Part shown: positions 1 to 64,000 of the stretch, piece by piece | Numbering within the stretch: the first letter of the stretch is position 1 | Layout: each line of letters begins with the position of its first letter | Assembly (NCBI GenBank): GCA_017792365.1 | Contig: CP051229.1 | Span: 620,001-684,000 of the forward strand | Direction of reading: 5' to 3' | DNA: 64,000 nucleotides | Origin: Hyphomonas sp. | GTDB taxonomy: Bacteria > Pseudomonadota > Alphaproteobacteria > Caulobacterales > Hyphomonadaceae | Notes under the pieces: model-generated | The model's input: the letters and a program-made list of their open reading frames with translations, nothing else | Told to the model about the DNA's origin: nothing | Database searches by the model: none | Position numbers and translations under genes: made by a program

Positions 1-554
1 GGCAGACATGAGCTGCGCCAGCTCATGCCGCGACACCGGCTCGCCAACACGGCCCGCAAGAATGCGCAGCAGCAGCGCTTCGGACTCGGTGAGCCTCACA
101 GGCCGACCATTGCGGCGCAGCTCGCCTTTTTCCGCATGAAACACCAGTCCCGACATCCGGATCTCGTCCGACACCGCTTCCGGACCGCTGCGGCGCAGAA
201 TGGCGTTGATCCGAAGCTGCAGCTCTTCAGGCTCAAACGGCTTCGAGAGATAATCGTCCGCGCCCCGCCGCAGCCCGTCGATCCGGTCGTCCGATTCGGT
301 CCGCGCCGTCAGCATGATCGCCGGCACGTCCAGCGTCTCCCGAATGCCGGACAACAGGCTGAACCCGTCTTCCCCCGGCATCATCACGTCGGAATCACGA
401 GGTCGAAATCGATCGAGTGAAGGAACTTGCGCGCCACCGAAGCGTCGCGGGCGACCGTGACGCTGTATCCGGACTGGCTCAGATAGCGCTTCAGCAGGCT
501 CCTCAGCCGGTCGTCGTCGTCCACGACCAGAATGTGCGCGGTCTGGGCGCTCAA
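1..554 (-). pseudogene. OmpR-family response regulator, frameshifted and cut by window edge
   Basis: Two-component response regulator: an N-terminal receiver domain followed by the start of a winged-helix DNA-binding domain, which runs off the left edge. Visible receiver landmarks are the acidic cluster HILVVDDDD, the phospho-acceptor segment DVMMPGEDG, the switch threonine in IMLTART and the lysine in YLSKPF. Just before DVMMPG the frame breaks: DLVI is followed by two bases where three are needed, a one-base deletion near 390. The proposed TTG start at 554 overlaps the MarR gene stop as TTGA, so the two are probably translationally coupled. The MarR/OmpR pairing resembles the PetP/PetR pair of alphaproteobacteria; that identity is inferred from gene order and family. 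The frameshift may be real or a consensus error. Confidence 0.8.
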
Positions 555-1044
555 CGCTGATCCTTCGCCGCCGCAAGCTGCTGAAGCACGCGCCGTGCGC
601 CGGCCACGGCTTCCGGCCCGGCCTCGAGAAAGGCCTCCCGCAACGCCTGGCGCCGCCGTTCGGTCGCGCTCTCGGTCAGGACCCGTCCTGTGTCCGTCAG
701 CGACACGATCCGCCGCCGCCGGTCGGTGGAATCGACATGACGCTGCAGTAGCCCGGCGGTTTCAAGATCGTTCAGATGGCGGGCGAGGACTGCTTCGGCG
801 CCAGCAGCCGCTGGCGCAGATCGCCCACGTCCAGATCGCCCCGGTCATAGATTTCCTGAAGAATTTCAAGCTCCGGGCCGGACAGCGAGGCCGGTGCGCC
901 GCTGCTTTCCACCAGTTCAGCCAGCCGCCGGGCCGCCGCCCGGATCAGCGCGGCGCTCTGGTTGAGCTCCTGATCGCGCAGGTATAGCCGGGGGACGGCT
1001 GCGTCCTCGGACGTTTCTGCAGTCTGGGGTCGGTTGACAGTCAT
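551..1044 (-). pseudogene. MarR-family transcriptional regulator, frameshifted
   Basis: Winged-helix regulator of the MarR type, about 164 residues when repaired. The N-terminal part reads from an ATG at 1044 to LRQRLLAPKQS. Conserved sequence then continues one frame over as LARHLNDLETAGLLQRHVDS, followed by a typical wing (STDRRRRIVSLTDTG). One missing base near 786-790 accounts for the break. It lies upstream of and overlaps the OmpR-type regulator, and is divergent from ilvE with about 90 bp between the starts. A PetP-like role is plausible but unproven. Two neighbouring genes each losing one base suggests either a decaying regulatory pair or a locally poor consensus. Confidence 0.75.
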
Positions 1045-1136
1045 GAGTGCGAAACGACAATGGAAGGAACGGACGTGAAACTCAAGCTGGAAGCAGGTTT
1101 GGCGGACCGTCTCAATAAAAGTATCGGAAACATCGT

Positions 1137-2027
1137 ATGTCCCTCCTACCTTATGACGACCGTGACGGCTGGATATGGTTGGACGGCCAGTTTGTCGACT
1201 GGCGCGACGCCAAGATTCACGTTCTGACCCATTCGCTGCATTATGGCGCCTGCGTCTTCGAAGGTGAGCGCGCCTACAACGGTCAGGTCTTCAAGAGCGA
1301 GGAACATACGAAGCGGCTGCACCGCTCGGCCGAGCTGGTTGGTTACAAGATCCCGGTCCCGGCCGAAGAGATCAACCAGATCAAGCGCGACCTCATGGAC
1401 AAGAACGGGTTCGCGGACTGCTATGTGCGCGCCTTCTCCTGGCGTGGCGCCGAGATGATGGGCGTGTCGGCGCAGAAGGCGGAAATCCACACCAGCGTCG
1501 CCGTCTGGGAATGGGGCAATTACTTCGCAGACAAGATGAAGGGCATCCGGGTGACGATGTCGGACTGGCAGCGCCCGTCGCCGAAGACCATTCCGTCCGC
1601 TGCCAAGGCGTCAGGCCTCTACATGATCTGCACCATGGCCAAGCACAAGGCAGAGTCGCAGGGCTACGCCGACGCGCTGATGCTGGATTATCGCGGCTAT
1701 GTCGCCGAGCTGACCGGCGCCAACGTTTTCTTCGTCCGCGACGGCGCGATCCACACGCCGACGCCGGACTGCTTCCTTGACGGCATCACCCGCCACACGG
1801 CGATCGACCTCGCAAAAGCGCGCGGCTACGAGATCATCGAACGTCACATCAAGCCGGAAGAGCTCTCAACCTTTTCGGAATGCTTCATCACCGGCACGGC
1901 GGCCGAGATCACCCCGGTCGCGGAGATCGCGGGCCACACCTACAAGCCGTCAGTGATCACTGAAGAGCTCGTCGAGGATTACGACAAGCTGGTGCGCGGC
2001 AAGCTGAAAGTGTCCGAGACCGCCTAG
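1137..2027 (+). CDS. ilvE: Branched-chain amino acid aminotransferase (class IV, PLP)
   Basis: Transfers amino groups between glutamate and the 2-oxo acids of valine, leucine and isoleucine, in the cytoplasm. The 296-residue protein has the class IV fold signature: HSLHYGACVFEGERAY near the N-terminus, the PLP-lysine region AAKASGLYMICTMAKHKA near residue 160, and VAELTGANVFFV with the conserved glutamate near 195. Length is normal for IlvE. The ATG at 1137 fits the usual family start (short lead, then GWIWLDGQFVDW), although no strong Shine-Dalgarno is evident. The 3' end overlaps the convergent HIT gene by 4 bp. It is divergent from the MarR/response-regulator pair, so those regulators may control it (inference only). 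Confidence 0.96.
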   Translation: MSLLPYDDRDGWIWLDGQFVDWRDAKIHVLTHSLHYGACVFEGERAYNGQVFKSEEHTKRLHRSAELVGYKIPVPAEEINQIKRDLMDKNGFADCYVRAFSWRGAEMMGVSAQKAEIHTSVAVWEWGNYFADKMKGIRVTMSDWQRPSPKTIPSAAKASGLYMICTMAKHKAESQGYADALMLDYRGYVAELTGANVFFVRDGAIHTPTPDCFLDGITRHTAIDLAKARGYEIIERHIKPEELSTFSECFITGTAAEITPVAEIAGHTYKPSVITEELVEDYDKLVRGKLKVSETA

Positions 2028-2464
2028 GCCTCCATGGCCGCTGCGATCTTGTCGGCGAGGGGCTGCAGTTCGTCTGCGCCCCGCATGCCGCCTTCGCCAT
2101 GCGGCCGCAGCGGCTTGCCTTCCCAGCACGGGATCACGTGCACATGCAGGTGAAAGACGGACTGTCCGCCGGCGGTCCCGTTGAACTGCATGATCCGCAC
2201 GCCATCGGGATCCAGCCCCTTGATGACAGCGCGGGTCGTCTTCTGCACGCGCTCGAACAGACCCGCGATGCGCTCAGCCGGTAGATCGACCAGATTGCGC
2301 GAGTCCACACCCTTCGGAATCACCAGGCAGTGCCCCTCGCTCTGCGGGAACACGTCCATGAACACGAGCGTCGCGTCGTCCTCGTAGACCTTCACGCAGG
2401 GCATCTCGCCCTTCATGATCTTCGCGAAGATGTTGTTCCGGTCGTATTGACCCTCAAGGCTCAT
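2024..2464 (-). CDS. HIT family nucleotide-binding protein
   Basis: Histidine-triad protein of 146 residues, related to Hint/Fhit nucleoside phosphoramidate hydrolases. The triad motif HLHVHVIP is seen near residue 105, preceded by the family segment NGTAGGQSVFHLH. The N-terminal DRNNIFAKIMKGEMPCVKVYEDD is also typical. Its start codon directly abuts the stop codon of the upstream DUF482 gene (no spacer), so the two are probably co-transcribed and coupled. The substrate cannot be told from sequence. Confidence 0.93.
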   Translation of the reverse strand: MSLEGQYDRNNIFAKIMKGEMPCVKVYEDDATLVFMDVFPQSEGHCLVIPKGVDSRNLVDLPAERIAGLFERVQKTTRAVIKGLDPDGVRIMQFNGTAGGQSVFHLHVHVIPCWEGKPLRPHGEGGMRGADELQPLADKIAAAMEA

Positions 2465-3663
2465 CTAGAATTCCTCCTCGCCAAGTCCCTCATCGCTCCG
2501 GGGACCTTTCCGGAATGGCGTGTAATCCGCAAGCTGCTCGACGCCTTCCGCGACGGCGCGTCGCTCCTGGTCGAGATAGCTCTCAAGCGCTGCATGCAGG
2601 CCCGGATGCGTGATCCAGTGCGCCGACCGCGTCGTCACCGGCTCGTACCCGCGCGCCAGCTTGTGATCGCCCTGCGCGCCGGCCTCCACCCGCCCAAGCC
2701 CGGCCTCGATCGCATGCTCGATCGCTTGGTAATAGCAGACCTCGAAGTGCAGGAACGGCCGATTGACCCGCCGCCCCAGTATCGCCCATAGAGCGCATCC
2801 CGGCCTGCGATGTTCAACGCCGCCGCAACCGGTGCGCCGTCATCGATCGCCATCACCATCACGACCTTGTCCTTCATGCGATCATGCAGAACCTCGAAGA
2901 ACGCCCGGTTGAGATACGGCGACCCCCACTTGCGTCCGCCGGTATCCATGTAGAACGCAAAGAACGCATCCCAGTGCGCCGCGGTCAGGTCATCGCCGGA
3001 AATTCTCACGATCTGCAGGTCCCCATTCGCCGCAGCCCGCTCCTTTCGGATCATCTTGCGCTTGCGGGAGGCGAGGGCGCCGAGGAAGTCGTCGAAGCTC
3101 TCATACCCGCGATTGATCCAGTGATACTGCTGGTCGATCCGCTGCAGCCAGCCATCCGCGCCAAGCAGCTCCCAGTCATCCTTGCGAAGAAAGTTCACAT
3201 GCGCCGAGGACAGCCCGGACGCCTCGGTCGCCTTGGCGATCGCGCCCGCCAGCAACCGTACGATCCCGGTCCTTCGCGCATCGTCGCGCGCCAGAAGCCG
3301 CGGCCCGGTCACCGGCGTGAACGGCGCAGCGCACAGCAGTTTCGGATAATACTGCCCGCCGGCGCGCTCCAGCGCATCCGCCCACGACCAGTCGAATACG
3401 AACTCGCCGCGCGAATGGTCCTTAACGTACAGCGGCGCAGCCCCCACAAGCACGCCATCTGCATCCCGCACAGTCAGATGCTGCGGCGTCCAGCCCGTCG
3501 CGCCAGATGCGCACCCCGTCGCTTCCAGCGCCTCAAGAAAATCCCAGTCCATGAACGGGTGCGCATCGGGGACGAGCGCATTCCACTCGGCACGCGAGAA
3601 ACGCGCCATGCCAGCCTCAATGGCGAGTGTCAGCCCAGTGTGCCCGCCATCATCGTGAGGCAA
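2465..3663 (-). pseudogene. DUF482/COG3146 GNAT-like N-acyltransferase, frameshifted
   Basis: Peptidogalycan-biosynthesis/FemAB-like acyltransferase of the DUF482 family, about 399 residues when repaired. The N-terminal two thirds are recognisable: HPFMDWDFLEALEATGC, ASRKRKMIRKERAAA, ALYGRYWG. The conserved C-terminal part (FLHFEVCYYQAIEHAIEAG, then YEPVTTRSAHWI) continues in another frame. The break lies in a GGCGGCGGG run near 2767-2776 and is repaired by one added base. The stop abuts the HIT start. The substrate is unknown; a FemAB-like aminoacyl or acyl transfer is inferred from the family. The homopolymer-rich break site favours a consensus error over true decay. Confidence 0.82.
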
Positions 3664-3737
3664 GAGTGCATCCCTTGTGTGTCGCGCAATCCGCAGCGCC
3701 CAGCCGATATGGGAACGCCGGGCGTCATCCCAAAGCC

Positions 3738-4193
3738 TCAGGCAAACTCGATGACAGCGTCAACCTCGACCGCTGCGCCAAGCGGCAGAACCGGGCAGGC
3801 GACCGCAGATCGCGCATGCCGGCCTGCATCGCCCAGCACATCGACCATCAGGTCCGAACAGCCATTGATCACCTTCGGGATGTCGGTGAAGTCGCCCGTC
3901 GCATTTACGAAACCGCCGAGCTTGACCACCCGCACCACCTTGTCGAGCGATCCCAGCGCCGCCTGCGCCTGCGCCAATAGGTTGATCCCGCACAGCCGCG
4001 CCGCCGCCTGACCAGCCTCAAGGTCCATGTTCTCGCCCAGCCGGCCGCGCACCAGCCCGTCCGGCCCGAGCGAAACCTGACCTGAAATGAACAGCATCTG
4101 CCCGGTCTTCACGAAGGGTACGTAATTCGCCACCGGCGCCACGGGCTGCGGCAGCTCGATGCCCAGTTCCTTCAACTTGTCCGCAATCGCCAT
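3738..4193 (-). CDS. RidA/YjgF family protein
   Basis: 151-residue member of the RidA family, whose archetype deaminates reactive enamine/imine intermediates released by PLP enzymes. Family features seen are the GQMLFISGQVSLGPDGLVRG strand, the AARLCGINLLAQAQAALGSL helix and the C-terminal VLPLGAAVEVDAVIEFA strand. The catalytic-site arginine of classical RidA (CRKATV-type segment) is not obvious here: the equivalent region reads RHARSAVACPVLPLG, so this looks like an alphaproteobacterial paralogue that may differ in activity. It is upstream of the DUF482 gene on the same strand with a 74-bp gap. Confidence 0.88.
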   Translation of the reverse strand: MAIADKLKELGIELPQPVAPVANYVPFVKTGQMLFISGQVSLGPDGLVRGRLGENMDLEAGQAAARLCGINLLAQAQAALGSLDKVVRVVKLGGFVNATGDFTDIPKVINGCSDLMVDVLGDAGRHARSAVACPVLPLGAAVEVDAVIEFA

Positions 4194-4271
4194 TGTCTTC
4201 TCCAGGTGTCAGTTTGCCCGACCGTCATGCCCCGGACCTGCGCCCGATATCAACCAGCCATCAAGCGCAGA

Positions 4272-5564
4272 TCAATCCGCCTTCGGCCCCTGCGAACGCA
4301 CCGCACGTCCCGTCCGCACCGCATCCTCGCCAAACTTCGAGCGCGCGACATCCGCCGCCCGCTCGGCGCCAGCGCGCTTCAGCGCCTTGGGGTCCGCAAG
4401 GTCCAGCGCATCGCCGCCCGCCGGCGAAAGCTCCGACAGCCCAACGCCAATCAGCCGATACTTCGCGCCGGTCGTTTCCTTCGCCAGGAGCGGCCGCGCC
4501 GCCCGGAAGATCGACTGGGCCAGCTGCGTCGGCGCATGCAGCTGCGTCTGGCGCGATATCGTCTTGAAGCTCGCGGTCTTCAGCTTGAGATTCACCACGC
4601 GCCCGTCCACGCCCGCAGCCTTGGCCCGATCCGCCGTCCGCTGGCTCAGCTTCCACAATAGGTCTTCAAGCGCCGCCGCATCCGAGACATCCTCGAACAG
4701 CGTCGTCTCCGTCGACACCGTCTTGCGCTCGCCGCCCGTCGTCACCTTCCGTGCATGGCGTCCGAATGCACAATTGTGCAGCCACAGCCCGGTCTCGCCA
4801 AACCGCTTGACCATCTCCCTGGCGTCGAGGCGCTGGATATCCCCGACGGTCGCGATGCCGGCCGCGTTCAACTTCTTCTCAAGCGCAGGGCCAACGCCCC
4901 CAATCACCCGCACCGACATCGGCGCGAGCAGCCCCGGCGCTTCTTCCGCCGAGATCGCACAGAAGCCGCGCGGCTTGTCCATCTCCGACGCCGTCTTGGC
5001 GAGGAACTTGTTCACCGACAGCCCCACCGAGATCGTCAGCCGCAACTCCCGCTCAACCCGCCGCTGCAGCGCCATCAGCGAAATGGCGGGCGAATGGCCG
5101 TGGAGCTTCTCCGTCCCGGTCAGGTCGAGATAGGCCTCGTCGATCGACACCGGCTCGACGATCGGCGTCAGCTCCAGCATCATCTCGCGGATCTTCCGGC
5201 CTTCCTCGGCATACACCGACATCCGCGGCCGGATCACCACGGCGTTGGGGCAGGCTTTCAGCGCCTTGAACATCGGCATCGCCGAGCGAACCCCATAGGT
5301 CCGGGCGATGTAACAGCAGGTCGAAACAACGCCCCGCTTGCCGCCGCCGACGATGACCGGCTTGGCCACAAGCTCGGGATTGTCCCGTTTCTCGATGGAG
5401 GCGTAAAATGCGTCGCAGTCGACGTGGGCGACCGCCAGTTCTGACAATTGGGGGTGTGAATAAGTCCGAATCGACCTGCACTGCGTGCAGGATTGGCGCG
5501 CATCGCTGAATTCCGCGTAACAATCGCGGCACACACTTGTTTGTCTGGGACCGGTTACAGCCAT
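4272..5564 (-). CDS. dinB: DNA polymerase IV (Y-family, translesion)
   Basis: Error-prone Y-family polymerase for translesion synthesis, 430 residues. Palm motifs are AVAHVDCDAFYASIEKRD and EPVSIDEAYLDLTG (catalytic Asp and Asp-Glu). The thumb HhH region VRVIGGVGPALEKKLNAAGI and a little-finger domain follow. An N-terminal extension of about 45 residues carries two CxxC pairs (CRDC and CTQC, about 12 residues apart), a likely zinc-binding knuckle; this is longer than E. coli DinB (about 350 residues). The C-terminus ends without a clear clamp-binding motif in the last residues. It is divergent from divK. No convincing SOS box was found in the intergenic region. Confidence 0.95.
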   Translation of the reverse strand: MAVTGPRQTSVCRDCYAEFSDARQSCTQCRSIRTYSHPQLSELAVAHVDCDAFYASIEKRDNPELVAKPVIVGGGKRGVVSTCCYIARTYGVRSAMPMFKALKACPNAVVIRPRMSVYAEEGRKIREMMLELTPIVEPVSIDEAYLDLTGTEKLHGHSPAISLMALQRRVERELRLTISVGLSVNKFLAKTASEMDKPRGFCAISAEEAPGLLAPMSVRVIGGVGPALEKKLNAAGIATVGDIQRLDAREMVKRFGETGLWLHNCAFGRHARKVTTGGERKTVSTETTLFEDVSDAAALEDLLWKLSQRTADRAKAAGVDGRVVNLKLKTASFKTISRQTQLHAPTQLAQSIFRAARPLLAKETTGAKYRLIGVGLSELSPAGGDALDLADPKALKRAGAERAADVARSKFGEDAVRTGRAVRSQGPKAD

Positions 5565-5741
5565 GTGCGGTGGGAAAACGCAGAGTTATTCAGCAATTGT
5601 CTGCGCTTCGGCTGCTGCTGTCGATGGTAAAACACGCAATGCTGCCGTTCCTGAGGAAATTCGCAAAAGCCGGTTAACGTTCTCGCGGTCTAACTGGAGG
5701 CGAGGGGTGCGAATCGCGCCCGCACGCCGATATCGAAGGGT
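5565..5741. promoter_or_regulatory. Divergent dinB / divK intergenic region
   Basis: A 177-bp spacer that must hold the promoters of dinB (minus) and divK (plus). It is the most AT-rich stretch nearby. A GTTAAC element sits about 70 bp before divK, but a second TTAA at the seven-base spacing expected for a full CtrA site is absent. No GTTC-N7-GTTC alphaproteobacterial LexA box was found. Promoter elements are not assigned. Confidence 0.4.
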
Positions 5742-6164
5742 ATGATGTCCGAACCGTCGCAAAAGACTGTTCTGGTGGTCGAAGACAATGAGCTCAACAT
5801 GAAGCTCTTCTGCGACCTGCTGGGCGCTTTCGGCTACCGCACCGTTCAGTCCCGCGATGGCCTGAACGCGGTCGACCTCGCGCGCGAGCATCATCCCGAC
5901 CTGATCATCATGGACATCCAGCTCCCCGAAGTCTCCGGCCTCGACCTGACGCGCTGGATCAAGGACGACGAAGCCATCGCCCGCATTCCGATCATGGCGG
6001 TCACAGCATTCGCCCTGCGCCAGGACGAGCGTCTGGTGCGTGAAGCGGGCTGCGAGGACTATCTCTCCAAACCCATCCAGATGGGTCCCTTCCTTGAATC
6101 GGTCGAACGCCTCACGACGCGCGCCAGCGCCGCCCATTCCGGCGCGGGGAGTCCCGCTCCATGA
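5742..6164 (+). CDS. divK: Single-domain response regulator DivK
   Basis: Essential cell-cycle and polarity response regulator in Caulobacterales: a receiver domain with no output domain, phosphorylated by DivJ and dephosphorylated by PleC. In the 140-residue protein the acidic pocket is VVEDNELN, the phospho-acceptor is in [13 protein letters not shown], the switch threonine in MAVTAFAL and the lysine in YLSKPIQ. Two ATG codons in tandem (5742 and 5745) are both possible starts. Its stop overlaps the pleD ATG by four bases (ATGA), giving the classic coupled divK-pleD pair. The C-terminal extension after the receiver ([14 protein letters not shown]) is low complexity. Confidence 0.96.
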
Positions 6165-7570
6165 GCGCACGCGTTCTCGTCGTCGATGACATAGAAGCCA
6201 ACCGGAAGCTGCTCCACGCCAAGCTTTCGAACGAGTACTTCCACGTCATCACCGCCGTCGACGGCGTCGACGCGATCGAACGCGCGCGCGCCGAAGAACC
6301 GGACGTCATTCTGATGGACGTGATGATGCCGCGCATGGACGGCGTCGAAGCCACCCGCGAACTCAAGGTCGACCCGCGCACCGAGCACATTCCGGTCGTG
6401 ATGGTCACCGCACTGAACGAACGCGAGGAGCGCCTGCGCGGCCTCGGCGCCGGCGCCGACGATTTCCTGACCAAACCGGTCAACGACCTGCTGCTCCTCT
6501 CACGCGTGCGCGCGCTGACGAAGTACAAGCTGGTCGCGGATGAACTGCGCAAGCGCGAAGCCAGCGGCCGGCGCATCGGCGCGCTCGACCTCAACGCCTC
6601 CGCGCGCGCCTCGGAACCGGCACGGATCCTCGTCGTCGACGAGAACGAGCGCCAGGCCAAGCGCATCTGCAAATACCTTGAGGGCCTGCACCGTCCGCTG
6701 TCGTTGGGCGAGGCGACGGCCATGGGCATCGCCAGCTCCATGGTCGACGTGCTGATCGTATCGCTGGAAAACGACCAGCTCGATGGCCTGCGCCTGTGCG
6801 CTTACATGCGCTCGGAAGAGGCGACCCGCGACCTGCCGATCATCGTCGTCGCCGAGCCCGACGATTCCGAACGCGCCGTCCGCGCGCTGGAGCTTGGCGC
6901 CTCCGACATTGTCATCAAGCCGATCGACGCCGAGGAATTGAACGCCCGCGTGAAGACACAGGTGCGCAAGAAACGCTACCTCGATGCGCTGCGCTCGCGC
7001 CTCGACCAGTCGATGGAGCTTGCGGTCACCGACCAGCTCACCGGCCTGCACAACCGCCGCTACATGCGCATGCAGCTCGAACAATTCGTGCGCCGCGCCC
7101 ACATGGGCGACCCGCAGGTCTCGGTCCTCATCGTCGACCTCGACTTCTTCAAGCGCATCAACGACATCTACGGCCACAATGCCGGCGACGAAGTGCTGAA
7201 GGAATTCAGCCGCCGCCTGCGCGAGAACATCCGTCCGATGGACCTTGCCTGCCGCTATGGCGGCGAGGAATTTGTCATCGTCATGCCCGAGACCCGCCCG
7301 GGCCTCGCTTATTCAGCAGCCGAACGGCTCCGCAAGAAGGTCGCCGAAACGCCCTTCCGCCTGAAGAGCGGGGAGGACCTCCGGGTCACCATGTCCGGCG
7401 GCATCTCGACCTCGGAAGAGGACGAGGACATCGATCATCTGCTCAAGCGGGCGGATGACGCGCTCTACCAGGCGAAATCGAACGGCCGCAACCGCATCGA
7501 GCTGCACGAAAGCGCAGCCGCCCGGGCCGGCGACCATGAAACCCAGTCAGAACCCTCGCAAGACGCTTAA
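6161..7570 (+). CDS. pleD: Diguanylate cyclase response regulator PleD
   Basis: Makes c-di-GMP from two GTP and drives motile-to-sessile pole remodelling in Caulobacterales. 469 residues: receiver 1 ([10 protein letters not shown], phospho-acceptor in [18 protein letters not shown]-like FLTKPVND), a degenerate receiver 2 ([11 protein letters not shown], with SLEN where the phospho-acceptor would be), and a C-terminal GGDEF domain. The active site reads GGEEF in [11 protein letters not shown], and an RxxD product-inhibition site (RPMD) lies five residues upstream of it. Co-transcribed and overlapping with divK. Control by DivK/DivJ/PleC phosphorylation is known for the family. Confidence 0.97.
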
Positions 7571-7601
7571 CTTGAGCCCCGATCGGGCCCATACTCCTCT
7601 G

Positions 7602-7820
7602 ATGGACACCTACACCCCCGGACAGGCCCCAGGAGAGGCCAAGATCGCCTACCTCGACGGCGATTTCGACGTGCTCAAGCCCGGCCGTTTCGTCGTGTGC
7701 GCCGTCACCGGCAAGAAGATCGCGCTGGAGGACCTCCGCTACTGGAGCGTCGACCTGCAGGAAGCCTATTTCGACGCCGAGGCCGCAACGACCCGGTGGA
7801 AGGAAACGCAGGGCAAGTAG
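7602..7820 (+). CDS. DUF2093 domain-containing protein
   Basis: 72-residue protein matching the small alphaproteobacterial DUF2093 family: KIAYLDGDFDVLKPGRFVVC, then a central AVTGKKIALEDLRYWSVD and QEAYFDAEAA. No function is known. The ATG at 7602 fits the family start and sits 31 bp after the pleD stop, so it may be read from the divK-pleD transcript. Confidence 0.85.
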   Translation: MDTYTPGQAPGEAKIAYLDGDFDVLKPGRFVVCAVTGKKIALEDLRYWSVDLQEAYFDAEAATTRWKETQGK

Positions 7821-7864
7821 CGACCCGGTTCGCCGGCGGCTCTGCGCAAGCGGGAGAGGGCGGA

Positions 7865-8317
7865 ATGGCGAGAGCGGCGAAGACCCACGACTCTGGCAAC
7901 CAGACCGTCCCGACCGGCAAATCGGTCGCGGCATTCCTGAAGACCGTCGAAAACCCCGGCCGGCGCGAAGACGCCGAACAACTCGTCGAGCTGTTCAGCC
8001 GCTGGACCGGCTTGGAACCCCAGATGTGGGGCCCATCGATTATCGGCTACGGCCGCTACCGCTACGAATACGAAAGCGGCCGTTCAGGCGAGATGCTGGC
8101 CGCCGGCTTTTCGCCGCGCAAGGCGAACATGACGCTCTACGTCGGCGCGAAGTTTGACGGCAAGGACGCGCTGCTGGCCCAGCTCGGCAAGCACCGCACG
8201 TCGGTCGCCTGCCTCTACATAGGCCGCCTCTCCAGCATCGATCTCAAGGTGCTGGAGAAGATCGTCAAAGGCTCGCTGAACGCCACGAAGAAGGCGCACG
8301 AAGTCTTCCCGAAATAG
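7865..8317 (+). CDS. DUF1801 (YdhG-like) domain protein
   Basis: 150-residue protein with the DUF1801 fold: SVAAFLKTVENPGRREDAEQL, the core MWGPSIIGYGRYRYEYESG, and LGKHRTSVACLYIGRLSSID. The biochemical role of this small alpha/beta family is not established. Start chosen at ATG 7865, preceded by GGGCGGA. It follows the DUF2093 gene by 44 bp and is convergent with the lpxL-type gene, whose stop lies 3 bp beyond. Confidence 0.88.
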   Translation: MARAAKTHDSGNQTVPTGKSVAAFLKTVENPGRREDAEQLVELFSRWTGLEPQMWGPSIIGYGRYRYEYESGRSGEMLAAGFSPRKANMTLYVGAKFDGKDALLAQLGKHRTSVACLYIGRLSSIDLKVLEKIVKGSLNATKKAHEVFPK

Positions 8318-8320
8318 CCC

Positions 8321-9298
8321 TCACATCACGCCGGCGTCGATCCAGGCCTGCTTCGGCCAGCGATTGTGCATCCAGAACCATTGCTCCGGCGCCTGCAGGA
8401 TCCACCTCTCAACCATCTGGTTGATCTTCAGCACCGTGTCGTGGATCGACTTCTGTTCCGTCTCGGCCGCGACCGGCATGAACGGCTCCTCGACCCGTAC
8501 AACATAGCGCGCCTTGCCGGTCCGCTGCGCCACCATCGGCATCAGCTCGACGCCATACCGCATCGCCAGCCGCGTGGGTCCCGGCGCCGTCATCGCGTCA
8601 TGGCCAAAGAACGGAACCGGGATGCCCTGGTTGAACTTCTGGTCGTTCATCAGCCCGACCGACTGACCGCCCGACAGCGCCCGCATAAGCTCACGCGTCC
8701 CCGCGCCCTTGGGCGTCAGAACATCGATCCCATAGGCGTGTCGCGCACGGTTGATGCGCCGGTCGATATAGGGGTTGTTGGCGGCGCGGTAGGTAATCTG
8801 GCAGTCCAGCGGCCGGTTACAGATCGCCGACGCCATCACTTCCCAGTTGGCAAAATGGCCGCCGATCAGGACCGCGGGCTTCTCGCGCGCCTGAACCGCA
8901 TCCAGCCGCTCGGCCCCCTCGACCACAATCCGCGCGTCGTCCGTATAAGGCCGCATCTTCGGCAGGTGAGGCATCTCCCCCGCCAGTCGCCCGAGATTTT
9001 CCCACGCGCCACGCGCAATCGACTCGCGCTCCTTGTCGGGAATGTCGGGCAGGGCCAGCCGCAGGTTCCTCATCATCGTGCGATGCGGCGTGATCTTCGG
9101 CCCCACAAACCGCATCAGCGCCGCGCCCGCATCCGACGCCTGTTCAATCGACAACGCCTTCAGCGGATACCAGTAGAGCAGGTCCCACGCCCACGCCTCC
9201 GCGCCCCAGCCAGTGCGGGACAACAGCGACATGCGCTTCTGCATCTCGACCGGCCGGATATAGCGCGGCTCACTGTCTGGCTTTTCGAAAGCGCTCAT
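8321..9298 (-). CDS. LpxL/HtrB-type lipid A acyltransferase
   Basis: Inner-membrane acyltransferase that adds a secondary (lauroyl/myristoyl-type) chain to Kdo-lipid A. 325 residues with the family HX4E catalytic motif in GGHFANWEVMA, plus GLMNDQKFNQGIPVPFFG and WFWMHNRWPKQ near the C-terminus. The start at 9298 overlaps the lpxK stop by 4 bp, and it is the last gene of the DUF374-waaA-lpxK operon. The acyl-chain preference cannot be read from sequence. Confidence 0.94.
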   Translation of the reverse strand: MSAFEKPDSEPRYIRPVEMQKRMSLLSRTGWGAEAWAWDLLYWYPLKALSIEQASDAGAALMRFVGPKITPHRTMMRNLRLALPDIPDKERESIARGAWENLGRLAGEMPHLPKMRPYTDDARIVVEGAERLDAVQAREKPAVLIGGHFANWEVMASAICNRPLDCQITYRAANNPYIDRRINRARHAYGIDVLTPKGAGTRELMRALSGGQSVGLMNDQKFNQGIPVPFFGHDAMTAPGPTRLAMRYGVELMPMVAQRTGKARYVVRVEEPFMPVAAETEQKSIHDTVLKINQMVERWILQAPEQWFWMHNRWPKQAWIDAGVM

Positions 9299-10293
9299 CC
9301 GCGACGACCCGCACGCAGAACCGGCTCACAGATGGCGTCCAGCGCCTCTGGATCATCGAACACGACGCTCACTCGCGCCACGTCGACATCGGCGCCAAAC
9401 GCCTTGTCCAGCCGCACATGGTCCTTGCTCGTCGTCACAAGTCTCGCGCCCCGCTCCTCGGCCAGCTTCCGCAGGTATCGCAGATCGCCTGCCGAATAGA
9501 CATGATGATCCGCAAACGGAATGGTCTCGGACAATTCCACGCCCGCCTGCTGGCGCAGACTGTCGAAGAACCGCTCCGGCCGCCCAATCCCCGCGAAGGC
9601 AACATAGGTCCCGCCAGCCAGCGCATTGTCAGGCGCCAGCCGCCCACGCCACACCGCAAGCCCGGAGGCCGCAACCTCAGCCGGAACCGCACCATCCCCC
9701 ATCAGCACCACGCCATGCGCACGTGACAACCCGGCGACTATCGGCTCGCGCAGCGGCCCCTTTGGAAACACATGACGATTCCCAAACGGCTCGGCCGCAT
9801 CCACCACCACGACCGACACCGTTTTCGACAGGGCAGGGTTCTGATGCCCGTCATCCATGATGATCGCCTCGACACCATCCGCCTTCATGGCCAACGCGCC
9901 CGTAGCCCGGTCGCGCGCAATCCAGCTCTCGCCCCCCGACGCCAGCATCAGCGGCTCGTCTCCCACCATGCCGGCGGTGTGATCACCCGGCGAAACCCGC
10001 AGCGGCCCCTTCAACTCCCCGCCATACCCTCTGGAAAGGCTGGCCGCCCGCAGCCCGCCCTCCGAGAGCCGCGCACGCAGCGACGATACCACCGGCGTCT
10101 TTCCCGCACCGCCCAGCGTCAGGTTACCGACGCACACCACAGGTATCCCACACTCGAGCGGCTCGGCCCGCGCGATCCGCCGCGCGCCCATGTGCGCATA
10201 CAGCGCCGCCGCCGGTGACAGCAGGAACCGCGTCAGCGGCGCAGCCGCCCGCGAGCGCGGATCAAGATCGCGCCAGAAGTGGGGCTCACGCAT
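9295..10293 (-). CDS. lpxK: Tetraacyldisaccharide 4'-kinase
   Basis: Phosphorylates the 4' position of the lipid A disaccharide precursor at the inner membrane. 332 residues. The Walker A region GGAGKTPVVSSLRARL lies in the usual LpxK context (IPVVCVGNLTLGGAGKTP), followed by LSRGYGGELKGPLRV and EAIIMDDGHQNPAL, all diagnostic. It overlaps the waaA 3' end by 8 bp and the acyltransferase start by 4 bp, so the operon is tightly packed. Confidence 0.97.
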   Translation of the reverse strand: MREPHFWRDLDPRSRAAAPLTRFLLSPAAALYAHMGARRIARAEPLECGIPVVCVGNLTLGGAGKTPVVSSLRARLSEGGLRAASLSRGYGGELKGPLRVSPGDHTAGMVGDEPLMLASGGESWIARDRATGALAMKADGVEAIIMDDGHQNPALSKTVSVVVVDAAEPFGNRHVFPKGPLREPIVAGLSRAHGVVLMGDGAVPAEVAASGLAVWRGRLAPDNALAGGTYVAFAGIGRPERFFDSLRQQAGVELSETIPFADHHVYSAGDLRYLRKLAEERGARLVTTSKDHVRLDKAFGADVDVARVSVVFDDPEALDAICEPVLRAGRRG

Positions 10294-11573
10294 CCGCCTG
10301 CGCCTCCCTCAGCATGGCGCAGACCGCGCCCACCGTGACCGTCATCGCCGCGCGCGACTCCGCCAGGTAAGCGGTCACCGCCGCCCAGTCGGCATGCGCG
10401 TGCGCCCCGTCGCGCAGGCACGCGCCCCAGAACGTCGCCAGCTCTGACGCGCCATGCCCGATCACCACCGCGCCGCAGCGCTCCAGCGCGTCGAACGTAT
10501 CCCGAAAATTGTATCCGTAAGGTCCGCAGAAGACCCGGCGGTGAACCTGCGCTGGCTCCATCGGATTATGCCCGCCAATGCCATCGACGCTGGCGCCGCC
10601 GAGGAACACCCCGTCGGCGACCTCGAACCAGAACATCATCTCGCCCAGCGTATCCGCGACCAGCACGTCGCAGCTGGCGGCAGGAACAGAAGCATCGGCT
10701 GAACGACGCTGGGTCTTCATCCCGCGCGCCTCGCTCAGCGAAACAATTTCGCCGCCCCGCTCCGGATGCCGCGGCGCGATCACCAGCAACGGCTTGCCGC
10801 CGCCGCCGCGCCGCACCCGGTCCAACGCATCCAGCGCCAGCGCCTCTTCACCCGCATGTGTCGACGCCGCCAGCAGAACCTGACGCCTGCCAATGCCAGC
10901 TCGCCACGCGTCTACCTGATCACTGTCGGCGGCCTTCACCTGCATCGCGCGCTTGAGATTTCCGATCACATCGGGCCGACAGCCAAGGATCGAATCCAGC
11001 GCCCCGGCCGTTTTCGGATCCGCCGCCCCGACGAAACTGAACACGCCGAACAGCTCCCGCGCCGTCGCCTCCGCTTCAGCCAGCCGTCGATCGACCCGTC
11101 CGTCATCCGCGCGTTCACCAGCGCCGGAACGCCCCGGCGCTTCACACCCATCAGCATGTTCGGCCGATCTCGCCCTCGGCAAACACCACCGCGTCAGGCC
11201 GCCAATGGTCCAGAAACCGCCGCACCGCGCCGGGCGAATCGACCGGCGCCATCTGGTGCAACACCTTCTCGCTGGCGCTTCGGCCCACAAGCTCCGCCGA
11301 CGTCAGCGTCTGCGTCGTCACTACCGCAGAGGCGTCACAACCCGCCGCCCGAACCTCGCGCAGCACACTCAGCAGCAACTGGGATTCGCCAACGCTCGCC
11401 CCGTGCATCCAGACCAGCGGTCCGTCCGGCCGCGGCGTCTGCGTCCGGCCCAATCGCTCGCCAACGCGATCCGCACGTTCCTTGCCTGATTTCAGCCGCT
11501 TGCGCAGGATCATCGGCGCGAACGGCTCCGCCATGCCTGTCGCCACCCGGTACATGCCCAGCGCCAGCGTCAC
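10286..11573 (-). pseudogene. waaA: Kdo transferase WaaA/KdtA, frameshifted twice
   Basis: Transfers Kdo residues from CMP-Kdo to lipid IVA. The protein is recognisable in three frames. The N-terminal part contains WMHGASVGESQLLLSVL and ends at DAVVFAEGEI; a middle part covers MLMGVKRRGVPALVNARM; the C-terminal CMP-Kdo-binding half contains LLVIAPRHPERG and GGASVDGIGGHNPMEPAQ. One base is missing near 11165 (EGEI-W-PN, where W is lost) and another near 11072 (GWLK then AEATARELF). The proposed GTG start at 11573 overlaps the preceding acyltransferase stop as GTGA. WaaA is usually essential for Kdo-containing LPS, so two inactivating indels here point to consensus errors rather than gene loss. 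Confidence 0.88.
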
Positions 11574-12325
11574 TTCCGGCCCGTTTCCAGCTGGCCGCCC
11601 GGCGCACGCTCGCTGGCCGGCTTCATCTCGCGTCCCGCCAGTTTGGCCGCGCGCGCAGCCGCATCGCTGAGCTGCCTCTCGATGGTTTCGCGCAGCCCCT
11701 CGCTGTCCATGGCCTTGCTGGTCTCGATCGGCGCGCCAAGAACGATGCTCCCGCGCGAGAAGGGAAGCGGCAGCAGGAACCGGTCCCACGTGTTCAGCCG
11801 CTTGCCGCCCGACGCCAGCCCCACCGGCACGACAGCTGCACCCGCCTGCTGCGCCAGCTTCACCGGCTCAAGCGGCACTTTCTCCGCAGGGCCTCTCGGC
11901 CCGTCGATGGTCATGCAGACGATGGCGCCGCTCTTCATCGCCTTCAGCGCCGCGCGCGCCCCCGCCACGCCGCCTTTCTCCTTCCGCCGGTCCTTGCGCG
12001 CCGTCGATCCGCGCACGCTGTGCAGGCCAAGAAAACTCGACGCCGCCGCCGCGATATTCCCATCCCGCGAGTTCGAATTGATGATCGTGGTCGGATGCTG
12101 CCGCGGCCAGTATTTCAGCACCTTCGTCTGGAGCGCGGGAAAGAGAAGAATGCCGTAATGCCAGGTCGCGATCACAACAGGCCGCTCGCCCCCCAGCAGC
12201 GGCCCCAGCTCATTGGCGCCCTCGATCCGCCAGCGGATCGTGGACGAGTTGATGCGCATGTAGACCCAGACGAGCCAACCAATGACCCGGTCAGAGAATC
12301 GGTTTTCGGGGGCGGCCGCACTCAT
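11570..12325 (-). CDS. DUF374 lysophospholipid acyltransferase family protein
   Basis: Membrane-associated acyltransferase of the DUF374 family, about 251 residues from the chosen start. Features: PVVIATWHYGILLFPAL (HXXXX acyltransferase-like histidine), TIINSNSRDGNIAAAASSFLG, CMTIDGPRGPAEKVPLEP and AGAAVVPVGLASGGKRLNTWD. The frame stays open far upstream, to 12505; the ATG at 12325 gives the usual short lead before the membrane segment, while 12355 is an alternative. It is first in the operon with waaA (4-bp overlap). Proposed role: acyl transfer during lipid A or phospholipid assembly, inferred from family and context. Confidence 0.9.
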   Translation of the reverse strand: MSAAAPENRFSDRVIGWLVWVYMRINSSTIRWRIEGANELGPLLGGERPVVIATWHYGILLFPALQTKVLKYWPRQHPTTIINSNSRDGNIAAAASSFLGLHSVRGSTARKDRRKEKGGVAGARAALKAMKSGAIVCMTIDGPRGPAEKVPLEPVKLAQQAGAAVVPVGLASGGKRLNTWDRFLLPLPFSRGSIVLGAPIETSKAMDSEGLRETIERQLSDAAARAAKLAGREMKPASERAPGGQLETGRK

Positions 12326-12476
12326 ACGGACTTCATACTCACTGTCCGACCCCATACCAGAGCGCACCGCAACACCGTGCAGGGCGAAGGCGCTTTGCCG
12401 CGCCCGACCTGCATCCTTCGGGTTGCAATCCGCGCCAAGCGGGGCATCTACCTCCCAGACCTCGTTAGGACCATAA

Positions 12477-13145
12477 ATGGCCCAGACCATCGATCTTGCA
12501 ACCACTGAAGGGCGCCGCCGTGCGCGTTACGACCTCACGTGGGGCGATCACGGCTTCCTCCGGGCGCGGTTTCGCAATCTTCACCAGATTTCCCCCGAAA
12601 TGTACCGGGCCAACCAGCCATCGCCCGAACACATCGAACGCTACGCCAAAGACCTCGGCCTAAAGACCATCATTAACCTGCGCGGCAAGAGCCCAAAGGG
12701 CTATTACCTGCTGGAGAAAGAGGCCTGCGAAGCCAACGGCATCGAACTGGTCGATTTTCAGGTCTTCTCGCGCGACACCCCGACCCGCGAAACCTTTGAC
12801 GGCGCGCGCGATCTCTTCAATTCGATCGCTTACCCGGCGCTGATGCACTGCAAGTCGGGCGCAGACCGGGCAGGGCTGGCCTCCGTCCTCTACATGCATT
12901 TCCGCCAGGGCCTGTCGATTCGCGAGGCCAAGGAGCAGCTCTCCTTCAAATACCTCCACATCCGGGCCGGAAAGACCGGAATTCTGGATTTCGTGTTCGA
13001 CCGCTACCTGGAGCAGGGCGAACCAAAGGGGCTGTCCTTCATCGACTGGATCAACACCGATTACGACCGCGACGCCCTGAAAACGCTGTTCCTTGAAGGC
13101 CGTAAGAACAAGATCAACTACGACGAGCTGCTCCGCCGGGAATAG
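12477..13145 (+). CDS. Tyrosine/dual-specificity phosphatase-like protein
   Basis: 222-residue protein with the PTP loop HCKSGADRAG (C-X5-R) near residue 124, preceded by PSPEHIERYAKDLGLKTIINLRGKS, as in dual-specificity-type bacterial phosphatases. The general-acid aspartate may lie in FSRDTPTRE. Divergent from the DUF374 acyltransferase. Its place between two halves of an LPS/envelope block suggests an envelope-linked substrate (possibly a phospholipid or lipid A phosphate), but that is inference. Confidence 0.9.
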   Translation: MAQTIDLATTEGRRRARYDLTWGDHGFLRARFRNLHQISPEMYRANQPSPEHIERYAKDLGLKTIINLRGKSPKGYYLLEKEACEANGIELVDFQVFSRDTPTRETFDGARDLFNSIAYPALMHCKSGADRAGLASVLYMHFRQGLSIREAKEQLSFKYLHIRAGKTGILDFVFDRYLEQGEPKGLSFIDWINTDYDRDALKTLFLEGRKNKINYDELLRRE

Positions 13146-13244
13146 GGACAGGGCAATATTCCCCTACTGGTTGAAAGTAGAAATCGGTCGCGCCTCTCTC
13201 CCCAAGCCGCTAGGCTAAGACCTCGCCAAGTGGAGGGGTTCGCC

Positions 13245-13532
13245 ATGAAAGTCTTTATCATCAACAGCTTCCGCATGATCGTGTACATTGCGTACTTCGC
13301 GATCATCGCGCTCTACACCTTCGGCTCGTATCTGCGCCGTGACGACGTGAACGGTGTATTCCGTGACCTGACCGGCAACGTGCTCAACCCATCGGGCGAG
13401 GCGGCAGTCTCGATCTTCGCGGGCCTGATCAGCGGCTGGTTCGTCGCCACCATCGTCTGCGGCCTGCTCGTCACGCTCCTCGACATCCGCGACGACATCA
13501 ACGACCGCCTGCCGGACGCCAGCGCGAAATAG
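13245..13532 (+). CDS. Small inner-membrane protein, unknown function
   Basis: 95-residue protein with two predicted membrane helices, one near the N-terminus (IVYIAYFAIIALYTFGSYL) and one around residues 58-80 (IFAGLISGWFVATIVCGLLV). These are separated by a short polar loop (RRDDVNGVFRDLTG) and followed by a charged tail. The ATG at 13245 is preceded by GTGGAGGGG, a reasonable ribosome-binding site. It ends just before a clear intrinsic terminator. No family recognised. Confidence 0.75.
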   Translation: MKVFIINSFRMIVYIAYFAIIALYTFGSYLRRDDVNGVFRDLTGNVLNPSGEAAVSIFAGLISGWFVATIVCGLLVTLLDIRDDINDRLPDASAK

Positions 13533-13560
13533 CCTCCGTCCGCAATTAAATAACAGTACG

Positions 13561-13590
13561 GGACGCCGGCAGCCTTGTCGGCGTCCTTTT
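13561..13590 (+). terminator. Intrinsic terminator after the small membrane protein gene
   Basis: Arms GGACGCCG (13561-13568) and CGGCGTCC (13579-13586), extended inward by three weaker pairs, followed by TTTTCC. It lies 28 bp past the stop at 13532 and 20 bp before pmbA, so it separates the two units on the plus strand. The arms are the same as in the hairpin at 46162-46188. Confidence 0.85.
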
Positions 13591-13609
13591 CCATTCCGAT
13601 AACCACCCC

Positions 13610-14947
13610 ATGACCGACTCTCCCGCCGAACTCCTCCAGCACCTCCTCGAAAAGACCCGGGCCCACGGCGCCACCGCCGCCGATGCGCGCTACGAGGAAT
13701 CCGCCAGCCTCTCCGTGGAAGTCCGCAATGGCGACCTCGAGGGCGTCGAGCGCGAGGAAAGCAAGGGCGTGGCCCTGCGCGCCTTCGTCGGCCAGCGCCA
13801 GGCCAACGTTTCGGCCACCGACCTGTCGAAAGACTCGCTCGACGCACTCTGCGAACGGGTCGTCCTGATGGCCAAACAGGCCCCTGAAGATCCCTATTGC
13901 GCCATCGCCGACGCCTCGGAGATCGCCACCGACTTCCCCGACCTCGACCTCGACTGTGACGACACGGCCGACGCGGCCGAACTCGAGCGCCGCGCCAAGG
14001 AGGCCGAAGCCGCAGCGCTTGCGGTCAAGGGCGTCAAGCAGATCGACCATGCCGGCGCCAACTGGGGCAGGGGCCAGACCTGGCTGGCCGCCACCAATGG
14101 CTTTTCCGCCCACCGCTCATCCGGCTCCACCTCGCTCGCCGTCGTCGCGATCGCCGAGAAGGACGGCAATATGGAGCGCGACTACGAGTTCCGCACCGTC
14201 CGCAAGGCCGGCTCGCTCCCATCGCCGGAATTCATCGGTCAGACGGCTGCAGCGCGCGCCGTGGCGCGCATGGGCCCGAAGAAGGTCGCCAGCCAGACCG
14301 CGCCCGTGATCTTCGAAAACCGCCTCGCCTCCCGCCTGCTCGGCGCATTCATCGGCGCGATTACCGGCCCGTCCATCGCCCGCGGCGTATCCTTCCTCAA
14401 GGGCAAGGTAGGCGAACCAGTCTTCGCCAACGCGATCAACATCGTCGATGAACCCCAGATCGTCGGCGGCTACGGCTCCCGCAGCTTCGACGGCGAGGGC
14501 CGCAGGGTCGTAACGACCGCCATCGTCAAGGACGGCGTCCTCACCCAATGGCTCCTCAACGGCCCCTCCGCCAAACAACTCGGCCTCGACCCCAATGGCT
14601 TCGCCAGCACGTCCTTCGGCGACACCCCCGGCGTCTCCACCTCCAACGTCAACATCGAAGCCGGCGCCCTGTCGCTCGACCAGCTGATGGCCGAAGCCGG
14701 AACCGGCCTCCTCGTCACCGACATGTTCGGCCCGTCCCTCAACCCGAACACGGGCGATTATTCCGTCGGCGTCTCCGGCTTCTGGATGGAGAACGGCCAG
14801 CGCGCCTATCCCGTCTCCGAAGTCACCGTCGCCGGCGACCTGCCGTCGATGTTCCTGCGCGCCGTCGCCGGCTCGGATCTCGACATCCGCTCCGCCTCGA
14901 ATTCACCGAGCCTCCTCATCCCCGGCATGTCCATCGCCGGGACATGA
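13610..14947 (+). CDS. pmbA: TldE/PmbA family metallopeptidase subunit
   Basis: Subunit of the TldD/TldE (PmbA) metalloprotease, which processes small peptides and acts in microcin maturation and CcdA turnover in E. coli. 445 residues with the family blocks ESKGVALRAFVGQRQANVSA, FENRLASRLLGAFIGAITGP and FGDTPGVSTSNVNIEAG, and the C-terminal GVSGFWMENGQRAYPVSEVT. TldD is not in this window. In many alphaproteobacteria pmbA heads the DUF4170/MsbA/LPS block, as here. Confidence 0.95.
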   Translation: MTDSPAELLQHLLEKTRAHGATAADARYEESASLSVEVRNGDLEGVEREESKGVALRAFVGQRQANVSATDLSKDSLDALCERVVLMAKQAPEDPYCAIADASEIATDFPDLDLDCDDTADAAELERRAKEAEAAALAVKGVKQIDHAGANWGRGQTWLAATNGFSAHRSSGSTSLAVVAIAEKDGNMERDYEFRTVRKAGSLPSPEFIGQTAAARAVARMGPKKVASQTAPVIFENRLASRLLGAFIGAITGPSIARGVSFLKGKVGEPVFANAINIVDEPQIVGGYGSRSFDGEGRRVVTTAIVKDGVLTQWLLNGPSAKQLGLDPNGFASTSFGDTPGVSTSNVNIEAGALSLDQLMAEAGTGLLVTDMFGPSLNPNTGDYSVGVSGFWMENGQRAYPVSEVTVAGDLPSMFLRAVAGSDLDIRSASNSPSLLIPGMSIAGT

Positions 14948-15023
14948 TCGCGCTCCGCTGGCGCGAATCCCGGCATTTTGTTACCTAGGCACGCAGAATT
15001 CACGGCAATCACGGGGCTCCCCA

Positions 15024-15275
15024 ATGTCCGAACCGGAAAGCAGCAAACAGCTCCTCCACCTCGTCCTCGGCGGCGAATTGAAGGACGTCACCCGCGTCGA
15101 ATTCGAGGACCTCTCCCAGATCGACTTCGTCGGCGCCTTCCCGAGCTACAAGGCCGCCTACGACGCCTGGAAGTCCGCCGCCCAGCGCACCGTCGACAAC
15201 GCCGAGATGCGCTATTTCATCCTCCACGCCCACCGTCTCCTCGATCCGGAGACGGGCCGCGAACATAAGGCCTGA
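15024..15275 (+). CDS. DUF4170 domain-containing protein
   Basis: 83-residue protein matching the small DUF4170 family that accompanies LPS genes in alphaproteobacteria: KQLLHLVLGGELKDV, then FVGAFPSYKAAYDAWKSAAQ, then AEMRYFILHAHRLLDP. Function unknown. It sits 76 bp after pmbA and 10 bp before the MsbA-like transporter, so it is probably co-transcribed with the latter. Confidence 0.9.
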   Translation: MSEPESSKQLLHLVLGGELKDVTRVEFEDLSQIDFVGAFPSYKAAYDAWKSAAQRTVDNAEMRYFILHAHRLLDPETGREHKA

Positions 15276-15285
15276 ACCCGGCCTG

Positions 15286-17058
15286 ATGCCTGAAACCGGC
15301 GCTGCGCAGCCCGCCATTGCGACGAAGTCCAGACCGGGAAGGCCAAGGGTCTTCCGCCGGTTCCTGCGCGACTGGCTGGCCCCGCAATCATTCTGGCTGA
15401 TCCTCGGCGTCCTCTTCTCAGCCGTCACCGCCGCCGCCGCCTTCGGCTACGCCGACATCTCCCGCCGCGCCGTCGACTGGCTCGATCTTGGCGACGCCCG
15501 CGTCCTCACCCTCGCGCCGATCCTCATCATCGGCCTCGTCCTGATCCGCGCCGTTGCGCTCTACGCCCAGACGCAGGTCTTCAACATCGCCGTCCAGCGC
15601 GGTCTCGTCGAAATGCAGAGCGCGCTCTTCAACAGCCTGATCGGCGGCGACTACGCACGCCTCCAGCTCGAACGCTCCGGCGAATACGTCTCCCGCTTCG
15701 CCAACGACATGACCCTCCTGCGCGAAGCTTCGCTGCGCGTCGCGACCAACGCAGTCAAATCGACGCTCACCATCATCGCCTGTCTCGCCTTCATGCTCAT
15801 CACCGACTGGGCGCTGGCGCTGTTCTTTCTGGTGGCTTACCCGATCGCCTTCTACCCGGTCATCAAGCTCGGCGAACGCATCCGCAAGACGTCCAAGCGC
15901 GCACAGGAACAGGTCGGTGAACTCACCGCCCACCTCGGCGAAGCTTTCGTCGGCGCCCGCACCGTCAAAGCCTACGGCCTCGAAACCCACCAGCAGCAGC
16001 GCGCGCGAAAGGGCTTCCTCGAACGCGCGCGCCTCTACATGAAGATCCTGCGCTCCAAGGCGCTGGTCGATCCCTTCCTCGAAGTCGTCGGGGGCATCGC
16101 CTTCGCCGGTCTCATCGCCTTCGCCGGCTGGCGCGCCATTAATGGCGAGGCCACCGTCGGCGACCTCGTCGGTTTCATCGCCGCCATCGGCATTGCATCG
16201 CCCGAAGTCCGCGCCCTCGGCACCCTCAACGCCGTCACCAACGAAGGCATGGCCGCCGCCGATCGCCTCTATGCCGCCATCGACGCGCCAGCGAACATCA
16301 GCGACACACCCAGCGCCGCCGCGCTGCCAACTTCGAACGGCGCCGTCAGCTTCGAGGATGTGAGCTTCGCCTACGGACCGGACGCCCCGGTGCTCAACGG
16401 CCTCGGGTTCAAGGCGAAGCCGGGCGAGACCATCGCCTTCGTCGGCCCGTCCGGCGCCGGCAAGTCCACCATCTTCAATCTCCTCCTGCGCCTCTACGAC
16501 GCCGACAGCGGCGTTATCGCGATCGACGGCGTGAACCTCCGCGACATCACGCTTGCCTCCGCGCGCGCCCAGTTCGCGCTGGTCTCGCAGGACGCCTTCC
16601 TGTTCGACGCCTCCATCCGCGAAAACATCGCCTTCGGCCGGCCCGGCGCGAGCGATGCCGAGATCGAAGCCGCCGCACGCGACGCCGCCTGCGATTTCAC
16701 ACAAAAGCTTCCCGGCGGGCTCGACGCCCCGGTCGGCGAGGGCGGCGCCAGCCTCTCAGGCGGCCAGCGCCAGCGGGTCGCACTGGCGCGCGCGCTCCTC
16801 TCCAACGCGCCGATTCTGCTGCTCGATGAAGCCACCAGCGCCCTCGACAGCGAAAGCGAACAGAAAGTCCAGCAGGCGCTCGCCAACCTCTCCGGCAAGC
16901 GCACCATCCTCGTCATCGCCCATCGTCTCGCCACCGTGCGCCGCGCCGACCGCATCTACGTCATCGACAAGGGCGTCGTCGTGGAGACCGGCCAGCACGA
17001 TGAACTCATGGCCCGCAACGGCGTCTACGCGCGCCTCGCCGCGCACCAGATGTCCTGA
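15286..17058 (+). CDS. MsbA-like ABC transporter (fused permease and ATPase)
   Basis: Half-size ABC exporter of 590 residues: six predicted membrane helices in the first 320 residues, then the nucleotide-binding domain. Walker A is FVGPSGAGKSTIF, the signature is SLSGGQRQRVALA, Walker B is ILLLDEATSALD, and the H-loop is VIAHRLAT. It probably flips lipid A-core or a related lipid across the inner membrane, inferred from the adjoining Kdo/lipid A genes and the MsbA-like architecture. A general drug or lipid exporter is the alternative. Confidence 0.93.
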   Translation: MPETGAAQPAIATKSRPGRPRVFRRFLRDWLAPQSFWLILGVLFSAVTAAAAFGYADISRRAVDWLDLGDARVLTLAPILIIGLVLIRAVALYAQTQVFNIAVQRGLVEMQSALFNSLIGGDYARLQLERSGEYVSRFANDMTLLREASLRVATNAVKSTLTIIACLAFMLITDWALALFFLVAYPIAFYPVIKLGERIRKTSKRAQEQVGELTAHLGEAFVGARTVKAYGLETHQQQRARKGFLERARLYMKILRSKALVDPFLEVVGGIAFAGLIAFAGWRAINGEATVGDLVGFIAAIGIASPEVRALGTLNAVTNEGMAAADRLYAAIDAPANISDTPSAAALPTSNGAVSFEDVSFAYGPDAPVLNGLGFKAKPGETIAFVGPSGAGKSTIFNLLLRLYDADSGVIAIDGVNLRDITLASARAQFALVSQDAFLFDASIRENIAFGRPGASDAEIEAAARDAACDFTQKLPGGLDAPVGEGGASLSGGQRQRVALARALLSNAPILLLDEATSALDSESEQKVQQALANLSGKRTILVIAHRLATVRRADRIYVIDKGVVVETGQHDELMARNGVYARLAAHQMS

Positions 17059-17131
17059 TCGCAGCCCCGCCTGCCAAAACCGGCTTCAGCAGGCCGCCAG
17101 ACGCGCTATCCTCGTGCGCGGAGGATGGACC

Positions 17132-17644
17132 ATGCTGAAACCCGCCTTGCTCACCGCCGCAATCGCAGCGCTGACCGCCTGCACACACGCATCAGAAAAC
17201 ACCGACAGGCCGCAAGCCTCCACATCTATAGACCAACCCCGGCACACAAAACCCGAGGAAGAAATCGACCTGTTCACGCTGGCCATCGAAACCGGCCGCT
17301 GGAACGTGATCATCGACAATGCCCGCAACGGCGCCCGCGAAGCGCCGCCAAATGATCGCGACGAACCGCTGACCCTGCGCAGCGACCGCTCGCTGAAAGC
17401 AGGCGTGCTCGAACTCATCATGCTCCGCAACGAACTTTGCGCCACAGGCTTGGCGACAGGCTCCGATTGCACGCTTCCAGAAGTCCCAGCCTGGGCGTTC
17501 GAACCGCCAACGGCCGACACGGATCCGCAAACGCTGCAGCAACGCAGCGAATGGCTCGGCGCTGCGCTAGGCGACCTCACAAGCATCGGATGCGCAGCAG
17601 GCGTAGCAGCCACCGGCGATGAACGCTACTGCGCGGTAGAGTAG
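17132..17644 (+). CDS. Putative lipoprotein, unknown function
   Basis: 170-residue protein with a short signal ending in a lipobox-like ALTACTHAS (cysteine near residue 18), so it is probably lipid-anchored. The mature part is acidic and rich in charged and threonine residues, with three further cysteines (in NELCATGL, SDCTLPEV and the C-terminal region), perhaps forming disulfides. A GGAGG-like site precedes the ATG at 17132. No family recognised. It lies 73 bp after the ABC exporter. Confidence 0.75.
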   Translation: MLKPALLTAAIAALTACTHASENTDRPQASTSIDQPRHTKPEEEIDLFTLAIETGRWNVIIDNARNGAREAPPNDRDEPLTLRSDRSLKAGVLELIMLRNELCATGLATGSDCTLPEVPAWAFEPPTADTDPQTLQQRSEWLGAALGDLTSIGCAAGVAATGDERYCAVE

Positions 17645-17681
17645 GCCAGCCCGAAGAGAGCCAACAGCCGCGCTCTCAGCC

Positions 17682-18437
17682 TCACCCAACTAGCCCGGAC
17701 ACGCCGCGTACAAGATAGACGACGCCAATCGCGGTCACGATCCACTTCGTCCACTGGCGAAAGCTCGCATCCGTCATCCGCTCGAGGATCCTGCCGCCCA
17801 GCCACGTCCCGGCCAGCGACAGCGGAACCAGCGCCGCAAACAGCCACGGCGAGGGAAACGCCGTCACCGCATCGCCCGCCAGGAAGATCGGCGCACCCCA
17901 GAACGCGATCTTCACCGCATGCGCCGTCACCTGCGTCGCCGCCTTCGTCGCCACCACGGCCTGACGCGACATCTCCGTCCTGACGAAGAACAGATCCAGC
18001 AGCGGCCCCGCCACCCCCGCCAGCGTATTCAGCAACTGCACCAGGAACCCGCACACCACAGCATGCACCGGCCGCTCCGCATCCAGCCGGAACCGCTCCT
18101 TCGGCAGCCACACCACCATCGGCGTGATCCCGAGCAGCAGGAACACCACAGGCTCATTCGGCCGCCACGCCACGAACACCAGTACCGCAACCGCCGCGAC
18201 CACGCCGATCAGGTACCGGCCAATGACCCGCCACGAGATATGCTTCCAAAGAAAGGCGGCGCGCGAGCCGTTGGACACGATCTGGATCGCGCCATGCAGC
18301 ACCATGGCGACCGCAACCGGCGTCACCCAGACCAGAACCCCCATCAGAATCAGGCCGCCAGCCATCCCGAACACGCCGGAAATCATCGCAGTCACGAAAG
18401 TCGCGGCCAGAACCGCTGCGATCACCGCGCTGGTCAA
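17682..18437 (-). CDS. TauE/SafE family sulfite exporter-like permease
   Basis: 251-residue integral membrane protein of the TauE/SafE (DUF81) family. Features: the N-terminal repeat motif TAMISGVFGMAGGLILMGVL, a second repeat around LLNTLAGVAGPLLDLFF, about seven or eight hydrophobic helices and the C-terminal WIVTAIGVVYLVRG. The family exports sulfite, sulfonates or other small anions; the substrate is not predictable here. Convergent with the lipoprotein gene and divergent from the GNAT gene. Confidence 0.92.
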   Translation of the reverse strand: MTSAVIAAVLAATFVTAMISGVFGMAGGLILMGVLVWVTPVAVAMVLHGAIQIVSNGSRAAFLWKHISWRVIGRYLIGVVAAVAVLVFVAWRPNEPVVFLLLGITPMVVWLPKERFRLDAERPVHAVVCGFLVQLLNTLAGVAGPLLDLFFVRTEMSRQAVVATKAATQVTAHAVKIAFWGAPIFLAGDAVTAFPSPWLFAALVPLSLAGTWLGGRILERMTDASFRQWTKWIVTAIGVVYLVRGVSGLVG

Positions 18438-18572
18438 TTTCGGGTGTCCTCCCTGACTGGCCCGCCCATTATTGCGCCGTCACGGACTGTCAAGCGCAGA
18501 ACGACTGATTCGCTCACTTGCCATCATGGGCGACGCACCACACCTTTTCATTGAACAGGCAAGGAGGTCGTC

Positions 18573-19142
18573 ATGATTGTGGTCCGCAGCGCCCGGAATA
18601 CAGACGCCTCGAAGATCGCATCCGTACATGTCGAGACATGGAAGGAGGCCTATGCCGGCCTCCTCGACGGCGGCTTCCTCGACAGCATGACCGCCTCCCG
18701 GATGACCCGTCACTGGCGCAAGGCGCTGGATGAAAAGCGGCGCAATCTCGATGACGCAATCTTCGTCGCCGCGACGGAAAAGGATGTCGTCGGTTTCGTC
18801 ACCATCTCGGCCTGCCGCGATGTCTTCGCCCCGTGGGAGGCGGAGATCACCATGCTCTACGTGCTCGACGAGTACCGCGGGGCAGGCATCGGCCGCGCCC
18901 TCATGAAATCCGTCGCGGACCACGCGCTGGCGCGCGGCATGTTCTCCGGCGGCCTCTGGGTGCTGCGCGACAATCTGCACGCCCGCGGCTTCTACGAAGC
19001 GCTCGGCGGCGACCGCTGCGGCCGCAAGATGGACACGGTCGGCGGACGAACGGTCCCGCTGGTCGGCTATTCATGGTCGGAAATCGCCAGCCTGGCCGAA
19101 CGCACAGTTCCTCAACCCTTCCGCATCCGGAAGGCTGGCTAG
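18573..19142 (+). CDS. GNAT family N-acetyltransferase
   Basis: 189-residue acetyl-CoA-dependent N-acetyltransferase. The acetyl-CoA binding loop reads LDEYRGAGIGRALMKSV (R/Q-X-X-G-X-G/A), followed by WVLRDNLHARGFYEALGG. A strong Shine-Dalgarno, AAGGAGG, sits a few bases before the ATG at 18573. Substrate unknown. Confidence 0.92.
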   Translation: MIVVRSARNTDASKIASVHVETWKEAYAGLLDGGFLDSMTASRMTRHWRKALDEKRRNLDDAIFVAATEKDVVGFVTISACRDVFAPWEAEITMLYVLDEYRGAGIGRALMKSVADHALARGMFSGGLWVLRDNLHARGFYEALGGDRCGRKMDTVGGRTVPLVGYSWSEIASLAERTVPQPFRIRKAG

Positions 19143-19263
19143 CGCTCAGGGTCACGCCCTGACTTGCACTACCGGCGTCGATCACCCACACCTGATGGGA
19201 AGCTTTCCATAGCCCCCGGTTGCGAGCGCGCGCCGGGGCGCCGCTGCATCAGGAGATCGCGCC

Positions 19264-20544
19264 ATGAACTTCGAATACTCGGACAAGACGAAGGAATACA
19301 TCGCCCGCGTCTCCGACTTCATGGACAAGCACATCTTTCCAAATCTGGAGACCTTCACCCAGCAGCACGAAGCCGGCGATCGCTGGGTCACGCCCCAGAT
19401 CGTTCATGACCTGAAGGAGAAGGCCCGCGCCGAGGGCCTGTGGAACATGTTCATGCCGCCCCATCCGGAAACGGACGAGGGCGAATGGCAGGGCGCCGGT
19501 CTCACCAACATGGAATACGCGCCGCTCGCCGAGCTGATGGGCCGCGTCGGCTGGGCATCTGAGGTGTTCAACTGCTCAGCGCCCGACACCGGCAACATGG
19601 AAGTCCTCAAGCGCTACGGCACGCAGGAACAGAAGGAGCAATGGCTGCGCCCCCTGATGGACGGAAAGATCCGCTCCGCCTTCCTGATGACCGAACCGGA
19701 AGTCGCATCTTCTGATGCAACCAACATCCAGACCCGCATCGAGCGCGACGGCGATGAATACGTCATCAACGGTCGCAAGTGGTGGTCTTCCGGCGTCGGC
19801 GACAGCCACTGCAAGATCGCCATCGTCATGGGCAAGAACGATCCCGACGCGCCGAAGCACAAGCAGCAATCCCAGATCCTCGTCCCGCTCAACACGCCCG
19901 GCATCAAGGTCCTGCGCATGCTGCCGGTCTTCGGCTTCGACGACGCCCCCCACGGCCACGCCGAAGTCCTCCTTGAAAACGTGCGCGTCCCCGCCTCCAA
20001 CATCATCCTCGGCGAGGGCAGGGGCTTCGAGATCGCGCAGGGACGCCTCGGCCCAGGCCGCATCCACCACTGCATGCGCACGATCGGCTCGGTCGAGTTC
20101 GCGCTCGAACAGATGGTCCGCCGCCTCCTGTCCCGCGAAGCCTTCGGCAAGAAGATTATCGAACAGTCGGTCTGGGAGCAGCGCATCGGCGAAGCGCGCA
20201 CCGACATCGAGATGTGCCGGCTCCTCTGCCTCAAGGCCGCCTACATGATGGACACCGTCGGCAACAAGGTCGCCCGCAACGAGATCGCGATGATCAAGGT
20301 GGCCGGCCCGCGCATGGCCTGCCGCATCATCGACGAGGCGATCCAGGCTCACGGCGCCGCCGGCGTCACCACCGATTTCGGCCTCGCCAAGCGCTACGCC
20401 TCCATGCGCACCATGCGTCTCGCCGACGGACCGGACGAGGTTCACCTGCGCGCAATCGCCCGAAACGAGATCAAGAAGTATCGCGACAACACCTATTCGG
20501 CGAGCGTCGAGGACGACAACAAGACCGAAGGCGTCCGCTCCTGA
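19264..20544 (+). CDS. Acyl-CoA dehydrogenase (ACAD11-like)
   Basis: FAD-dependent dehydrogenase of 426 residues that introduces the alpha-beta double bond into acyl-CoAs. Family motifs are [55 protein letters not shown] and a C-terminal [19 protein letters not shown]. The length and the [10 protein letters not shown] segment fit the ACAD10/11-like subgroup. GGAG precedes the ATG at 19264. The electron acceptor ETF is not in the window. Confidence 0.95.
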
Positions 20545-20576
20545 CCCCGCAGTCGCGCGCAAACGCCAGCCATCCG

Positions 20577-20615
20577 AACGCTTGAGAGCGGCCTTTCGCG
20601 CCGGTTTCAAGCGTT
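20577..20615. repeat. Stem-loop after acyl-CoA dehydrogenase gene
   Basis: Perfect 9-bp inverted repeat: AACGCTTGA (20577-20585) and TCAAGCGTT (20607-20615), with a GC-rich loop that can itself pair. It lies 33 bp past the stop at 20544 and is directly followed by a second hairpin. There is no U-run, so it is either a Rho-dependent or processing hairpin or part of a small RNA. Confidence 0.6.
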
Positions 20616-20616
20616 G

Positions 20617-20632
20617 GGGGGCTAACGCCCCC
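20617..20632. repeat. Short perfect hairpin GGGGGC-TAAC-GCCCCC
   Basis: Six perfect GC pairs around a TAAC tetraloop, immediately after the stem-loop at 20577-20615. Together they probably form the 3' boundary of the acyl-CoA dehydrogenase transcript. The rest of 20633-20828 contains no feature that I can identify. Confidence 0.55.
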
Positions 20633-20828
20633 GTCACTCTCCCGCATTGAGTGAAGCGGCTCGCCACTCCTCACCGCCTTGCATACCTTTTCCCAGCGTT
20701 ATCGACGATACGCGGTCCGAGCCTTGCGTCCGGACCAATGGGAGACTCCGTCAGCGTGCGCCCGACAGGACCAGGCGGCGCCCTGAACGGTTCGGTGCAG
20801 CGAACGGTGGGGAAGGACAAACAGCGCC

Positions 20829-21857
20829 GTGGAGATGCTGGGGTCAATCAAGCAGATGGTGAGGCCGATGCTCCGGCCCTTCGCCCCGACGATTGGACGC
20901 ACAGCCCGCAGCGGCGAGCTGCTCGCCACATTCGCCCGCGGCGTCCGCGTCGACTGGTTCAGCGAGTGGAACCCCGTCCTCGACGACGCGCTCAACCTCC
21001 TGCCGCCGCCCCCTGGCTGCACCCTCGACCAGTACCGAGAACTCCTCCAGCCAACCTCAGCGCACAAGCAGCACGCGCTGATCACCCAGCAGGGCGATCT
21101 CCTCGCCATCATCTCCCTGCGCCGCCGCGCCGCGACATGGGAGCCCGTCAGCCTCCAGACGATCTCCGGCTACATCGCGCCCGCGGCCAGCGAAGACGGC
21201 CTGCGCCTCGCGCTCCGCTCGCTTGGCCGCGAAGTTCAGGTGCCCTTCGGCCTCAGCGCCGACGTCCTCAAGCTGATGCCGCGCACCTCATGGACCTACG
21301 ACTATGTCGAGATCGACCTGCGGTCCGACTACCAGTCGCACTGGCTCCGCAACGGCCGCAAGCACCACAAGCACGTCCGGAGCGCCGAAACCAAATGTGC
21401 GGGCATGGACCTTCGTTTCGATGACAAAGACGACCTCGAATGGATCGTGAACCAGTGGCGCATCCAGTGGGCGCATGACGAAGAGCAGGAAATCTGCGCC
21501 GCCGACGATCGCATCCGCTTCTGGAAATCGCTCGGCGCGCCCTCCCGCGACAGCGGCAAACTCGGCGTACAGGTCGTCCAGCTTCTCGACGGCGACAAGC
21601 GCGTCGCCGGCGTCATCGACACCTATCGCGGCGACGATGTCCAGGGACAGTGCATGGCGCGCCTCGACGAATATCGCAGGGCGGGTCCGGGAACGCGCGC
21701 CCTTGCGGCCTCCATGGAAAGAGGCGCAGAGCGCGGCTTCAAGACGCTCAACATGGGCGGCGGGGACTACAAGAATCTCTGGGGCCCGCTTGCCGGCAAA
21801 CGCTACGGCGCCATCTTCCGCCCGGCCTCCGTCGAGTGGCTGCACCGCCTCAACTGA
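20829..21857 (+). CDS. GNAT/BioF2-like acetyltransferase
   Basis: 342-residue protein resembling the BioF2-like (CelD/BcsL-type) acetyltransferase group. The recognisable part is the central and C-terminal fold: SHWLRNGRKHHKHVRSAETK, RVAGVIDTYRGDDVQGQC, LDEYRRAGPGTRALAASMER (acetyl-CoA loop-like) and GFKTLNMGGGDYKNLWGPL. GTG at 20829 is taken as the start; ATG at 20835 is possible. Members act in polysaccharide or glycoconjugate modification, but no substrate can be named. Its stop is directly followed by a 7-bp hairpin. Confidence 0.75.
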   Translation: MEMLGSIKQMVRPMLRPFAPTIGRTARSGELLATFARGVRVDWFSEWNPVLDDALNLLPPPPGCTLDQYRELLQPTSAHKQHALITQQGDLLAIISLRRRAATWEPVSLQTISGYIAPAASEDGLRLALRSLGREVQVPFGLSADVLKLMPRTSWTYDYVEIDLRSDYQSHWLRNGRKHHKHVRSAETKCAGMDLRFDDKDDLEWIVNQWRIQWAHDEEQEICAADDRIRFWKSLGAPSRDSGKLGVQVVQLLDGDKRVAGVIDTYRGDDVQGQCMARLDEYRRAGPGTRALAASMERGAERGFKTLNMGGGDYKNLWGPLAGKRYGAIFRPASVEWLHRLN

Positions 21858-21882
21858 CGTTCCGCAGCCCTCCGCCGGAACG
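21858..21882 (+). terminator. Possible terminator hairpin after the BioF2-like gene
   Basis: Arms CGTTCCG (21858-21864) and CGGAACG (21876-21882), starting one base after the stop codon. There is no T-run downstream, so it is only a candidate terminator. Confidence 0.45.
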
Positions 21883-21935
21883 TGGATAGATCCCGCCTTG
21901 TCCACGCCTGTTCAGACCCGCGCTAATCTCTCGTC

Positions 21936-22274
21936 ATGACACAAGCGCGTAGACCTATGCTCCGGGAAGTGATGACCCCCACCTTGACGCTTTGCCAGCT
22001 ATTGCTGGCGGCGTTGGCGTACGCCTGCGCGGAGCTTGTGCAAAACCTCCTGCATCGCAGACGCGCTTCGCAAGTCGCGCACGATCCGTCCTCGCCGCCC
22101 ACCGCAACGCGATCCGGAACGGCAACGCGTAATCGTCTCCGCGCAACAAGCGTCTCCAGCACGCTATGGCCGCAACCGGCCCATGCGCCGCCGGGCCTTT
22201 GCGCGGCGCCGCAACCTGCAGGATCCGGCCAGCGTCGCTCTGCGCGCCCGGCCCAGTCTCCCGGAGCTTCCTGA
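21936..22274 (+). CDS. Possible small membrane protein, doubtful
   Basis: The 545-bp gap 21858-22402 has no recognised gene. An open frame from ATG 21936 codes for one hydrophobic helix (LTLCQLLLAALAYACAEL) and then an arginine/proline/serine-rich tail that looks non-biological. From about 22070 a second plus-strand frame reads more plausibly (contains RPMRRRAFARRRNLQDPASV), so a frameshifted short membrane protein is conceivable. No homologue recognised. Alternatively the gap is non-coding leader for the PepSY gene. Confidence 0.25.
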   Translation: MTQARRPMLREVMTPTLTLCQLLLAALAYACAELVQNLLHRRRASQVAHDPSSPPTATRSGTATRNRLRATSVSSTLWPQPAHAPPGLCAAPQPAGSGQRRSARPAQSPGAS

Positions 22275-22402
22275 CCCCAACGCCGCCCCAACCCGGGCCA
22301 TGACAAACCTGATCAAACACCCGCTCCGCATGGACCCCCTGCCGGAAGCGCCCGCGCACGTCCAATCTTGCCCGCCCCGGCGCCCCGGCGTATCCGCCAG
22401 AC

Positions 22403-23113
22403 ATGAACAGCGCCCATTTCGCCTTCTGGATTCGCCGTCTCCACAAATGGCTGGGCCTCATCATCGGGATACAGCTCCTGATCTGGACGGTGACCGGGCT
22501 CTTCTTCACGCTCTTCGCAATCGAACGTGTACGCGGCGACGACATGTTCGTTCAGCCCGAAGCCGCCATCGTCGATCTCTCCCGCGTCAACATCACGCTC
22601 GAACAGGCGCTAGATGAAGTCGCCGAGGATCGTCCGACATCCGCAACCCTGCGCAGCCTCGGCGACGACCCGGTCTACGAAATCCGCGCCGCCATCGGCG
22701 TCTTTCTGGTCTCGGCGGAAACCGGTCGCATCGTCTCCCCCGTACAGGAAGAAACCGCGCGCCAGATCATGACGGACGCCTGGCGCGGCGAAGGCGCCCT
22801 GCAATCGCTTGAGCTGATCGAAGAGGCCCCAAGGGAAACGGGGCAGTCAGGCCGGGTCTGGGCCGGCCGCTTCGAGGGCAGGGGATCGCCAACCCTCTAC
22901 GTCAACGCCGCCACAGGCGCGGTCGGTCCGGTCAGAACCGACCTCTGGCGCACCTATGATTTCCTCTGGGCGCTGCACATCATGGATTACACCGAACGCG
23001 AAAATTACAACCATCCGCTGATCATCGCAGCCGCAATCCTCGCTCTGTCGGTGATCCTGCTCGGGGTCACGCTCCTGATCCAGCGCGCAGCGCGCGGCGT
23101 ACTCTTCCGGTAG
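22403..23113 (+). CDS. PepSY domain membrane protein
   Basis: 236-residue protein with an N-terminal helix in the PepSY_TM context (FWIRRLHKWLGLIIGIQLLIW), a periplasmic PepSY region (ITLEQALDEVAEDRPTSATL; SPTLYVNAATGAVGPVRTD) and a C-terminal helix (LIIAAAILALSVILLGVTLL). The motif FLWALHIMDYTERENYNHP is typical of this family, which includes iron-uptake and reductase-associated proteins. It probably works with the small membrane protein 12 bp downstream. Confidence 0.9.
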   Translation: MNSAHFAFWIRRLHKWLGLIIGIQLLIWTVTGLFFTLFAIERVRGDDMFVQPEAAIVDLSRVNITLEQALDEVAEDRPTSATLRSLGDDPVYEIRAAIGVFLVSAETGRIVSPVQEETARQIMTDAWRGEGALQSLELIEEAPRETGQSGRVWAGRFEGRGSPTLYVNAATGAVGPVRTDLWRTYDFLWALHIMDYTERENYNHPLIIAAAILALSVILLGVTLLIQRAARGVLFR

Positions 23114-23125
23114 GGAGAGAACATA

Positions 23126-23509
23126 ATGACCATCTTCGATATTCTTGCGCTGACGGCTTGCGCTGTCGGCGCCGGGCTTGGCGGCTACGCCTTCATCAAC
23201 CCCGGCTGGGCCTCGCGCCTCGTGCGCCTCGTCCCCATGGAGGGCAAGAAAGAGGGCCCGTCCGAATTCCGCGCCACGCTCGGGCTCCTGTTCTTCGGCG
23301 CCCACGCCTTCGCCGCCTGGGCGCTCGTCACATCGCAAGCGGGCGCCGACATGGCCGCAGCCACCCTCGGCGCAGCATGGCTGGGCTCGTCTGTCGGTCG
23401 CGCGGTCTCACTTTTTGTCGACAACACCGTGTCGCGCCTGAACGTCTTCAACGTCTTCTTTGAATTCACGTTCGGCTGCGCGCTGTTTTCACCGCTGCTG
23501 CTCGCCTAG
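23126..23509 (+). CDS. Four-helix membrane protein, unknown function
   Basis: 127-residue protein with about four predicted membrane helices, including ILALTACAVGAGLGGYAF and LFFGAHAFAAWALVTS, and a conserved-looking SLFVDNTVSRLNVFNVFFE stretch near the C-terminus. DUF4345-like layout is possible. AGGGAGAG precedes the ATG at 23126. It is 12 bp after the PepSY gene, so an operon is likely. Its 3' end overlaps the convergent small gene by 4 bp. Confidence 0.8.
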   Translation: MTIFDILALTACAVGAGLGGYAFINPGWASRLVRLVPMEGKKEGPSEFRATLGLLFFGAHAFAAWALVTSQAGADMAAATLGAAWLGSSVGRAVSLFVDNTVSRLNVFNVFFEFTFGCALFSPLLLA

Positions 23510-23709
23510 TCCTCTTCCTCGTCGGACTTGCGCACCCGGGTCGCGCCGCCGGGCCGCTCGAACGCTCGCTTTTTCTCGTCCCGCGTACCCACTTTCCGCG
23601 CCAGCTCGCCGCCGCTGCGACCGCCTTCTTCTGGCGTGCCGTCTTCCTGGCCAAGCGATTCCGGCGTCTCCAGCGCTTCCTGTCTTGTCGTCGGTCGGGT
23701 CTTGCTCAT
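23506..23709 (-). CDS. Small highly charged protein, unknown function
   Basis: 67 residues, with nearly half charged and no hydrophobic core (for example TRDEKKRAFERPGG and a DEEED C-terminus), so it is likely disordered. The start at 23709 is supported by a perfect AAGGAGG about 8 bases upstream, the best ribosome-binding site in the neighbourhood; this argues that it is a real gene. Divergent from rluB with about 80 bp between. No family recognised. Confidence 0.65.
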   Translation of the reverse strand: MSKTRPTTRQEALETPESLGQEDGTPEEGGRSGGELARKVGTRDEKKRAFERPGGATRVRKSDEEED

Positions 23710-23789
23710 TGCGGTCCTCCTTTCTACCACCAACGTAGGCGGGCAAGTCGCGGTTCCGCTATTAGCGGAGCGTCGCGAGACGGACCATC

Positions 23790-24650
23790 ATGACAGACGA
23801 CACAGACACCTCATCCACCGAACGCATCGCAAAATACCTCGCCCGCGCAGGCGTCGCCTCCCGGCGCGAGGTCGAACGCATGATCGAGGACGGCCGCGTC
23901 ATCGTCGACGGCGAGAAGCTCTCGACGCCAGCCTTCAAGGTCTCCGGGTCTGAAACCATCACGGTAGACGGCAAACCCGTCCGGCCGCCGCAGCAGACGC
24001 GCCTCTGGCGCTTCCACAAGCCGGTCGGTCTGGTCACGACCAACACCGACCCCGAGGGACGCCCCACCGTCTTCAGCGCACTCCCAGCGAGATTTCCACG
24101 CTGCGTCACGGTCGGCCGGCTGGACCTCAACACCGAAGGCCTCCTGCTGCTCACCAACGACGGCGAACTCGCCCGAACGCTCGAACTGCCGGCTACAGGC
24201 CTCAAGCGCACCTACCGGGCGAGAGCGTTCGGCGCCGTCGACCAGCCGCAGCTCAACACGCTGCTGGACGGCGTCACCTATGAAGGCGTCACCTACCGCT
24301 CCATCCGCGCCCGCCTCGTCAAACGCACCGGCGCCAACGCATGGATCGAGATGACGCTGACCGAAGGCAAGAAGCGCGAAGCCCGCCGCGCGCTCGAAAG
24401 CCTCGGCCTCAGGGTCTCCCGCCTGATCCGCACCGCATACGGCCCCATCAAGCTCGATGACCTTCCTGTCGGCGAAGTCGATGAGGTCCCAACCGAGGAT
24501 CTCGCCGCGGCATTCGGCAAGGTGCACCCACCCTTGAACGCACTGAAGTCCCCTGCATCCTCGCAATCACGCCAGGGGCCTGTCCCACAGCCCCGGAAGG
24601 GCGCTAGGGTGGCGCGCAAACACAAGAACCGGAGAGAAACGCCGAGATGA
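23790..24650 (+). CDS. rluB: 23S rRNA pseudouridine synthase (RluB/RsuA family)
   Basis: Converts uridine to pseudouridine in rRNA. 286 residues: an N-terminal S4 RNA-binding domain (RIAKYLARAGVASRREVERM, then IVDGEKLSTPAFKV) followed by the catalytic domain with the active-site aspartate in GRLDLNTEGLLLLTNDG, and LTEGKKREARRALESLGLRV near the end. The C-terminal tail is basic. The stop overlaps the GST start (ATGA). The RluB-versus-RluE/F/RsuA assignment is by best overall resemblance. Confidence 0.92.
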   Translation: MTDDTDTSSTERIAKYLARAGVASRREVERMIEDGRVIVDGEKLSTPAFKVSGSETITVDGKPVRPPQQTRLWRFHKPVGLVTTNTDPEGRPTVFSALPARFPRCVTVGRLDLNTEGLLLLTNDGELARTLELPATGLKRTYRARAFGAVDQPQLNTLLDGVTYEGVTYRSIRARLVKRTGANAWIEMTLTEGKKREARRALESLGLRVSRLIRTAYGPIKLDDLPVGEVDEVPTEDLAAAFGKVHPPLNALKSPASSQSRQGPVPQPRKGARVARKHKNRRETPR

Positions 24651-25261
24651 AACTCTACACCGCAGACCGCGCACCCAATCCAGATCGCGTGAAGTATTTC
24701 CTCTCCGCCAAGGGCAAGTGGGACGAGATCGACAAGCAGGAAATCTCCATCATCGAGAAACAGCACCGCCAGCCGGACTATCTGGCGATCTCGCCGCTCG
24801 GCCACGTCCCGGCGCTGGTGCTCGACGATGGCACCGCGCTCACCGAAAGCCGCGCCATCTGCACCTACTTCGAGAGCGTCTATCCCGACCCGAACCTCAT
24901 GGGCCGCGACGCGAAGGAACGCGCCGTCATCGAGATGTGGGATCGCCGCGTGGAACTGACCTACCTTGTCGCGATGGCGGGCTGGTTCCGCCATTCGCAT
25001 CCCGCCATGGCCGAACTCGAAGTCCCGCAGGTCGCCGACTGGGCGCAGAGCTGCCAGGGCAAGGTCGAGAAGGCGGCGGACTTCTTCGCCGACCGCCTGT
25101 CGAACTCGGAGTTCGTCGCGGGCGACCGCTTCACCATCGCCGACATCACCCTCCACGTCGGCTTCGGCTTCGGCCGTATCGTGAAGTTCAAGCCGTGGGA
25201 ATCCCGCCCGGCGCTCGCCGCATGGCGTGAGCGGATCGCCGCCGTGCCCGGCATGTCCTGA
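24647..25261 (+). CDS. Glutathione S-transferase family protein
   Basis: 204-residue GST: a thioredoxin-like N-terminal domain (MKLYTADRAPNPDRVKYFLS; cis-proline region PLGHVPALVLDDG; glutathione-binding ALTESRAICTYFE) and a helical C-terminal domain (VAGDRFTIADITLHVGFGF). Coupled to rluB by a 4-bp overlap. Substrate unknown; detoxification or stress roles are typical. Confidence 0.93.
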   Translation: MKLYTADRAPNPDRVKYFLSAKGKWDEIDKQEISIIEKQHRQPDYLAISPLGHVPALVLDDGTALTESRAICTYFESVYPDPNLMGRDAKERAVIEMWDRRVELTYLVAMAGWFRHSHPAMAELEVPQVADWAQSCQGKVEKAADFFADRLSNSEFVAGDRFTIADITLHVGFGFGRIVKFKPWESRPALAAWRERIAAVPGMS

Positions 25262-25316
25262 TCGTCGCGAGAAGCCCGGCGGCGCGAAATCCCAACCCGC
25301 CGGGCGACATGCCTGC

Positions 25317-25739
25317 CTAGCTCTTCACGCGCATGATGACAGACGTGAAGCTAAGGATCGGCTTGTCGCCGGCCGAGATCAGCCCGCGCACGTAGATGAT
25401 CCGGCCGCCAGCCTTGGTCACCTCGCCGCGCGCCTCCAGAACATCGCCCTCCACAGCGGCGTTCAGGAAGTCGCCGGAAAGGTTCACGGTCACCCCACGC
25501 CCGGCGATATCCTTGTCAGCGATCGCAAAGCAGGAGAAATCGGCAAACGTCAGCAGACACCCGCCATGCACCGCCCCGCCGGCATTGAGATGCCGCGGCT
25601 CCACCCTGAAACGGGTCACGACGCCGCCGTCCGCATCCAACCTGTAGTAGAACGGGCCGCTCCCGGTCTCGAACTTGTCGCTCGGCCATGTCTTCCAGCC
25701 GGCAAATTCGCCTTCAGTGATCTCGACAGCTTCGGGCAC
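25317..25739 (-). CDS. PaaI family hot-dog thioesterase
   Basis: 140-residue hot-dog fold thioesterase. The catalytic region reads HLNAGGAVHGGCLLTFADFS (the HGG motif typical of PaaI/4HBT-II), followed by VTVNLSGDFLNAAVEGDVLEA. The GTG start at 25739 is chosen because AGGAGGA lies about 7 bases upstream; an in-frame ATG at 25799 would add a non-conserved basic lead. It probably hydrolyses an acyl- or aryl-CoA; substrate unknown. Confidence 0.9.
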   Translation of the reverse strand: MPEAVEITEGEFAGWKTWPSDKFETGSGPFYYRLDADGGVVTRFRVEPRHLNAGGAVHGGCLLTFADFSCFAIADKDIAGRGVTVNLSGDFLNAAVEGDVLEARGEVTKAGGRIIYVRGLISAGDKPILSFTSVIMRVKS

Positions 25740-25872
25740 CCGGTTCCTCCTCAACGCAACCCCGCGGCCACCCTTAGCCCGCCGGGCAGGGCGGCTCAAA
25801 CCCCGATATTACTGAGCCCCGTCCGCATCTTGCCCTAGCCGCCGCCATCGCGTATCCCCCTTGCTCCCGCGC

Positions 25873-25948
25873 AGGGGTATAGCTCAGTTGGTAGAGCATC
25901 GGTCTCCAAAACCGAGGGTCGGGGGTTCGAGTCCCTCTGCCCCTGCCA
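25873..25948 (+). tRNA. tRNA-Trp (anticodon CCA)
   Basis: 76-nt cloverleaf. Acceptor arm AGGGGTA pairs with TGCCCCT; D-arm GCTC-loop-GAGC; anticodon stem-loop ends in CTCCAAA with anticodon CCA; T-arm GGGGGTTCGAGTCCCTC; CCA is encoded at the 3' end. Pairing of the acceptor includes one T-G wobble. Between two minus-strand genes. No secE/nusG follows, unlike in many alphaproteobacteria. Confidence 0.98.
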
Positions 25949-25963
25949 GGGAAATCCTGACAA

Positions 25964-26854
25964 TCAGGCGCTCCAGTCGATCCTGGAAAAAAGCCCTGTC
26001 GGCAGGAGGTTGCCGCGGCCTTGTTCGCGGATCGCCATCTCCCCGCAGGTCATCCGCCCGCCCAGCCCGTCCATCGCGCCCGCAAGCGCCTGCGCAACCG
26101 ACACGTAGGACAGCCGCACCGCATAGACCGTCGCAACCACGCACAGCGGCTCCGGACTGAGGAGCTCGCGGACAACGCTCAGTAGCCGCCCGAAATCCTC
26201 CTCGAACTTCCAGACCTCATTCTTCGGCCCGCGTCCATACTTGGGCGGGTCAAAGACGATGGCGTCATACGTCCGCCCGCGCCGCACCTCGCGCTCCATG
26301 AACTTCATGGCGTCATCGCAGATCCACCGGATCGGCTTGTCGTCAAGGCCGGACAGCTCCTGGTTCTCCCGCGCATGCGCAATCGCCTTCGGAGACGCAT
26401 CGCAGTGCACGACATCCGCTCCCGCCGCCGCAGCCGCCAGCGTCATCATGCCGGTATAGCCAAACACGTTGAGCAGCCGCACCGGCCGCCGCGCCCGCTC
26501 GACGCGTTCCGCCACCCACCGCCAGTGCACGGAATGCTCCGGGAAAACGCCCATATGGCGGAAGGATGCGCACCGCGCCTTCAGCCGGATCGAATCCCAC
26601 GACAGCTGCCATTCATCCGGGGGCGGCGCACCGGGATACTGCCAGCGACCTTTTTCCTCATCTTCTTTCGCGCTGAACTCCGCATCCGCTGTCCAGCGCT
26701 CAACGGGGCTCTGCGGCGCCCACAACGCCTGCGGGTCCGGACGATTGACGGTCACCGACCCAAAGCGTTCAAGCTTGCGCCCATCGCCGCTATCCAGCAG
26801 CGCATAGTCGCTCCAGTCGTCAGAAACGAGCAGTTCCGTGCGCAATTCGGTCAT
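25964..26854 (-). CDS. Class I SAM-dependent rRNA methyltransferase-like (RlmI-type)
   Basis: 296-residue SAM-dependent methyltransferase of the RlmI/YccW-like group. SAM motif I is VRLLNVFGYTGMMTLAAAAAG, the acidic loop is VVHCDASPKAIAHARENQ, and the catalytic/substrate loop is AIVFDPPKYGRGPKNEVW. The ATG at 26854 overlaps the upstream TrmH-family gene stop by 4 bp. The PUA domain of full RlmI is not evident, so the RNA target is uncertain. Confidence 0.88.
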   Translation of the reverse strand: MTELRTELLVSDDWSDYALLDSGDGRKLERFGSVTVNRPDPQALWAPQSPVERWTADAEFSAKEDEEKGRWQYPGAPPPDEWQLSWDSIRLKARCASFRHMGVFPEHSVHWRWVAERVERARRPVRLLNVFGYTGMMTLAAAAAGADVVHCDASPKAIAHARENQELSGLDDKPIRWICDDAMKFMEREVRRGRTYDAIVFDPPKYGRGPKNEVWKFEEDFGRLLSVVRELLSPEPLCVVATVYAVRLSYVSVAQALAGAMDGLGGRMTCGEMAIREQGRGNLLPTGLFSRIDWSA

Positions 26855-27705
26855 GAACTCGCACCCTTGTATCCAACAGCGCGCCAGACATCGTACATCA
26901 TTACGGCAGAGGCGCAGGCAAGATTCAGACTGTCCGCGCGACCCTGCATCGGCAGACGCACCAGCTGATCGCATCGGGCTTCCATCGCTTCAGGCAATCC
27001 CGCCTGCTCATTGCCCATCAGGATCACGGCGCGTTCAGAGTAGGAATGAGCTTCAGTCGAAACCGCGCCACGCATGGATGCAGCCGTGACCTGAGCGTCC
27101 GACGCCCCGACCCATGCCCAGAATGACTCGGTTGAAGTTTCAATGAACGGCACAGCAAACACGGATCCCATGCTGGCCCTCACTGTCTCCGGCGAGAAGG
27201 GGTCGCAGCAGGTGCCGATGAGGATGACGCCGTCAACGCCGGTTGCGTCCGCCGTCCGCAAGATCGTGCCGAGGTTCCCGGGATCGCGAACCTCGTACAA
27301 GGCGACCCATCGTCGTGCGCCATCCACTTTGAGGTCATCCAGCGCCGCGCTGCGCTGTCGGAACGCAGTGATCAGTGTCTGAGGGTTATCCTTGCGGGCG
27401 ATTGCTCCCAGCACGCGCTCGTTGGTCGTCACGACACGAGCGCCCTGTTCAGCAAGGCGTCGCAGAAGCGGCTTCGCGCTTTCGCGCTCCAGCATCGCCT
27501 GGCTGGTTAGCGCAGAAACCGGTTCCCAGCCATAATGCAGGGCTTCCTCGGCATGCCGGGCGCCTTCTGCGATGAACAGCCCCGCCTCCTTGCGGCTGCG
27601 TTTGCGCTCCAGCGAGCGCATCAGCTTGACGAGATCGTTGCCTGTGCTCGTGATATGCTCGAACTCATTGGGATGCGATCGTCTTGGGGGAGAATCAGAA
27701 TGCAT
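26851..27705 (-). CDS. TrmH/SpoU family 2'-O-ribose RNA methyltransferase
   Basis: 284-residue SPOUT-class methyltransferase. The substrate-binding N-terminal domain begins ITSTGNDLVKLMRSLERKRSR. The knotted SAM domain has VALYEVRDPGNLGTILRTAD, VILMGNEQAGLPEAM and LPMQGRADSLNLACASAVMM, the three TrmH motifs. It modifies rRNA or tRNA ribose 2'-OH; the target position cannot be set from sequence. Coupled by ATGA to the adjacent methyltransferase gene. Confidence 0.93.
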   Translation of the reverse strand: MHSDSPPRRSHPNEFEHITSTGNDLVKLMRSLERKRSRKEAGLFIAEGARHAEEALHYGWEPVSALTSQAMLERESAKPLLRRLAEQGARVVTTNERVLGAIARKDNPQTLITAFRQRSAALDDLKVDGARRWVALYEVRDPGNLGTILRTADATGVDGVILIGTCCDPFSPETVRASMGSVFAVPFIETSTESFWAWVGASDAQVTAASMRGAVSTEAHSYSERAVILMGNEQAGLPEAMEARCDQLVRLPMQGRADSLNLACASAVMMYDVWRAVGYKGASS

Positions 27706-27807
27706 GAACGGGCGATCTGAGCGAGTTTCTGTCCTGGGCTGGCCTCAAACCTGACAACCGGCTTGTGCATATGTATCTTGGGCGTCGGAGGAAAGAGCCA
27801 GGCTCGA

Positions 27808-29322
27808 ATGAGGCGAATATTGCGATCAGCTTTCGGTCCTGGTCCTAGCGGACACGACCGGCCAGTGGCGTTCGACCGTCCGGTCTTCTGGATCGGCGTT
27901 GCTGGACTGATCCTGACGGGTCTCATCACAGTCTGGTTCGGGCCGCAATCACACGCCAACACCGAAGATCAGGTAGAGCGCGCCGCGTCAGCCGCCTTGG
28001 CCGCCGGCGGCCACGACTGGGCCACCGCGAAGGCGTACGGACAGCGGGTCGCGCTCTCGGGCCAGGCGCCGGACGAACAGAGCCTTCAGGAAGCATCAAA
28101 CGATGTGATGGCCGCGCTCGGTCCCGGCGGCGTCTTCATCGGCGGTGTGACCAAGGTCACAAGCCGCGACGTCGACGTTGTGCCAATGGTTTCTTCCTTC
28201 GCATGGGGCGCCATTCGCGAAGGACGCCAGATCACGCTCGAAGGCGTTGCTCCCGACAGGCAATCGCTGGACGCCATCGAGACCGCAGCGCGAGATATGT
28301 TCGGCGCCTCGAACGTGATCAGCCGCATGAGCCTGGCGGATGGGGCGCCCGATCAGGTGGACTGGAGCAGGGCGGCGACGGAATCGCTCGCCGCGCTCAA
28401 CCAGCTCGACCGCGGATCGGCAGAGCTCACCAATGACCGTCTCGTCCTCGCAGGCCAGACCTTGAACGAGGAGACTGCACAGGCCGTCCAGGCGTCTCTG
28501 GATGCACTCGATGCAGGGGTGGCGATCACAACGTTCATATCGGGTCCGGCGGAGTGGACTGCGACCTTGGGCAATGGCGAACTCGATTTCTCCGGAACAG
28601 TCGCCGACGAAGAGACAAGGAACGCGCTGGCGGAACTGGCGCGCTCGGCGTTCGATGAGCAATTCGCTGACAATAGCCGTATCGGCGCTGCCGGCGCATG
28701 GGGCCCGAGGGTTCGTTTGGCGCTGCCGCATTTCGCACGTTTCCGGTCGGGCCAGATTTCGGTTCTGGAAGATCGCATCAGGATCAGCGGTCGCGCGCCG
28801 GCGAGCGCCATCACCTTTCTCCGGGAGGACATGAGCGCCCTGCGCGATGACTATGAGGTGCTCTACAGCGTCGAGGAATCGGCCTCCGAAGCGACGGAAC
28901 TCGCAGGCATCAATCTGGACTCCGCCGATCCCACCGAACTGCGGGCGTCGTGCCAGCAAGGCTTCACGCAGATCATGGCGAGCAATCAGATACTCTTCGA
29001 ATCCGGTTCATCTCGGATCGACCGGGTAAGCGGCGAGACGCTCGACAAGCTGATCGGCGTGATGCGCCGCTGTGACACGCTGCGGATCGAAGTGCAGGGC
29101 CACACCGACGCAACAGGGCGCGGCGCCGACAACAAGGAATTGTCGACGCAACGCGCGAACGCTGTGCGGACCTACTTCATCGAAGCGGGGATTGAACCAG
29201 ACCTGCTTTCCGCCATGGGTTATGGCGAGGAACAGCCGGTGGCCAGCAATCGCACCGCCGAGGGCCGCCAGCAAAACCGGCGGATAGAATTTTCTGTATC
29301 GAGCGCGGAGGATGCGCAATGA
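27808..29322 (+). CDS. Membrane-anchored OmpA-family protein with BON-like repeats
   Basis: 504-residue protein from ATG 27808 (27763 is an upstream alternative). A basic N-terminus and one helix (FWIGVAGLILTGLITVWFG) predict an inner-membrane anchor with the rest periplasmic. The middle holds five similar BON-like units, each starting with a strand-turn such as VALSGQAPDEQSL, ITLEGVAPDRQSL, LVLAGQTLNEETA, LDFSGTVADEETR and IRISGRAPASA. The C-terminal OmpA-like peptidoglycan-binding domain has ILFESGSSRI, VQGHTDATGRG, STQRANAVRTYFIEAGI and NRTAEGRQQNRRIEF. The stop overlaps the next gene by 4 bp (ATGA). Function unknown; see the hunt section. Confidence 0.88.
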   Translation: MRRILRSAFGPGPSGHDRPVAFDRPVFWIGVAGLILTGLITVWFGPQSHANTEDQVERAASAALAAGGHDWATAKAYGQRVALSGQAPDEQSLQEASNDVMAALGPGGVFIGGVTKVTSRDVDVVPMVSSFAWGAIREGRQITLEGVAPDRQSLDAIETAARDMFGASNVISRMSLADGAPDQVDWSRAATESLAALNQLDRGSAELTNDRLVLAGQTLNEETAQAVQASLDALDAGVAITTFISGPAEWTATLGNGELDFSGTVADEETRNALAELARSAFDEQFADNSRIGAAGAWGPRVRLALPHFARFRSGQISVLEDRIRISGRAPASAITFLREDMSALRDDYEVLYSVEESASEATELAGINLDSADPTELRASCQQGFTQIMASNQILFESGSSRIDRVSGETLDKLIGVMRRCDTLRIEVQGHTDATGRGADNKELSTQRANAVRTYFIEAGIEPDLLSAMGYGEEQPVASNRTAEGRQQNRRIEFSVSSAEDAQ

Positions 29323-30115
29323 CTTGGTTGTTGGCGCACATGTGGTTGGCGCTGCTGTTTGCGGCTGCCTTTGGCGGCCTGATCGGCTGGGCGCTCCGTC
29401 ATGTGTCAAAGCGCGACAGCGCCGCGATGACGCACGAGCGCGCATCGGCAGGCGCGGGCCTCGCCGATGCCGAGGCGAGGGCGCGAATCGTCGAACTGGA
29501 AACGCAACTCGCGGCGGAACGCGATGAACTTACCGCGCTGCGCGCCAGCGCGGTCCCCGGTGAACCGCAGCCAAGCGTCGCTGAGGAACCGGAGGAAGGG
29601 TCGGTCGAGTGGCGCAATCGGTACCTCGAGTCCCGCGTGCGCTTCCTGGAAAAACAGCTGGTCGAAGCGGAAGAGCGCACGGTCGAGCAGCCCAAACCTC
29701 CGGAAGAAGACGACGAGGCGACACGGCTGGTGTGGCGCAATCGCTACCTCGAAGGCCGTGTCCGCTATCTCGAAGATGAACTCGCAAAGGGCGGCAGCCT
29801 CACGCTCGCCACGCCACATGCGCCCGCCGGCGCGAAAACCAAGGCGCCGACAGGCAGCAAGCCGACCACGCTGGATGGCCCGCGCGGCGGCAAGGCGGAC
29901 AACCTGAAACAGATCGGCGGCATTGGCCCGAAGATCGAACGCCTGCTCAACGATATGGGCGTCTATCACTTCGACCAGATCGCCGGCTGGACGGACACGG
30001 AGATCGCCCGGTGAACTCCGAAATCTCGTTCAAGGGCCGCATCGAGCGCGAGAACTGGGTCAGTCAGGCCGCCGCGCTCGCAAAAGGCCTCCAGCCCACG
30101 GGCAAGAGCCGCTAA
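29319..30115 (+). pseudogene. Membrane-anchored coiled-coil HhH protein, frameshifted near its 3' end
   Basis: About 265 residues when repaired. One N-terminal helix (WLALLFAAAFGGLIGWAL) is followed by RHVSKR, so the rest is predicted cytoplasmic. Then come a long acidic coiled-coil region containing two copies of a WRNRYLE-RVR-LE motif about 45 residues apart, a low-complexity Ala/Lys/Pro-rich linker, and a C-terminal helix-hairpin-helix domain: DNLKQIGGIGPKIERLLNDM, VYHFDQIAGWTDTEIA, and after the shift VNSEISFKGRIERENWVSQA. One base is missing near 30010 in a CCCGG run. HhH domains of this type bind DNA or act as protein modules. Coupled to the OmpA/BON gene. Confidence 0.78.
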
Positions 30116-30125
30116 CCGGATTCTC

Positions 30126-30890
30126 CTATTCCTGCTGGTTCGTGACGATGTTCAGCGTTTCGAGCATCGCAGGCTCCAGCACGTGGACTTCCGCAGCAGG
30201 GACGGCGGCCATGACAGGCAGCAGCTCCGCGTCGATACCCATCTCACTGATATAGGCCGCAACCTGACCCTGCGCGGCCTGCACGGCGGTGACCCCCTCA
30301 TCGAACTCGGGACAGAACGTCGAGTTTGGCAGCGGCAGCCAGGGGTAGCTCGCAAACACGCTCGCGCGTTGCACGCACGACATGCTCAACTGGTGGACGC
30401 CAAGGTACGAGCCCTCAGACACCGTCCGCTGGCTCCCGCCCAGAAACGCAAGCGCACACGCGCTTACGCATCGACCCGCGGCGCGTTCGCCAGAGCGATC
30501 CATTTCTCCCACATCTGTCGAATAGCCGCCGGCCCGGATCGCGCGTCCAAGCGCCAGCCCGCCTTCGAGGTCGCCGCCATCCGAGTTGAGCACGACCAGA
30601 GGCGCCGCCGGCCCCGCGCGGTCGGCTACAAAGCGAACGAAAGCCTCCGGTGTCTCCGGCGTGATGACGCCACCCGCCAGGATCAGCCCTTCGCCTGAAC
30701 TGGCTGCCACCCACTCAAACGTCATCGGCTGGCTCGGCGGATCGGCCGCCGCAGGCATCCAGCCGAGCGCGACGACGCACAGCAGCAGCGAGAAAGCTCG
30801 TCTCGCTGATCGGCTGGACCATCGGTTAAGGATCGGGCCTAGAGCGCCATCCCGCGCGATCTGAAGCGGGTATGCAGCCACGCCAACCAC
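30126..30890 (-). CDS. Periplasmic ClpP-like serine protease-fold protein
   Basis: COG3904-type periplasmic protein of the ClpP/crotonase-like class. A hydrophobic signal (FSLLLCVVALGWMPAAA) precedes the mature chain. The core has VLNSDGGDLEGGLALGRAIR (oxyanion-hole glycines) and the candidate nucleophile in GRCVSACALAFLGG, then YLGVHQL with a possible catalytic histidine. The start is uncertain: GTG 30890 is preceded by GGGAG, while ATG 30920 lies inside the meaB 3' end. It is last in the mutB-lipoprotein-ybjQ-meaB run, about 10 bp after meaB. No substrate known. Confidence 0.75.
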   Translation of the reverse strand: MVGVAAYPLQIARDGALGPILNRWSSRSARRAFSLLLCVVALGWMPAAADPPSQPMTFEWVAASSGEGLILAGGVITPETPEAFVRFVADRAGPAAPLVVLNSDGGDLEGGLALGRAIRAGGYSTDVGEMDRSGERAAGRCVSACALAFLGGSQRTVSEGSYLGVHQLSMSCVQRASVFASYPWLPLPNSTFCPEFDEGVTAVQAAQGQVAAYISEMGIDAELLPVMAAVPAAEVHVLEPAMLETLNIVTNQQE

Positions 30891-30900
30891 AGCTCCCGCT

Positions 30901-31855
30901 CTATCGCTCGCCGAAGACATGCTGGATCGCACGATCTGCTGCGGTGGATGCGGGCAGGGAGCCAGCCAGCACCTGTTTGCGCAGATTGAGGATTTCCTGT
31001 CCCACGCCACTCCGGCTGGCGAAGTCTGTCGTGATCGCGTCGACAAGCAGCGAATCGAACCAGCGACCTTGCTGTGCGGCGCGCCGCCTCACGGGCGCCG
31101 TTGGCGCTGGAGATCTTCCTGTGTTGCTCGATCAGCGACCACACCTCATCCAGTCCATCGCCGGTCGCGCCCGACACCAGTCGCGTCGGCGGATTCCAGT
31201 CCGGATCGATGGGCTCGAGAATGTGAAGCGCATTGGCATAGGTGCGTCCAGCGCGCCTGGCGGCCTCAGGGTCGATGTCGGACTTGTTCACCGCAATCAT
31301 GTCGGCCGCCTCAAGCACCCCCTTCTTGATGCCCTGAAGCTCATCGCCAGAATTGGGCAGCATCAGAGCCAGGAAGAAATCAACCATGTCGGCGACAACC
31401 GTCTCAGACTGTCCAACCCCCACGGTTTCCACGATAATCACATCGTAGCCGGCCGCCTCGCACAACAGGATCGTCTCACGCGTCGTCCGGGCGACGCCGC
31501 CGAGTGATGCCCCTGCCGGGGAGGGACGCACGAAGGCGTTGGGATCCACCGCAAGGCGCTCCATGCGGGTCTTGTCGCCAAGTATGGAGCCGCCGGTACG
31601 CTTGGACGTCGGATCCACCGCCAGCACGGCCACCCGATGCCCGGCGCCGGTGAGCAGCGTGCCAAACGCATCGATGAAGGTTGATTTGCCGACGCCCGGC
31701 GGGCCGGTCACCCCGATGCGCTCGGCGTTGCCCGTGTCCGGCATGACAGTCTCAAGCAGCCGGCGCGCTGCGTCGCGGTGATCGGCCCGGCGTGACTCCA
31801 CTAGCGTGATCGCCCGGGCCAGACCGGCGCGGCTGGACAGGTCGGCAGCAACCAT
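30901..31855 (-). pseudogene. meaB: Methylmalonyl-CoA mutase-associated GTPase MeaB, frameshifted near 3' end
   Basis: G3E GTPase that gates cofactor loading and protects methylmalonyl-CoA mutase. It carries Walker A GPPGVGKSTFIDAFG, VLAVDPTSKRTGGSILGDK, the switch DVIIVETVGVGQSETVV and the guanine-specificity NKSD. The conserved frame runs to KISSANGA and continues one frame over as RRRAAQQGRWFDSLLVDAI to a stop at 30901. The shift is best explained by one extra base in a GGG run near 31094. It sits with mutB on the same strand, as expected for a MeaB partner. The start overlaps nothing and follows YbjQ by 2 bp. Confidence 0.88.
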
Positions 31856-31857
31856 CG

Positions 31858-32181
31858 CTAGTCCTCGATGACCACCGCCGTCCCGGAAACGGCGACCATC
31901 ATCATCGACCCGCCCTGTCCGACAACCTCGTAATCGATGTCGATCCCGACGACGGCGTTGGCGCCCACCTGCCGGGCTTCTTCCTCCACCTCGCGAAACG
32001 CCTCGTTGCGGGCCTCGGCCAGCGACAGCTCATAGGATTCCGATCGCCCACCGACGATATCGCGCACCGAGGCGAAGATATCGCGGATGATGTTGGCGCC
32101 GATGATGGCTTCGCCGGTGACGACGCCCTTGTAGGCGGTGATCCGCTTCCCCTCGACGGTGGGCGTGGTTGTGAAGATCAC
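31858..32181 (-). CDS. YbjQ/UPF0145 family protein
   Basis: 107-residue YbjQ-family protein: [20 protein letters not shown], then [19 protein letters not shown] and [15 protein letters not shown], the typical core. No biochemical role is established. GTG at 32181, four bases after the upstream lipoprotein stop, is chosen because it begins at the family start ([14 protein letters not shown]). It lies between a lipoprotein gene and meaB with almost no spacing. Confidence 0.88.
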
Positions 32182-32185
32182 GACG

Positions 32186-32689
32186 TCAATTCCCGCTGCT
32201 GACTGTCGGGGCGGTCGTCCGCGTGAGAACCGCTCGCGCATCATAAACCCGTGCCTCGTCCGGCTTTGCGCCAGATCCGATTAGGATTTCCATGATGGTC
32301 TCGTAACGCCGCGAATCCGGCGACAGGTCAAACCCGATACCGACGCCGACACTCGACCCGAAACTCCCCGTAGAACCGCCCACGCCGACGCTGGTGCCCC
32401 CCTTGTCGCGCCCGCCATACCGTTCGGTGTCACGCGTCACGACGCGAAACCAGTCGCCGCCCTCGCGCAGCGTGACTTCCGCCGCCCTGCGCATCGCCAG
32501 GTCTTCCACGCCTGCAGCATCCTGATCGGGATTGGCCCTGAACGAAATCCGGTATCGATCGTTTTCAAGCACCTGCTCACGGTACCCGACGGCGGATGAG
32601 CTTTCCGCGGGGCCGTAGACGGTCGCCGGTGTGGCGCAAGCGGCGAGGCCGGCGACAAGGGCGCCGATGGCGAAGGTACGAGCGGTCAT
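32186..32689 (-). CDS. CC0125/CC1285-type lipoprotein
   Basis: 167 residues, with the signal and lipobox ALVAGLAAC (cysteine near residue 18). The core resembles the Caulobacterales CC0125/CC1285 lipoprotein family: [19 protein letters not shown], then [19 protein letters not shown] and [10 protein letters not shown]. Glycine-rich [20 protein letters not shown] follows. Probably anchored to the periplasmic face of a membrane. Co-transcribed with YbjQ (4-bp spacing) and 36 bp after mutB. Confidence 0.85.
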
Positions 32690-32725
32690 CTCTTTCTCCA
32701 GAAAAACGTCCCCTCTACGACCTCG

Positions 32726-34924
32726 TTATTCGGCTGCGGTGCTTCGCGAGTTGTGGCCAAGCTTCGGCCCGATCTGCTCCAGCAACTCAACAGCGGCGTC
32801 CGCGATGACTGTACCCGGCGGGAAGATAGCGGTGGCGCCCGCAGCTTTCAGCGCATCGTAATCCTGCGGCGGCACAACCCCGCCAACAACCACGTTGATA
32901 TCACTGCGGCCGTCGCCATCCAGCGCTTTGCGCAGTGCCGGCACGAGCGTGAGGTGCCCGGCAGCCAGCGACGATGCGGCGACAACATGCACATCGTTCT
33001 CGACAGCCTGACGCGCCGCTTCCTCAGGTGTCTGGAAGAGGGGACCAATATCCACGTCCCAACCAAGATCCGCGAAACCGGTTGAAACAACCTTTTGCCC
33101 GCGATCGTGACCGTCCTGGCCCATCTTGGCGATGAGGATGCGCGGCCGACGTCCTTCTGCGGCCTCGAATGCGTCCGCCAGCTCGCGGGCCCTCTGCACT
33201 TTCTCTGACTTGGCGCCCATGCCCTGAGCATAAACTCCCTGAATTGAGCGGATCTCTGCCTTGTGGCGGCCGACAATGCGTTCGACGGCCTCCGAAATCT
33301 CCCCGACAGTAGCTTTGGCCCGCGCCGCATCGATAGCAAGCGCCAGCAGATTCCCCTGGCCGGACTCTGTCGCATTCGTAATCGCCTCCAGAGCCGCGTT
33401 TACAGCTGACTGATCCCGCTCGCCGCGCAACCGGTCCAGTTTATCCAACTGCATCTTGCGGACTTTATCATTGTCGATCTTCAGAACGGGAACATCTTCC
33501 GGCGTTTCCGGGCGGAACTTGTTCACGCCGACGATGGTCTGCTGTCCGCTGTCGATCCGGGCCTGGGTCCGCGCGGCGGCTTCTTCGATGCGGAGCTTGG
33601 GAACCCCGGCCTCGATGGCCTTGGCCATACCACCCATACCCTCGACCTCGTTGATGTGCTCCATGGCGCGCGCCGCGAGATCGTGGGTGAGACGCTCGAC
33701 GTAGTAGGACCCGCCCCACGGATCGATTGTCCGCGTCGTGCCTGCTTCCTGCTGCAGGAAGATCTGCGTGTTCCGGGCAATCCGAGCGGAAAAGTCCGTG
33801 GGCAGGGCCAGGGCCTCATCGAACGCGTTGGTGTGCAATGATTGCGTCTGTCCGCCCGCGGCGGCCATCGCTTCAAGGCATGTCCGGATGACGTTGTTGT
33901 AGACATCCTGCGCCGTCAGCGACCAACCCGAGGTCTGGCTGTGGGTCCTGAGGCTCAGCGACTTGTCGTTCTCTGGATCGAACTGCTTCACGAGCTTGGC
34001 CCAGAGCATGCGCGCCGCACGCATCTTCGCCACTTCCATGAAGTAGTTCATGCCGATGGCCCAGAAGAACGACAGTCGCGGCGCAAAGGCGTCAACGCTC
34101 AGGCCGGCGTCGCGCCCCGCGCGGATATACTCGACCCCATCGGCCAGCGTGTAGGCCAGCTCAAGGTCGGCCGTCGCGCCGGCCTCCTGCATGTGATAGC
34201 CGCTGATCGAGATCGAATTGAACCGCGGCATGTTCTGCGACGTGTAGGCGAAGATGTCGGAGATGATCCGCATCGAGGGCCGCGGCGGATAGATATACGT
34301 GTTCCGCACCATGAACTCTTTGAGGATGTCATTCTGGATCGTGCCGGACAGCTTGTCCGGCGACACGCCCTGTTCCTCCGCCGCCACCACGTAGAGCGCC
34401 ATGACCGGCAGGACAGCGCCGTTCATCGTCATCGACACGGACATCTTGTCCAGCGGGATGCCCGAGAACAGCGTCCGCATGTCGTAGATGGAATCGATCG
34501 CAACGCCGGCCATGCCGACATCGCCGACGACCCGTGGGTGGTCTGAATCATAGCCGCGGTGAGTGGCGAGGTCGAAGGCGACCGACAGGCCCTTCTGTCC
34601 GGCCGCAAGGTTGCGCCTGTAGAACGCGTTCGAATCCTCTGCGGTTGAAAACCCTGCATACTGCCGGATGGTCCACGGCTGCTGCGCGTACATCGTCGGA
34701 TAAGGACCGCGTACGAACGGCGCGATGCCGGGCCAGCCGCCGGTGAAATCGAGATCGGCCGTATCTTCGGCGGAGTAGAGGAGTTTCAGATCAACGCCTT
34801 CCGGCGTCGGCAGCTCGCGGTCTACGTCGGCGCCCGCACGTTGCTTCCACTGCTCAAGTCCGGGCGGCGTCGCGTCACTCTCCAGATCGAGCTTCGTGAA
34901 ATCCGGGAAGTCCTTTGCCATCAA
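32726..34924 (-). CDS. mutB: Methylmalonyl-CoA mutase, large (catalytic) subunit
   Basis: B12-dependent interconversion of (R)-methylmalonyl-CoA and succinyl-CoA in the propionate pathway. 732 residues: the TIM-barrel with [56 protein letters not shown] and [18 protein letters not shown], then a C-terminal B12-binding domain with the histidine ligand in [13 protein letters not shown]. Length is normal for MutB/ScpA. It heads a run with a lipoprotein, YbjQ and meaB. The small subunit mutA is about 2.7 kb away on the same strand, separated by three genes. No cobalamin riboswitch was recognised upstream. Confidence 0.97.
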
Positions 34925-35124
34925 GGCGCTCCGTCAAATTCTGTCCGCCGACTCCTAGCACGGCTTTGCCGGAACCATGAAGCTATCCCATGCGGTTTAC
35001 GACCAGCCGAAGTGCGTCACACTGACGTGCAGGGAACCGCCAGTCGATCTTTGAGAAACGAGAGTCGGTGTTCCCAGCTACCCCAAAGCTGCTATCCAAC
35101 AGGCAAAATCATAGGGAGAACAGC

Positions 35125-35916
35125 GTGGCTAATCTGGAAGGCAAACGAGCCATCGTCACAGGCGGCGGCACAGGTCTTGGTGCCGCAACCGCCATCGGTT
35201 TGGCCAGATTGGGCGCATCGGTCTGTGTGAACTATTCCCGCAGCGCAGACGCAGCAGAAGACGTCGCCGCTCAATGCCGCCAGCTAGGCGTCGAAGCCAT
35301 AACGGTACAGGCCGACGTGTCGGAAGATTCTGACTGCCGCAACCTGGTGGCACAGGCGGCCGACAAGCTCGGTGGCGTCGACATTCTCATCAACAACGCC
35401 GGCATCACCAAGTTTGCAGACCACGGCGATCTGGACGCCTTGGACGCCGACGACTTTCTGCATCTCTACAAGGTCAATGTCGTCTCGATGTACCAGATGA
35501 CCCGCGCCGCACGGAGCGATCTGGAAGCAGCCGAAAAGGGCGCTGTCGTGAACGTCTCATCCATCGCAGGCGTGACCGGAGTAGGGTCCTCGATCGCCTA
35601 CGCCGCAACCAAGGGCGCGATCAACACGATGACGCTGAGCCTCGCGCGCGCATTGGCGCCCAGGATCCGCGTGAACGCCGTATGCCCCGGCTACATCGCA
35701 TCCGGCTGGTTCACGAAGTATCAGGGCGACGTCGTCGAGGACAAGACAGCAGAACGCGTCATCAGGACGACGCCTCTCCAGGTCGCTTCACAACCGGAGG
35801 ACATCGCCGGCACAATCCTGTTTCTGGCTGGCGGCGACAGCGCGCACATGACGGGCGAGACGCTCATCGTCGACGCTGGTCTTCATCTGGGAATGGCGCC
35901 GCTTAAAGCTCGGTAG
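35125..35916 (+). CDS. SDR-family oxidoreductase
   Basis: Short-chain dehydrogenase/reductase of 263 residues with NAD(P) binding at VTGGGTGLGAATAIGLA, the NAG motif in DILINNAGITKF, and catalytic Ser plus YxxxK (VNVSSIAGVTG; AYAATKGAINTM). The C-terminal VTGETLIVDAGLHL-like end (MTGETLIVDAGLHLG) is typical of FabG-like enzymes. GTG 35125 is chosen because AGGGAGA lies upstream. Divergent from mutB. Substrate unknown. Confidence 0.93.
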   Translation: MANLEGKRAIVTGGGTGLGAATAIGLARLGASVCVNYSRSADAAEDVAAQCRQLGVEAITVQADVSEDSDCRNLVAQAADKLGGVDILINNAGITKFADHGDLDALDADDFLHLYKVNVVSMYQMTRAARSDLEAAEKGAVVNVSSIAGVTGVGSSIAYAATKGAINTMTLSLARALAPRIRVNAVCPGYIASGWFTKYQGDVVEDKTAERVIRTTPLQVASQPEDIAGTILFLAGGDSAHMTGETLIVDAGLHLGMAPLKAR

Positions 35917-35928
35917 CGAAAGAGCCAG

Positions 35929-36234
35929 TCAGCGACCGGTCTCTAGAAAGTCCGCCTTGATGTCCATGTGGATCGGGGGCAGGCGCTCGACGATTGCGCT
36001 CGCCATCAGCGCGCGCGCAGCCGTGGGGGCAGGGCGCTCCTCGGCTGCATCGAAGGCCTGCCGGGAGGGCCAGCGCGAATAGACGTAATACATGCCGTCG
36101 TCCGCCAGATGCAGCCGCGCGCCAAGCGTACCGTAGTACTCACGATTGACTTCCGCGAGCCGCGACCAGGCCGAAATGAAATCGGCGGCTTTGTCAGGAT
36201 TGATGCGGTACCGATAGATGACAGCGTGGCTCAA
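35929..36234 (-). CDS. ABM/Dabb-like monooxygenase-fold small protein
   Basis: 101-residue dimeric-alpha/beta-barrel-like protein: HAVIYRYRINPDKAADFISA, then SRLAEVNREYYGTLGARLHL and YYVYSRWPSRQAFDAAEE, as in antibiotic-biosynthesis monooxygenase-like proteins. An enzymatic role is not certain; many members are small binding or detoxification proteins. Convergent with the SDR gene (12 bp) and upstream of the PQQ-type dehydrogenase on the same strand (55 bp). Confidence 0.8.
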   Translation of the reverse strand: MSHAVIYRYRINPDKAADFISAWSRLAEVNREYYGTLGARLHLADDGMYYVYSRWPSRQAFDAAEERPAPTAARALMASAIVERLPPIHMDIKADFLETGR

Positions 36235-36289
36235 GATCTGACCCTCAGGACGTTTCTCTGAGTAATCTCATCTACAAACAAAGAATCCG

Positions 36290-37537
36290 CTAACCGGCCG
36301 GCGTCACCTTTGCGAGGACGCCGTCGCCCTGGTCGGTGATCAGCCACAGTGAGCCGTCACCGGCCTCCTGAACGTCCCGGATCCTGCCGAGATCGGTCAC
36401 GACGCGTTCCTCTCCGATTACCCGCCGGCCATCGAGTTCCAGACGCACGAGATAACCCGCGAGCCCCGAAACCAGCAGGTCGCCAGCCCACGGGAAGAGG
36501 TCGCCCTGATAGAAGGTCATGTCGCCCGGCGCGATGACCGGATCCCAATAGTATAGCGGCTGCTCCATGCCTTCCTGAGCCGTGATTCCCTCACCGATCG
36601 GTCCGCCGCGATACTCGATCCCGTAGGATACCACCGGCCATCCGTAATTCTTGCCGGCCTCGGCCACGTTGAGCTCATCGCCGCCCCTCGGGCCGTGCTC
36701 GATCGTCCAGAGATCACCGGTCTGCGGATGGATCGCGGCTCCCTGCACGTTTCTGTGGCCATATGACCAGATCTCGGGACGGGCGTCGGCCTGATTGAGA
36801 AACGGATTGCCCTCTGCAGGAGATCCGTCGCGGTTCAGTCGAACAACCTTGCCAAGCAGACCGTCGAGATCCTGTGACAGCTCCCGCGGCTCGGGCATCG
36901 AACGTTCACCGAGCGTCACGAAAAGCGTTCCGTCAGAATTCCACTCGATGTTGGAGCCGAAATGAAGCGGGGATTCCCAAGCCGGCACCTGCTGGAAAAC
37001 TACTTCCACATCTTCCAGGCTCGAGTTGTCTGCAGCGAGCTTTGCCCGCGCAAGACTGGTCCCGTTGGTTTCACCGCCCCGAGGCTCTGAAAACGTGAAG
37101 TACAGCTCTCGCGTGTCGGCGAAGTCTGGCGCCAGCGACAGATCCAGCAGTCCGCCCTGACCACGCGTGTAGATCTCCGGCAGCCCTGAGATGGAAGTGA
37201 CGGCGCCGTCCTGGCCGATGTGGAGCAGCCCCCCTGTACGTTCAGAGACCAGCACCGATTCGTCCGGCAGAAGCGCGATCGCCCAGGGTTCGTCGAGGTC
37301 TTCCGCGACGATCTCGACGTTGAACGATACGCCGCTGTCAACGGCCGGCGCGCGCGTCTGACCCTCAAATGCCGGAACGGCGTCTCGCTTGTTGGGTTCC
37401 CCTTGCTCGACAGGCGGCCCGTCAGGGCGCGTCTGGGGCGCTTGCGGTTCAGCTGAAGCGGTTTCGACGATGGCTCCGCGTTCTTCGGCCTGACAGGCGG
37501 CGGCCAGCGCAAGTATACCGACTAGGACTGCACGCAT
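36290..37537 (-). CDS. PQQ-dependent sugar dehydrogenase (lipoprotein-like)
   Basis: 415-residue beta-propeller of the soluble glucose/sorbosone dehydrogenase (GSDH) group: EDLDEPWAIALLPDESVLVSE, NIEWNSDGTLFVTLGERS, NVQGAAIHPQTGDLWTIEHG, NYGWPVVSYGIEYRG and the C-terminal RIRDVQEAGDGSLWLITDQ. The N-terminus ends in LALAAACQAE, a weak lipobox, so periplasmic anchoring is likely. PQQ biosynthesis genes are not in the window. It lies between the ABM-like gene and mutA. Confidence 0.9.
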   Translation of the reverse strand: MRAVLVGILALAAACQAEERGAIVETASAEPQAPQTRPDGPPVEQGEPNKRDAVPAFEGQTRAPAVDSGVSFNVEIVAEDLDEPWAIALLPDESVLVSERTGGLLHIGQDGAVTSISGLPEIYTRGQGGLLDLSLAPDFADTRELYFTFSEPRGGETNGTSLARAKLAADNSSLEDVEVVFQQVPAWESPLHFGSNIEWNSDGTLFVTLGERSMPEPRELSQDLDGLLGKVVRLNRDGSPAEGNPFLNQADARPEIWSYGHRNVQGAAIHPQTGDLWTIEHGPRGGDELNVAEAGKNYGWPVVSYGIEYRGGPIGEGITAQEGMEQPLYYWDPVIAPGDMTFYQGDLFPWAGDLLVSGLAGYLVRLELDGRRVIGEERVVTDLGRIRDVQEAGDGSLWLITDQGDGVLAKVTPAG

Positions 37538-37588
37538 CTGTTTCTCCCTGACGGCTCGAAGCGGCCGATCCTCAAGTTCACGCTAACG

Positions 37589-39595
37589 TCAGCTTCGCGC
37601 TGTAGCGCCTAATCCGAGCTCTGCATGTGCAAGCTCAAGACTGGCGACGACGTCGACACCCACGAAGATAAACTCATCGATGCCGCTGTCGAGATAAGCT
37701 TGCTTCATTTGTCCCGGCTTGCCCGCCAGGTAGATCCGGCCGGCTCCCGCTGCTCGCAGCGCCTTGGCCGCCTGTTCGGCCTCCGCCTCATACCTTGCGT
37801 CGGCGCCGCAGATGCAGACCAGCTCACAACCCGAGCTCTTGAAGGCTTCTGCTAGCTCCTCTGCCGTGCCGGCTGCTGCCGTCGCCTCAATGCCGCCCGC
37901 CGCAAAGAAGTTTGTTGCATAGGTCAGTCGAGCCGAATGTTCCGCCAGCGGCCCGAGCGCGGCGAGGAAAATACGCGGCGGCTTTCCAGCCTCCCGCCTC
38001 TGATCGGCGACATCGCGTAAGGCCTCGAACGGTTCGCCAAGCCGAATTGGCCACAGTGGATCGCAATGCGTTTCCGGCTCGGAATTCCTTGCGGCGATCA
38101 GCTGTCCAAATGCGATGCCCGCCTTGGCCGCGGAATGAATGGCTCCATAGCTGCGCTCTGTGGGGTCGGCTGCTTTGGCTTCGGCAGCATTCTGATCGTC
38201 GGTATGTGCGACCTCAACCGTGGCGGGCGTTACCTCCTCAAGGTCCGGGAAGTCGTTCACCCCTGTGACCCATTCCTTCCTCAAGGCCACCGCGCGGCGG
38301 CGCGCCTGCCGCGCCTCTGCGATGTCCGCCTGGAAATGACCCTGCTCAAGCGCATGGCCGATGCCGCCATTGCGTTCCATGCCCTGGAACATCGCCCAGG
38401 CGGCCTGGCTCAACTGCTCGGTCATCTGGTCGAACGCCCAGGACCCGCCGGGCGGGTCTATGACCCGCCCAAGCCCGGACTCTTCCTGCGCAATGATCTG
38501 CGTGTTGCGAGCCATCCGTCGGGCCAATGGCCCTGCGTGCCCCAACGCGTCAGTAAAGGTGCGGACGGTGACGATGTCCGCGCCGCCTACGCCAGCGGCG
38601 AAGCATGCTGCGGTATTCCGCAGGAGGTTGGTCCAGGCATCGCGAGCCGCGAGCATGCGGCGTGAGGTGACCGCCTGAAGCTTAATCGAACCCTCAGCGC
38701 CGAATGCTTCAGCGACGCGGCCGAGAATGCGTCTTGCCGCCCGCAGTTTTGGAATTTCCACGTGATAGTCGGATCCGACAGCGACCGTGAAGAGCGTACC
38801 GCGCACTGCATGCGACGGCTCGACGCCCGAATCAATCGCTGCGCGCATGTAGGTTGCGAATGACGCCGCCAGATAGGCAAGTTCCTGTACCTCAGTACCA
38901 CCAGCCTCATGCACCACGCGCGCGTCGACCCGCAGAACGGTTGACTTCGGGAAGGCCTCAACAAGTGATCGCGAGATCGCCACATCGGAACCGATGCAGT
39001 CAGCGAGGGAGCTGTCGCAGCGGCCGGTCCGCGCAAATGCAGCGATCGGATCAATGTTGAACGCGATCAGTGCGTCTTCGCGATCGGCGTCCGGGACCGC
39101 AGCCGCGAACATCACGGCCAGTTCGGCTTCTTTCCCCACCGCAGCGCCGACCAGATCGAGCGAAAGAGCGGCGAGGTCCAGCTTCACGCCATCAATCAGT
39201 TTCGCGAGATCGCTGGATTGGCCAAGGCGGATGCCGTTCTCCGCATCCGCATCGAAGCGCAACTCAAGCGATGACACGCCGTTGTTCAGCGCTTCGAAGA
39301 CCTCTTCCCGAGCGACATCCGGGTCCGGGTGACGCACCATCTGCCTGATGTCCCAGGGAAGCCAGGCGTCCCGTGTGGCCGAACCGCCGCGTACATGAGG
39401 ATACGATCCTGGAAACCCGATGCCCTGACTTTGGTCGCCCGGCTCGCGATAAAGCGCCTTAATAGGGAGGCCATGCTCGGTCCGGCTGTCGAGCGACTCA
39501 ATCGCCCGTCCTTTTAGCGCCTTTTCGACGATCTGCTCCCAGGCCGCCCTGTCTGCGGCTGGAAAATCCGCGGAAATCGTTAGACGCGAACTCAT
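37589..39595 (-). CDS. mutA: Methylmalonyl-CoA mutase, small (non-catalytic) subunit
   Basis: 668-residue beta subunit of heterodimeric methylmalonyl-CoA mutase. The barrel resembles MutB (WLPWDIRQMVRHPDPDVA; NTQIIAQEESGLGRVIDPPG). The C-terminal B12-like domain lacks the DXHXXG cobalamin ligand (equivalent region ALGPLAEHSARLTYATNFF), as expected for the small subunit. ATG 39595 is used, preceded by GGGAGAG. It is separated from mutB by an SDR, an ABM-like protein and a PQQ-type dehydrogenase, which is unusual since mutAB are normally adjacent. Confidence 0.94.
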   Translation of the reverse strand: MSSRLTISADFPAADRAAWEQIVEKALKGRAIESLDSRTEHGLPIKALYREPGDQSQGIGFPGSYPHVRGGSATRDAWLPWDIRQMVRHPDPDVAREEVFEALNNGVSSLELRFDADAENGIRLGQSSDLAKLIDGVKLDLAALSLDLVGAAVGKEAELAVMFAAAVPDADREDALIAFNIDPIAAFARTGRCDSSLADCIGSDVAISRSLVEAFPKSTVLRVDARVVHEAGGTEVQELAYLAASFATYMRAAIDSGVEPSHAVRGTLFTVAVGSDYHVEIPKLRAARRILGRVAEAFGAEGSIKLQAVTSRRMLAARDAWTNLLRNTAACFAAGVGGADIVTVRTFTDALGHAGPLARRMARNTQIIAQEESGLGRVIDPPGGSWAFDQMTEQLSQAAWAMFQGMERNGGIGHALEQGHFQADIAEARQARRRAVALRKEWVTGVNDFPDLEEVTPATVEVAHTDDQNAAEAKAADPTERSYGAIHSAAKAGIAFGQLIAARNSEPETHCDPLWPIRLGEPFEALRDVADQRREAGKPPRIFLAALGPLAEHSARLTYATNFFAAGGIEATAAAGTAEELAEAFKSSGCELVCICGADARYEAEAEQAAKALRAAGAGRIYLAGKPGQMKQAYLDSGIDEFIFVGVDVVASLELAHAELGLGATARS

Positions 39596-39755
39596 ACAAG
39601 GCTCTCCCAATCTATGCGCGCATCAGAAGCAATAGGGCGGCAACGTCAAGTTGGCCTTGCGACGCGGCGGTCGCCGAGCGCGCACACTGGCGTGCGCGGA
39701 ATGTCATGGCTAGTGTCCGGCTATCTTGGGATAATAGTACCGGAGATCATACCAG

Positions 39756-40745
39756 ATGGCGCTTCCAGAGCTCTTTGAGGGCAGGCTTTCGGTCCCGGTG
39801 ATCGGGTCACCGCTCTTTATCATCTCCAACCCGAAACTCGTGATCGCGCAGTGTCTCGCCGGCGTCGTTGGATCGTTTCCCTCGCTGAACGCGCGCCCGA
39901 TCGAACAGCTGGATGAGTGGCTGTCGGAGATCACCGAGACCATCAGCAGCGCACGGAGGGAGCGTCCCGACGCCAGGATCGCCCCATATGCGGTGAATCT
40001 GATCGTCCACAAGTCAAACAACCGGCTCGATCAGGATCTGGAGCTTTGCGTCAAACACAAGGTGCCGCTCGTGATCACCTCGCTGGGCGCGCGGCCTGAG
40101 GTCAACGAAGCGATCCATTCGTACGGCGGACTGGTGATGCACGACATCATCAACGTCGTGTTCGCACACAAGGCGCTTGAGAAAGGCGCTGATGGTCTCA
40201 TCGCCGTCTGTGCCGGCGCAGGCGGACATGCCGGAACCCATTCTCCGTTCGCCCTCATTCAGGAGATACGCGAGTTCTTCGATGGTCCGCTGGCGCTCTC
40301 CGGCGCCATCGCAACCGGAAAGGCTGTCTACGCCGCACAGGCGCTCGGCGCAGACCTAGCCTACATCGGCACGGCCTTCATCGCCTGCGACGAGGCCCGC
40401 GCGGTGGACGGCTATAAGGACATGATCGTGAACAGCGCGGCGAAGGACATTGTCTATTCGAGCCTTTTCACCGGGGTCAGCGGAAACTACCTCGCGCCAT
40501 CCATCGCAGCAGCCGGCCTCGATCCCAACAATCTTCCGGAGGGCGACAAGGCGACGATGAACTTCCGCGAAGGCGAGAGCTCGAAGGCCAAGGCCTGGAG
40601 GGATGTGTGGGGGTCCGGGCAGGGCATAGGCGCCATCAAGCAGCGAATGCCGGCCGCTGACTACATCGCTCGGCTCCGGGATGAATACCTGGCCGAAGCC
40701 GAACACATGGCGAAGATGGCCCGGTCCTACGGTGAAACGCCATAG
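39756..40745 (+). CDS. Nitronate monooxygenase / NPD-like flavoprotein
   Basis: 329-residue FMN protein of the 2-nitropropane dioxygenase family. Seen: VIGSPLFIISNPKLVIAQCL, the catalytic-histidine motif VCAGAGGHAGTHSPFALI, LALSGAIATGKAVYAAQALG (FMN phosphate binding) and DLAYIGTAFIACDEARAV. Nitronate monooxygenase or a related oxidase of acyl-CoA-like substrates; the ENR-type FabK reaction is less likely. Thirteen bp before the threonine dehydratase, so probably co-transcribed. Confidence 0.9.
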   Translation: MALPELFEGRLSVPVIGSPLFIISNPKLVIAQCLAGVVGSFPSLNARPIEQLDEWLSEITETISSARRERPDARIAPYAVNLIVHKSNNRLDQDLELCVKHKVPLVITSLGARPEVNEAIHSYGGLVMHDIINVVFAHKALEKGADGLIAVCAGAGGHAGTHSPFALIQEIREFFDGPLALSGAIATGKAVYAAQALGADLAYIGTAFIACDEARAVDGYKDMIVNSAAKDIVYSSLFTGVSGNYLAPSIAAAGLDPNNLPEGDKATMNFREGESSKAKAWRDVWGSGQGIGAIKQRMPAADYIARLRDEYLAEAEHMAKMARSYGETP

Positions 40746-40757
40746 CGATCCTGCATA

Positions 40758-41774
40758 ATGATCGTAGATCCGCAAACTGATCCGCCAGCCTTTCAGGATG
40801 TCCTGGATGCGCGCGAAGCGCTGCGACACGTCGCATATCGCACTCCATTGCTGCGGTCCGACGACATTGATCGCGAGTTGGGACGCCCCGTTTGGTTCAA
40901 GACCGAATGCCTGCAGCGGACGGGATCATTCAAGGTTCGTGGGGCGTGGAACCGCTGTCAGCACATCCCGCCCGCCGAGCTTCCGAGAGGGGTTGTGGCC
41001 TATTCCTCGGGCAATCATGCGCAGGGCGTCGCCTCTGCCGCACAGCGCCTCGGCATTCCCGCGACCATCGTGATGCCCGCAGACGCCCCGGCCGCGAAAC
41101 GGATCGCGACCGAAGGCTACGGCGCACTGGTCGTGCTCTACGACCGAAGCAGTGAAAGCCGGGAGGCGATCGGGGAAGAGATCCAGTCGCGGACCGGAGC
41201 GACGCTCATCAGACCGTTTGATGACGCTTGGGTCATCGCCGGCCAGGCCACGGCGACACTCGAGGCGATCGAAGACGCGGACGAGCTGGGCGTGCAGTTC
41301 GATGCGATGCTCTGTCCCGCCAGCGGCGGGGGATTGCTTGCGGGCGCGGCGATCGTGCTTGCGGAGCGCAGCAAGCAGACTGCCTTGCATGTAGCGGAGC
41401 CCCAGGGGCACGACGACCATCTGCGGTCGCTGGAGCAGGGCGTCGTCGTCGAAAACGCACCCGGGTTCCGGTCCATCGCAGATGCCTTGTTGGCGCCCCA
41501 GCCCGGAAATCTCACCTTCCCGATCACGCGCCGCCATGTCAGGTCCGGGCTCGCCGTGTCGGATACAGATATTCAGCGGGCAATGTACACGTCCTTCCGC
41601 TGCCTGAAGCTGGTCGTCGAGCCAGGCGGCGCGGTGGCGTTCGCCGCCCTGCGCAGTCAGTCGGCCAGTGTCGCCGGGGACGGCCCCGTGCTCGTCATGC
41701 TGTCTGGCGGCAACGTGGACGCCGCCCTCTTCAGCGACGCGCTCGCAATCGGGGCTGCTGCAGAGCGTACGTGA
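40758..41774 (+). CDS. Threonine/serine dehydratase-like PLP enzyme
   Basis: 338-residue fold-type II PLP enzyme. The Schiff-base lysine is in CLQRTGSFKVRGAWNR. Other motifs: VAYSSGNHAQGVASAAQRLG, the glycine-rich SGGGLLAGAAIVLAE and C-terminal LVMLSGGNVDA. No ACT domain is present, so this is a catabolic-type threonine dehydratase or serine racemase-like enzyme rather than feedback-inhibited IlvA. Thirteen bp after the nitronate monooxygenase gene. Confidence 0.92.
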   Translation: MIVDPQTDPPAFQDVLDAREALRHVAYRTPLLRSDDIDRELGRPVWFKTECLQRTGSFKVRGAWNRCQHIPPAELPRGVVAYSSGNHAQGVASAAQRLGIPATIVMPADAPAAKRIATEGYGALVVLYDRSSESREAIGEEIQSRTGATLIRPFDDAWVIAGQATATLEAIEDADELGVQFDAMLCPASGGGLLAGAAIVLAERSKQTALHVAEPQGHDDHLRSLEQGVVVENAPGFRSIADALLAPQPGNLTFPITRRHVRSGLAVSDTDIQRAMYTSFRCLKLVVEPGGAVAFAALRSQSASVAGDGPVLVMLSGGNVDAALFSDALAIGAAAERT

Positions 41775-41782
41775 ACGCGGTC

Positions 41783-43909
41783 TCAGCCGCCGCGTTTCAG
41801 GTCACGGCTCAGCTGGATCTGTGCGGGCTCACCTGACAGCCTGTGACGATAGACCTGCGTGTTCTCAAGGACGCGCTGAACATAGTTGCGGGTTTCACCG
41901 AACGGAATCTGTTCGACCCAATCGACGACATCCACGCCTGGCGAGCGCGGGTCGCCCAGTTCGCGGATCCACTGACGCGCGCGGCTTGGGCCCGCATTAT
42001 AGGCGCAGGCGGCGAGGACATACGAGCCGTTGAACTGGTCCACGAGTTCATCGAGAAACCCCCTGCCCAGACGCAGGTTGTAGATCGGGTCGTCAGTCAG
42101 CCAGCTTTCGCGGAAGGGCACGCCAACCCTCGAGGCCTCGACACGGGCGTACCTCGGGATCATCTGCATCAGCCCGCGCGCATTGGCCGAACTGACGGCG
42201 CTCGCATAAAACTCGCTCTCCTGCCGCGACAGCGCCAGAACCATGGCGTCCTCGGCCGCGCCATTCCGGGTCGAACGGGGAAGCGGCAATACGGGGAAAA
42301 CGGACTCAGCATCCACTATCCCACGTCCGAGGCCGGCCTTTGCGCCACGGATGGCTGCTCTCATGTGCAGCGCGTCGCGTCCAACCTCGAATAGCAGCCG
42401 GTGTTCTTCCGCGGTCTGGAGTTGGTCATCGAGGGCATTGGAGAATGTTTCGAACTCTCTCATGCGGCCAAGGTCGGCCAGAAGCAGCGCAGCCCGCACA
42501 TCCGGTCTCTGGCGAAACGCGGCCCGATCTGTCTCGGTGGGCGTCGCCACCGAGGGAAGGTCGATCAGCATCACGTCCGGTCGGATCCGCGCAACCTTCT
42601 CTGCGGCGAGCTGTCCATAGTATACGTAATTGAACTGTGCGGCCTCAAGGAATGCGCTCTCCGCCTCCGTGTTGCGGCGCTGCGCTTCCAAAGCCAGTCC
42701 CAGCCAGTACTGCGCCCGGGCGACGCTGATCGGAGTGGAGACCCCGTTCCCGAATGTGCGGAAGTGCGCCTCGGCGGCAACCGGATCGTTCAGCCGGCTC
42801 AGCGCAATCCAGCCCGCCGTCCATTCGGCATCGCGGAACCCTTCGCCGTCGTCCATGCCGTGATCAAGCGTCAGCAGGTAGGCCGACTGCGCATCGCCCT
42901 CGCGGATCAGTCTCCGGATCTCGGCATGCTTCTCAGTCCAGATCGAATCTCTCGCGGAAGGCGGAGCGTCGACGCCGCGGACACTCAGCAGCATCTCGAT
43001 CTGACCCTGGTCCCGCCCTCGGCGCTCCCGCCAACGCGCTCGCTCATAGGTCAGCCCGGCATCGTTCGCGTACTCGCTCGGTACTGCCTGCACGAAACTG
43101 TCGACGCCGCTCCGGTTGCGCCGCACCGCCAGTCGCGCCTGCGCCAACTTCCGACGACCCTCGGACAACCTTGGGAACAGGTCTTCTGCATCTGACAGCC
43201 GACCCCGCCACAACAGCATGTCGACGCGACGCCAATGGTCGTCCGCCGTCAGCTCGTTGCCGTACTGCGCGAGAATGCGCGAGGTGGCGTCGTCATTGAA
43301 AATCTCGGTCGCCCACGCCGTTCGGAGCACATCGCGCATCTCATCGCGCCGGTTCATGGAGTGGTGCGCGTCGGCAAGCGCCAGCACCCCTTCGCCCGTC
43401 CTCGGCGGATTGGCGCGCAACCATGCAACCCTCTGGTCCGCCGTCAGGGATGACCTCTGTATCTGCCGTTCGATACTCTCGAGGATTTCGTGGTGGTCGG
43501 GCCAGCCGGCAAACTGCTCTGCCGCCGCCTGCCGTTCCCGGAAGCTCATGGGCGAGGTATCGTCGCGCGCCATCTTCCAGCGGATGAGAAGCTGGGCGGA
43601 TGGATCGCGAATTTGACTGGCCGCGCTTTGGACGGCATCCCAGCGCTGCCGCTCGGCATAATCCAGAGCCTGGTCGAGGAGTGTGGCTTCCTGGCTGGGC
43701 AGCAAGGCGGACGCGCGTTCATATGCCGGTTTGAGTGTTGGGCTGGCGGGCAGTGCGGCCGCGACGCTAGGGGCAAGGCCGACCAGCAGGGCGGCCAGCG
43801 CGATCCTCGATGGCGTGCCCGGAAGCTTGCAAAAGCGGGCTACAGCATGAATATCCAGCCGGCTCCGAATCCCCGCAGGGAGGCTGTGGGGTCCAACGAA
43901 ACGCTTCAT
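41783..43909 (-). CDS. Soluble lytic murein transglycosylase (SLT)
   Basis: Periplasmic enzyme that cleaves glycan strands of peptidoglycan to form 1,6-anhydromuropeptides. About 708 residues: signal-like segment (RIALAALLVGLAPSVAAAL), a long helical U-domain rich in repeats (around residues 60-550), and a C-terminal SLT domain with catalytic glutamate in LALSRQESEFYASA, GLMQMIPRYARVEA and VLAACAYNAGPSRAR. The start is taken at ATG 43909, only 13 bp from the divergent dapA start. Convergent with the threonine dehydratase. Confidence 0.93.
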   Translation of the reverse strand: MKRFVGPHSLPAGIRSRLDIHAVARFCKLPGTPSRIALAALLVGLAPSVAAALPASPTLKPAYERASALLPSQEATLLDQALDYAERQRWDAVQSAASQIRDPSAQLLIRWKMARDDTSPMSFRERQAAAEQFAGWPDHHEILESIERQIQRSSLTADQRVAWLRANPPRTGEGVLALADAHHSMNRRDEMRDVLRTAWATEIFNDDATSRILAQYGNELTADDHWRRVDMLLWRGRLSDAEDLFPRLSEGRRKLAQARLAVRRNRSGVDSFVQAVPSEYANDAGLTYERARWRERRGRDQGQIEMLLSVRGVDAPPSARDSIWTEKHAEIRRLIREGDAQSAYLLTLDHGMDDGEGFRDAEWTAGWIALSRLNDPVAAEAHFRTFGNGVSTPISVARAQYWLGLALEAQRRNTEAESAFLEAAQFNYVYYGQLAAEKVARIRPDVMLIDLPSVATPTETDRAAFRQRPDVRAALLLADLGRMREFETFSNALDDQLQTAEEHRLLFEVGRDALHMRAAIRGAKAGLGRGIVDAESVFPVLPLPRSTRNGAAEDAMVLALSRQESEFYASAVSSANARGLMQMIPRYARVEASRVGVPFRESWLTDDPIYNLRLGRGFLDELVDQFNGSYVLAACAYNAGPSRARQWIRELGDPRSPGVDVVDWVEQIPFGETRNYVQRVLENTQVYRHRLSGEPAQIQLSRDLKRGG

Positions 43910-43922
43910 GGCGGAGCACACT

Positions 43923-44801
43923 ATGTTCAATGGTTCCATTCCGGCTCTCATCACGCCTTTTCGGGATGGCAAGGTCGATGACGACGCATTTGTCGAGCTC
44001 GTCGAGCGGCAGATCAAGGCGGGTTCTGCAGGTCTCGTACCGTGTGGCACGACCGGCGAGACGTCGACGCTATCCCACGCCGAGCATCGGCACGTGGTGG
44101 AATTGTGCGTTTCCGCTGCGGCTGGTCGGGTTCCGATCATTGCTGGAGCAGGCTCGAATTCGACCGAGGAAGCAATAGGGTTCCTGCGGCATGCCAAGTC
44201 CGTGGGCGCCCACGCCGGATTGGTCGTGGCACCCTATTACAATCGTCCCTCGCAGGACGGCATACTGGCGCATTTCGCGAGACTCAACGACGCCGTGCAG
44301 CTGCCGATTATCGTTTACAACGTCCCGGCGCGAACAAGTTCAGACATCCTGCCGGAAACGATGGGCAGGCTCGCAGCGCTTCCCAACGTGATCGGTGTAA
44401 AGGACGCGACCGCCCAGCTCGACCGTCCGCCACGCCATACCGCCATGTGCGGGGAGGACTTCATTCAACTGTCAGGCGAAGATTCGACTGCCGTAGCATT
44501 CAACGCGGTTGGCGGAACCGGCTGTATCTCGGTGACCGCCAATATTGCGCCGGAACAGTGCGCGGCGATGCAAGCGGCCTGCGCACGCGGAGATTTCGCT
44601 GAGGCGCGTCGCATCAACCAGACGCTTGCGCGCCTTCACCGGGCCATCTTTCTGGAGCCGAGCCCGGCGCCGACCAAGTACGCCCTGGCCAAGATGGGTC
44701 TTTGCTCGGAGGAGATCCGGCTCCCGCTCCTGCCCGTTGCATCGGACCAGCTCAAGGCGGAACTCGACGCTGCTATGGAAGAGGCCGGGGTGCGAGTGTG
44801 A
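43923..44801 (+). CDS. dapA: 4-hydroxy-tetrahydrodipicolinate synthase
   Basis: Condenses pyruvate with L-aspartate semialdehyde in lysine/DAP biosynthesis. 292 residues: [19 protein letters not shown], the Tyr in [14 protein letters not shown], the Schiff-base lysine in [13 protein letters not shown] and C-terminal [18 protein letters not shown] 43923 ([13 protein letters not shown]) is preceded by GGAG; the longer open frame from 43908 is not needed. The stop overlaps the smpB start as GTGA. Confidence 0.97.
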
Positions 44802-45262
44802 AGAGCACGACACGCAAGCTCGTGGCCGAAAACCGGCAGGCCCGCCGCAATTACGAGATTGAGGATACCATCGAGGCGGGTATCGCCCTTGTCGGGACAG
44901 AGGTGAAGTCGCTCCGTGGCGGTCGGGCCAACATTGCCGAGAGCTATGCCCGCGCCGACGAGGATGGTCTCGTTCTGGTGAACGCGACGATTCCGACCTA
45001 TCCGCCGGCAGCGCAATTCAACCACGAGCCGACACGCATGAGGCGGCTCCTGCTGAAGAAGCGTGAGATCGCAAAACTCATACAGGCGACGGAACGCGAG
45101 GGCCGCACCCTCGTGCCGCTCAAGCTGTATTTTGACGAACGGGGCATAGCCAAGTTAGAGCTGGCCCTCGGCAAGGGACGCAAGACGACCGACAAGCGTG
45201 ACGTCGAGAAAAAACGTGACTGGGCGCGTTCCAAGGCGCGCCTGCTTAGAGATCGCGGCTGA
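44798..45262 (+). CDS. smpB: SsrA-binding protein SmpB
   Basis: Binds tmRNA and delivers it to stalled ribosomes in trans-translation. 154 residues: [50 protein letters not shown] and the C-terminal [19 protein letters not shown]. The GTG start at 44798 overlaps the dapA stop by 4 bp (GTGA), a common alphaproteobacterial dapA-smpB arrangement. The tmRNA gene ssrA itself was not recognised in the window. Confidence 0.97.
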
Positions 45263-45328
45263 CGTCCCTAACCAGCGCATTGCCTTGGCCCCGTACAGGC
45301 CAAATGCGAACAAAGGAGACAGTACAGC

Positions 45329-46153
45329 ATGGAATTCGATCTGGTCGCGATCTGGAATGAACACCAAGGCGTGATCCTGGGATATGCGCTGCGTGCCGTG
45401 GGCGCGCTGCTGGTCTTGATCATCGGGCTCAGGATTGCGGGTTCCATCGCCGGACTGGCGCGACGCCAGATCAATGCGCGCGAGAGCATCGACAAGACGC
45501 TGGGCAGCTTCTTCTCCTCGCTGATTCAGTGGGCGCTGACTGCGGCCGTATTCATCACAGTTCTCAGCGTCTTCGGTGTCGAGGCGACATCGTTCGTAGC
45601 CGTACTCGGCGCGCTCACACTCGCGATCGGCCTCTCCATGCAAGGCGCCCTCGGTAACATAGCCTCGGGAGTCATGATCATGCTCTTCCGGCCTTACAAA
45701 CTGGGCGATTACATAGAAGCTGCAGGCGTTGCGGGGACGGTTAAGGACATCAATCTGTTTCAGACCGTTATGGCGACGCCGGACAATGTGAAGATCATCG
45801 TCCCGAACTCCGAGGGCATTTCGGGCGTGATCAAGAACTTCTCAGGCTATCCGGTACGCCGTTGCGATGTGACCTTCGGCATCGACTACGACGATGACAT
45901 GGACAAGGCGATTGGGATCATCCGGCAAGTCATTGCAGATGACGACAGGATCATGTCCGAACCGGCAGAGCCCTTTGTGAAGGTGACAAATCTCGGAGAC
46001 TCATCCGTCGACATCGCGAGCCGCAGTTGGGTGAAGGCTGAGGATTATTGGGATGTGAAGTTCCACATCACCAAGGCGGTGAAAAAAGCCTTCGACGAAC
46101 AGGGTATCTCTATCCCGTATCCCCACCGGACCATGGTGCAGAAGGCAGGCTAA
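45329..46153 (+). CDS. mscS: Small-conductance mechanosensitive channel MscS
   Basis: Inner-membrane channel that opens on membrane tension to release solutes under hypo-osmotic shock. 274 residues with three predicted helices. The pore-lining TM3 region includes LGALTLAIGLSMQGALGNIA (the Gly/Ala-rich kink), followed by VMIMLFRPYKLGDYIEAAG and the beta domain with VKIIVPNSEGISGVIKNFSG. Length is close to E. coli MscS (286). AAAGGAGA precedes the ATG at 45329. A perfect 12-bp hairpin follows the stop. Confidence 0.95.
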   Translation: MEFDLVAIWNEHQGVILGYALRAVGALLVLIIGLRIAGSIAGLARRQINARESIDKTLGSFFSSLIQWALTAAVFITVLSVFGVEATSFVAVLGALTLAIGLSMQGALGNIASGVMIMLFRPYKLGDYIEAAGVAGTVKDINLFQTVMATPDNVKIIVPNSEGISGVIKNFSGYPVRRCDVTFGIDYDDDMDKAIGIIRQVIADDDRIMSEPAEPFVKVTNLGDSSVDIASRSWVKAEDYWDVKFHITKAVKKAFDEQGISIPYPHRTMVQKAG

Positions 46154-46156
46154 CAG

Positions 46157-46188
46157 AAAAAGGACGCCGCCAGTTTCTGGCGGCGTCC
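46157..46188 (-). terminator. Intrinsic terminator for the small minus-strand gene
   Basis: A perfect 12-bp stem, GGACGCCGCCAG (46162-46173) and CTGGCGGCGTCC (46177-46188), with a TTT loop. On the minus strand it is followed by a run of T (complement of AAAAA at 46157-46161), so it is a Rho-independent terminator for the gene at 46220-46438. On the plus strand, without a T-run, it may only act as a barrier after mscS. Same arm sequence as at 13561-13590. Confidence 0.88.
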
Positions 46189-46219
46189 GTTATGTCTTCG
46201 GCAGTAGGATCGCTCTCGA

Positions 46220-46438
46220 TCAGAAGTCGCCGAAAGCAGTATCGTCAATTTCGTTCCCGTCAGCATCTAGGGTAACGATCCGGGATTCTTCGAATTCGGT
46301 CGTTGCGGATTGCTGCCAATCAAGCTCTTCGTCCTCAGCCGTCGCGTACTCGGCGGCCGATTTCGCGTCTTCAGCTTCGACATCGATGTGATAATCGACG
46401 TAGGCTTCAACGCGCTTTAGCACTTTGAAGGTTGGCAT
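46220..46438 (-). CDS. Small acidic protein, unknown function
   Basis: 72 residues, about a quarter acidic, starting PTFKVLKRVEAYVDYHIDVE and ending IDDTAFGDF. No membrane helix or known domain recognised; the N-terminal half could be a beta-alpha unit. The ATG at 46438 has GAGG about 8 bases upstream and is preferred over a GTG 6 bp further upstream. An intrinsic terminator follows its stop, supporting an independent transcript. Confidence 0.7.
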   Translation of the reverse strand: MPTFKVLKRVEAYVDYHIDVEAEDAKSAAEYATAEDEELDWQQSATTEFEESRIVTLDADGNEIDDTAFGDF

Positions 46439-46619
46439 GTTCACACCTCATGGAAGTCCTGAGTCCGGCTCAGTGATTCTGCCTATGAGTGAATTCGCTG
46501 ATTCTGCAAATGGGCAATATTTGCCGCTGCTTCACGCGTGCGGCGGCGGCGTGTCGCCCAGCGAGTTTTAGCTGCTGTCATTTGATCGTTTGGCTAGAAT
46601 GGACCCACGACGAAGGTAT

Positions 46620-46650
46620 CTGGCTGCTCGACCTCAGGCGGAGCAGCCAG
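46620..46650 (-). terminator. Hairpin downstream of sodB, possible terminator
   Basis: Perfect 10-bp inverted repeat, CTGGCTGCTC (46620-46629) and GAGCAGCCAG (46641-46650), about 12 bp past the sodB stop on the minus strand. No T-run follows, so it is only a likely terminator. The rest of 46439-46619 shows no gene I can support. Confidence 0.55.
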
Positions 46651-46661
46651 ATTGATTCGAT

Positions 46662-47261
46662 CTACTTTGAGTCCGACAGGTTCTGGTTGGCGAAATCCCA
46701 GTTCACCAGATTGTCGAGAAACGTCTCGATGTATTTCGGGCGAGCATTCTGGAAGTCCAGGTAATAGGCGTGCTCCCACACATCCATGGTCAGCAATGGC
46801 GTCACGCCACCCTCGGTGAGGGGCGTCTCCGCATTTGCTGTCTTGCGCACCTCAAGCTTTCCGCCTTTGGACACCAGCCATGCCCAGCCGGAACCGAACT
46901 GCGTCGCGCCCGCTTCGGAGAATGCCTTCCGGAAGCTCTGATAGTCACCGAACGAGTCCTTGATGCCATCCGCAATAGCGCCTGTCGGTTCGCCGCCGCC
47001 GCCCGGCTTCATCGAGTGCCAGTAGAAGGTGTGGTTCCATACCTGGGCCGCGTTGTTGAAGACGCCTGGCTTTGATCCGGCAGAGGCGCGAATGACCTCT
47101 TCAAGCCCGGCGTCGGCCAGGTCTGTTCCGTCGACAAGCTTGTTCAGGTTGTCGACATAGGCTTGGTGATGTTTGCCGTAGTGATAGTTCAGGGTCTCTT
47201 CCGATATGTGCGGGCCGAGCGCATCCCGGGCATAGGGCAGGGCGGGGAGAGTAAATGGCAT
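46662..47261 (-). CDS. sodB: Superoxide dismutase (Fe/Mn family)
   Basis: Converts superoxide to oxygen and hydrogen peroxide. 199 residues from ATG 47261: metal ligands are the His in LNYHYGKHHQAYVDNLN, the His in NHTFYWHSM, and Asp and His in MDVWEHAYYLDFQNARP. FGSGWAWLV is also conserved. The overall look is Fe-type, but metal choice cannot be settled by eye. AAAGGAA precedes the start. Divergent from the phytoene-synthase-like gene, whose start is 50 bp away. Confidence 0.96.
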   Translation of the reverse strand: MPFTLPALPYARDALGPHISEETLNYHYGKHHQAYVDNLNKLVDGTDLADAGLEEVIRASAGSKPGVFNNAAQVWNHTFYWHSMKPGGGGEPTGAIADGIKDSFGDYQSFRKAFSEAGATQFGSGWAWLVSKGGKLEVRKTANAETPLTEGGVTPLLTMDVWEHAYYLDFQNARPKYIETFLDNLVNWDFANQNLSDSK

Positions 47262-47310
47262 GTTGTTTCCTTTCCGGACGGATGTTTGTGCCTGATGCTG
47301 ATGTGTGGTC

Positions 47311-47958
47311 ATGAGCGATAATGCCAAGAGGGTCACTCGTGCAACCGAGGCCGAACTTGATCAGAAACTAAAGCGTCTGGACGAGCCGAGGTGGTTGGCC
47401 TTGCGTTATGCCCCGGATCAGGCGCGTGGAGCGCTCGTGGCGCTATATCTGCTCGATATCGAACTGGCGCGCAGCACGCGCACAAGCGAACCAATGATCG
47501 GGCTGATCCGGCTGCAGTGGTGGCGGGAGCTGATCGAGGCTCTACCCTCAGGCAGGGCTCTGGACAGCCACGAGCTGCTACCTGCTCTCGCAGACCGCGG
47601 GTGGTTAGGAAAGACCGACCCGCTGACCGGTGACCCGGTTCTTTTGGCCCTGATCGACGCATGGGCAGGGTCGATTGATCCGGGGCAGGGAACGTCGTCC
47701 GCGCCCGCGTCAGTGCTGGCGGAGCTCGCGATTGGCCTCTTGCACCCCGAGGCGTCCGCCAGCGACGTCCAGCGGGCAAAGAGCATCGTGACGCGCGAGG
47801 TTCGACCTGCAGGCCATGGTGTGGGAGCGGGGCTCGACCCAAGGATCTGGCCGGCAATTCTTCACGTCGCCGCGCAACGAAAGAACGGTGAACAGGCGGT
47901 TGGTGTCGCCGCACGCCTGAGGGTGCTGCGTGCGATGCTCACGAAACGCTTGCCGTAA
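47311..47958 (+). CDS. Squalene/phytoene synthase-family protein (NDUFAF6-like)
   Basis: 215-residue protein of the squalene/phytoene synthase superfamily. It starts at ATG 47311 (SDNAKRVTRATEAELDQK) and contains RWLALRYAPDQARGALVALY and the motif IGLIRLQWWRELIEAL. The Asp-rich catalytic motifs of true prenyl synthases are not seen, so it is closer to NDUFAF6-type assembly factors (complex I assembly) than to a carotenoid enzyme; that role is inferred. Convergent with trmFO. Confidence 0.75.
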   Translation: MSDNAKRVTRATEAELDQKLKRLDEPRWLALRYAPDQARGALVALYLLDIELARSTRTSEPMIGLIRLQWWRELIEALPSGRALDSHELLPALADRGWLGKTDPLTGDPVLLALIDAWAGSIDPGQGTSSAPASVLAELAIGLLHPEASASDVQRAKSIVTREVRPAGHGVGAGLDPRIWPAILHVAAQRKNGEQAVGVAARLRVLRAMLTKRLP

Positions 47959-47979
47959 CCGGCGGCGCAATTCGCTGGG

Positions 47980-49389
47980 CTAGCTGCTGGCGGGTTCCAG
48001 CTGGCTGACGGATGCCGCCGCCCATTCGTCGAAAGCCTCAAGCGCACGCTGGCTCAACGCACGCTTGCGAAGGCGAGCACGTTCTGCGCCGCGCAAGCGT
48101 TTTCCCGGCGGCCTTGCAACCGGCTTGTCCAGTTCCGGAAATAGCCCAAAGTTCACATTCATCGGCTGGAACGATCCCGAACCGCTCGTGAGATGGCCGC
48201 CAGTGATATGCGAGATCAGCGCGCCATGCGCCGTCGTCGACGGAGGAGGAGCGGCGGGGATGCCGAGCCGCTCGGCTGCGGCGAGCCGTCCAGCGACGAG
48301 CCCCATGGCGGCGCTCTCCACGTATCCCTCAACGCCAGTGATCTGACCGGCAAACCGCAGTCGGGTTTCGGCTTTCAGGCGAAGCTGCTCATCCAGAAGC
48401 CGCGGCGAATTCAGGAAGGTGTTTCGGTGGATGCCGCCCAGTCGTGCAAACCGCGCATTCTGCAATCCCGGGATCATCCGAAAGATGTCGGTCTGAGCGC
48501 CATGCTTCAGTTTGGTCTGGAACCCGACGATGTTCCACAGTGTGCCCAGCTTGTTGTCCTGGCGCAGCTGGACAATGGCGTAGGGCTTCACCTGCGGATT
48601 GTGCGGGTCGGTGAGACCGACAGGCTTCAGCGGTCCGAACCGAAGCGTCTCTTCACCCCTCTGCGCCATCACTTCGATGGGCAGGCAGCCTTCGAAGTAG
48701 GGAGTGCCCTCCCACTCCTTGAACTCGGTCTTCGGACCTTCGTTGAGCGCTTCCACGAAAGCTCGATAGGTCGCCTCGTCCATGGGGCAGTTGATATAGG
48801 CGTCGGTATCTCCGCTGGGGCCGGGCTTGTCGTATCTCGACTGCCGCCAGGCGACATCCATGTCGATCGAGTCCGAATAGACGATAGGGGCGATCGCATC
48901 GAAGAATGAGAGGGCGTCCTCGCCCGTTCGCTGAAGGATCTCCTTGGCGAGCAACTCTGACGTTAGCGGCCCCGTCGCGATAATGACAGACGACCAGTCA
49001 GATGGCGGCCACGTAGAAACCTCGCCATGCGCGATCGTGATCAGAGGGTGGGATCGCAGTGTTTCAGTGATCGCAGCCGAAAACTCGTCGCGATCCACCG
49101 CCAGGGCCGATCCTGCCGGCACCTGGCATCGATCGGCCGCCGAGATGATCAGTCCGCCAGCCTGCCGCATCTCCTGATGAAGCACGCCAACGGCGTTGTG
49201 CTCGTGATCGTCGGACCGGAACGAATTGGAGCAGACGAGTTCAGCGCAGTTTCCCGTGTGGTGTGCGTCGGTGAGCTTCTCCGGGCGCATCTCATGAAGG
49301 ATCACCGGCACGCCCGCCTGAGCCACTTGCCATGCCGCTTCGCTACCCGCCAATCCGGCGCCGATGATGTGCACTGGTTCAAAATTCAT
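47980..49389 (-). CDS. trmFO: Methylenetetrahydrofolate-tRNA (uracil-5-)-methyltransferase TrmFO
   Basis: Flavoenzyme that makes m5U54 in the T-loop of tRNA using methylene-THF. 469 residues: FAD-binding [59 protein letters not shown], and the C-terminal [20 protein letters not shown]. The ATG at 49389 ([10 protein letters not shown]) is chosen; upstream open frame sequence is not family-like. Convergent with the phytoene-synthase-like gene (21 bp). Confidence 0.95.
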
Positions 49390-49517
49390 GGACAGGTGCA
49401 TACGATACTGAGAAAGAGGGCGGAAGAGGCGCCGCTGAACACAGAGGTATTCTGGCGGCTCGGCCTCGCTGCGGTGAGGCGGCGGCTCGCCGCTGGCGAT
49501 TTGGAGGGTTCTGTTCG

Positions 49518-50330
49518 TTGTCCGTTGATGAGCGTCAAAGCTCTGGTTCAGTCCCAATCGCAGAGTGTGTTCGACAATCCTACCACGTGTTGGCCGAGAA
49601 CTGGTTGCTGTTTCTGCCAGCCGCGCTGGTCGTCGCTTTGGCGGCGATACTGTCAGCCCTGCTTGGCGCTACATCGGGCCTGCAACTCATCTTCAATCTC
49701 GTAGGCCTGCTGGTAGATGCAGCTTTCTCAGCGGTCGTGTTCAGAAAGGTCATGAGCGACCAGTTCCTGCGGCCAGTAGGCTTACGACTTGGCGCTGACG
49801 AGTTTCGGATATTTGCAGTCGGGCTGATGGTGTCAGCCATCTTGGCCATCGCAGCTCTATTGCCGGCTGTGTTCCTGATTACGCGGCTGATCGGGCGCGC
49901 GGGCCTGTCCGAAAGTGAGATGGAGCAGCTGGTCGGCGACCCAGCAGCGTTGTGGGAACTGCTGGCGGACAACATAGCCGTTACCGATGTGGCGCTCGGC
50001 GTTCTCGTTGCTCTCCCTGTGCTTTGGCTGTCCGGCCGGTTGTTCATCTCCGCTGCGGCCACTTTTGGCGAGAAGCGCATCGCCTTTGTCGAGGCATGGC
50101 AATGGAGCAGCGGGAACGGCTGGAGGATTGCTGTATCGCTCCTCCTGGTCGCCATTCCCTTGCTTCTGGCGAACCTGCTTGTCCTGACCGGACCGGTGCA
50201 GATGGGCGCGCAGAATCCGGTGGTCATGTTCGCTGTACTGATAATAGCGGGCACAGGTACAGCGCTACTTCGCATTCCGGTGCTTGCGCTCGGAGCGATC
50301 CTCTATAGCGGTCTGCGACCCCCAACCTGA
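49518..50330 (+). CDS. Multi-helix membrane protein, unknown function
   Basis: 270-residue protein with about six hydrophobic segments (for example [55 protein letters not shown]). The layout resembles glycerophosphoryl diester phosphodiesterase-type or DUF-class membrane proteins without a recognised catalytic motif. Proposed TTG start at 49518; no strong ribosome-binding site seen, so the start is uncertain. Convergent with uvrA (10 bp between the stops). Confidence 0.7.
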
Positions 50331-50340
50331 CGCTAATGCG

Positions 50341-53340
50341 TCACGTCACCTCTTTCTTTGAGCGCGACTTTCGAGTGGGTGCTTTTGCCTGCGAGGTTGC
50401 GCGGCGCGCCGCCGGACGTTTCGGCTTTGCGCGTTTCGCCTGTGCCGATCCCTTCTTGGCCTTTTGTCGTGCGGCGCGGTCTTGCTGGCGGGTCAGCGTC
50501 TCTTTCAGGAAGCGGCCGGTCCAACTCGCGTCATTCTCAGAGACCTCTTCCGGGGTCCCGACGGCGACGAGCTCGCCCCCGCCATCCCCACCATCCGGCC
50601 CCAGGTCGATGATCCAGTCCGCCGTTTTGATCACGTCCAGGTTATGCTCGATCACGACCACGGTGTTTCCGTTATCGACGAGCTCGTGCAGCACGACGAG
50701 CAGTGCGCGGACGTCATCGAAGTGAAGGCCGGTGGTCGGCTCATCCAGAATGTACATCGTTCGACCGGTTGCCCGCTTCGACAACTCCTTGGCGAGTTTG
50801 ACGCGCTGGGCTTCGCCGCCAGACAACGTGGTCGCCTGTTGACCAACCTTCACATAACCCAGACCCACCCGGGACAAGGTCTCCATCTTCGAACGGATTG
50901 CAGGCACCGCCGAGAAAAAGGTGCGGGCCTCCTCAACCGTCATATCCAGCACATCCGCAATCGATTTTCCCTTGTACCGCACTTCGAGGGTTTCCCGATT
51001 GTACCGCTCTCCCTTGCAGACATCGCAGGTCACATAGACGTCTGGCAGGAAGTGCATCTCGATCTTAACGACGCCGTCGCCCTGGCAGGCTTCGCAGCGC
51101 CCACCCTTGACGTTGAAGGAAAAGCGGCCGGCCGCATAACCGCGCGCCTTGCTCTCCGGCAGCTGGGTGTACCAGTCACGGATTGGGCCAAATGCGCCGG
51201 TATAGGTCGCAGGATTAGAGCGTGGTGTTCGGCCGATCGGCGACTGATCGATGTCGATGATCTTGTCGAGGTGCTGCGTGCCATCAATCTTCTTGAATGG
51301 AGCTGGCTGCGCGTTCGCGCCATTCAGTTTCCGCGCGAGAGCCTTGTACAGCGTTTCGATGATCAGGGTCGATTTACCGCCGCCAGAGACGCCGGTCACG
51401 CAAGTCAGAGTGCCGAGCGGCACATCGACGCTGACATTCTTCAGATTGTTGCCGGTCGCTCCCGAAATCTTCAGGCTCTTGGTGCGCGTGCCCCATCTGC
51501 GGCGATCTGGGATCGCAATCTTCTCTTCCCCCGAGAGGTATTTCCCGGTGAGGCTGCTGGGGTTTTCGGTGATGTCCTCGGGGCGGCCCTGCGCGACGAT
51601 CTCTCCGCCATGAACCCCTGCGCGCGGCCCCATGTCGATGACATGGTCGGCCGTCAGGATCGCGTCCTCATCATGCTCCACCACAAGGACCGAGTTGCCC
51701 AGGTCACGCAGCCGGCGAAGGGTCTCCAACAGCCGCTCATTGTCGCGCTGGTGCAGGCCGATTGACGGCTCGTCCAGCACGTACAGAACGCCCGACAAAC
51801 CGGATCCAATCTGCGAGGCCAGCCGGATCCGCTGGCTCTCACCGCCAGACAGCGTGCCGGACGACCGGGAGAGCGTGAGGTAATCGAGGCCGACCGCATT
51901 CAGAAACTCGAGACGATCACAGATTTCCTTCAGGATACGCGCTGCAATCTCGTTCTGAGATTTGGTGAGGCTGCCGGGTAATGCCCGGAACCAGTCCAGC
52001 GCGGTCTGTATCGACAGCTGGGCTATCTGTGCGATGTCGGCGTCGGCGATCTTCACGCACAGCGCTTCGGGTCTAAGTCGGGCGCCATGGCACGCCGGGC
52101 AGGGCGCCGCGGTCTGGTATTTGGCGATTTCATCGCGCATCCAGTTGCTTTCAGTTTCCCGAAAGCGCCGCTCAAGGTTGGGTATGACGCCCTCGAACGG
52201 CTTCGTCACTTCATAGCGCCGCATCCCGTCATCGAAAACGAACCGTATCTGACGATCGCCCGAGCCGTTGAGAATGACATCCTGCGTTTTCGCGGGAAGG
52301 TCTGACCAGGCCGTGTCCAGCGAAAAGTCGTAGGCCCCGGCCAGCGCTGACAATTGCTGGGCTTGCAGTGGTGAAGAGGTCTTGCCCCAGGGCGCGATCG
52401 CGCCTTCTGAAAGCGTTGCGTCCGTGTTCGGCACGACAAGCGCCGGATCGACGCCAAGTTGCTCACCCAGACCATCGCACGTCGGACATGCGCCGAATGG
52501 GTTGTTGAATGAGAACAGCCTTGGCTCGATCTCGGGAATGGTGAAACCCGATACCGGGCATGAGAACTTCGCAGAGAACGTGACCCGCTCTGGTTCCGAC
52601 TCCGACTGCTTCGCGCCGGCCATTTCGGCGATCGCGATGCCGTCGGCGAGTTCCAGCGCAGTCTCGAACCCTTCAGCCAGCCGCTGTTCCAGTCCCTCGC
52701 GGATCGCGATCCGATCGACCACGACGTAAATGTCATGTTTCAGCTTCTTGTTGAGCTTCGGCGGGTTCTCAAGCTCGATGTATTCGCCATCGACCTTCGC
52801 GCGCTGGAAACCGCGCTTGAGGAGATCGGCGAACTCTTTCCTGTATTCGCCTTTCCGTCCGCGGATGATCGGCGCGAGCAGGTAGAATTTGGCGCCGTCT
52901 CCCATCGCCATGGCCTGGTCGACCATCTGGGACACGGTCATGCTTTCGATCGGCAACCCGGTTGCCGGAGAATAGGGGATGCCCACGCGCGCCCAAAGCA
53001 GCCGCATGTAGTCGTAGATTTCCGTAACTGTGGCGACGGTGGAGCGGGGATTCCGCGAAGTCGTTTTCTGTTCGATCGAGATCGCCGGTGAGAGCCCTTC
53101 GATGCTGTCGACATCTGGTTTCTGCATTAGCTCCAGAAACTGGCGCGCATATGCAGAGAGTGATTCGACATACCGCCGCTGTCCCTCGGCATAGATCGTG
53201 TCGAACGCGAGCGACGACTTCCCCGATCCAGACAGACCGGTCATGACCACGAGCTGGTTTCGCGGAATATCGACGTCCACGTTCTTGAGATTGTGCTCTC
53301 TGGCGCCGCGAACGCGGATATGCGTCAACTCTGTCGTCAT
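50341..53340 (-). CDS. uvrA: Excinuclease ABC subunit UvrA
   Basis: DNA damage-recognition ATPase of nucleotide excision repair. 999 residues with two ABC modules: Walker [20 protein letters not shown] and [18 protein letters not shown], signatures [18 protein letters not shown] and [15 protein letters not shown], and CxxC zinc modules (CPTCDG, CEACQG, CDVCKG). It is longer than E. coli UvrA (940) mainly because of a lysine/arginine-rich C-terminal tail of about 45 residues (from [14 protein letters not shown] on). Divergent from ssb. Confidence 0.98.
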
Positions 53341-53658
53341 GGTTTCCTGAGCTTCCTCAACGGGTAGAGGCCAGATAGTCCGAACCGGCCCCTACGCGAA
53401 CGCGCGAGCCGATCACTGGTGGCAGTCTGCTGCAACCTGGCGCAGACTCGTAGTGTGGTCGGAGATTGCACTTGGCGACATGCCGTGCAAGAACAAAAGG
53501 GCAACTACGGGTTTCATTTCGAGAATGATGTGGATCACGGGCGTCGCGTCACGTTTCTAGGTTCGCGCCCTCGCTTGCTCGCATGATAACCCGGCTCGGT
53601 GTCAGGAACCGGAACGTCGCAAACGGCGGGGCCGGAGCAGGATTGAATTGGATTGGTC
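53341..53658. promoter_or_regulatory. Divergent uvrA / ssb intergenic region
   Basis: A 318-bp region holding promoters for two DNA-repair genes. A GAAC-N7-CAAC element at 53491-53505 differs by one base from the alphaproteobacterial SOS-type GAAC-N7-GAAC pattern and is only a weak LexA-box candidate. A perfect 7-bp inverted repeat (AGTCTGC / GCAGACT) lies at 53424-53448. No small gene is supported. Confidence 0.45.
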
Positions 53659-54120
53659 ATGGCCGGCTCTGTGAACAAGGTCATTCTGGTAGGGAATCTC
53701 GGCCGGGATCCTGAGATCAAGCAACTGCCGAGTGGCGGGTCGCTGGCCAACCTCTCGATTGCGACATCCGAGTCCTGGCGCGACCGCGGGTCAGGTGAGC
53801 GCAAAGAGAAAACCGAATGGCACCGCGTGGTGATCTTCAGCGAGGGGCTGGTGAGAATCTGCGAACAATACCTCCGCAAGGGGTCAAAGGTGTATCTGGA
53901 GGGGCAACTCGAGACCCGAAAGTGGCAGGACAAGGACGGCAACGACCGTTATTCGACTGAAGTCGTGTTGCGGAACTTCAATTCAAGTCTGCAGATGCTC
54001 GACGGGAAGTCGGAAGGCGGACGAGATAGCGGCGGTGGCGGGCGGTCTGGGTCGTCAGGCGGCGGTGAGCGCGAAGACTTCAGCCGTGGTGACGAATTTA
54101 ACGACGAGATCCCGTTCTAG
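53659..54120 (+). CDS. ssb: Single-stranded DNA-binding protein
   Basis: Binds and protects single-stranded DNA in replication, recombination and repair. 153 residues: OB-fold with [19 protein letters not shown] and [20 protein letters not shown], a glycine/serine-rich linker, and the conserved acidic tip DEIPF that recruits partner proteins. The ATG at 53659 is the natural start. Divergent from uvrA and 103 bp before gyrA. Confidence 0.97.
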
Positions 54121-54223
54121 ACGGTTCCGCTCCAATCGGACAATTTGCCGGCAAGAGAAGGTGGTTTCGGCGCCAGGGCGAAGGCAACCCCCACCAGAAC
54201 GCCTCAAGAAACGAGCATAACGC

Positions 54224-56995
54224 GTGACTGACAACAACGACGATCCGTCGGCGACTGCGCCGGAAGATGGGCGAGAGACCGGCGTCTCGGCGATCTCCAT
54301 CTCCAGCGAGCTGAAGAAGTCCTATCTCGATTATGCGATGAGCGTGATCGTCAGCCGCGCGCTGCCCGATGTTCGCGATGGGTTGAAGCCGGTTCACCGA
54401 CGCATCCTGTATGCGATGTACGAGGGCGGCTACACGCACGACAAGCCTTTCAAGAAATCGGCAAACGTGGTCGGTGATGTCATGGGTCGCTATCACCCGC
54501 ATGGCGACGCTGCGATCTACGATGCGATGGTGCGACTGGCGCAGCCGTTCGCGATGAGCCTGATGCTGATTGAGGGGCAGGGCAATTTCGGTTCGCCGGA
54601 CGGCGATCCGCCTGCCGCAATGCGCTACACGGAAAGCCGGCTGGCGAAGGTTGCGGAATACATCCTCGCCGATATCGACAAGGACACAATCGACTTCGTC
54701 GACAATTACGATGGTTCGCGCCGCGAGCCGAGCGTTTTGCCCTCCAAGTTCCCGAACCTCCTCGTAAATGGCGCAGGCGGCATCGCCGTTGGCATGGCGA
54801 CCAACATTCCGCCCCACAATCTCGGGGAGATCATCGACGCGACCCTGGCGCTGATCGAGAACCCGGCGCTCGAAGATGGCGAGTTGCTCCAGATCGTACC
54901 CGGCCCGGACTTCCCCACGGGCGGTCAGATCATTGGCAGGGCCGGCGCTCGCAACGGCCTCATGACCGGCCGCGGGTCTGTCGTGATGCGCGCCAAGACT
55001 TCGATTGAAGAGATGCGCAATGGCCGCGACGCGATCATCGTTACTGATATTCCTTATCAGGTGAACAAGGCGACGATGGTTGAAAAGATCGCGGAACTGG
55101 TTCGCGACAAGAGGATCGAAGGCATCGCCGATCTCCGGGATGAGAGCGACCGCTCGGGCAATCGCGTCGTTATCGAGATCAAGCGCGACGCCTCTGCTGA
55201 CATCGTCCTGAATCAGTTGTTCCGATATACGCCCATGCAGACGTCATTCGGCGTCAATATGCTTGCGTTGAGCGGCGGCCGACCCGAACAGCTCACGCTG
55301 CGCTCGATGCTGCAGGCGTTCATCAGTTTCCGCGAAACCGTTGTCGCCAGACGCACCAAGTTCGAACTGAACAAGGCCCGCAACCGCGCCCACGTGCTGG
55401 TCGGTCTCGCGCTGGCCGTCGCTAACATCGACGAGATCATTCGGATCATTCGATACTCGCCGGATCCGAACTCCGCACGTATGGCCCTGCTTGAGCGCTC
55501 GTGGCCGGTGCAGGACATGGGGCCGCTGATCGGATTGATTGCCGACCGTCGGACCAACCTCGACGACAACAACGAAATTCGCCTATCGGACGAGCAGGCG
55601 CGGGCGATCCTTGACCTGCGGCTCCAGCGACTGACCGGACTGGGCAGGGACGAGATCGGGAATGAAGCCAAGGGGCTCTCAGACGCGATCAAGGACTACC
55701 TCGACATCTTGGGATCACGCCCGCGAATTCTCGACATCATCAAGGGCGAACTCACCGAGGTGCGCGATCGCTTCGCGGTGCCGCGGCGTACCGAATTCGT
55801 CGAGGCTGATCTCGATCTCGAGGATGAAGCGTTCATCGAACGCGAAGACATGGTCGTGATGGTGACGCATGGCGGCTACGTGAAACGGACGCCGCTAACG
55901 GCCTACCGCACCCAGCATCGCGGCGGCAAAGGTCGCGGGGCCATGGACACAAAGGACGAAGATTTCGTCGTCCGACTGTTCGCGGCCGACACGCACACGG
56001 AGATCCTGTTCTTCTCGTCGACCGGCATGGTCTACAAGCAGAAGGTATGGCGGCTGCCGCTCGGGGGGCCGAGTTCGCGTGGAAAGGCGCTCGTAAATCT
56101 GCTGCCGCTGGCGAAAGACGAACGCATAACATCCGTGATGCCATTACCGGACGACGAGGGCGAACGAGAAAGCTCCAATATCCTGTTCGCCACCAAGTCG
56201 GGAGGCGTCAGGCGGAACATGCTGTCCGACTTCACGCAGGTAAACCGGGCCGGCAAGATCGCCATGAAGCTCGACTCCGACGGTGACGCGATCGTCGACG
56301 TGAAATTCTGTGCGCCCCAGGACGACGTCTTGCTTACGACTGCGCAAGGCCAATGCATCCGTTTCGCAGTGGAACAGGTTCGGGTCTTTTCCGGGCGCAC
56401 CTCCACCGGCGTGCGCGGCATCCGTTTGGGCGCTGGCGATGAACTGATCGGCATGAGCGTTCTGGGGGGCGCCGAGATTTCACCGGGTGAGGCGCGGGCT
56501 TACCTGAAGAGAGCTAGCGCGCTGAGACGCTCGGTCGGAGACGGTGAAGAAGGTATCGAAGCCGAGATTGATGAGGTCGACAGCGAAGAGGCTGATGAAG
56601 AGGGCCGTGTCGAGGCGCTCTCAGACGAACGGTTTGCCGAACTGCAGGCGCAAGAGGAGTTCATCCTCACGATCACCCAGGAAGGCATGGGTAAGCGGGC
56701 GTCGGCGTTCGATTACAGAAGAGCGGGCCGCGGCGGTAAGGGTCTGATTGCACACAAGCTCCCCAAATCGGGACGGCTGGTCGCATCTTTTCCGGTCAAT
56801 GCCGGCGACGAGATCATGATGGTGACAGACGCGGGACAGCTAATCCGCTGTGGCGTTGAGCAAATCCGGATCGCAAGTCGCGCGACACAGGGCGTACGGG
56901 TGCTCCGGGTCGCCAAGGGCGAGAGGGTGGTATCGGTCGAGCGCTTGGAAGAGCAGGAAGAAGCTGAAATAGTCCCTCCAGAGGTTTCAGAATGA
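54224..56995 (+). CDS. gyrA: DNA gyrase subunit A
   Basis: Catalytic subunit that introduces negative supercoils with GyrB. 923 residues: [20 protein letters not shown], quinolone region [19 protein letters not shown], the active-site tyrosine in MRYTE, and C-terminal beta-pinwheel blades with the GyrA-box-like [10 protein letters not shown]. The C-terminal part carries an acidic insertion ([20 protein letters not shown]) typical of alphaproteobacterial GyrA. The residue matching E. coli Ser83 is Ala. GTG start; about 34 bp before coaD. Confidence 0.98.
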
Positions 56996-57029
56996 TCTGG
57001 TCGCCGACCGCAAACAAAACGGATCGATC

Positions 57030-57527
57030 ATGAAGCGGGTTGGACTATATCCGGGCACATTCGACCCGATTACCAATGGTCATCTCGATATCATTGGGCG
57101 AGCCGTCAAACTGGTTGATCAGCTGATCATTGGCGTCGCCGTGAACCGCGACAAGGGCCCGCTCTTCTCACTCGAAGAACGCGTCGAAATGGTGGTCGCC
57201 GAGACTCGCCAGTTTGCGGGCGAAGTGGAGATCATCGCACGCCCATTCGAAAATCTACTCATGCATTTCGCAGTTGAGTGCGGAGCTCAGATTATTATTC
57301 GTGGTCTGCGAGCAGTTTCAGATTTTGAATACGAGTTCCAGATGGTCGCAATGAACCAGCAGCTGAATGATGAAGTAGAAACCGTCTTCCTGATGGCGGA
57401 CCCCCACCATCAAGCGGTTTCTTCGCGGCTGGTAAAGGAAATCGCGCGCCTGGGGGGCAGGGCCGACTTGTTTATCCCGGAAGCCGTCGCCGGCCGTCTG
57501 GCCGACAAGTTTGGCGGCAAGCAATGA
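57030..57527 (+). CDS. coaD: Pantetheine-phosphate adenylyltransferase
   Basis: Fourth step of CoA synthesis: ATP plus 4'-phosphopantetheine to dephospho-CoA. 165 residues: nucleotide motif YPGTFDPITNGHLDIIGRA, IIRGLRAVSDFEYEFQMVAM and SSRLVKEIARLGG. Length normal. Its stop overlaps the following cyclophilin start (ATGA), part of the gyrA-coaD-ppi operon common in alphaproteobacteria. Confidence 0.97.
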   Translation: MKRVGLYPGTFDPITNGHLDIIGRAVKLVDQLIIGVAVNRDKGPLFSLEERVEMVVAETRQFAGEVEIIARPFENLLMHFAVECGAQIIIRGLRAVSDFEYEFQMVAMNQQLNDEVETVFLMADPHHQAVSSRLVKEIARLGGRADLFIPEAVAGRLADKFGGKQ

Positions 57528-58453
57528 AGCGGCTGTGTTCGTGGGCCCGACTGGGCGTCCTGCCGCTTGGCTTGATCATGTCGAGCCAATCGGCGGCGCA
57601 GGAACCGGCGACCCCGCCCTCGACTGTTGAAATGGCTTCATCGCCACTCGGACCCGACGAGAATCCGGCCGGATGGCGCGAGATTGATCCTGATAATCTG
57701 CTCCGGATGCGCGTCCGCAACGGAACTGTCTTGATCGAGCTGAGACCCGACATCGCGCCGGCTCACGTGTCGCAGGTTAAGGAAATCGTGCGCAACGGGC
57801 ACTACGACGGCTTGCCGTTCCATCGCGTGATCGATGATTTCATGGCGCAGGGCGGTGAGGTGAGATCGGTATACCCCCAGGCCCCGTATCCCTCTCTGCA
57901 GCCGGAATTCACGTTCAGAAGAGATCCAAACTCTCAACCGCTTACGGCGATTGGAAAAACGTCGAGCGGTGACCTTCTTGGTTTCTATGACGGCTTCCTC
58001 GTGCAATCGCGGCCGGAATCCCTGGCGCTGCTTATGGCTGACAAGTCAGTAGAGACTTGGATCGTGCATTGTCAGGGCATCGCCTCCATGGCGAGAGCGG
58101 ACGCGCCCGACAGCGCGGACACCCAGTTCTTTCTGATGCGGCAACCCCAGATCGCCCTGGACCAGAGCTATACGGCCTGGGGCCGAGTTGTATCGGGCCT
58201 TGACGTGGTGCGGCGTATCAAGGCCGGACCTGAGGCGACTGATGGCCGTCTGTCCCCTGCAGAGTCTGACCGTCTCATCAGGGCCGAGGTGCTTTCGGAT
58301 GTCGATGCAATGGAGCGCCCAAGAGTGTATGTTCAGGCGACCGGGCCAGCTACGTATGGAACCGCGGTCGAAACGTTGAGCTACTCAAATCCCACGGCAG
58401 CGTGCGAAGCGCCGCCGCCGCTTGTTCACATTGAGGAGTCGAATATTGGCTGA
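57524..58453 (+). CDS. ppiA: Periplasmic peptidyl-prolyl isomerase (cyclophilin type)
   Basis: 309-residue cyclophilin with a signal peptide (RLGVLPLGLIMSSQSAAQ). Cyclophilin core: SQVKEIVRNGHYDGLPFHRV, DDFMAQGGEVRS and ADTQFFLMRQPQIAL. It is longer than a bare cyclophilin because of a central insertion (about 50 residues between the GG loop and the SMARA motif) and a C-terminal extension. It catalyses cis-trans isomerisation of periplasmic proline bonds. The start overlaps coaD by 4 bp and the stop overlaps the next cyclophilin by 8 bp. Confidence 0.9.
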   Translation: MKRLCSWARLGVLPLGLIMSSQSAAQEPATPPSTVEMASSPLGPDENPAGWREIDPDNLLRMRVRNGTVLIELRPDIAPAHVSQVKEIVRNGHYDGLPFHRVIDDFMAQGGEVRSVYPQAPYPSLQPEFTFRRDPNSQPLTAIGKTSSGDLLGFYDGFLVQSRPESLALLMADKSVETWIVHCQGIASMARADAPDSADTQFFLMRQPQIALDQSYTAWGRVVSGLDVVRRIKAGPEATDGRLSPAESDRLIRAEVLSDVDAMERPRVYVQATGPATYGTAVETLSYSNPTAACEAPPPLVHIEESNIG

Positions 58454-58911
58454 TGCACCTGAAGACACGCTCATTCTGACGACAGAGGATGGAGAGGTCC
58501 GGATCCGACTGCTGCCGGAGGAAGCCCCTGGTCACGTTGCACGGATCAAGGAACTCAGCAGGGAAGGGTTCTATGACGGCCTACGTTCCATCGCGTGATT
58601 GAAGGCTTCATGGCTCAGGAGGCTGCCCAGAAGGCTCCGGCATGGGCGGATCAGGCAAGAAGCTGAAGCAGGAATTCAACGCGCGTGAGCACGTCCGAGG
58701 GGTCTGCTCGATGGCGCGGGCAAGTGACCCCAACAGCGCCGACAGCCAGTTTTTCATCGTATTCGACGATGCGCGCTTCCTCGACCGACAATACACGGTC
58801 TGGGGCGAGGTGGTTGAGGGTATGGAGCACATCGACGCCCTGCCGCGCGGCGAGCCGCCGAAAGCCCCAGGCAAAATCGTATCGATGAAAGTGGCGGCCG
58901 ACCTCAAGTAG
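58446..58911 (+). pseudogene. ppiB: Cytoplasmic peptidyl-prolyl isomerase, frameshifted twice
   Basis: About 156 residues when repaired. The TTG start at 58446 has GAGGAG about 8 bases upstream and overlaps the ppiA stop. The frame reads to SREGFYDGL, then continues as TFHRVIEGFMAQ after one missing base near 58583, and to GGCPEGSGMGGSGKKLKQEFN after another near 58620. The rest is normal: VRGVCSMARASDPNSADSQF, FFIVFDDARFLDRQYTVWG. Two single-base losses in 40 bp, in C- and G-rich runs, look like consensus errors. Confidence 0.85.
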
Positions 58912-59146
58912 GCGCCTGACCGAAGGTTCGGTCTCTTCCAGACCGTGGTTCGGTTAGTGGTTCTAGGACCGCAAAGCCTGGCGAAGTCCCCACCGCTCCC
59001 CCGCGCGCCCGCTTTCGGTGCAGTCCCTGCAGTCCGGTGATCCTTGACGATGCGCCGCACCGAGAGGCTACTGCGAACCGGTCTACGGTTCGACGAGATG
59101 TCCTGACGTTGTAAGCTGGACGCTCACGCTAGCAAAAAGAAGTGTT

Positions 59147-59842
59147 ATGACTGTCTTCGAACCGGACCCAGCGCCCGCCAGCCTCAAGCGAAAACGACCG
59201 CTTGAGTGGCTCCGGAACTGGTTCATAACTGGCATTGTCGTCGCGGCGCCGATCGGCATCACGATCTGGCTCGTCTGGTCCTTTGTTAGTTTCGTAGACA
59301 ACCGGATCAAGCCGCTGATCCCACCGCGGTGGAACCCCGAAACCTATCTTCAGTTTGCGCTTCCCGGCCTCGGGATTGTAATCGCTGTGGTCGGTTTGAC
59401 GTTGCTCGGCGCGCTCACGGCGAACCTGATCGGGAAATCTCTTATTCGCTCGGGCGAGAGGGTCGTGAACCGCGTACCGCTCGTGCGATCGGTCTACGGA
59501 GTTCTGAAACAGGTCTTCGAGACCTTTGCGTCGCAGGACGCCACCTCCTTCAAGGAAGCGGTCATGATCCAGTTTCCTCGAGAAGGAATCTGGACAGTCG
59601 CTTTCATCACCAACCGCAATCCAGGCGGAGAGATCTCGGAGCACGTCAAGAATGCCGTGGCGGTCTTCGTGCCCAATGCGCCCAATCCGGCGACGGGATT
59701 TATTCTCTATGTGCCGGCTGAAACGATCGTGCCGCTGAAGATGTCTGTCGAACAAGCCGCGAAACTTGTCTTCTCCGTCGGTATCCTCACGCCGGAGCAA
59801 GCTGGAAAGGGCGCAGAACTCGGTTTGCCGGGCTACCCGTGA
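59147..59842 (+). CDS. DUF502 family membrane protein
   Basis: 231-residue DUF502 protein with two predicted helices (NWFITGIVVAAPIGITIWLV; LPGLGIVIAVVGLTLLGAL) and the conserved PLVRSVYGVLKQVFETFASQ and YVPAETIVPLKMSVEQAAKL. Function unknown. The 235-bp region before it (58912-59146) contains only short inverted repeats such as CCGAA/TTCGG. It overlaps the convergent recG end by about 10 bp, as sequenced, in the conserved DUF502-recG-sdhE-mfd block. Confidence 0.9.
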   Translation: MTVFEPDPAPASLKRKRPLEWLRNWFITGIVVAAPIGITIWLVWSFVSFVDNRIKPLIPPRWNPETYLQFALPGLGIVIAVVGLTLLGALTANLIGKSLIRSGERVVNRVPLVRSVYGVLKQVFETFASQDATSFKEAVMIQFPREGIWTVAFITNRNPGGEISEHVKNAVAVFVPNAPNPATGFILYVPAETIVPLKMSVEQAAKLVFSVGILTPEQAGKGAELGLPGYP

Positions 59843-61937
59843 CCCAGCCTCACCGGAAGATTGAGGCTCAGGCGATCGATTGAGCACCGACGCAAGCCGC
59901 GGAGCCAGAAGGTCCCGCAAAGTCTCGCCGACTGTCCTCTCTCTCCCTGAAGTGTCGGGTCGCCTGCCAGAAGCAGTTTCGCATCACTCCGCGCGGTCTC
60001 GATCAAGCCCGCTTGCGTGTCGACATCCAGAACGCGGAACTCCGGCGCGCCCGATTGCTTCGATCCCAGAACGTCGCCTGCACCGCGATGCGCGAAATCC
60101 GCCTCCGCGATCGCAAAACCGTCGTTGGTCTTTCGCAGAATATCGAGGCGCTCCTTGCCGGCTTCGGTCAGGGGCTGCTTGTAGAGCAGCAGGCAGCTGG
60201 ACGGTTTGTCGCCCCTCCCGACACGACCGCGGAGCTGATGGAGCTGGGCCAGGCCGAAACGGTCCGCGCGTTCGATCACGATTATGGTGGCGTCCGGAAC
60301 ATCAACGCCCACCTCGATCACAGTCGTTGCGACGAGAACACCCGCGTCGCCAGTCCGAAATCGTTCCAGCGCTGCATCGCGCGCTTCCGCTGTGAGCCGA
60401 CCGTGAACAAGCTCGACTGGCTGGCGCAATGCATCGCGCAGCAGCTCATGGCGTGTCGTGGCTGCTGAATCGCCTGCATCTTCGCTGTCCACCGTTGGGC
60501 AGATCCAGAAGGCCTTTTCGCCGGCGGCCACAGCCCTGCGAACTGCGCCAACCACCTCATCAATCCTTGCATCGGGCAACGCGGCGGTTGTGATCTCCTT
60601 ACGCCCGACAGGCTTCTCGCGAATGGTCGTGATCTCCATGTCTCCATGAAGCGCGAGGGCCATTGTCCGGGGGATGGGGGTCGCGCTCATCACCAGCATG
60701 TGAGGCGAGCGCCCCTTCGAGGCGAGGCGCATGCGATCAGCCACACCGAACCTGTGCTGTTCGTCGATGATGATCAGGCCAAGATCTGGAAGGTCGACGT
60801 CAGATTGGTACAGCGACTGGGTGCCCGAGATCACCGGGACCGAGCCCGCGCGGATGCGGTTCAGAAGCGCCGTCCGCTGTGATCCTTTGTCCCGGGAGGT
60901 CAGCGCGATGCATTCGAATCCTGCAGGTTTGAGAAAACCGCTGAAAGCCTGCTTGCTGCCTCGCGAGCACTTCAGTCGGCGACATGAGAACAGTCAGTTT
61001 TCCGGCCGCTGCCATTTGTGCAGCCGAGCGCGGCTACAACAGTCTTTCCCGAGCCCACGTCGCCTCGGATGAGACGTCGCATGGGTATCGAATTGGAGAT
61101 GTCGGAGCTGATTTCGCTGAAAGCGGCTCTCTGGGCCCGTGTGAGGCTGAAGCGAAGGCTCTCGATGATGGTTTGTTCCACCGCCACTGCAGGCTTGGCG
61201 ATTGGCGCGCGCTGCTTCTCCCGCGCCAGGCGGGCCTGACCCAAAGCGATTTCCCGAGCCAGTGCTTCGTCGTATGCCAGTCTTTCCCTGGACTTATGGA
61301 ATGCGTCCGGATCGTAATCGACCGGCCGATGCAACGTATCAAGCGCGCGGGCGAAATCTGGCCAGCCGGCTCGATCGATCTGGTGCTTGTCGGCCCACTC
61401 ATCGACCACGGGAAGAGTGTCGAGAGCGGCCTCGATATACTTGCGCAATTGTCTCCCGGTGAGTCCGGCGGTCAGGGGGTAGACCGGCTCCACCTCGGGC
61501 GGCATGTCACCACCTACCGCTGCTGAAACATGATCGGGGTGCAGCATTTGGCGCCCCCCCTGATGCTCCTGCACCAAACCGGAGACGACTAACTCTGCGC
61601 CGGCCTTGAAGGTCCTTTCGAGCCAGTTCCGATTGGCCCGGAAGTAGACCAGGCTGAGAAACCCGGATTCGTCGCGAAGGCGAATGCGCGCTGGCGCCTT
61701 GCCAAACGGCAGTTGCACCTGATCCACCACGCCGGTGACCGTCGATATCTGGTCGAAGGGCGCATCTGAAATCGTCTGCCGGTTGCGTCGATCAATCCAA
61801 GAGTTCGGCAGGTGAAAGATGAGGTCGAGTATCGTCGTCCCGCCGATGAGCCGCTCCAGCAGCCCGCCCACCTTCGGCCCTACGCCAGGAAGTGTCGTTA
61901 TGTCTGCGCGGAAGCGGAGGATCAGTTCATCGTTCAT
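59833..61937 (-). pseudogene. recG: ATP-dependent DNA helicase RecG, frameshifted twice
   Basis: Branch-migration helicase that rescues stalled replication forks. The wedge/OB domain begins LILRFRADITTLPGVGPKVGG. Walker A lies in IRGDVGSGKTVVAALG; then MAAAGKLTVLMSPTEVLARQ and, two frames later, VISGTQSLYQSDVDLPDL, IIIDEQHRFGVADRMRLA, VATTVIEVGVDVPDATIIV and LRGRVGRGDKPSSC follow. Two breaks, each explained by one extra base: near 61022 and near 60953. The C-terminus after GERGQSARL is also uncertain, since two other frames give plausible ends. Convergent with DUF502, divergent from sdhE. Confidence 0.87.
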
Positions 61938-62015
61938 GCGTGGTTACAAATTGATCTTTGGACAAAGGTGGCCAACTAGAGAGAGTGAAGGGACCGGCCC
62001 TCAGGAGAACTCGCA

Positions 62016-62315
62016 TTGGACATTGAGACACGCAGGAAAAAACTCCGGTTTCGCGCAGCCCACCGCGGACTCAAGGAGTTGGACCTGTTTATCGGCTCAT
62101 TCGCGGAGGCAAGCGTCGCGGACATGGATGAAGGGCAACTCGATGAGTTCGAAGCGATTCTGGACGTTCCGGACAATATCATGTTGGACTGGATAATGGG
62201 CAGGCAAACCCCTGAGTATCCAGCTGGCGGGGTACTTGAGGCCATTCTCAAGTTTGAATATCCGCGGCGCCGCCTGAGTTTCGTTCGCCCCGGCATTGCG
62301 CCCCCGATAGGTTAG
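62016..62315 (+). CDS. sdhE: Succinate dehydrogenase assembly factor SdhE
   Basis: 99-residue FAD assembly factor that helps covalent flavin attachment to SdhA. It has the family RGXXE motif in RAAHRGLKELDLFIGSFAE and DVPDNIMLDWIMGRQTPEYP. Divergent from recG (78 bp between starts) and 14 bp before mfd, the standard alphaproteobacterial recG-sdhE-mfd order. Confidence 0.95.
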   Translation: MDIETRRKKLRFRAAHRGLKELDLFIGSFAEASVADMDEGQLDEFEAILDVPDNIMLDWIMGRQTPEYPAGGVLEAILKFEYPRRRLSFVRPGIAPPIG

Positions 62316-62329
62316 ATCAGTCTAGCGCC

Positions 62330-64000
62330 ATGATGATAGCCAAGAACCTCGCCAGCCTGCGCGAGGATACAACCGTATATCGCGCCCCGACCGGGCTGGC
62401 CGCCCGACTGTTCGCGAAGGCTGTGATCGAGCGCGGCGGAGCTAATCTGTTCGTCGTTGAAAACGATCGGGCCGCTCGCGAACTCGGCGCGGTGGCCAGA
62501 TTCTTTCAGCCAGACCTGAAGACGCTCGTTTTCCCGGCCTGGGATTCTCCACCGTATGAGCGGATCAGCCCCAGCCCGACAGTTGCAGCGCAACGGTGCG
62601 CCGTCTTGACCACGCTGGCGAACAAGCCGCGCAACGAGCCGGTCCTCGTCGTCGCGACTGCTGCAGCGTTGTCACAATTGGTTCCGCCACTGAGTTACTT
62701 CCAGGGCGCGGGGCTCAACCTGCGGCCGGGCGCGGAGTCGAGCATCGACGCAATTCAGAAATATCTCGAGGCAAACGGGTATTCGAGAGGTTCGATCGTC
62801 AGAGATCCCGGGGAATACGCGATCCGGGGCGGCATCGTGGATTTGTTCCCCGCTGGAGAACCGGAACCGCTGCGTCTCGACTACTTCGGCGATGATCTCG
62901 AGACGATCCGAACGTTCGATCCGGATAGTCAAAGATCGACCTCTCAGCGCACCGAACTGACGTTGGCGCCGGTCAGCGAACTGGACTTCTCGGACGCGGG
63001 GCTCGCCACGCTCAGAACCAAATACATGGAGTTGTTTGGCCCGCCCGCCGGTGATCCGGACTATGAAGCGGCCCGCGCGCGCATCAAGCGGCAGGGTGTC
63101 GAGCAATGGCTGCCTTTGTTCCACCCGGCGCTGGTGCCGCTGACTGACTATCTCGACCCAAACGCGATGATCGCTACCGCCTCGGGGAGTGCAGGCGCAG
63201 TAGCGGACAGAATGGAGCAGGTTCGAAACGCTTATGAGGCCCGCAGGCGCCACAGTGGTCCGGACGGCACATCGCGGATCGTGCCGCCAGAAAGCCTGTA
63301 CATGGGCTATGAGGACATTGCAGAGGCCAACCAGAACTCTCCTTGGGTCCGCTTCGTCGAAAGCGATGGCCCAGAAGGACGAAATACGATCATCGCCGCA
63401 GGCGCCAGTGCGCGGTCCTTCGCGGTCGAAAGAGTTGACCCGGCGGTGGACCTTTTCGCGGCGGTCGCGGAGTACTTGAAGGAGGGCGCGTCCAGCGGGC
63501 GCGCCGTGATCGTTGCGGTTTCCTCGGCCGGCGCGGTAAGCCGTTTCCAGTCCTTCCTGTCTGAACACGGAATTCCAGCCGTCGGCGAAGCCGCTGGCTT
63601 TGCGGACGCCGCACCCAAGGCGGTGAGTATAGCGGTGCTGCCGATAGACCACGGCTTCAGTGATCCAGAAGTTATCGTGCTCACCGAGGCGGACATCCTT
63701 GGCGAGCGTCTATCCAGACCACGTTCGCGGAAAGGTGGCGCTGCGTTCATCTCGGAGGTCGCTGCGCTGAGTGTCGGCGATCTCATCGTTCATATCGAAC
63801 ACGGTGTGGGTCGATACGCCGGGCTCACCACGATCGATGCAGGCGGCGCCGCACACGATTGCTTTGAACTCATCTATGCAGGCGGCGACAAGATTCTCCT
63901 ACCGGTGGAGAACGCCGAGCTCATCAGCAGGTATGGGGCCGAGTCCGGCGATGCAGCGCTGGATCGACTGGGCGGTGCGAGCTGGCAGGCGCGTAAGGCG
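62330..64000 (+). CDS. mfd: Transcription-repair coupling factor Mfd, partial
   Basis: Displaces stalled RNA polymerase and recruits UvrA. Only the first 557 codons are in the window; the frame stays open at the right edge. Two tandem ATG codons (62330, 62333) begin it. Visible: the UvrB-like N-terminal domain (VFPAWDSPPYERISPSPTVA; EYAIRGGIVDLFPAGEPEP; QKYLEANGYSRGSIVRDPG) and the start of the RNAP-interacting domain (VGDLIVHIEHGVGRYAGLTT). Helicase motifs lie beyond the edge. Fourteen bp after sdhE. Confidence 0.95.
   Translation, partial: MMIAKNLASLREDTTVYRAPTGLAARLFAKAVIERGGANLFVVENDRAARELGAVARFFQPDLKTLVFPAWDSPPYERISPSPTVAAQRCAVLTTLANKPRNEPVLVVATAAALSQLVPPLSYFQGAGLNLRPGAESSIDAIQKYLEANGYSRGSIVRDPGEYAIRGGIVDLFPAGEPEPLRLDYFGDDLETIRTFDPDSQRSTSQRTELTLAPVSELDFSDAGLATLRTKYMELFGPPAGDPDYEAARARIKRQGVEQWLPLFHPALVPLTDYLDPNAMIATASGSAGAVADRMEQVRNAYEARRRHSGPDGTSRIVPPESLYMGYEDIAEANQNSPWVRFVESDGPEGRNTIIAAGASARSFAVERVDPAVDLFAAVAEYLKEGASSGRAVIVAVSSAGAVSRFQSFLSEHGIPAVGEAAGFADAAPKAVSIAVLPIDHGFSDPEVIVLTEADILGERLSRPRSRKGGAAFISEVAALSVGDLIVHIEHGVGRYAGLTTIDAGGAAHDCFELIYAGGDKILLPVENAELISRYGAESGDAALDRLGGASWQARKA

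Follow-up and report, generated by a model that had tools for sequence, protein, structure and literature searches.

The window, i.e., the whole stretch of 64,000 nt from Hyphomonas sp. analyzed here, contains two overlapping genes on the forward strand, ORF1 (coordinates 27,808–29,322) and ORF2 (29,319–30,014). ORF1 starts with the ATG at 27,808, a TTG at 27,763 being a possible alternative, stops at 29,322, and encodes a membrane-anchored protein of 504 aa, in which five BON-like repeats are followed by an OmpA domain at the C-terminus. Its N-terminal transmembrane helix (27,883–27,939) is preceded by Arg, consistent with an N-in, C-out orientation, and would be an uncleaved anchor, with signal-peptide cleavage as the other possibility. 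The AF2 model of the deduced product contains five strand-strand-helix-strand units, at residues 73–113, 133–176, 202–245, 250–292, and 314–355, which correspond to BON-like repeats 1 to 5 (28,024–28,146, 28,204–28,335, 28,411–28,542, 28,555–28,683, and 28,747–28,872); the mean pLDDT of this model was only 60, with values mostly of 70–90 for repeats 2–5 and lower for repeat 1. Only one repeat, the second, holds a match to the Pfam BON profile (PF04972) over the cut-off, and the presence of the BON fold in several copies is thus based on one profile match plus the five modeled units. The OmpA domain (28,993–29,280) had low confidence in the AF2 model, and hence was judged from its sequence: residues 396–491 matched PF00691 with an E-value of 5.5e-23 and 81.6 bits, against a curated cut-off of 27.2, and contain both the Asp of the GHTD motif (codon 29,107–29,109) and the Arg of the LSxxR motif (codon 29,152–29,154), which we take to be the residues that bind diaminopimelate.

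The start codon of ORF2 overlaps the stop codon of ORF1 in an ATGA sequence (29,319–29,322) and is preceded, seven bases upstream, by GGAGG (29,307–29,311), resembling a ribosome-binding site. ORF2 encodes a protein with a single transmembrane helix (residues 4–22; 29,328–29,384), two copies of a coiled-coil-like WRNRYLE repeat, WRNRYLESRVRFLEKQ (29,610–29,657) and WRNRYLEGRVRYLEDE (29,733–29,780), and a C-terminal helix-hairpin-helix (HhH) domain, designated here H3TH. The five BON-like repeats, the OmpA domain, the ATGA overlap, the membrane anchors, and the HhH domain had all been described in a previous sequence-only reading of this DNA, and were all confirmed here. This reading was silent, however, on the fact that the frame of ORF2 ends early, at 30,014, inside the HhH domain. 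Only the first half of the domain is in frame (residues 193–230; 29,895–30,008), whereas the second half (30,009–30,115) is found, intact and with its conserved residues, in the next frame after an apparent frameshift, as indicated by the homologous proteins from relatives L077 and L082, whose alignments are split between two frames, before and after 30,005–30,011. A nearby gene on the minus strand (30,907–31,855), which we take to be MeaB-like, is also frame-broken, around 31,097–31,128, as seen from a two-frame alignment with the proteins from L073 and L075. Since the two breaks lie within around 1.1 kb and the sequence flanking them is intact, they are likely to be sequencing or assembly errors, although true mutations are possible. 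The break within the HhH domain could also suggest that the window contains a decaying pseudogene pair, but the intact remainder of the domain in the next frame and the break in the MeaB-like gene fit better with a sequencing error, making decay a very improbable explanation. The sequence was used as it stands, leaving the frame breaks unmended.

We deduced the topology of both proteins and of their homologs from hydropathy and from the number of Lys and Arg residues around the helix. The helix of ORF2 is not preceded by any Lys or Arg and is followed by such residues, which corresponds to an N-out, C-in orientation. Likewise, 28 out of 32 ORF2-type proteins lack these residues before the helix, the four exceptions having over-long or unclear starts, and 30 of 32 contain them after it; conversely, 29 of the 32 OmpA partners show them before their own helix. 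The location of the HhH domain in the cytoplasm is independently supported by the occurrence of the same domain in proteins that reside there, namely ribosomal proteins, NuoE, and phasins. Both the charge pattern and these carriers, therefore, lead to the same prediction as the sequence-only reading, in which the coiled coil and the HhH domain of ORF2 were placed in the cytoplasm. The WRNRYLE module is present in six to seven copies in homologs from two other loci (L076, 6,831–9,500; L077, 5,061–7,631), as compared to two in the window, indicating that the cytoplasmic arm of ORF2-type proteins varies greatly in length.

A search with the A1 domain profile in the own genome and 40 relatives produced 114 matches, from 37 of the 41 genomes. 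The surrounding loci were retrieved for 113 of them; for the remaining one, on contig 3 of G005, the coordinates place an OmpA match upstream. Including an additional ORF found in a retrieved locus (uL3, in L210), we classified 114 ORFs bearing the H3TH domain: 38 were TM-anchored, defined by a best 19-residue hydropathy of at least 1.7 near the N-terminus and no other recognized domain, and the others were 25 bL21, 19 NuoE, 17 phasins, nine bS1, three uL4, one uL3, and two unassigned ORFs, of which that from L159 is only a fragment, lying at the end of a contig. An ORF of the OmpA family was found directly upstream of 33 of the 38 TM-anchored proteins, in the same strand and with a gap of −125 to 70 bp, while none of the 74 H3TH proteins with another recognized N-terminal domain had an OmpA neighbor in these genomes. 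As PF00691 yields only two to 10 matches per genome, adjacency by chance should be rare, and the association of the two genes among close relatives is far beyond chance. From the five TM-anchored proteins lacking an OmpA neighbor, two (L171 and L174) were preceded by a relative of ORF1 that contains only BON repeats, with the whole OmpA domain absent, and for the other three (L100, L103, and L188) the ORF1 profile did not retrieve anything within 350 bp.

The association was less strict in more distant bacteria. Among the 19 non-own loci from the class sample, 11 contained what we judged to be a TM-anchored H3TH protein, of which three (L125, L126, and L127) had an OmpA gene directly upstream and eight did not. 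Two of these eight adjoin NuoE, as is the case with protein-O (see below), and TM-anchored H3TH proteins with no OmpA gene directly upstream occur in other families of the class (L124, L129, L131, L132, L135, and L136). In a set of 40 loci, which were hand-picked, partly for their long frames, and do not constitute a random sample, four of the six TM-anchored proteins had an OmpA gene within 300 bp upstream, and another one at 343 bp. As to the question raised in the sequence-only reading, whether the two genes are always neighbors across alphaproteobacteria, their adjacency is thus conserved in most cases among the relatives, with OmpA or BON-only partners, and in only three of 11 cases in the class sample, outside of the order.

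In total, pairs were found in at least seven families (labeled f1, f3, f4, f62, f69, f104, and f131), and the loci include Hyphomonas or other Hyphomonadaceae (L038, L039, L042) together with L040, whose record is named Candidatus Sulfopaludibacter. We could distinguish two types of pairs, one with WRNRYLE repeats, mostly with a BON-rich OmpA protein and overlapping genes, and the other without these repeats; the type labels derive from the pattern of motifs, and members of other families with a single copy of the motif group elsewhere. Trees of the OmpA and H3TH proteins from 39 pairs showed a largely parallel grouping, with a Mantel r of 0.36, uncorrected for species relatedness, that was reached by none of 2,000 permutations; common descent alone could contribute to this parallelism. 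A search among plasmids retrieved a single record, covering 26% of the query and with no annotated feature in that region. Our literature searches on the pair gave no paper, and among the titles listed by those on the domain, its carriers, and ArfA, none dealt with the OmpA/H3TH pair. The pair is, then, a conserved two-gene envelope module for which we found no published description.

An alignment of the OmpA domains from 40 pairs, including that of the window, revealed the Asp and Arg signature in 31 of them; this number includes the Asp of L039, which is probably a coincidence of the alignment. The Asp was lost in the other nine (L038, L040, L042, L084, L085, L086, L157, L168, and L189), eight of which conserved the Arg; L086 showed neither, although in this case the OmpA ORF is long, matches only weakly, and leaves the binding-site columns unsure. 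This loss, together with the absence of the OmpA domain in the partners from L171 and L174, suggests that binding to the cell wall is common, yet not required for retention of the pair. The proposal that the OmpA domain binds peptidoglycan agrees, therefore, with the signature of the window and of most other pairs, whereas it does not extend to certain lineages that keep the pair without the signature. At the other end of the system, the H3TH domain can apparently be lost from the pair: in G017, a draft genome, the pair is present, but the ORF2-type protein (L078, 5,552–6,718) stops just short of the HhH.

These losses bear on the possibility that there is no bridge at all, i.e., that ORF1 is an envelope protein similar to ArfA/OmpATb, while ORF2, a membrane protein co-expressed with it, carries the HhH tail as a stabilizing or regulatory appendage. 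Indeed, the best Foldseek match of the ORF1 model was Rv0899/OmpATb (2l26; E-value 6.4e-9), a protein with BON and OmpA domains, and the homolog from L039 reached 57.8 bits with the ArfA_OmpATb_N model, which is nevertheless below its cut-off of 81. However, the pairing with the H3TH protein has been retained in at least seven families and across paralogous types whose trees are largely parallel, and we consider this explanation improbable.

The H3TH domain responds to the consensus DDLKxIxGIGPKLExxLNxxGIYHFxQIAxWxxxxxxWVDxxLxFKGRIxRExWVEQAxxLA, with a GxG hairpin (GIGPK in the window) and two HhH-like units; the AF2 model for the domain from L039 had a pLDDT of 82 and consisted of five helices. 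Two Arg residues are nearly invariant, one being present in 43 and the other in 42 of 45 sequences. We did not find a Pfam model covering the whole domain: Cdd1, HHH_5 and others match weakly its first half, below the cut-off, except for HHH_5 in L183 and IMS_HHH in L043. As deduced from the carriers, the possibility that the domain was specific for the OmpA pair was dropped: it occurs as a tail of around 65 residues in alphaproteobacterial NuoE, bL21, uS2, bS1, phasins, uL4, uL3, ABC ATPases, and PHB depolymerases (L041, L108, L130, L156, L183, L208, L210, L224, L228, and L236), and the NCBIfam models for NuoE, bL21, uS2, and PhasinPhaH already include it. The N-terminal parts of the other carriers were assigned by Pfam to uL4, uL3, S1 repeats, phasin, uS2, branched-chain and oligopeptide ABC ATPases, and PHB depolymerases. 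Profile matches in PDB included a chain named after complex I (9wqv_a; 9e-31) and protein-O from the RC-LH1 complex of Dinoroseobacter shibae (2.9e-29). The domain was present in 13 of 144 genomes from the class sample and in 82 of 299 from the phylum sample, given without its out-of-class share, and every genome among the matches listed for the latter was from the same class or closer. A bL21 protein with two tandem H3TH domains (L043, 4,533–5,471) appears in a record titled Granulosicoccaceae, presumably a gammaproteobacterial family.

The domain of the pair is homologous to that of the phasin PhaH, because the NCBIfam model PhasinPhaH (NF045508) matched it with E-values of 1.6e-15 in relative L039 and 9.8e-7 in the half-domain of the window; neither protein is a PhaH as a whole, since they scored 57.9 and 30 bits, respectively, against a cut-off of 250. 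In control genomes, the model exceeded the cut-off in one out of 14, and Caulobacter vibrioides was among the two with matches. According to what is stated on PhaH from Caulobacter in a review (PMC13052382), its HhH domain binds DNA nonspecifically. DNA is thus the best documented ligand for the domain, and the only one with published support, although on our analysis it is not secure and a protein would be nearly as likely.

The charge of the domain argues for caution in this respect. The domains from the pairs were net acidic in 36 of 45 cases, counting the half-domain of the window, with mean net charges of −3.0 and −3.5 in two groups of 17 and 15 domains, and 40 of 45 cytoplasmic parts (after residue 40) had a net negative charge, the lowest value being −197. 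In the same genome, the HhH segments from the apparent RuvA, UvrC, Pol IV, and RadC varied from +2 to +6, and the apparent NusA repeats had charges of −14 and −8; these names, as well as uL4, were assigned in this comparison by recognition and not by a profile search. Linkers preceding the domain were basic in bL21 (mean +7.2, n = 25) and acidic in phasins (mean −6.9, n = 13), whose domains were near neutral (mean −0.8, n = 13). Among individual members of the pairs, one (L088, 5,450–6,589) contains a very basic tail (+25) after the H3TH, with repeated KPGPKP motifs that resemble DNA-binding tails, and in two others (L082, 4,616–6,529; L083, 4,780–6,813) the cytoplasmic parts have a net charge of −178 and −197, mostly accumulated in the stretch preceding the H3TH.

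These charges are compatible with an alternative in which the tether is the same and the H3TH domain serves for docking between proteins, perhaps homotypic, instead of for DNA binding; the pair would then hold assemblies bearing the domain (ribosomes, complex I, granules), or a single common partner, near the envelope. In agreement with this, the carriers enumerated above, together with protein-O, are mostly not DNA proteins, and the average acidity of the pair domain is shared with the apparent NusA repeats; NusA repeats bind proteins. Structural comparisons point in the same direction: in a second structural search (VIA) residues 351–420 of NusA were among the best matches (Z 6.3), next to the N-domain of RadA (Z 6.4), and the top Foldseek ranks with the model of the domain were SAM domains, albeit weak, with a best E-value of 1.3. 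The Z scores of RadA and NusA were too low to name a function from either of them, and this assignment was rejected. Conversely, a phosphate ligand would fit the two Arg that hardly vary and the GIGP hairpin, the linkers of bL21 are basic, and the genome of the window shows few carriers, with only two A1 matches (ORF2 and bL21) and a uL4-like tail. Additionally, we know of no common protein partner for the H3TH domain. The published ligand that we found for a carrier, PhaH, is DNA in the text of the review (PMC13052382), and docking to proteins is in our opinion a real but rather doubtful possibility.

We conclude that the two proteins most likely form a membrane tether, anchored to the wall, that shows a docking domain to the cytoplasm. 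The N-terminal helix of the ORF1 product would hold it in the inner membrane, its five BON repeats would span the periplasm, and its OmpA domain would grip the peptidoglycan. The product of ORF2 would insert its short helix beside it, in the membrane, where the two may touch, and extend into the cytoplasm a coiled-coil arm of variable length with the H3TH docking domain at its tip. The ligand of this domain might be a nucleic acid; the simplest candidate is the DNA of the nucleoid, given the DNA binding reported for PhaH, and the wall would thereby keep the nucleoid, or any other structure that carries the ligand, close to the envelope. The tether is supported by the conservation of the pair (33 of 38, plus two), the parallel trees, the charge pattern, the Asp and Arg signature, the homology to PhaH, and the near-invariant Arg, and it is weakened, particularly with respect to DNA, by the acidity of the domains, the loss of the Asp in nine of 40 pairs, the partners without an OmpA domain, the TM-anchored H3TH proteins without such a neighbor, the loss of the HhH in G017, and the frame break in this genome. 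Of the cell wall-to-chromosome bridge put forward in the sequence-only reading, the part from the wall to the cytoplasm is consequently well supported, while for the chromosome the DNA binding attributed to PhaH in the review stands against the mostly acidic domains of the pair; the whole trans-envelope tether with a nucleic acid ligand is, for us, a tentative proposal that falls somewhat short of being probable.

Considering that the carriers comprise ribosomal proteins, complex I, storage-granule proteins, ABC ATPases, and a photosynthetic complex, it is also conceivable, although unlikely, that alphaproteobacteria use the H3TH domain as a general hitch, positioning large assemblies via a single ligand common to all of them, and that the OmpA/H3TH pair fixes this system to the cell wall. 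If the tether proposed here is correct, it would link peptidoglycan mechanically and directly to the nucleoid or the translation machinery in alphaproteobacteria, and would offer a testable role for a widespread tail domain whose functions are called obscure in the section on protein-O of PMC12079452. Even with a ligand other than DNA, the pair would remain a conserved two-gene envelope module.

Several known systems resemble parts of the pair. ArfA/OmpATb (Rv0899) from Mycobacterium tuberculosis combines, as ORF1, BON-type repeats with a C-terminal OmpA domain, and presumably also has an N-terminal membrane helix. It differs from the system described here in the five BON repeats of ORF1 and, to our knowledge, in an operon without an HhH partner; besides the low score of L039 with its model (NF051434), this family was absent from the best 25 of 41 families retrieved with ORF1 from the window. 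MotB and TssL, found among the NCBIfam and PDB matches, are likewise membrane proteins with a peptidoglycan-binding OmpA domain, but they have other partners, and ORF1 did not reach the thresholds of the models listed for MotB and TssL. With respect to ORF2, protein-O from D. shibae RC-LH1 (PDB 8yy9; PMC12079452) is also membrane-anchored and contains a flexible linker and a C-terminal H3TH domain, which was untraceable in the map. As described in the section on protein-O of that paper, however, it has an N-terminal helix-turn-helix TM domain within a photosynthetic complex, its gene is located between nuoE and nuoF, and no OmpA partner is named there. Finally, PhaH from Caulobacter crescentus (Salinas et al., 2023, as presented in PMC13052382) possesses a C-terminal HhH domain homologous to that of the pair; nevertheless, phasin domains are closer to neutral, and PhaH ties PHB granules, whereas the pair sits in the envelope.
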